Source: a virus | Direction: 5' to 3' (one strand) | IMG/VR virus record: IMGVR_UViG_3300003629_000021 | Span: 1-20,647 of that record | DNA: 20,647 bases | Part shown: positions 1 to 20,647 of the stretch, piece by piece | How the letters are laid out: every line of letters starts with the position of its first letter | Numbering within the stretch: position 1 is the first letter of the stretch | Program-made: the position numbers and the translations under genes | Notes under the pieces: model-generated | Database searches by the model: none | What the model was told of the DNA's origin: nothing | What the model saw: the letters and a program-made list of their open reading frames with translations, nothing else

Positions 1-1
1 T

Positions 2-1345
2 GCAAAGGAACGCTTCACGGACCTCGATTCGTGGGACGACTTCAAGGCGCTCGACCGAAGCGAGAAGTCTGGCCTCTACCGAGCCTACAAGCAGTTCGGC
101 CCGTCCTACGGAGAGAACGACCCTGACAACATTCAGGAGACTCTCGAAGATGCCTTCGGCGTTACAGTCCCGACGAGTGTTTGCGAGAAGATTGACAAGT
201 CTCGCAAGAGTCTGATGGTCGTCCCTCGTGGTCACAATCAGGCGCATCACAAGAAGCCTGCCAAGCGTAATAAGAAGAAGATTTGGCAGATTATTGACGA
301 AGCACCGGATGGTGTCTATATGGGCAAAAGCGTTAGCCAGAAGAAGGCGGAGATTGCGTGGGGTCTTGGCGATACTCACGTCATTCGTGTCAGTCCCTCG
401 GATGGTCAGTCTACCAAAGAGCGGTACGCAGAACTGGAAGACCTGTGGGGATTCAAGAAGTTGAAGGACCTGCCTTCCAGCAAGTTGAAGGATAAGTTGC
501 CGAGTCTGGACGACGATGTGGCTGAGGAGTGGGAGAACGCGGATTACGTGAACAACACGTCCTCGTCTGGCGGTCGTCGGACGAGCCGCGACCCTACCAC
601 CAAGCGCATCAAAGTTCGTGTCGGAAAGCGTAGCCGACGCTACTTCAGCACTACGAAGGTGTCCTACCTCGTGGACCGCCTTGAAGCAGACGAGTCCTTC
701 AGCGTGGGTCGCTACTCCGCGAAGAAACTTATTGTCTACGACCAGACTGAACTCTCGGGAACCACGCCGAGTACGCGGTGCGCCTCTCGCGGGACTCCCG
801 GTATCGCAGTCACCGCTGTCCCGAAGTACGTCTTTAACTACCTCAAGGACGTGGATAACGTCTACACGGACTACGACGACCTTCGAGACGAGTTGGTGCA
901 GGAGGAACTGGATACCTTCGACGTGGCAGACATTGTGGCATTCGTGCCGAACGACATTCACACGAAGTACGCCGACGATGGTGAGAGCCTGCGTGACCTG
1001 CTCAACAAGCACTCGGACGCTGGCCTTGATGAATCCGCGAGTGTCGAAGTGTTCAACTCCGGCAAGGCAGACTCCATCGACCACGCATCCAGCGACGACT
1101 TCGATGCAAAGATTATCGCAGTCAACGGAGGCTACAACACTCGGGGCATCCGAGAGGAGAATCACTCCCTCAACCTCGTGGACATTACGTTCAACCGAGA
1201 ACTCCCCGAGATGGACCACGATGCACCTGAGTTCAGTCAGGTCTTCGGTGATAAGAAGTACCTCACTCCCGGCTCCTCGAAGATGGAGCGAGGTATCGAG
1301 ATTGTCAAAGCCTGCGGGGGCAAGTGGCCGAGTCAGGAAGAATAG
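2..1345 (+). CDS. Unknown halovirus protein, 5' end cut by window
   Basis: The frame is open from base 2 to the TAG at 1343-1345, so at least 447 residues are coded and the true start lies outside the window. I do not recognise the family. A basic patch (PRGHNQAHHKKPAKRNKKKI) begins about 75 residues in. It is followed by a segment with KKAEIAWGLGDTHVIRV, then a second basic stretch near TTKRIKVRVGKRSRRYFSTT. The C-terminal half is very acidic. The basic patches suggest nucleic-acid contact, which is only inference. An internal ATG at 215 gives a 376-aa version, but nothing around it looks like a start signal. HEG1 follows directly, separated only by its promoter, so this gene and the one at 2143 were probably neighbours before HEG1 arrived. 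Confidence 0.8.
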   Translation, partial: AKERFTDLDSWDDFKALDRSEKSGLYRAYKQFGPSYGENDPDNIQETLEDAFGVTVPTSVCEKIDKSRKSLMVVPRGHNQAHHKKPAKRNKKKIWQIIDEAPDGVYMGKSVSQKKAEIAWGLGDTHVIRVSPSDGQSTKERYAELEDLWGFKKLKDLPSSKLKDKLPSLDDDVAEEWENADYVNNTSSSGGRRTSRDPTTKRIKVRVGKRSRRYFSTTKVSYLVDRLEADESFSVGRYSAKKLIVYDQTELSGTTPSTRCASRGTPGIAVTAVPKYVFNYLKDVDNVYTDYDDLRDELVQEELDTFDVADIVAFVPNDIHTKYADDGESLRDLLNKHSDAGLDESASVEVFNSGKADSIDHASSDDFDAKIIAVNGGYNTRGIREENHSLNLVDITFNRELPEMDHDAPEFSQVFGDKKYLTPGSSKMERGIEIVKACGGKWPSQEE

Positions 1346-1351
1346 GCAAAA

Positions 1352-1367
1352 CCGAAAGGTTTAAGTA
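1352..1367 (+). promoter_or_regulatory. Strong BRE/TATA promoter of HEG1
   Basis: CCGAAAGGTTTAAGTA, with TTAAGTA starting 29 nt before the ATG at 1390. This is the standard archaeal spacing for a leaderless transcript. Identical copies precede the genes at 10177 and 15997, and a near copy precedes 12549. Confidence 0.75.
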
Positions 1368-1389
1368 GTTAGGTCCCATATCATTTGGT

Positions 1390-2118
1390 ATGAGTGATGT
1401 TTGTAGTGAGTGTGGAAAAGAGTTCCAACGGATTGGTCAACATTGGGGACACAATCCGTCACATCAACCAGAAATTTCTGAATTTCTTTATGAAGTCTTA
1501 ACCGGGGTGGTTATGGGCGATGGGTCTGTAAAGAGAGATAGCAATAGGAATCCATATATTCGAGTGCGTTCAATTACTAAAGAGTATCTTGAATATTTGG
1601 ATGACTTATTTGGAATGATGAGTCTTGGCGTCAAACTGCGATATACAGCGGAAGAAAAGGCACGAGAAAATAGAGATAGAAATTTCTCACCTGATGCCGA
1701 TGCGTCTAACTATTCAGACCAATATATATGGAGGACACGACGTTCAGAGAAATTTAGACAATATGAAAATTGGTATACAGAAGGAAAGAAAGTATATCCA
1801 GAAATAGAATTAACTCCTACAATATTAAGACATTGGTACGTTTGTGATGGGCACTACCATAACTCTCGTTCGGATAACTATATTAGCATTTCCTGCTCCA
1901 ACGAACAAAATAATAAAGATAAAGTAGAGAAAATGTTTTCGAATATTGGATATGATGTAGAATATTGGAATGAATCCACACGGAATAATGGAAAATACTC
2001 AGGGACAACAAATTCAGCAATATGTTTCAATGTTCAAACAAGTAAGAATATATTCAACTATATAGGAGAACCGATACCCGGATTTGAATATAAGTGGCCT
2101 GACAAAAAAGTTAAGTAG
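1390..2118 (+). CDS. LAGLIDADG homing endonuclease (HEG1)
   Basis: This is a free-standing homing endonuclease of 242 aa, the usual size for a two-motif LAGLIDADG enzyme. The first motif is LTGVVMGDG (residues 37-45, acidic Asp44) and the second is LRHWYVCDG (146-154, Asp153). An N-terminal zinc-knuckle-like module has Cys5, Cys8 and His residues ending in NPSH. It probably cuts one allele of a neighbouring gene and spreads by repair. The gene is clearly richer in A+T than its neighbours, a sign of transfer. It has its own strong promoter, giving a leaderless mRNA starting at this ATG. The stop TAG lies inside the next gene's TATA box (GTTAAGTAG). The sequence resembles HEG2 (6481) and HEG3 (15997), including the WYxxGKKxxP stretch, and it shares the ending FEYKWP with HEG3. 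Confidence 0.88.
   Translation: MSDVCSECGKEFQRIGQHWGHNPSHQPEISEFLYEVLTGVVMGDGSVKRDSNRNPYIRVRSITKEYLEYLDDLFGMMSLGVKLRYTAEEKARENRDRNFSPDADASNYSDQYIWRTRRSEKFRQYENWYTEGKKVYPEIELTPTILRHWYVCDGHYHNSRSDNYISISCSNEQNNKDKVEKMFSNIGYDVEYWNESTRNNGKYSGTTNSAICFNVQTSKNIFNYIGEPIPGFEYKWPDKKVK
2104..2117 (+). promoter_or_regulatory. Promoter at the 3' end of HEG1
   Basis: AAAAAAGTTAAGTA lies 32 nt (from TTAAGTA) before the ATG at 2143. It overlaps the last codons and stop of HEG1. The bases after it (GTAAGG) resemble those after the HEG1 promoter (GTTAGG), so HEG1 is flanked by similar promoter cores. Confidence 0.55.
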
Positions 2119-2142
2119 TAAGGGGTTTAATATAGAGTTGTA

Positions 2143-3171
2143 ATGAGCAAAAACACTCAAACGTTAGAAGAAATCGCAAATGGAGAAATCGTGCCGGGTC
2201 AGGGCGGCCCTAATGCGTGGCTCGTTCGGTTTGGTGAAGGAGAGTACGAACTTGTGAGCAAGACGGCGAAGCACCAGTTGATTCTGGAAGATGATGTCCT
2301 CGACCGGGACTCGTTCGAGTATGGCGGCGTGGAAGTGGAGGTAGACTTCCAGAATGACTCGTACACGCTTAGTCGAGAGGGCGACGAGGTTCGGGTTCCC
2401 TCGGAGAAGCACGAACACGTTCTCTGGAGCCTGCACGATGAGGATGGCGTTCGTCTGAACCGGCTCTTTGACGAGTTGCACGTCCCGACTGTGCGGAAGG
2501 GGATGATGGATATGATGATGCCTCGATTCCGTGAGGCGAAGACCGACATTCAGAAGACCGACGATGGCTGGCTCGTCGCAGGAGACATTCTCGTGTCGTG
2601 GGACGCGAGCAACCATCCTGTTGACGTTGCGGAGACGCACGTTGTCCGAGGCGGCGAGGCTGTCGAAGCAGACGTGGACAAGCAGGCTCGGGAGATTCAG
2701 TTCCCCGATGGCCGTCTCGCACGTCAGCCGACCGTCGCCGCGCCTCACGGCACGGAGTATGAGGTTACGGAAGTGGAACTCCAGTTCCTTACCACAGTCG
2801 GCCTGATTCTTGGCCGAGGGACGCCCGGCCTCTACGACGACGACCTGAGCGAATATATGCAGAACAGCCGTATCGTCGGCTTCACGGACGCTCGGTCGGG
2901 CCTCCATCACGGTCACTCGATGGACAAGCACACGCTGGATATGCTTGGCGTCACAGAGGAAGCAACGAGCCGTCTCTGGTACAACTCCTATGACCACGCT
3001 GGCGTCCACGAATTGCAGGTCCGTCGAGACGAGTTCGAGTCTGCGCCGATTGAGGTGTTCGAGGATGCGGCGAATGACTCGGCTGAAAAGTGGCGGAAGA
3101 TTGAGTCCACCTCTCGCAAGGCCCCGATTCCGACGAGCGTTCGACAGGACCTCGAAGCACGGTACGAGTAA
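2143..3171 (+). CDS. Unknown acidic protein, 342 aa
   Basis: This is a complete gene with a predicted leaderless start at the ATG 2143. I do not recognise the product. It is strongly acidic and lacks membrane segments or a signal peptide. Visible landmarks are a Met-rich helix (RKGMMDMMMPRFREA, about residue 118) and a His-rich turn (SGLHHGHSMDKH, about residue 252). Base composition returns to about half G+C, unlike HEG1 upstream. A 281-aa open frame on the opposite strand is a coding shadow. The next gene (3210) has its own promoter, so this one is probably transcribed alone or with HEG1. Confidence 0.85.
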   Translation: MSKNTQTLEEIANGEIVPGQGGPNAWLVRFGEGEYELVSKTAKHQLILEDDVLDRDSFEYGGVEVEVDFQNDSYTLSREGDEVRVPSEKHEHVLWSLHDEDGVRLNRLFDELHVPTVRKGMMDMMMPRFREAKTDIQKTDDGWLVAGDILVSWDASNHPVDVAETHVVRGGEAVEADVDKQAREIQFPDGRLARQPTVAAPHGTEYEVTEVELQFLTTVGLILGRGTPGLYDDDLSEYMQNSRIVGFTDARSGLHHGHSMDKHTLDMLGVTEEATSRLWYNSYDHAGVHELQVRRDEFESAPIEVFEDAANDSAEKWRKIESTSRKAPIPTSVRQDLEARYE

Positions 3172-3172
3172 T

Positions 3173-3187
3173 CGAAACGCTTAAGTA
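3173..3187 (+). promoter_or_regulatory. BRE/TATA promoter of the phosphoesterase
   Basis: CGAAACGCTTAAGTA starts immediately after the previous stop. TTAAGTA lies 29 nt before the ATG at 3210, consistent with a leaderless mRNA. Confidence 0.7.
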
Positions 3188-3209
3188 GTCGGGCCGCGTC
3201 TTCTTCTAT

Positions 3210-3929
3210 ATGAGCAAGGTACTCGTTTTCAGCGATGTTCACGGCAATTTGCCTGCGCTGGATGCTGTTCTCGATGAGGCCATCGAGCGTGACGTAGATT
3301 CATTAGTTTGTCTCGGTGACGTAATGGGTGTCCTCGGCTGGCCGAACAGGAGCGCAAAAATCATTAGAGATGTCGCTGATGCCTGCGTCTATGGCAACCA
3401 CGATGCGTACTTCCGTAAGGACTTCTCGTGGGTTCCGAAACACCCGAGTCAGAAGCAGGAGCATCGTATCGTCACCGAGGATGTATACGGTTGCGCCGAG
3501 CGTTGGCTCAACGAATTGCCAGAAGAAACTCGTCTCGATTATGACGAAGGAGAACTATATATCGTCCACGCAAATCCCTTCTCGGAGCGCCTGCTCGATT
3601 CACGGTGGGGAGAGCATAAGTGTGGCTATCCGGCAAATGGATACTGTCATAAGCGAGACTACGTAAAGGTTGCGTCGTTTGTTGACGCAGAGTGGGTCGC
3701 GCTTGGACACACGCACGAGCAGGCAAAACTCGATGCAGAAAAGTTCGGTCACAACACGCACGTCTTTAATCCGGGGAGTGTCGGCGCTCCCTTTGATGAA
3801 GAAGCGGAGTTCGCAATCCTTAATACAACGGAGAACGAAGTAGAACTATGTTCAGTAGAATACAACATCGAGCGAGTCGAGCGCCGCTTCGAGGAACTCG
3901 ACATTACGGAGGATGGTGATTATCCGTGA
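3210..3929 (+). CDS. Calcineurin-like metallophosphoesterase (YfcE/MJ0936 type)
   Basis: This 239-aa dimetal phosphoesterase hydrolyses phosphomono- or phosphodiesters. All family motifs are present in order: DVHGN (Asp9, His11), GDVMG (36-40), GNHDA (62-66), VHAN (119-122), GHTH (166-169) and NPGSVGAP (187-194). The length and the NPGSVG signature match the small YfcE/MJ0936 group, whose members cleave model phosphodiesters. The natural substrate cannot be read from sequence. A cyclic-nucleotide or RNA-end phosphate role would fit a genome that also encodes two RNA ligases, but that is inference. It heads a run of small genes: the next one starts inside its stop codon (GTGA). Confidence 0.92.
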   Translation: MSKVLVFSDVHGNLPALDAVLDEAIERDVDSLVCLGDVMGVLGWPNRSAKIIRDVADACVYGNHDAYFRKDFSWVPKHPSQKQEHRIVTEDVYGCAERWLNELPEETRLDYDEGELYIVHANPFSERLLDSRWGEHKCGYPANGYCHKRDYVKVASFVDAEWVALGHTHEQAKLDAEKFGHNTHVFNPGSVGAPFDEEAEFAILNTTENEVELCSVEYNIERVERRFEELDITEDGDYP

Positions 3930-4183
3930 CTGTGGGACTTGTCTGGAAGAACAAGGAGTACCTCGGCAAAGGGATGGTGCTTCAACGAGCGAATGTCTCA
4001 AAGATTAAGAGTTCGAGTAGTGCTGGCAAATATGAGAGCAATCCTGACCCTGCAATTAAAAGTGAGGGAACGGAATACGTCGAGCGATGGCGAATCGTGC
4101 ATCTCTCAGAGATTGTCGAGAACTACGACGATGCGTCTATGAGCATCGAGCAACAAATCGGGGAGATGATTGCTGATGGGTGA
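3926..4183 (+). CDS. Unknown small protein, tandem paralogue 1
   Basis: The product is 85 aa and starts with GTG in a GTGA overlap with the phosphoesterase stop, so the two are probably translationally coupled. I do not recognise the family. The visible plan is a short beta-rich N-terminus (VGLVWKNKEYLGKGMVLQR), a variable polar middle and a conserved end (RWRIVHLSEI) followed by an acidic helix. The next gene has the same plan with the related end FRVIHISEL, so the pair looks like an old tandem duplication. Confidence 0.75.
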   Translation: MTVGLVWKNKEYLGKGMVLQRANVSKIKSSSSAGKYESNPDPAIKSEGTEYVERWRIVHLSEIVENYDDASMSIEQQIGEMIADG

Positions 4184-4445
4184 CGGCCATTTATGGAAGG
4201 TCGAGCAATGGCTCTCGAACGGCTTCATCTTGCAGAAGCGGTACGATATTGATACATATCGCGGTGGCTCGATGAAGCAGGTAAATCAGGAATCGTATGA
4301 GACGACCGAGAATCACAGCAGGGCAAATCCAGAATACGAGCAAGTCTTTCGTGTCATTCATATTTCGGAACTTAGTTCCATTGACGAGGCTGAAGTAAAG
4401 AAGAAAGTCTTCGAGCAGGTTGGCGACGAGGTTCTGCGGGAATGA
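4176..4445 (+). CDS. Unknown small protein, tandem paralogue 2
   Basis: I chose the ATG at 4176 (89 aa), which overlaps the preceding stop by eight bases. A TTG two codons earlier at 4170 is possible but less likely. The order of features repeats that of the gene before: GHLWKVEQWLSNGFILQKR, a polar middle, then VFRVIHISEL and a charged helix. No known domain is recognised. The two products could form a heterodimer or be redundant copies. Confidence 0.72.
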   Translation: MGDGHLWKVEQWLSNGFILQKRYDIDTYRGGSMKQVNQESYETTENHSRANPEYEQVFRVIHISELSSIDEAEVKKKVFEQVGDEVLRE

Positions 4446-4453
4446 CAGCAATA

Positions 4454-4470
4454 AGAAAGATTTATATGTA
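4454..4470 (+). promoter_or_regulatory. Promoter AGAAAGATTTATATGTA
   Basis: A TATA-like TTTATAT lies about 30 nt before the ATG at 4491. It is a slightly different box from the TTTAAGTA type, with an A-rich BRE. Confidence 0.6.
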
Positions 4471-4490
4471 GAGCCAACGTATGAAGATAT

Positions 4491-4700
4491 ATGACAGACC
4501 TAACTGACAGATACAACGAGATTTGTGACTCGTTCGAGCAAGAAGACGAATGGAGCGAGACGCCGGAGCCTAACAAGAACGAACTCAATCCGCAAGTGAT
4601 TCTCGATACGAATATCGACGGACAGGCGTGGCTCTGGAATACGCAGAATCCTGACGCGAATCTGACGTTCCACGGTGAGACGATGGAGGTTATGGAGTAA
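4491..4700 (+). CDS. Unknown small acidic protein, 69 aa
   Basis: The ATG sits at leaderless distance from the promoter at 4454. An ATG ten bases upstream is out of frame and stops at once. The product is acidic and Asn/Trp-containing (EDEWSETPEP, QAWLWNTQNPDAN), with no cysteines or membrane segment. No family recognised. The stop TAA is followed directly by the next ATG. Confidence 0.72.
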   Translation: MTDLTDRYNEICDSFEQEDEWSETPEPNKNELNPQVILDTNIDGQAWLWNTQNPDANLTFHGETMEVME

Positions 4701-4901
4701 ATGGGACGCACTCGCAAGAAGAAACTGTTCTCGGAATGGCAGACTGTCGATACGGCAATCAACGAGGGGACGCTGGTTGCTGTGCAGAAAGAAGTTACCG
4801 TATATGTTGCGTACTACTCAAGCAACATCCCTGAATCAATTATGAAAGTTCGACGTGAGACGGGTAACGTAAGGTATAAGGTAGTGGCCGAGAAAGAGTA
4901 A
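4701..4901 (+). CDS. Unknown small basic protein, 66 aa
   Basis: The start ATG directly follows the previous stop. GGAGGT about ten bases upstream, inside the previous gene, can act as a Shine-Dalgarno site, so this gene is read from the same mRNA. The N-terminus is basic (MGRTRKKK) and the rest looks like a small beta protein (TLVAVQKEVTVYVAYY). No family recognised. Its last codons carry a TATAAGGTA box at leaderless distance from the next gene. Confidence 0.72.
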   Translation: MGRTRKKKLFSEWQTVDTAINEGTLVAVQKEVTVYVAYYSSNIPESIMKVRRETGNVRYKVVAEKE

Positions 4902-4903
4902 GT

Positions 4904-5182
4904 ATGCACAAGGTAATCCGTATTCAGCAAGACTTCGAGAACGCTGACGGTCCATTTAGTGAACAGGACTTCCCTGAGAAGCGTCTCCTCGAAGCGGTGG
5001 AGCCGCAGAACGACTACGAAAAGGCGATGCTCCTGACGGCATTCTCGACGTGCGATTATAACAGGGATGCAATGCGTCTCTCAGAGAATCTCATCGAAAG
5101 ACTTAAGTACCCCGAGTCCGTAAGTAAAGTAAGGCTTGGAAGGATTGAGAGCGGTTCTTCCGAGAGGATTATACTATGTTAG
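4904..5182 (+). CDS. Unknown protein, 92 aa
   Basis: Two bases separate it from the previous stop. A TATAAGGTA box at 4875 is 29 nt before the ATG, so it may be both co-transcribed and separately transcribed. The product is helical and charged (PQNDYEKAMLLTAFSTCDYNRDAMRLSENLIERL) with no recognised domain. The end overlaps the next gene by seven bases. Confidence 0.72.
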   Translation: MHKVIRIQQDFENADGPFSEQDFPEKRLLEAVEPQNDYEKAMLLTAFSTCDYNRDAMRLSENLIERLKYPESVSKVRLGRIESGSSERIILC

Positions 5183-5358
5183 GCGCATATATTGCAATTA
5201 CGTTATTGGTAGTCGGATGGGGTGTATTACTGTACCGTATCAATCGAGATACATCGTGGCGTCAATTATACAAGTCGCTTAAATACTCAAAGGAGGCTGT
5301 GGAGCGGCAGGATAAGACGATGTATCGGAAGAAGGGATGGACTGATAGAAAGGGTTAA
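5176..5358 (+). CDS. Small single-pass membrane protein, 60 aa
   Basis: One hydrophobic helix spans about residues 4-20 (AYIAITLLVVGWGVLLY). It is followed by a basic, polar tail rich in Lys/Arg, which suggests N-out, C-in orientation with the tail in the cytoplasm. The start overlaps the previous stop; GAGAGG about ten bases upstream may act as a ribosome site. Function unknown. The stop TAA lies inside the promoter of the next gene (GGGTTAAGTA). Confidence 0.72.
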   Translation: MLGAYIAITLLVVGWGVLLYRINRDTSWRQLYKSLKYSKEAVERQDKTMYRKKGWTDRKG

Positions 5359-5361
5359 GTA
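5348..5361 (+). promoter_or_regulatory. Promoter of the Mom-like gene
   Basis: GAAAGGGTTAAGTA contains the stop codon of the gene before. TTAAGTA starts 28 nt before the ATG at 5383, so the mRNA should be leaderless. Confidence 0.68.
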
Positions 5362-5382
5362 GACGGCACATCAAGTGATAGT

Positions 5383-6060
5383 ATGGAACTATCAGAACTT
5401 GAAGTACGTAAGATGAACTCGTCAAAGGGGCGGGACTTCATTTTGGAGCATCATTACTCCGGCTCCTGTCACGGTGGTCCGATGTGTTGGGGCCTGTTTG
5501 AGCCAATCGACGAGGAAGACACTCGTGGCAAAGAACACGACGAACGCCTCGTCGGAGTCTGCGCCTTCGCTACCCCGATTAGTGAGAACGTTCGGCGTAG
5601 CATCTGGAGAGACGACGTAGCAGAAGAAATGAAGAATCACGTTACGGAATTGCATCGCTTGGTTACACTTGATGAGTGTCCGAAGAATACGGAGACGTGG
5701 TTCATCAGTCGCGCCCTCAAGGGATTGAAAGAGTATAAGGAGAAGTATAAGGCTGTCATCAGTTTCGCAGACTCTACGGAGGGGCACGCTGGAACCATTT
5801 ATCAGGCGAGCAACGCAATCTATTACGGAATGACAGGGGAGAATACGTTCTATCGAGACTCCTCTGGCAACCTCCGCGCACCTCGTCAGAACGGTGTCAA
5901 TATTTCAAAGGAGGACGCAAAGGAGCGTGGCTGGACTCCCGAGAAGCGGAAGGCGAAGCACCGCTACCTATTCTTGCTCCCTGACTCCTATGAGAGCAAG
6001 GATGACATTCGAGAACTGCTCGACGTTCCTGAGCAGGAATACCCGGAGGCGTTGCAATAA
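5383..6060 (+). CDS. Mom-like DNA base-modification protein (GNAT fold)
   Basis: This 225-aa protein resembles the Mu Mom family. Those enzymes have an acetyltransferase-like fold and convert adenine in DNA to N6-methylcarbamoyl adenine, which protects viral DNA from restriction. Family-type motifs seen here are HHYSG (23-27), GVCAFATP (58-65), ELHRLV (89-94), NTETWFISRAL (102-112), the long SFADSTEGHAGTIYQASN block (127-144) and a C-terminal KHRYLFLLP. The recognition is from memory of the family, not from a search. It has its own leaderless promoter. A 35-aa membrane peptide gene overlaps its stop codon. A Mom-type mark would make sense in a virus under restriction pressure, as the missing palindromes suggest. 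Confidence 0.8.
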   Translation: MELSELEVRKMNSSKGRDFILEHHYSGSCHGGPMCWGLFEPIDEEDTRGKEHDERLVGVCAFATPISENVRRSIWRDDVAEEMKNHVTELHRLVTLDECPKNTETWFISRALKGLKEYKEKYKAVISFADSTEGHAGTIYQASNAIYYGMTGENTFYRDSSGNLRAPRQNGVNISKEDAKERGWTPEKRKAKHRYLFLLPDSYESKDDIRELLDVPEQEYPEALQ

Positions 6061-6167
6061 TGTTCTTCCCGATTGTTGCATTAATCGGAGCAATCCTGCT
6101 TGCAATGGAAGGATTCGGCGGAGCCGCATTGTTCCTGTTCATCTGGTGGCTCCTGTGGGCAGAATGA
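6060..6167 (+). CDS. 35-aa hydrophobic membrane peptide
   Basis: The start overlaps the previous stop (TAATG), so translation is probably coupled. Almost the whole peptide is hydrophobic: IVALIGAILLA, then a Gly-rich turn (GFGGA), then LFLFIWWLLW. It fits one long or two short transmembrane helices. The stop TGA is followed at once by the promoter of the next gene. Function unknown. Confidence 0.6.
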   Translation: MFFPIVALIGAILLAMEGFGGAALFLFIWWLLWAE

Positions 6168-6184
6168 AAAGGTTTAAGTATTCA
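6167..6184 (+). repeat. Direct repeat copy 1 (promoter of 6205)
   Basis: AAAAGGTTTAAGTATTCA. It matches the copy at 6441-6458 at 17 of 18 positions. Its TTAAGTA is 31 nt before the ATG at 6205, so it serves as that gene's promoter. Confidence 0.7.
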
Positions 6185-6204
6185 TAGGCCGTCTCTATTG
6201 AGAT

Positions 6205-6438
6205 ATGAAGGAAATAACCGTAGATGGAGAAGAAGTCACAAAGGAACAATTTATTGACCTAATTGAATGCGATACGCCGTGTAAGATAACATTTAAATAC
6301 CAATCGTGGCGTGAATCTATCCCCGATAATTACCAAACAATTATACTTACGCAAGAAGAAATTATTGATATGGTATACAACCAACTTTCACTCCGGCAAG
6401 GTCCGATAGAGTATTACAAGGACAACAAACACGATTAA
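6205..6438 (+). CDS. Unknown AT-rich small protein, 77 aa
   Basis: The start is set by the promoter at 6167. The product begins with a beta hairpin-like stretch (MKEITVDGEEVTKEQFIDLI) and is acidic, with two cysteines (CDTPC). No family recognised. Its A+T richness is like the homing endonuclease next door and unlike the Mom-like gene before it. The two nearly identical promoters on either side suggest it arrived as a unit, perhaps with HEG2. Confidence 0.72.
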   Translation: MKEITVDGEEVTKEQFIDLIECDTPCKITFKYQSWRESIPDNYQTIILTQEEIIDMVYNQLSLRQGPIEYYKDNKHD

Positions 6439-6440
6439 CC

Positions 6441-6458
6441 AAAAGGTTTAAGTATCCA
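6441..6458 (+). repeat. Direct repeat copy 2 (promoter of HEG2)
   Basis: AAAAGGTTTAAGTATCCA. Its TTAAGTA is 33 nt before the ATG at 6481, allowing a leader of at most a few bases. Confidence 0.7.
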
Positions 6459-6480
6459 CGGGTACAACAGTTACCAATAG

Positions 6481-7161
6481 ATGATTTGTAAAGAATGCGG
6501 TAAAGAGTATCAGCGTGTCTCTCAACATTGGGCATATAACGAGAGTCATAGACCACAACTTACAGAGGTAGATAAAGGGCGATTGATGGGCTTACTGATG
6601 GGTGATGGTTGCATTGAGTCTGGCGCTGGTAATGATGCCCGTAAGAATGCGGCAATGGTTATCCATAATATTAACGAAGACTTTCTTCAAGAAATTGGTA
6701 AGTTAATTCCGCTACCATATAATATTAATAAAGTAAAAACCGCAGAGGAATCCTTCGAGAACTTTGGGCTTGATAATAACGTTGAGAAGGAGAACTTTAA
6801 TGATGTGTACCGTTTGTCATTTGTAAGTCACCCATATTTCAATGAATTGGAGGAATGGTATTTAAGTGGACGTAAACGGTTTCCGAAAGATTTAACACTT
6901 AGACCAGAATTGCTTGGGTGCTGGTATGTGTGCGATGGTTCAATTGAACAACGCGATGACCGCCAATCGCGTATGCGTATCGCCTCGGTTAACGAGGAGG
7001 GTGAGCAGTCTGTAATTGATTTATTTAAACCACTCGATGTAGAACCAAAGTGGAATACTCACTCTATTTACTTTAGTGTTGAAGACTCGAAGAAGATGTG
7101 GAATTGGATGGAAAGATATAAGTCGTTCGAGCGCAAATATGATAGTAAGGTGATTAAATAA
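6481..7161 (+). CDS. LAGLIDADG homing endonuclease (HEG2)
   Basis: This free-standing homing endonuclease has 226 aa. The two LAGLIDADG motifs are LMGLLMGDG (35-43, Asp42) and LLGCWYVCDG (144-153, Asp152). An N-terminal zinc-type module begins with Cys3 and Cys6 and ends in NESH. It shares WYLSGRKRFP and the overall plan with HEG1 and HEG3. It is AT-rich and has its own promoter. The last base of its stop codon is the first base of the RNA ligase ATG (TAATG), so the two are tightly coupled. It is one of three endonucleases in this window placed directly upstream of a ligase gene. Confidence 0.88.
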   Translation: MICKECGKEYQRVSQHWAYNESHRPQLTEVDKGRLMGLLMGDGCIESGAGNDARKNAAMVIHNINEDFLQEIGKLIPLPYNINKVKTAEESFENFGLDNNVEKENFNDVYRLSFVSHPYFNELEEWYLSGRKRFPKDLTLRPELLGCWYVCDGSIEQRDDRQSRMRIASVNEEGEQSVIDLFKPLDVEPKWNTHSIYFSVEDSKKMWNWMERYKSFERKYDSKVIK

Positions 7162-8096
7162 TGATAAAATACCCATCAATTCGGTATCCTAACGACGAGG
7201 ATAGTAAAGGTGTCTTCGCAAGTGGCGACGTTGTGATTCAGGAGAAACTGGATGGCGGTAACTTCCGGTTCACTCATCAGGACAACTTGGACGAGGAATA
7301 CCACACGTCTGAGCGGAATATAGTCTTCGGCTCTCGCAACGTTCAGTTCAAGCATATTCGAGATGAGAACAAGCAGTTTGAGCGTCCGATGGAATACGTT
7401 CGAGAGAACGTTGACCCGAAGTATATCGAGGATGTGCAGGACTGGCACAACGGGGCGCTAACGTTCTTCGGAGAGGCTATGACTCCGCACACGCTTGAGT
7501 ACGATTGGGAGAACACACCGGGCTTCGTTGGATTTGACGTGTACCACGAAGACGACGAGCGATGGCTCACGCATACAGAGATGGAGCGAGCCTTCGAGCA
7601 TATCGGACTGCCGGTTACGGAAGTTGTTGATATTGTCTCCGCTGAAGCGTGGGATGATTACGACTTCTCCGTTCCGCAGAGTGAGTACGGCGAGGTTGAC
7701 GCAGAAGGCGTGATGTTTAAAAACTACGATACGCAGGTCTTCGCCAAGTTCGTCCGAGACGACTTCAAGGAGAAGAACAAGAAGACATTCGGCGCTTCCA
7801 AGAAACAGCAGACGGAGGGTGCGGAGAAACTCTCGTACCAGTACGTGACGAACGCTCGCATCGAGAAGCAGGCGCACAAGTTGGTGGACGAGGGAGACTG
7901 GAGCAGTCTAAAGATGGAGATGATGCGTGAATTGCCGGAAGCAGTTATTCGTGATATGGCTGAGGAAGAAGCAGGCAACATCTTTATGGGAGAGAGTTGG
8001 GAAGTTGATATTGCAGACTTCCGCTCCCTTACATCGTCTCGATGTGCCAGCGTCCTTCGTCAGATGATTCAGAAGCGAGCCGTGGAGGACCTCTGA
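7161..8096 (+). CDS. Rnl2-type RNA ligase (ATP-dependent)
   Basis: This 311-aa nucleotidyltransferase should join RNA 3'-OH and 5'-phosphate ends. Motif I is EKLDGGNFRF, with the adenylated Lys at residue 29. The next motifs are FGSRN (56-60), FFGEAM (102-107, Glu105), GFVGFDVY (121-128), AEGVMFKNY (181-189) and motif V around FAKFVRDDFKEK (194-205). The N-terminal KYPSI is typical of the group. A C-terminal helical extension ends in LTSSRCASVLRQM, which resembles the end of the unrelated-looking product at 18984. No polynucleotide kinase is seen nearby. The phosphoesterase at 3210 is the only candidate RNA-end processing enzyme, which is speculation. Confidence 0.88.
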   Translation: MIKYPSIRYPNDEDSKGVFASGDVVIQEKLDGGNFRFTHQDNLDEEYHTSERNIVFGSRNVQFKHIRDENKQFERPMEYVRENVDPKYIEDVQDWHNGALTFFGEAMTPHTLEYDWENTPGFVGFDVYHEDDERWLTHTEMERAFEHIGLPVTEVVDIVSAEAWDDYDFSVPQSEYGEVDAEGVMFKNYDTQVFAKFVRDDFKEKNKKTFGASKKQQTEGAEKLSYQYVTNARIEKQAHKLVDEGDWSSLKMEMMRELPEAVIRDMAEEEAGNIFMGESWEVDIADFRSLTSSRCASVLRQMIQKRAVEDL

Positions 8097-8215
8097 TGTA
8101 CGTCTGTGGAGAATGTGATACGGAGTGTAAGGGAGAAGGTTCTGCGATTGGACCATACTGCCCAAATCAGGATTGCCCGATTGCAGATGGACCGGGACTT
8201 GAGGAAGTAGAATGA
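8096..8215 (+). CDS. 39-aa zinc-ribbon-like protein
   Basis: It overlaps the RNA ligase stop by one base (TGATG) and ends in an ATGA overlap with the next gene, so it is embedded in the operon. The small product has CGEC, a Cys four residues later and CPNQDC, enough for one zinc ribbon. The tail is acidic. It may be an adaptor or nucleic-acid binder, but no function can be assigned. Confidence 0.65.
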   Translation: MYVCGECDTECKGEGSAIGPYCPNQDCPIADGPGLEEVE

Positions 8216-8472
8216 ACAGCCTTAAGTGGATTGGTGGCGAATCTATCGAGGATATTCAGGAGCCGATGCGAACGCTCGCAGAAGATGGAGAGGAACACGC
8301 TCTCACCAAAGAGATTTACCTCGCAATCAATGGGCACGGCTCAGGTCACGAGTTGACGGACTCCGGCTATGAGTATACGGGGCCGGAGTTTGATTCAGAG
8401 GAACTCCTGATTATTGCATTGGCGTATCGGGAGGATGCAAAGAAGATGATTGAGTTAGCGGAAGACTTATAA
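8212..8472 (+). CDS. Unknown acidic protein, 86 aa
   Basis: The start ATG overlaps the previous stop (ATGA). The product is acidic and mainly helical at its C-terminus (SEELLIIALAYREDAKKMIELAEDL). It contains a Gly/His-rich turn (INGHGSGHEL). No recognised domain. The stop TAA lies inside the TATA box of the next gene (CTTATAAGTA). Confidence 0.72.
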   Translation: MNSLKWIGGESIEDIQEPMRTLAEDGEEHALTKEIYLAINGHGSGHELTDSGYEYTGPEFDSEELLIIALAYREDAKKMIELAEDL

Positions 8473-8475
8473 GTA
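8463..8475 (+). promoter_or_regulatory. Promoter GAAGACTTATAAGTA
   Basis: The TATA core lies 27 nt before the ATG at 8496 and contains the TAA stop of the preceding gene. It favours the ATG at 8496 over an in-frame ATG at 8475. Confidence 0.6.
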
Positions 8476-8495
8476 TGCACAACGTAACAGATAGT

Positions 8496-8742
8496 ATGGA
8501 ACAAGATATTCAGGTTCCGCTTCCGGTAGGGAGCCGTGTCGTTCTCTACAGCGAAGCAGAAATTGAGCGAGTCGATGGGAAAGATGTTGGCGGGAGTCAC
8601 AAGCATCCTCTTTGAAGGATACGTGAATCGCTACGTGCCTGATACCGGACTCCTCGAATTTGAGGATAGTAACATTGGCCGAGCAGACTTCCTCGACTTA
8701 CTTCAGGAGTGCGACGGCATTGAAGTAATCTACGATGGATAA
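8496..8742 (+). CDS. Unknown 81-aa protein read through a +1 shift at CTT TGA
   Basis: From the ATG at 8496 the frame codes for a small beta-like protein (PLPVGSRVVLYSEAEIERV) and then meets TGA at 8613-8615. In the +1 frame, coding continues smoothly from GAA at 8614 (EGYVNRYVPDTGLLEFED) to TAA at 8740-8742. The junction is CTT TGA, the same heptad core as the bacterial prfB +1 frameshift site, where tRNA-Leu slips from CUU to UUU. Three readings are possible: programmed frameshifting, a real inactivating one-base change, or a sequencing error. The next gene starts two bases after the stop, which supports the 8742 end being real. Function unknown. Confidence 0.55.
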
Positions 8743-8744
8743 CA

Positions 8745-9191
8745 ATGAGTCTGCCACTCGACTTAGACGAGTACGGATTCGCTTGGAAGGAAGCGGATAA
8801 CGTACAGTTCGACCTGAAGAAACTGGACCACATCTGGAGAGTCCTTAAATACGGCGACCGAGAAGAAGCCGTCCCTAACTACTGGCACGTCAGATACGGC
8901 AACTCGCACCTTATTATTTCAATGCGAGGAAACCCGTACATAGTAGGAGCATTCGAGGCAGAACAACTTCCCGAAGTCCACGACGGCTACGAAAACAGTC
9001 AGCACGCCACGGATAAGATGATGGAACGAAGTATCCACTCGAAAGATAGGCTCCGAGCCTTGCAGGACAATATGGTGTACGATAGACTTGGGCACTACAA
9101 GTGGAAGATGCTTTCCATCGTTGACGGAGCGCGTATCTTCCTCGTCGTGGATTCGCGGAACGAAAGAGTTATAACCCTATGGCGAGATTAA
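8745..9191 (+). CDS. Unknown protein, 148 aa
   Basis: It starts two bases after the previous stop. The product is mixed alpha/beta with several Trp and His (NYWHVRYGNSHLIISMRGNPYIVGAF). Its C-terminal strand pair (RIFLVVDSRNERVITLWRD) loosely recalls small RNase-toxin folds, but no diagnostic residues support that. The codons for NERVI carry a CGAAAGAGTTATAA promoter for the next gene. Confidence 0.75.
   Translation: MSLPLDLDEYGFAWKEADNVQFDLKKLDHIWRVLKYGDREEAVPNYWHVRYGNSHLIISMRGNPYIVGAFEAEQLPEVHDGYENSQHATDKMMERSIHSKDRLRALQDNMVYDRLGHYKWKMLSIVDGARIFLVVDSRNERVITLWRD
9161..9174 (+). promoter_or_regulatory. Promoter inside the end of the previous gene
   Basis: CGAAAGAGTTATAA. Its TTATAA is 29 nt before the ATG at 9198. 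It is fully contained in coding sequence. Confidence 0.65.
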
Positions 9192-9197
9192 TTAGAT

Positions 9198-9560
9198 ATG
9201 GACCACAAAGACCGGCTCAACGGAGACGAAAAGGTTGTAATCGAAGTAGAGTACGACGACCTAACTGCGTACTGTTCTCCTGATTGTTCAGGAGATGTAT
9301 ACGTCGATGGTGAGAAGGTTGGAGATATTCCATCTCGGGACTTCACGGGAGCCGCACCATTTCGTGTGGACCTTGTATACCACGAGGCGTATCCGACGAA
9401 AGGTGAAGTGAGAGAGCGTCTACCGCAGATTGAGCAAGAGTGTGCGGAGCAGTTTGACGCAAGGGTTGACGCTGTGTACGACCTTATCTCAGATTCGGAC
9501 GACCCGCTCGATACGATTATGGAACTTGAGGCAGACGACCTCAACCCACAAGAGTTATAA
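9198..9560 (+). CDS. Unknown acidic protein, 120 aa
   Basis: The start is fixed by leaderless spacing from the promoter at 9161. The product begins with an acidic beta-rich part containing AYCSPDCSG and DVYVDGEKVGDI. It ends in acidic helices (ERLPQIEQECAEQFDARVD, SDSDDPLDTIMELEADD). No family recognised. The stop TAA sits in the TATA box for the next gene. Confidence 0.75.
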   Translation: MDHKDRLNGDEKVVIEVEYDDLTAYCSPDCSGDVYVDGEKVGDIPSRDFTGAAPFRVDLVYHEAYPTKGEVRERLPQIEQECAEQFDARVDAVYDLISDSDDPLDTIMELEADDLNPQEL

Positions 9561-9563
9561 GGG
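9551..9563 (+). promoter_or_regulatory. Promoter AGAGTTATAAGGG
   Basis: TTATAA lies 29 nt before the ATG at 9584 and includes the preceding stop codon. Confidence 0.6.
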
Positions 9564-9583
9564 TAGCCTACGTACATTGAGGT

Positions 9584-9889
9584 ATGAGTGACAAGAGATT
9601 CACAGAGGTCGTGCAGAATGGTGGTAGCACCGGACACGGCGAGAAGGAACGTGGCTATCGTGCTATCTGTACCGATTGTGGGAGTAACCATACGTGCAGG
9701 CGCAAAGAGTTCGGAGAGGAGCGAGAGGCGTTCCGGTCAGAGTTCTTCTATGTCCCGCACTATATCGGGATGGACGAGTTCAAGTACGTGGCACGAATGC
9801 GTGCGTGGAACTGCTGTAATGAGGGCGAGACGCCGCTCGACGGATTCCCCGAGTGCCCCGAAGATGTAAAGTCCTTTATCAAACGATGA
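9584..9889 (+). CDS. Unknown protein with cysteine pairs, 101 aa
   Basis: The leaderless start is set by the box at 9551. The product has a zinc-ribbon-like half (ICTDCGSNHTCRRKEFG) and a later WNCCNEGETPLDGFPEC segment, so it may bind one zinc through separated cysteines. The middle (EAFRSEFFYVPHYIGMDEF) is aromatic-rich. No function recognised. The next gene starts in its stop codon (ATGA). Confidence 0.73.
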   Translation: MSDKRFTEVVQNGGSTGHGEKERGYRAICTDCGSNHTCRRKEFGEEREAFRSEFFYVPHYIGMDEFKYVARMRAWNCCNEGETPLDGFPECPEDVKSFIKR

Positions 9890-10125
9890 CACTTGAGACG
9901 AGGGAGGATGTGGAGAAATTCTTGTGGAGTATCTGCCTCGGCGGATACGATAACTATCGCTCGACGGAGCATCATAAACGCCTTTACAGCATTCGGATGA
10001 TGCTACGAAATCACGTCGATTACGATACCTACGCCACGTCCTGTCGCGGAGAGTGTCGTGATGGTCAAGCCTGCGCTCAGAGTGTCAAAATCTACGATAA
10101 ACGCTGTCGCCATCACAAGAGTTAA
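9886..10125 (+). CDS. Unknown protein, 79 aa
   Basis: I chose the ATG at 9886 because it overlaps the previous stop (ATGA). An upstream in-frame ATG at 9853 would lie deep inside the previous gene. The product is helical and His/Arg-rich (RSTEHHKRLYSIRMMLRNHVDYDTY), with a C-terminal Cys cluster (CRGECRDGQAC, KRCRHH) that could bind a metal. Its stop lies in a GTTAAGTA box just before the strong promoter at 10131. Confidence 0.72.
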   Translation: MTLETREDVEKFLWSICLGGYDNYRSTEHHKRLYSIRMMLRNHVDYDTYATSCRGECRDGQACAQSVKIYDKRCRHHKS

Positions 10126-10130
10126 GTAAA

Positions 10131-10146
10131 CCGAAAGGTTTAAGTA
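10131..10146 (+). promoter_or_regulatory. Strong BRE/TATA promoter of the 10177-HNH unit
   Basis: CCGAAAGGTTTAAGTA, identical to the promoters of HEG1 and HEG3. It lies about 36 nt before the ATG at 10177. A weaker GTTAAGTA at 10121 precedes it in tandem. Confidence 0.72.
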
Positions 10147-10176
10147 GTAGTAACCCGTAGTTAACTATACGGAACT

Positions 10177-10338
10177 ATGGCACGAGAGAATGCAGTTAAA
10201 CTTTCAGATAGAGAGAAGGCGTTGCTTGAAGAAGTTCGGGAAACAGAGTTTGGAACAGATTCGGTTCCTCTTGGTGAGGCTCTCGAAGTAGCGTGTGAGA
10301 ATTATCTTGGTCCAATGCGGTTGGAAAATGTCGAGTGA
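10177..10338 (+). CDS. Small RHH-like protein, 53 aa
   Basis: The product starts MARENAVKLSDREKALLEEV. A short strand followed by a helix of this kind suggests a ribbon-helix-helix-like DNA-binding protein. Similar short LSDxE-type proteins are common in haloarchaea, but I recall this rather than having verified it. The end overlaps the start of the HNH endonuclease gene by 11 bases, so it may regulate or simply precede that gene. It could also be the truncated front of a longer gene displaced by the HNH insertion. Confidence 0.65.
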   Translation: MARENAVKLSDREKALLEEVRETEFGTDSVPLGEALEVACENYLGPMRLENVE

Positions 10339-11014
10339 ATGCCCGACTTGTGGCAATAAATTTAAATCTGAACGTGGTGTAAAATTACATCACAAAAGAA
10401 GTCACAGAACGAGTCTTACAGAAGTAGAAATAATTTGCTATATATGCGGGGAAGAATTTACACGACAACAGAGTAATGTAAATACGGATAGACCTTGCTG
10501 TAGTGATAGATGTATGTATAAAAAGTTATCAGAAGATAGAGACAATAAGGTAACTATCACCTGTGATTGTTGTGGTTCTAAATTTAAAAGACAAACTTCT
10601 AAGGTGAAAGAAACGAATTACTGTAGCCACAATTGTTCAAAGCACGGGCGTTCAAAGAAGATTAAGGTTGAATGCGTAGAATGTGGAGATACATTCAAAC
10701 GCTCGCCATCTGAAATAAATAACAATAATTTTTGTTCTGAGCATTGCTATGGAAAATATCAGCGCCTTGATGAACCCCGTAAAAGAAGGTTAGGTGATTG
10801 GAGTAAGAAACGTCGTATGGCTCTGGATAGAGCAAGTTATACTTGTGAGCATCCAAAATGTGATAAAAATAAGTGTGCTAATGGAGATAGTTTACACGTT
10901 CATCATATAGTACCAAACAGATTTACAGATTTAGAAACTCATAATATGGATAATCTTCTTGTTCTATGCAGAGAACATCATAATGAATTAGAACCGGAAT
11001 ACTTATTACCTTAA
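10328..11014 (+). CDS. HNH homing endonuclease with four zinc modules
   Basis: I chose the ATG at 10328 (228 aa), which starts directly with the zinc module; upstream in-frame codons lie inside the previous gene. Domains in order are a C2H2-like finger (Cys5, Cys8, His22, His26) and three treble-clef repeats with CxxC...C-x3/4-C pairs near 37-62, 79-103 and 116-140. The HNH nuclease core follows at the C-terminus: Cys173, HVHHIVP (His192, His193), Asn209, LCREHH (214-218). The zinc repeats probably read the target DNA and HNH cuts it. The gene is strikingly AT-rich, a sign of mobility. It lies just upstream of the DNA ligase gene. Confidence 0.87.
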   Translation: MSSECPTCGNKFKSERGVKLHHKRSHRTSLTEVEIICYICGEEFTRQQSNVNTDRPCCSDRCMYKKLSEDRDNKVTITCDCCGSKFKRQTSKVKETNYCSHNCSKHGRSKKIKVECVECGDTFKRSPSEINNNNFCSEHCYGKYQRLDEPRKRRLGDWSKKRRMALDRASYTCEHPKCDKNKCANGDSLHVHHIVPNRFTDLETHNMDNLLVLCREHHNELEPEYLLP

Positions 11015-11031
11015 CAACCGTATCAATAGAT

Positions 11032-12495
11032 ATGACTGAAGTAACACAGCAAGACCTAAGAGATGCGCTGAATTATATCAAAAGCGAGTCTGGCTCTGGT
11101 AGCAAGGCCCGCAAGCAGGAGCGATTCGTGGAAGTTTACACGGAGAACGTCGGCCACATCGTTACGGGAGAACGGTACGACGATGCCGGGATTGGCAAGA
11201 AGACTGCCGAGAGCGCCGTGGAGGAACTCTACGGAGAGCAGGATGCGCCAACTGTCAGCGAGAGCCTTCACGGAAAGAATATGGGCTACGTGGACGACCT
11301 TGAGACACTCGTCTCGGACTTGGACGAACTTGCAGAACTCTCGGGTAATGAGCAGAAGCAGATGCTCGTGAATATGCTCGATGCCCACATTGAACCGAGT
11401 CTTGTCACATTGGCTCTCTTGGATGATGAATCTATTGGTCTTGGAACTTCGCAGATGCGTGAGGCATTCTTCGATGGGACGCGAGATGAACGGAAGCACG
11501 CCGAAGCCTTCGTAGAAACTACGACGGAGTTTATTTCACTCGCTCAGGATGATGCTCTCCCTAACCGGCCTATCGTGGGGAAGCCGTTTGACCCTATGTT
11601 AGCGAAGCCGGAATCTAACCTACCAGAAGATGTAAGCGACCTCTGGTTCCAGCCTAAACTCGATGGATATAGGATTCTCGTTCACGTCAAACAGGAAGAA
11701 CTTGGACCAAAAGCATACGCTTTTACCCGACGCCTCAACGATGTGACCGCAAGCCTTCCAGAACTCAATGAGATTGACTGGCCGGAGCGGGGTGAATATA
11801 TCCTCGATGGTGAGGTTATTGCAGAAGATGAAACATATAAATCTACCAGTTCCAGAGTTGGACGGAAGGCGGAGAACGTCGAGCGTGAGGTGGAGATGGA
11901 GTTCGGCTTCTTCGATATAATCATCAACGATGACGAATATGTGGCAGACCTGCCATACTCCGAGCGCCACGAGTTAATCCACGAAGCGGCTGGTGATACA
12001 AAGGGTGTCGGGGCTTCCACTCACTTTGCTGGTGACACGCACGCTTACGTCCTCGCCTCATATGACAATATGAATAAAGTCGAGGCTCGGGTGATTGGGT
12101 CGAACTACGAAGGTCTTATCTGGAAGGACCCCGAAGCGTCATATCAGTTTGGCAAGCGTAGCAAGGCTTGGATTAAGGAGAAGAACACAGCCGAAACAGT
12201 TGATGTGGTTGCTGTCGGGTTCGAGGAAGCCACAGGTGAGAAGTCAGGTATGCTCGGTGCAATAGTTCTCGAATCTGCTGATGGTACAGAAGTTGGTCGC
12301 ACCGGCTCTGGATTCACCGACGCACAGCGCCGAAATATTTGGGATAACCAGCAGAACTATATGGGTAGTACGCTTGAGGTAGAGGCAGAAGCCTTTGACG
12401 ATGGGCTACGGTTCCCTATCTTCCAGAGATGGCGAGACGACGACGGAGAGCCTGATTCAATCGACAGAATCAAGGAAGTCCTGCCAGCACCGTAA
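11032..12495 (+). CDS. ATP-dependent DNA ligase
   Basis: This 487-aa ligase seals nicks in double-stranded DNA using ATP. It has an N-terminal helical DNA-binding domain (about 1-180). The adenylation domain has motif I QPKLDGYR (Lys209), motif III ILDGEVI (Glu261), IIIa FGFFDII (291-297), motif IV YEGLIWKD (359-366) and motif V WIKEKN (380-385). The C-terminal OB-fold includes RTGSGFTDAQRR (423-434). The length fits archaeal and phage enzymes, and no BRCT domain is seen. An HNH endonuclease gene flanks it on each side. A weak TATA-like CTTATTA in the last codons of the upstream HNH gene lies 29 nt before this ATG. Confidence 0.93.
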   Translation: MTEVTQQDLRDALNYIKSESGSGSKARKQERFVEVYTENVGHIVTGERYDDAGIGKKTAESAVEELYGEQDAPTVSESLHGKNMGYVDDLETLVSDLDELAELSGNEQKQMLVNMLDAHIEPSLVTLALLDDESIGLGTSQMREAFFDGTRDERKHAEAFVETTTEFISLAQDDALPNRPIVGKPFDPMLAKPESNLPEDVSDLWFQPKLDGYRILVHVKQEELGPKAYAFTRRLNDVTASLPELNEIDWPERGEYILDGEVIAEDETYKSTSSRVGRKAENVEREVEMEFGFFDIIINDDEYVADLPYSERHELIHEAAGDTKGVGASTHFAGDTHAYVLASYDNMNKVEARVIGSNYEGLIWKDPEASYQFGKRSKAWIKEKNTAETVDVVAVGFEEATGEKSGMLGAIVLESADGTEVGRTGSGFTDAQRRNIWDNQQNYMGSTLEVEAEAFDDGLRFPIFQRWRDDDGEPDSIDRIKEVLPAP

Positions 12496-12496
12496 A

Positions 12497-12512
12497 CCGA
12501 AAGGTTTATAAG
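12497..12512 (+). promoter_or_regulatory. Promoter of the second HNH gene
   Basis: CCGAAAGGTTTATAAG starts just after the ligase stop. It lies about 42 nt before the ATG at 12549, so a leader of roughly 10-15 nt is expected; AAGGTAG at 12537 may act as a weak ribosome site. Confidence 0.68.
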
Positions 12513-12548
12513 TCTGGATACCCTATTGCACAATGTAAGGTAGAATTT

Positions 12549-13151
12549 ATGCCGCTAACTGTATCTTGTGATTTTTGCGGGAGTGACGTTGAGAAATATC
12601 CATACGAACTTGAAGGGAAGAATAACTCATTTTGCGATACAGAGTGCCATAGGCAGTTCCAGATAGAGCAACCTCCTGAAGAACACAACAGTTATAACGG
12701 TGGAAAGATTAGTATCCCGTGTGACTGGTGTGGAGAAGATAATGAATACTGGCCGAAGCGTTTAGGTCAGAAGCATTTCTTCTGCGATATGAAGTGTCTC
12801 GGTCGTTTCAGGGAGCAGTCTATGGTCGGTGAGAATAACCCCAACTATAAGGGCGGTGATTGGGAGCATAATTATCGTGGACCAAACTGGAAGCCTGCCC
12901 GAAACGAAGTACGGCGGCTCGATGGACATACGTGCCAAAACTGCGGCGCAACAGCAGAGGAACTTGGACAAATTCCAGATTGTCACCACATAACTCCAGA
13001 ACACACGTTCGAGAATAGGAATGATGCACATTTCAAGGAGAATCTGGTTCTCCTTTGTCGTGATTGTCATAATGACTTCGACCATATGGAGCCAGCGGCG
13101 CAAGTTGCAGTCCTCGATGTAGAACGAATCGAAACTGTTAAGGTAGTGTAG
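12549..13151 (+). CDS. HNH homing endonuclease with two treble clefs and NUMOD3-like motif
   Basis: The product has 200 aa. Two treble-clef zinc modules come first (Cys7, 10, 29, 33 and Cys58, 61, 79, 83). Next is a NUMOD3-like DNA-binding repeat (GENNPNYKGG, 94-103; weaker HNSYNGGK at 46-53). The C-terminal HNH core has C129xxC132, CHHITPEH (His146, His147), Asn165 and CRDCHN (170-175). It differs enough from the HNH protein at 10328 to be a separate lineage. Composition is intermediate, less AT-rich than the other endonucleases, so it may be an older resident. Its terminal codons and stop contain GTTAAGGTAG, a promoter-like box for 13171. Confidence 0.86.
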   Translation: MPLTVSCDFCGSDVEKYPYELEGKNNSFCDTECHRQFQIEQPPEEHNSYNGGKISIPCDWCGEDNEYWPKRLGQKHFFCDMKCLGRFREQSMVGENNPNYKGGDWEHNYRGPNWKPARNEVRRLDGHTCQNCGATAEELGQIPDCHHITPEHTFENRNDAHFKENLVLLCRDCHNDFDHMEPAAQVAVLDVERIETVKVV

Positions 13152-13170
13152 CCCGTCTGTTCGAGTGCAA

Positions 13171-13338
13171 ATGACCACGATAGAGATTGAAGTCAGCGAC
13201 GACGAGGTAGCGGCAGAGGTAGCGTATGGCATTATTGGACGGGCGCAGGACATTCACGATAACCCTGACGACCAGTTCGAGGATGTTGCTATCGAGTTGC
13301 GGGACGTGGGGCAGGAGTTGCTCTCCGAGTACGAGTAG
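13171..13338 (+). CDS. Small acidic protein, 55 aa
   Basis: A TTAAGGTA box at 13138, inside the end of the HNH gene, lies 33 nt upstream, consistent with a nearly leaderless mRNA. The product is acidic and helical (VSDDEVAAEVAYGIIGRAQDI, DVGQELLSEYE) with no cysteines. No family recognised. Only the promoter of the next gene separates the two. Confidence 0.62.
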   Translation: MTTIEIEVSDDEVAAEVAYGIIGRAQDIHDNPDDQFEDVAIELRDVGQELLSEYE

Positions 13339-13340
13339 AA

Positions 13341-13355
13341 CGAAACACTTAAGTA
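13341..13355 (+). promoter_or_regulatory. Promoter CGAAACACTTAAGTA
   Basis: TTAAGTA lies 29 nt before the ATG at 13378. The BRE and TATA are both well matched. Confidence 0.7.
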
Positions 13356-13377
13356 ACATACGGACATATATCGTGGT

Positions 13378-13578
13378 ATGGTGAATCACGCTACCCGATT
13401 CTGGTCGGAGAACGAGAAGTACCACGACCTTGTGGAAGAATACGAGCGGAACATCGAAGAATATCATCCCGGCTCCGTTACCAGCAACGGGATGTGTCTC
13501 TGTCTCGATTACTGTTCGTACTGTGGATGGGCGGCGAGTAAAGTGACGTACTACCGTCATAACGGTCCTAACTTTTAA
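13378..13578 (+). CDS. Small cysteine-containing protein, 66 aa
   Basis: The leaderless start is set by the promoter at 13341. The N-terminal half is helical and charged (SENEKYHDLVEEYERNIEEY). The C-terminal half has CLCLDYCSYCGW, which may form a small zinc site. No family recognised. The stop TAA lies within the TTTTAAGTA box of the next gene. Confidence 0.7.
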   Translation: MVNHATRFWSENEKYHDLVEEYERNIEEYHPGSVTSNGMCLCLDYCSYCGWAASKVTYYRHNGPNF

Positions 13579-13602
13579 GTACCATACGGCCTAAGTAGAA
13601 GT

Positions 13603-14019
13603 ATGGTGCGAGAAACAACCTATGCTGAGAAAGTCGATGAGGCTCTCTCCTATGATGAATTGGAGGCGCTAAAGCCTTCGACGGAGGAGATGTTTCGGAA
13701 TACTCGACGGTCCACCGTCTGGTATAATGAGGCAGTCTGGACAGCCGCCGCTCTGTTCGTTGAAGCGGCAGAGCAGAACGAACTATTCCGACGAGCGTTC
13801 CTGACGGAAGCACAGGTGAAGAAGCCTGCCTTCCCGAACGACGAGGATGCCCCGAGTGTCGAAGTTGATGCGTGGCGGGATACGCTCTCGAAGGAATGTC
13901 CAGAGATTCACGAACAGGTTATGAGTATCGGCCTGTCTGCGTTTCAGGGTGGTAACGCGGAACAGGTTGCGCGGAAAGTCGTAACGGAAGACTTAAGTAG
14001 TAATCACCCGAATAACTGA
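13603..14019 (+). CDS. Unknown protein, 138 aa
   Basis: TTAAGTA at 13575, which includes the preceding stop, is 28 nt upstream and fixes the ATG. The product is mostly helical and acidic (YDELEALKPSTEEMFRN, WTAAALFVEAAEQNELFRRAFL) and lacks cysteine-based or membrane motifs apart from one Cys. No function recognised. The promoter of the SPFH gene (ACTTAAGTAG) lies within its last codons. Confidence 0.75.
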   Translation: MVRETTYAEKVDEALSYDELEALKPSTEEMFRNTRRSTVWYNEAVWTAAALFVEAAEQNELFRRAFLTEAQVKKPAFPNDEDAPSVEVDAWRDTLSKECPEIHEQVMSIGLSAFQGGNAEQVARKVVTEDLSSNHPNN

Positions 14020-14027
14020 GTGTAACA

Positions 14028-14927
14028 ATGAGTGCAAAACTAAAAGCAGGCGCAATTGGTATCGCAATGCTACTATTCTTCTCGATGGTCGGGGGAGTAT
14101 TAGCGTATGAACAGGTCCCCGAAGGTCACGTCGGGGTTGAGAAAAGTTGGGGTGCTGTGAATGGCGACACTCTCCAGTCTGGTGCAAACTGGATTGTCCC
14201 GGTTGAGCAAAGCGTTCAGCCGGTCGAGACTCGTGCCCGAACGTATACGATGAGTGCTACTGCGGGTGAGGGGGAGAAAGCCCGTGGTGATGCTGTTACC
14301 GTGAAGACCAAGGACGGTAATTCCGTAGAGGTGGACATTACCGTTCGATACCGTGTCAAGGGAGGCGAGGCAGACCAGTTCGTTGAGGAGTGGAACAACG
14401 AGGAGCAGATGGAACGTCGTCTGATTCGACCAACCATCCGCACCGTACTTCGAGACGAGGCATCCAGCCTTAGCACTACCGGAGACGGCGCAATCTACAC
14501 GCAGGATGGGCGTGTGGCGCTTGAGGATACGGCACGAGCCGCTCTGGAGAAGGACTTCGATGGTCAGCCGATTGTGCTGGAAGCGGTCCAGATTCGGAAT
14601 ATCAATCTGCCCAACTCGATTGACAAGACCCTGAACGAGAAGGAGCAGGCGAAACAGCAGGTTCAGGTCGAGAAGCAGAAGGTTCAGCAGGCCGAGCAGG
14701 AGAAACAGCGCCGCATCGTTGAAGCCGAGGCTGAGGCAGAGGAAGTCCGTATTGCCGCAGAAGCCGACGCCGATGCGACGAAGATTCGGGGCGAGGCTCT
14801 GGACAAGCACCCAATTGTGCTTGAACAGCAATACATCGACGCCCTCAAGAATGGGGAAACCATCTACGTCGGTGAGCAGGGAGTCGCCCTGACTCGGGAG
14901 ACTGGCGAAGACGATAACGACGAGTAA
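14028..14927 (+). CDS. SPFH/prohibitin-like membrane protein
   Basis: This 299-aa protein belongs to the stomatin/prohibitin/flotillin group, which forms large membrane-anchored rings or microdomains. An N-terminal transmembrane helix spans about residues 6-27 (GAIGIAMLLFFSMVGGVLAY). The SPFH beta domain follows (VPEGHVGVEKSWG, GNSVEVDITVRYRV, RPTIRTVLRDEAS, VLEAVQIRNINLP). A long Gln/Glu/Lys coiled coil runs from about 203 to 255 (KEQAKQQVQVEKQKVQQAEQ). The start at 14028 is preceded by a TTAAGTA box 35 nt upstream. Roles in viruses are unproven; membrane organisation during infection or protection of membrane proteins are possibilities. Confidence 0.88.
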   Translation: MSAKLKAGAIGIAMLLFFSMVGGVLAYEQVPEGHVGVEKSWGAVNGDTLQSGANWIVPVEQSVQPVETRARTYTMSATAGEGEKARGDAVTVKTKDGNSVEVDITVRYRVKGGEADQFVEEWNNEEQMERRLIRPTIRTVLRDEASSLSTTGDGAIYTQDGRVALEDTARAALEKDFDGQPIVLEAVQIRNINLPNSIDKTLNEKEQAKQQVQVEKQKVQQAEQEKQRRIVEAEAEAEEVRIAAEADADATKIRGEALDKHPIVLEQQYIDALKNGETIYVGEQGVALTRETGEDDNDE

Positions 14928-14945
14928 CTAAGGGAGCGCCCTTAG
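14928..14945 (+). terminator. Perfect 7-bp hairpin after the SPFH gene
   Basis: CTAAGGG-AGCG-CCCTTAG starts at the base after the SPFH stop codon. The stem is perfect and the loop is 4 nt. No T-run follows, so it could be a processing or stability hairpin instead of a terminator. Confidence 0.5.
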
Positions 14946-14954
14946 ACGGCTTTA

Positions 14955-14999
14955 GGTAGGCTCGCATTGGCTCTGCTGGTTCGATTCCAGCCCTACCAA
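14955..14999 (+). other. tRNA-like minihelix (T arm plus acceptor stem)
   Basis: A consensus T arm is present: stem GCTGG (14975-14979), loop TTCGATT (14980-14986), stem CCAGC (14987-14991). It carries the invariant TTC-R-A and the closing G-C pair. CCTACC follows at 14992-14997 and pairs perfectly with GGTAGG at 14955-14960. Only 14 nt lie between the two 5' stems, so the D and anticodon arms are missing. This may be a decayed tRNA, a tRNA mimic, or a viral attachment-like relic; no integrase is seen in the window. Confidence 0.4.
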
Positions 15000-15001
15000 T
15001 C

Positions 15002-15008
15002 AGGTGAT
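15002..15008 (+). promoter_or_regulatory. Shine-Dalgarno site AGGTGAT
   Basis: It is complementary to the 16S rRNA 3' end and ends six bases before the ATG at 15015. It sets that start, and it is unusual here because most genes look leaderless. Confidence 0.6.
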
Positions 15009-15014
15009 AACAAT

Positions 15015-15176
15015 ATGGTAGTCAAATTAGTGTTCGTCCTGCTCGTACTGGCAATCGTGCTTGCACTTTGCGTCATTGCGGCGTATCGGTACTTCGATAA
15101 TCAGGCAGAGCGAGAACACGAGAAAGAACTTCGAGAGATGGAGCAACGTGAGAAACTATTCGATGATGAGTTTTAG
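15015..15176 (+). CDS. Small single-pass membrane protein with charged tail, 53 aa
   Basis: The ATG at 15015 is chosen over an upstream TTG because of the Shine-Dalgarno site just before it and because the upstream part overlaps the tRNA-like element. One transmembrane helix spans residues 3-24 (VKLVFVLLVLAIVLALCVIAAY). A highly charged helical tail follows (EREHEKELREMEQREKLFDDEF) that could form a coiled coil in the cytoplasm. The tail resembles SPFH coiled coils in character, and the SPFH gene is next door, so an interaction is possible but unproven. Confidence 0.7.
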   Translation: MVVKLVFVLLVLAIVLALCVIAAYRYFDNQAEREHEKELREMEQREKLFDDEF

Positions 15177-15214
15177 CAAGACTTAAATATATACCCACCC
15201 TCTATACAGATACA

Positions 15215-15670
15215 ATGTCACGACGCCCCTACATAGAACAACTCAAAATTGCAGATGAATACCGCACAGGTCGCTCAATGAGCAGTCGCCCGAAGGGATA
15301 CATCTCAGGCGCATTGAGTAAGGAAGTCGTCGGAATGGACGGACGGCTCGATTACTTCCGAGCGGAGTGCCGGGAGTGCGGTCAGAAGCATATTACGCGA
15401 CGTGGTGAGAAGTCTTCACGTTATTACGCCTGCCGAGAATGCGGGACGTGGCATCACATCAACAAAGGCTTCTTCAACCACGACAGATTCGAGACGAAAC
15501 CTCTCACAAACGAAGAATTTAGCGAGCAACTGTACCGCATCCGACTCGCATACAGCAAGTCCTCCTTTGACGAGGATGGCTCGTGGTTTTACGGAAGCAA
15601 AGAGTATCTCCGTGAGAAGGCAAGCGGAGACTTTTGGGAGACGGTCAAACCCATCGAGGAAGTTCAATGA
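15215..15670 (+). CDS. Zinc-ribbon protein, 151 aa
   Basis: An ACTTAAATATATA box at 15181 lies about 32 nt before the ATG, so the mRNA is nearly leaderless. A central zinc ribbon is formed by CRECGQKH and YACRECGTWHH (about residues 51-80). The N-terminus is basic and the C-terminal part is aromatic and charged (DGSWFYGSKEYLREKASGDFWE). The ribbon suggests nucleic-acid or protein binding, but no specific family is recognised. It ends in an ATGA overlap with the next gene. Confidence 0.75.
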   Translation: MSRRPYIEQLKIADEYRTGRSMSSRPKGYISGALSKEVVGMDGRLDYFRAECRECGQKHITRRGEKSSRYYACRECGTWHHINKGFFNHDRFETKPLTNEEFSEQLYRIRLAYSKSSFDEDGSWFYGSKEYLREKASGDFWETVKPIEEVQ

Positions 15671-15828
15671 AGGAGCCTACTGGCATCCTCTATCTCATTG
15701 CGATAGTGCTGATGCTTGGCTCGTGGCTCCCGTTTATTCCACTCACGGCGCTCTGGATAGGGTGGCTGTTCTTCGTGGCAGGGTTCGTCTCGGACATATA
15801 CCACAACTATTATAAGGATGGCGAGTGA
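15667..15828 (+). CDS. Two-helix membrane protein, 53 aa
   Basis: The ATGA overlap with the previous stop sets the start at 15667. Two hydrophobic helices are seen: about 6-22 (GILYLIAIVLMLGSWLP) and 24-41 (IPLTALWIGWLFFVAGF). A short polar tail (YHNYYKDGE) follows. The codons for NYYK hold a TTATAA box 28 nt before the ATG at 15838. Function unknown. Confidence 0.72.
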   Translation: MKEPTGILYLIAIVLMLGSWLPFIPLTALWIGWLFFVAGFVSDIYHNYYKDGE

Positions 15829-15837
15829 AGTAAGAGT

Positions 15838-15972
15838 ATGTCACGAAGCAATTTCAGGCAGATTTGTGTGAGTCGGGATGATGGCGAGTGCCTCGTCCCA
15901 ACCTGCGATAATCCTGTCACGGCAGACCCCGATGGGGCAGGTGAAGTTCACCACATTGACCGAAAGGTTTAA
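15838..15972 (+). pseudogene. Orphan 5' fragment of the HNH-RNA ligase
   Basis: This 44-aa frame starts MSRSNFRQICVSRDDGECLV, continues through VPTC and HHIDRK, and stops in the HEG3 promoter. It aligns with the start of the full ligase at 16788 (MRRSKFRETVFERDNHNCIV, VPAC, HHIIERK), including both zinc cysteines and the HH of the HNH motif. The fragment breaks off just after that motif, where GACCGAAAGG is both coding sequence and promoter. It keeps its own TATAA box (15810) at leaderless spacing, so a short peptide may still be made. The two copies differ at many positions, so this is not a simple recent duplication. It is most likely the original ligase start, cut off when HEG3 arrived with a divergent ligase. 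Confidence 0.75.
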
Positions 15973-15975
15973 GTA
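15960..15975 (+). promoter_or_regulatory. Strong promoter of HEG3 at the insertion junction
   Basis: CCGAAAGGTTTAAGTA, identical to the promoters at 1352 and 10131. TTAAGTA is 28 nt before the ATG at 15997. Its first half also codes for the last residues of the HNH fragment. Confidence 0.75.
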
Positions 15976-15996
15976 CCATTAGGTGCTACACTATGT

Positions 15997-16767
15997 ATGG
16001 GAAGTATATGCGAAACTTGCGGTGATGAATTTAAGTGTCTATATAAGTCTCACTACTACAAGAAGCCGTCCCACAAACCAAACGAATGGCCATCTTGTCC
16101 AGACTGTGGAGAGAGATATAAAAGATTGGGAGGGCATTGGAAATATAACCCGACACATAGACCAGAGTTGTCTAATACACAACACAAGATTGTTACAGGT
16201 CTGTTAATGGGTGATGGACATATAAAGGAAGATTCATCAACCTCATATTTGCAGGTTAATATGACAAATAGAAGATACTTGGAGATGCTCAATACGCAGT
16301 TTGGGTGTCTATCTACTAATAATATACATCTTGCAGTTAGTGCAAAGAAAGTTGCAGAACAAACAAGAGAATCAGAATTTAGTAATTCTGCAACTGAAGA
16401 CTCGTGTAAAGATGTTTATAATTGGCGAACACGAAATCACCCCATCTTTAATGAGTACCGGCAGTGGTATTCTTCTGGAAAAAAGGTTTTCCCAAGCGAT
16501 ATAGAACTATCACCAACAGTTTTGAAGCATTGGTATTGTTCTGATGGAAATATCAATACAAGTGAGAATAGAGGTACTCTACGAATTGGAGTTCAAAGTC
16601 AAAAGAAGGAGAGGATAGAGGAATTGTTTAGTTCCAGAAACTTACCTGAGCCTTCTTGGGATAGGGGAAGCATTTGGTTTACAGTAGATGATAGTGAAAA
16701 AATGTATAAATATATGGGAGATGCGCCAGACGGATTTGAGTATAAGTGGCCAAAACGTTTAAGGTAG
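15997..16767 (+). CDS. LAGLIDADG homing endonuclease (HEG3)
   Basis: The product has 256 aa. Two zinc-knuckle modules stand in tandem at the N-terminus (Cys5/Cys8 to KPSH, then Cys34/Cys37 to NPTH), whereas HEG1 and HEG2 have one each. The LAGLIDADG motifs are IVTGLLMGDG (65-74, Asp73) and VLKHWYCSDG (175-184, Asp183). It is strongly AT-rich. An overlapping ATG at 15993 is in another frame. It sits between a fragment and a full copy of the HNH-RNA ligase start, so it probably homes into that ligase gene. Its terminal codons (KRLR plus stop) carry GTTTAAGGTAG, a TATA box for the ligase that follows. Confidence 0.88.
   Translation: MGSICETCGDEFKCLYKSHYYKKPSHKPNEWPSCPDCGERYKRLGGHWKYNPTHRPELSNTQHKIVTGLLMGDGHIKEDSSTSYLQVNMTNRRYLEMLNTQFGCLSTNNIHLAVSAKKVAEQTRESEFSNSATEDSCKDVYNWRTRNHPIFNEYRQWYSSGKKVFPSDIELSPTVLKHWYCSDGNINTSENRGTLRIGVQSQKKERIEELFSSRNLPEPSWDRGSIWFTVDDSEKMYKYMGDAPDGFEYKWPKRLR
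16755..16766 (+). promoter_or_regulatory. Promoter ACGTTTAAGGTA at the 3' end of HEG3
   Basis: TTAAGGTA starts 29 nt before the ATG at 16788. It favours that ATG over the one at 16782 and would let the ligase be transcribed even if the original promoter is now separated. Confidence 0.6.
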
Positions 16768-16787
16768 TTGCCGTGTAATAGATGAAT

Positions 16788-17825
16788 ATGAGACGAAGCA
16801 AATTTCGAGAAACAGTATTCGAGCGGGATAACCACAACTGCATAGTCCCAGCGTGTTCTAAGGATGCTGTAGATGCACACCATATAATCGAGCGTAAGTT
16901 ATGGTACGACGGCGGCTACATTACGCCGAATGGAGCGAGCGTCTGCAATCAGCATCACAGGCTCGCAGAGGATAATGTGATTCCTCCGCAAGCGTTCTGG
17001 CGATGGGCGGGTGTGGAGAAGACGCCACTACCAGAAAGCATCAGCCATATGCACAGGAACGACGTGGATAAGTGGGGTGAGCCACTCCCTGCGCCTCCGT
17101 GGAGACAGCACCGCTCTCGTATCAAATATCCAAGTACGCGGCATCTCCCGTGGTCACACGAGCGGGATACCGATGATACTGCACACGAGCAGGTGGATAA
17201 CTTTATCGACTATCCACTCGTTGCAACCGTCAAGATGGACGGAGGCAACGCAATGCTTGTGAAAGATACGGATAATCCCGTTCGAGCGAGGAATGGTCGG
17301 CAGGCCAACAAGGAGCATTTCGATATGGCGAAGCAATGGTATTGGGAGAACAACCTCTACGAGAAGATACCCGAGCATCTGCAAATCTTCGGAGAGTGGC
17401 TATATGCGAAGCACAGCATTCATTACGGATGCAACTGCGAGGAAGAATGTGAAGACGTTGGGCCAGCACTTCGGGATTATTTCCAAGTGTTCGGCGTGTA
17501 CGATACTCGCTATGACCTGTGGCTCGGTTGGCACGAGACGACGGCAATCGCGGAAGAATTGGACCTGACGCTTGCTCCACCAGCCACGCCGCCTGCCTAC
17601 TCGATAGGAGAATTTGACAATTCGTATGAATTTTGGGATTATGCTTATGGATTGTCACAAAACGTCGTGAACCAAGGGCACGAGGGTATCGTCATCCGTT
17701 CAGCATTGCCCTTCCAGTATGGGCAGATTGAAGAACGCCTCGGCAAATACGTCAGGCCGGGTCACGTCAAAGAGGATGAAGAACATTGGAGTCATCGGGA
17801 GTTGGTTCAGAATCGACGGAGTTAA
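16788..17825 (+). CDS. HNH-RNA ligase fusion protein
   Basis: The start at 16788 (345 aa) follows leaderless spacing; an in-frame ATG at 16782 adds two residues. The N-terminal HNH-type zinc fold has C18-x4-C23, HHIIERKLW (His31, His32), Asn48 and C53-x2-HH (56-57). After a linker, an ATP-dependent RNA ligase domain begins with IKYPSTRHLPW. It has motif I VKMDGGNAML (Lys149), FGEWLYAKHSIHYG (Glu203), FQVFGVYD, the EGIVIR motif IV (Glu299) and motif V near LGKYVRPGHVK. I recall phage ligases with a similar front module. The HNH part may bind or process RNA and need not be a DNA nuclease. It is preceded by HEG3 and by a fragment of a related start. Confidence 0.87.
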   Translation: MRRSKFRETVFERDNHNCIVPACSKDAVDAHHIIERKLWYDGGYITPNGASVCNQHHRLAEDNVIPPQAFWRWAGVEKTPLPESISHMHRNDVDKWGEPLPAPPWRQHRSRIKYPSTRHLPWSHERDTDDTAHEQVDNFIDYPLVATVKMDGGNAMLVKDTDNPVRARNGRQANKEHFDMAKQWYWENNLYEKIPEHLQIFGEWLYAKHSIHYGCNCEEECEDVGPALRDYFQVFGVYDTRYDLWLGWHETTAIAEELDLTLAPPATPPAYSIGEFDNSYEFWDYAYGLSQNVVNQGHEGIVIRSALPFQYGQIEERLGKYVRPGHVKEDEEHWSHRELVQNRRS

Positions 17826-17828
17826 GTA
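17818..17828 (+). promoter_or_regulatory. Promoter of the methyltransferase
   Basis: GGAGTTAAGTA contains the ligase stop codon. TTAAGTA is 28 nt before the ATG at 17850, which decides the start in favour of 17850 over 17841. Confidence 0.65.
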
Positions 17829-17849
17829 CCCATAGCGCCAATGGAGAGT

Positions 17850-18770
17850 ATGGAGAACGTATTAGACTTATGTGCTGGCGCTGGTGGCTTGAGCCACGGA
17901 TTCGAGCAGGCAGGCTATCGAGTTCTCGCTGGTGTTGACGTATGGGATGATGCCTTAGAGACGTATCGCCTCAACCATCCGAGTGTCGGTCTTGAGGTAG
18001 ATATGCATTCCACCGAGCCAAGCGAGTTGCCTGTTGCAAAAGAGCAGGTCGATGTAGTTATCGGAGGCCCGCCGTGCAAGGGTTTCAGCCTCGCTGGTGA
18101 GCGGAAGGAAGACGACGAGCGGAATCAGTTGGTTGCACGGTTCCTCGATTACGTCGAGTATTTCGAGCCAGAGACGGTAGTGATGGAGAACGTGGTCGGG
18201 ATTCTCTCAATGGAGTTGTCCGGTTATGATGGAAGCGTGACAGATTATATTCACTCCCGTCTGCGGTCTATGGGTTTCGAGACGGACCACCAAACGCTTG
18301 ACGCAACGGACTACGGCATTGCTCAGACGAGGCGGCGTGTGTTCTTTATCGGAACCCGTGGACGCTTCCCGTCTTATCCACAGCCTACTACTCAGGACGA
18401 GGTTCAGGCTGTGTCGAGCGTTCTTGAGCAGGATTTCTCCGGCTCGCCTAATCATACGTTTACAAATCACCAGCAGTCTACGATTGACAAGATGGCGGCT
18501 ATCGACTACGAGGAATCAGTCTACGACTCCTACAAAGAGGCGTGGCGACGGCTTCATCCAGACAAGCCTGCGCCAACCATTAAGGAGAATCACAACGCAC
18601 CGTTTGTGCATTACTCGGAGGACCGAGTTGGCACGCCGCGAGAATGTGCGGCTATTCAGAGTTTCCCGAATGAATATGAGTTCGTGGGAACAAAGTCGAG
18701 CGTTCTCAAACAGATTGGCAACGCCGTGCCGCCTGCACTTGCAAAAGAGATTGCGAAAGGTTTAAGGTAA
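17850..18770 (+). CDS. C5-cytosine DNA methyltransferase
   Basis: This enzyme transfers a methyl group from S-adenosylmethionine to cytosine C5 in DNA. It has 306 aa from the ATG at 17850, with an alternative ATG at 17841. Motifs in order: I DLCAGAGGLSHGF (6-18), IV GGPPCKGFS with catalytic Cys76, VI ENV (113-115), VIII QTRRRVFFIG (159-168), a short variable target-recognition region (about 185-240), and X QIGNAVPPALA (288-298). All key residues are intact. No partner restriction enzyme is seen, so this is probably a protective orphan methylase. The recognition site cannot be read. Its last codons (AKGLR plus stop) form the promoter CGAAAGGTTTAAGGTA for the next gene. Confidence 0.95.
   Translation: MENVLDLCAGAGGLSHGFEQAGYRVLAGVDVWDDALETYRLNHPSVGLEVDMHSTEPSELPVAKEQVDVVIGGPPCKGFSLAGERKEDDERNQLVARFLDYVEYFEPETVVMENVVGILSMELSGYDGSVTDYIHSRLRSMGFETDHQTLDATDYGIAQTRRRVFFIGTRGRFPSYPQPTTQDEVQAVSSVLEQDFSGSPNHTFTNHQQSTIDKMAAIDYEESVYDSYKEAWRRLHPDKPAPTIKENHNAPFVHYSEDRVGTPRECAAIQSFPNEYEFVGTKSSVLKQIGNAVPPALAKEIAKGLR
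18754..18769 (+). promoter_or_regulatory. Promoter inside the methyltransferase 3' end
   Basis: CGAAAGGTTTAAGGTA. TTAAGGTA starts 28 nt before the ATG at 18790 and the box contains the methyltransferase stop codon. Confidence 0.68.
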
Positions 18771-18789
18771 TGGCCGAGAATTGTTAAAT

Positions 18790-18984
18790 ATGGAACGTGG
18801 ATACCAATACTACGCGGATAGAGTCTTTGAACAGGCGATGCTCGACCCTGAAGTTAACGCGCTCGATATGAACGAAGTTGTCGAGTATTCGGACGAGATT
18901 GCTGATTTGCTGGTTCTCGATGAAGACCGGCTTCGGAACGAGGTTGAGCGGATGGCCGAGATTCAGGTAATGTCAGCGTTCTGA
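18790..18984 (+). CDS. Small acidic helical protein, 64 aa
   Basis: The ATG at 18790 is chosen over an upstream TTG at 18781 because it fits leaderless spacing from the promoter at 18754. The product is acidic and helical (YADRVFEQAMLDPEVNALDM, SDEIADLLVLDEDRLRNEV). No recognised domain. Its stop overlaps the next ATG (TGATG), so the two are co-translated. Confidence 0.7.
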   Translation: MERGYQYYADRVFEQAMLDPEVNALDMNEVVEYSDEIADLLVLDEDRLRNEVERMAEIQVMSAF

Positions 18985-19481
18985 TGACGTGGAACAATCC
19001 GCCAGCACAGGTGAAGGCGCTGTCAGAAATGTGCCAAGATGGAGAAGCAACTCCGCGAGAGGTGATGCTACTATATAAAGGATTCGAGGACCACGGCACG
19101 CTTGACGTATCGCCGGACAGAATGTATACTGCTCTTGAGAATCGACAGCGGGAAGACCTGTCGGTACTCGTGTCGATGCTCGTGGCAGACGATTCCTACG
19201 GGTCAAAGTGGACAGCAGTCTGTCGATATGTTGGCTTTCAGGAGTTCCCGTGGCAACAGGACCGCTCCTACGAGGATACATCAGTTGACGAGGTAGTTGA
19301 TTCAAATATCAGCGATGTAGACATTCTCGAAATCGCAGAGGAACTCGACGGAGACGGGATGTCGCTGATGGGAGAACTGCCGGATGCTGTCCTTAATGAA
19401 CATATCCCTGACGACTTGCCGGACGAGGAAGTGCGAAGTGTCGTATCGAGTAAGTGTGCGAATGCGCTTCGTAAGAGTTAA
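18984..19481 (+). CDS. Unknown protein sharing an end module with the RNA ligase
   Basis: The product has 165 aa and starts in a TGATG overlap. The N-terminal part has no recognised domain. The C-terminal 50 residues (LMGELPDAVLNEHI, then VRSVVSSKCANALRKS) resemble the extreme C-terminus of the RNA ligase at 7161 (MMRELPEAVIRDMA, then FRSLTSSRCASVLRQM). The shared pattern is LP-D/E-AV followed by SS-K/R-CA-x-x-LR. This may be a small interaction module. The stop lies in the TTAAGTGG box of the next gene. Confidence 0.75.
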   Translation: MTWNNPPAQVKALSEMCQDGEATPREVMLLYKGFEDHGTLDVSPDRMYTALENRQREDLSVLVSMLVADDSYGSKWTAVCRYVGFQEFPWQQDRSYEDTSVDEVVDSNISDVDILEIAEELDGDGMSLMGELPDAVLNEHIPDDLPDEEVRSVVSSKCANALRKS

Positions 19482-19505
19482 GTGGATAGTCGAGTAAGTA
19501 GAAGT

Positions 19506-20270
19506 ATGAGCAAAGAAGTAGACCAAATGCTGTCGAACCTTGAAGCGATTAAGAACGGGACCGACCCTCGTGAGAAGGAGGAAGAAGCGGTTGTCACTCA
19601 GGCAGAGAGCAAGCCTATTCCGGTTTCGGAGAAGGACGACGCGCTTGAGATGGCAAAAGCGGAAGCAGACCGCCTCTACGACGAATATCCCGAGTTGGCA
19701 GACCACCTCCCTCGCTCGAACCTGCATATGGGCGTGGCTCGATGGGATGGTCGAAACGGGTACTGCAAGTATAATGCTCGGTTCGGCGGCAAGCGTCGAT
19801 TCAACAAGCAGGTAACGCAGACTCGACGCAGTAGTGGGCATCACATCAATGTTATCAACGAGAAGATTTTCGAGCAGGGCAACATTGATGATTATCTCGA
19901 TACCATTCGGCACGAGGTGGCCCACGCTGTCGTCTACGAGATGCACGGCTGTTCGCAGAAGCACAACCATAACTGGAAGGCGCTTGCCGCGAAGTTGGGA
20001 GCCGACCCATCGAGTTGCCACAATAAGCGTGACCGCTCCGACGAATACAAGTATTATCTTGGATGCCCGAATTGCGGTTGTAAAGCGGGCAAGACTCGCC
20101 GGAGCAAAGTTATCAAACAACCATTTAACAGGAAGTGCGGGCGATGCGGAGAGTCCGGTATGGTGTCGTTCGACGCAGGAGACGAAATGCCTGACGAGAA
20201 CGGAACGGTCGCTGTTGAAAGTCTCGCTTGGGATAATCGAAGCGAATGGTACGACGAGGGAATGCCGTGA
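19506..20270 (+). CDS. SprT-like zinc metalloprotease
   Basis: The ATG at 19506 is 28 nt after a TTAAGTGG box (19478), giving 254 aa. The zinc protease core is RHEVAHAVVYEMHG (His136, Glu137, His140) plus a third ligand in HNHNWKALA (His155), as in SprT/Spartan proteins. A C-terminal zinc ribbon (CPNCGC at 187-192, CGRCGESG at 211-218) is also typical of that family. Spartan enzymes cut proteins crosslinked to DNA, so a repair role is likely; many haloviruses and archaea carry relatives. The N-terminal 60 residues are charged and helical. It overlaps the next gene by GTGA. Confidence 0.9.
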   Translation: MSKEVDQMLSNLEAIKNGTDPREKEEEAVVTQAESKPIPVSEKDDALEMAKAEADRLYDEYPELADHLPRSNLHMGVARWDGRNGYCKYNARFGGKRRFNKQVTQTRRSSGHHINVINEKIFEQGNIDDYLDTIRHEVAHAVVYEMHGCSQKHNHNWKALAAKLGADPSSCHNKRDRSDEYKYYLGCPNCGCKAGKTRRSKVIKQPFNRKCGRCGESGMVSFDAGDEMPDENGTVAVESLAWDNRSEWYDEGMP

Positions 20271-20431
20271 CTCAATGCGAGATTTGCGGGCAGTACGTGA
20301 AGCAGAAGTGGGGCTATAAGTTGATACCGCGTGACGCAAGCGGTGTGAAGTGGTTCTGCTCGGAGGACCATCGCTCGGAGTATCGTTCAACGTGGGACGA
20401 GTCGAGCGTACCGGAAGACTTAAGGCGGTAG
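20267..20431 (+). CDS. Small treble-clef zinc protein, 54 aa
   Basis: The GTG start lies in a GTGA overlap with the SprT stop. The product has CEICGQYV at the front and WFCSEDHRSEY later, a CxxC...C-x2-H/D arrangement like small treble-clef fingers (MYM/TRASH type). The overlap suggests it is made together with the protease. No specific function recognised. Confidence 0.68.
   Translation: MTQCEICGQYVKQKWGYKLIPRDASGVKWFCSEDHRSEYRSTWDESSVPEDLRR
20420..20427 (+). promoter_or_regulatory. Promoter TTAAGGCG of the 32-aa gene
   Basis: GACTTAAGG lies at the end of the zinc-protein gene, 28 nt before the ATG at 20448. It is a weaker match than most. Confidence 0.5.
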
Positions 20432-20447
20432 CAATGTAAGTAATGGT

Positions 20448-20546
20448 ATGAACCTCGAAGAAGAACTTGCCGACATTCCGCTCCCCGACGAGTTCGAGCA
20501 ATTGCCGGTGGGTCCGAAAGAGTTAAGTGCATTGCGAGATAAATAG
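20448..20546 (+). CDS. Very short acidic protein, 32 aa
   Basis: The frame reads MNLEEELADIPLPDEFEQLP and ends ALRDK. The spacing to TTAAGG is right for a leaderless start, and the frame ends five bases before the next ATG. Its codons also hold the next promoter (CCGAAAGAGTTAAGTG). It is short, so it could be a leader-like peptide or a chance frame, but the promoter fit favours a real gene. Confidence 0.5.
   Translation: MNLEEELADIPLPDEFEQLPVGPKELSALRDK
20514..20529 (+). promoter_or_regulatory. Promoter inside the 32-aa gene
   Basis: CCGAAAGAGTTAAGTG. TTAAGTG starts 28 nt before the ATG at 20551. Confidence 0.62.
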
Positions 20547-20550
20547 AAGT

Positions 20551-20647
20551 ATGCCCTGTCGAGAATGCGGCGAATCCGCAAAGAAGCACGGCGGCCTCTG
20601 TGTTGGCCTCGAATACGACGACTCCGGTGAGGCAACATATACCTGCC
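20551..20647 (+). CDS. Zinc-ribbon protein, 3' end cut by window
   Basis: The frame starts MPCRECGESAKKHGGLCVGL and runs off the window at residue 32, just after another Cys (ATYTC). CxxC at 3-6 plus later cysteines suggest a small zinc ribbon. The start is set by leaderless spacing from the promoter at 20514. Function unknown. Confidence 0.65.
   Translation, partial: MPCRECGESAKKHGGLCVGLEYDDSGEATYTC

Follow-up and report, generated by a model that had tools for sequence, protein, structure and literature searches.

A homing endonuclease gene between a stub and a chimeric RNA ligase gene in a haloarchaeal virus: a likely case of 5′-end replacement

The window analyzed here, the whole of a 20,647-base virus record, is mostly syntenic with Halogranum tailed virus 1 (HGTV-1, Halomagnusviridae), with blastn blocks of 73–83% identity, and is therefore a contig of a tailed haloarchaeal virus. 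Within positions 15838–17825, a 44-codon frame (15838–15972) is followed by a nuclease gene, HEG3 (15997–16767), and then by a complete HNH-RNA ligase gene ending at 17825. The features of this locus are listed below.

15215–15670 and about 15668–15828, + strand: two genes upstream of the stub, syntenic with HGTV-1 genes 231 and 232 (tblastn, 84% and 81% amino acid identity)
15810–15817, + strand: box TTATAAGG, probably the native ligase promoter, 28 nt 5′ of the stub ATG and also present before HGTV-1 gene 233 (inferred from sequence comparison)
15838–15957, + strand: stub, the first 40 codons of the virus's original HNH-RNA ligase gene, ending at the HHI codons and sharing the DPDG..GE loop with HGTV-1
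15958–15975, + strand: left junction and putative HEG3 promoter GACCGAAAGGTTTAAGTA, with its box at −28 of HEG3
15997–16767, + strand: HEG3, a 256-residue LAGLIDADG endonuclease with an N-terminal Cys-rich (zinc-ribbon-like) part
16758–16764, + strand: promoter-like box TTTAAGG in the last HEG3 codons, 29–30 nt before ATG 16788 (role inferred)
16788–16886, + strand: replacement ligase start, 33 codons to HHI, foreign and of the short-loop type
16887–17190, + strand: stretch into which the donor tract may extend (codons to about 136), equally distant from HGTV-1 and from a second contig, L002
17191–17825, + strand: native, HGTV-1-like 3′ part of the RNA ligase gene, with the KxDGG motif and the rest of the protein

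HEG3 satisfies the criterion for membership of its family, as it matches Pfam LAGLIDADG_2 (PF03161) with an E-value of 3e-14 and 53.7 bits, against a cut-off of 25; it also matches phrog_11023 (E 2e-56). The best PDB matches of its predicted structure (pLDDT 85) are I-SceI and I-WcaI. Both LAGLIDADG aspartates, D73 and D183, are present and are invariant in 17 sequences, and HEG3 thus meets the fold criterion of a LAGLIDADG fold with two motifs and an acidic residue in each. HEG3 is likely to be a free-standing LAGLIDADG homing endonuclease, although its site-specific cleavage is inferred, without biochemistry. The phrog_11023 nucleases of other haloviruses (HGTV-1 genes 50 and 205, VOLN27B and HVTV-1) belong to the same protein family, at about 30–46% identity, but unlike HEG3 they show no flank-to-flank gene duplication.

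The 44-codon frame upstream of HEG3 matches the front of the RNA ligase profile PHROG 24030 (positions 4–35, E 5e-7) better than it matches any HNH family. The stub is identical to HGTV-1 at 28 of 40 residues and to L002 at 26 of 40, and a long loop, DPDG.GE, is common to all three. In HGTV-1, genes 231 and 232, which directly precede the intact ligase gene 233 in the annotation of that virus, run straight into this single gene, and neither a HEG nor a separate stub is found at the gene 233 locus. L002 likewise carries one uninterrupted HNH-RNA ligase gene and no separate stub. The blastn homology between the window and HGTV-1 stops at 15956 (position 27620 of the HGTV-1 segment L004) and resumes at 16878 (L004:27613), so that both edges fall on the same codons of gene 233, those for the HHI of the first HNH motif. 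Relative to HGTV-1, the insert therefore consists of HEG3 and a second gene start.

The sequence GACCGAAAGGTTTAAGTA, located immediately after the HHI codons of the stub, matches a promoter-like sequence, ACCGAAAGGTTTAAGTA, found 5′ of both HEG1 and the 10177 gene; a close form of ACCGAAAGGTTTAAGTA precedes HNH2. Based on this match, the ligase-derived part of the stub most likely ends at HHI (15957), and the 'DRK' of 'HHIDRK' would be the HEG3 promoter rather than ligase code, which explains why the isoleucine codon is absent from the stub. Since the E-R-K codons of the ligase gene resemble CGAAAG, the left junction possibly arose through microhomology with these codons. On the other side of HEG3, the position of the ligase start can be judged from the spacing of promoter-like boxes in this virus: a TTAAG[TG] box occurs about 28 nt before 14 of 27 candidate starts, as compared to 1.9% of random positions. 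Such a box lies at −29 of ATG 16788, a typical spacing, and this ATG is therefore the likely ligase start, with the promoter in the last HEG3 codons; expression from the box is inferred. Promoter-like boxes inside the last codons of an upstream gene, about 30 nt before the next start, are observed at 2105–2118 (HEG1), 16758–16764 (HEG3) and 18755–18770 (DNA methyltransferase).

The gene downstream of HEG3 is a full-length HNH-RNA ligase by the criterion of an N-terminal HNH module joined to an RNA_ligase domain with a KxDG motif. It matches phrog_24030 over residues 3–347 (E 4e-121) and PF09414 RNA_ligase over residues 146–323 (E 9e-21). Its start, however, is unlike the stub, as it is devoid of the long loop and is identical to HGTV-1 at only 13 of 33 residues and to L002 at only 14 of 33. 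Trees built from the N-terminal module place the stub with HGTV-1 and L002 (UFBoot 99) and the replacement start outside this group. They rest on only about 36 informative residues and are weak by themselves, but they agree with the site patterns and with the loop indel. A tree of the first 137 ligase codons groups HGTV-1 with L002 to the exclusion of the window (UFBoot 98), whereas in a tree of the remaining ligase the window is sister to HGTV-1 (UFBoot 85). A maximum chi-square test on the site patterns of three closely related sequences (the window, HGTV-1 and L002) places a break at ligase codon 137, counted from ATG 16782, at about position 17190 (p=0.0002 by site, p=0.0005 by codon). Comparison thus shows that the ligase gene is chimeric, with a foreign start and a native 3′ part.

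The extent of the foreign tract is less well defined. GC3 shifts at HHI, from 39% before it to 61% in the next 101 codons (p=0.04), and the site patterns shift near 17190, so the end of the donor tract likely lies between 16886 and about 17190. The segment between HHI and about 17190 remains unresolved in a tree of its own. A donor genome carrying HEG3 together with this ligase start was not found in a DNA-level search that comprised single-protein and alignment scans over viral contigs and a single scan covering genome contigs, phages and plasmids; the closest haloarchaeal short-loop homologue is on a Natronococcus plasmid, at 45% overall.

The sequence-only reading of this locus had described an HNH fragment that breaks off, followed by HEG3 and by a complete HNH-RNA ligase with a divergent start, and this description held, coordinates included. 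It had extended the fragment through HHIDRK, which is corrected here to an end at HHI. Two observations had been named as refuting it, and neither was made. Relatives without HEG3 that keep both a short HNH frame and a separate ligase were not seen, as HGTV-1 and L002 each carry a single gene, and the fragment does not fit another HNH family better, its best match being the ligase front. Separate trees of the N-terminal module and of the ligase domain, proposed as a check, proved discordant in the manner described above.

We then considered whether the layout is peculiar to this locus. HEG3 relatives were taken from viral contigs and phage records, giving 32 distinct loci, and at each of them the DNA just upstream of the HEG was compared with the start of the next gene; 992 non-cognate flank pairs served as the null and reached a maximum score of 47. 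A stub, a HEG and a complete gene are arranged in this manner at the 5′ end in four of the 32 loci: L036 (score 115), L056 (108), the window, where the stub is aligned with the downstream ligase start (80), and L054 (59). All four alignments above the null begin at the start of the downstream gene. The genes concerned are different in each case, namely the ligase, a deoxyribosyltransferase-like gene, a terminase and a gene of unknown function, and the HEGs of L036, L056 and L054 are only 35–39% identical to HEG3. No stub was found in the other 28 loci of the HEG3 family, and the same layout was looked for at HEG1 and HEG2 of the window with a negative result. The comparison shows that the arrangement is recurrent in the HEG3 family. 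An assembly error is unlikely, although the reads are not available, because four independent contigs have the same design. One further locus, L055, passed a lenient score threshold only because of acidic low-complexity sequence, with an alignment that did not run from the downstream start, and was rejected.

The L036 gene is nucleoside deoxyribosyltransferase-like (weak Pfam match, E 0.014) and lies upstream of a DNA polymerase gene, and HEG-free relatives are available in L043 and L042. The L036 stub is nearer to L043 (22 of 28 residues) than the new start of L036 is (18 of 28), and identity between the full gene and L043 rises from 65% over codons 1–39 to 89% over codons 40–61 (Fisher p=2e-4). 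The L056 gene is identified as that of the terminase large subunit by its 37.5% identity to the Haloarcula tailed virus 2 protein. Here the empty relative, L064, is too distant to tell which copy is native (15/31 against 14/32 identical). In L054, the gene with the replaced 5′ end has no assigned function. The HEG-free relative of the L036 gene in L043 (2501–2746) is itself without its 3′ half, and the deletion fuses it to the next gene.

Mirror-image cases, affecting 3′ ends, are present in L054, which encodes two HNH_3 nucleases, each located after a complete gene end and before a stub of that end. At L054:136–1969, the C-terminal part of a family B DNA polymerase has an AT-rich replacement 3′ end, followed by the HNH nuclease and a GC-rich native 3′ stub. 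Replacement and stub are 61% identical over 89 residues (tblastx E 2e-35), and the GC content of the replacement end (38.6%) is that of the HEG (38.4%), while the stub (54.8%) resembles the gene body (55.0%). The second HNH nuclease is found at the 3′ end of the gene of unknown function already mentioned for its new 5′ end (88% identity over 25 residues, E 2e-13). This gene (L054:2898–4946) has a stub on either side, a LAGLIDADG HEG having replaced its 5′ end and an HNH HEG its 3′ end. As a background, near-flank similarity was detected in 6 of 121 other ORFs of these loci, comprising the two L054 HNH nucleases, one tandem HEG and three short or weak matches. A match in L029 is part of this background only and is caused by two HEGs in tandem. 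L035 and HEG1 of the window, considered as 3′-type cases, reached p<0.01 only with poor alignments containing stops or large gaps, and were also rejected.

The closest known parallel is provided by the WHO elements of Torulaspora and Lachancea yeasts, which replace the 3′ end of FBA1 in nuclear DNA, and for which cleavage and allele specificity have been shown experimentally (Coughlan et al. 2020, eLife, PMC7282813). After the WHO nuclease has cut its host gene, repair on the donor template brings in both the HEG and the donor's gene end, and the resulting chimera resists that HEG; the old gene end remains as a stub, usable as homology for the next homing, and the tracts measured in yeast span 106–306 bp to one side of the cut (PMC7282813). 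Like HEG3, a WHO element encodes a LAGLIDADG protein with a zinc-finger part beside a chimeric full-length host gene, with the old-end stub on the opposite side, and the two gene halves have discordant trees. Two criteria of this type are met here: a full-length chimeric gene and a native-end stub flank the HEG, albeit in an arrangement mirrored to the 5′ end, and alleles empty of both HEG and stub exist in relatives (HGTV-1 and L002, and in the second case L043 and L042). The tract length that the data permit for HEG3, 0 to about 300 nt, is also similar. The HEG3 locus differs in that the 5′ end is replaced, in an archaeal virus, where a new promoter and start codon are needed, and in that its biochemistry is unproven. 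The polymerase case of L054 is WHO-like in orientation, but again in an archaeal virus. Given that the criterion of FBA1 3′ ends is not met, as the 5′ ends of different genes are involved, we infer that HEG3 works like a WHO element rather than being one.

Other systems share parts of this design. Mobile ORFs of fungal mitochondria have been described with foreign C-termini, in Allomyces atp6 and in Glomus atp6, atp9, cox2 and nad3 (PMC3630166); as at the HEG3 locus, an endonuclease ORF is inserted with a foreign gene end and the native end persists as a stub, but these are 3′ ends in fungal mitochondria. Mitochondrial introns of Tremella fuciformis carry N-terminal duplications (PMC7315562), so that, as with HEG3, a mobile element brings a sequence homologous to part of the host gene, and partial gene replacement can result; they are, however, described as introns, with the duplicated part at the intron 5′ end. 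In phages, the documented outcome of HEG entry into a gene is a split gene, as for mobE in Aeh1 nrdA and mobA in T4 gene 60 (PMC2988022). These are also free-standing HEGs in the coding sequence of an important viral gene, yet there the gene stays split, its pieces reassemble as proteins, and no replacement end is supplied. We found no description of end replacement by HEGs in viruses in the limited literature searched.

Taken together, we propose that HEG3 invasion replaced the 5′ end of the ligase gene it entered, and we assign this 5′-end-replacing homing a probability of about 0.8. The stub, the chimerism, the empty relatives and the recurrence are shown by comparison, whereas the position of the cut, the resistance of the replacement, expression from the box in HEG3 and the function of the stub are inferred, in the absence of cleavage data. 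In this view, HEG3 of a donor virus would cut the recipient HNH-RNA ligase gene at or near the HHIIERK codons; if the end of the stub marks the position of the cut, the break is predicted within or beside CATCACATCATCGAGCGC. Repair would copy the HEG together with the donor's own ligase start, and the right end would rejoin the recipient gene by homologous recombination, near the cut or up to about 300 nt past it, while the left end would stay at the cut and leave a stub made of the 40 codons with which the gene originally began. The outcome would be a stub, HEG3 and a complete chimeric ligase gene driven by the promoter-like box in the last HEG codons. The replacement start may differ enough in its DNA to resist HEG3, and the stub may serve as left-hand homology for the next homing round, as proposed for the yeast WHO elements.

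This proposal supports, with refinements, the sequence-only claim that HEG3 invaded the HNH coding region and brought a new 5′ end and a promoter that keep the ligase intact; cleavage and expression remain inferred. The promoter placed at the 3′ end of the cassette would correspond to the box before ATG 16788. Two points are modified: the foreign tract may reach about 300 nt beyond the junction, and the arrangement, which had been called uncommon, is recurrent in the HEG family and has precedents in yeast and in fungal mitochondria.

A stricter version of the proposal would be that HEG3 and the short replacement start up to HHI, about 930 bp in total, form one compact unit, and that the further divergence of the ligase reflects unrelated older recombination or rate variation. 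The change of GC3 at HHI favors this version, as do the short replaced ends elsewhere (about 40 codons in L036) and the new polymerase end of L054, which has the GC content of its HEG. However, the site-pattern break about 300 nt downstream is the stronger signal (p=0.0005), and the yeast tract lengths would fit a longer co-conversion tract, so we lean slightly against the strict cassette. Alternatively, viruses might have exchanged the HNH domain as a module through ordinary recombination, HEG3 being only a passenger. HNH-RNA ligases are indeed widespread and divergent in phages and plasmids, but the left breakpoint coincides with the HEG promoter, homology resumes at the same codons and the recurrence is linked to HEGs, all of which makes such a swap unlikely.

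Another possibility would be a tandem duplication of the ligase start, followed by an unrelated event in which the HEG was inserted between the copies. Although the HEG is flanked by two related starts, only one gene is present in each of HGTV-1 and L002, and the stub clusters with theirs apart from the new start, so that the copies are not recent duplicates, and the same layout surrounds HEGs of one family in four different genes; we rejected this explanation, as very improbable, on the basis of the trees and the single-copy relatives. Finally, the stub could be a functional small HNH protein or a regulatory leader under selection, given that a native promoter box and an open 44-codon frame are retained. 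This is hardly credible for a frame that ends after the first HNH motif, without the Asn and the last His, and in L036 and L056 the reading frame of the stub is not kept at the junction.

The usual expectation is that a HEG can spare a gene only by residing in an intron, an intein or an intergenic site. Homing with 5′-end replacement, as we propose it for HEG3, would add a fourth route for viral HEGs, namely to cut inside an important gene and to supply a replacement end. The layout recurs at related nucleases of three further viral sequences and so resembles a repeated strategy for entering essential genes without destroying them, and it would account for a possible foreign ancestry of gene ends beside viral HEGs. 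Such loci may represent naturally occurring drives that bring their own rescue copy, acting on 5′ ends, for which a new promoter and start must also be provided. A bolder reading, for and against which we see equal grounds, would be that haloarchaeal viruses host recurrent gene-end-replacing homing elements, LAGLIDADG enzymes swapping the 5′ ends and HNH enzymes the 3′ ends of genes essential to the virus, namely those for terminase, DNA polymerase and RNA ligase, each element with its own recoded rescue end, as carried in synthetic homing drives, and the targets evolving as chimeras. The end-replacement idea lends itself to a direct test, in which purified nuclease is given synthetic alleles with and without the insert.

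HEG1 of the window (1390–2118) is at the position equivalent to HGTV-1 gene 205, yet the two are only 36% identical, which may reflect one site invaded repeatedly or very fast divergence. At 10177–11014, the pair formed by a 53-residue gene (10177) and an HNH gene (10295) best resembles one at a distant place in HGTV-1 (L004:34100–34800), and this hints at a possible joint movement. In the region 11032–13151, the DNA ligase is mostly 69–92% identical to that of HGTV-1 over the first 270 codons, but only 29–64% identical from about codon 271. The divergent part directly precedes an HNH nuclease gene (12549–13151) that is absent from HGTV-1, and homology resumes just past the ligase stop. A 3′-end replacement without a stub is conceivable here.
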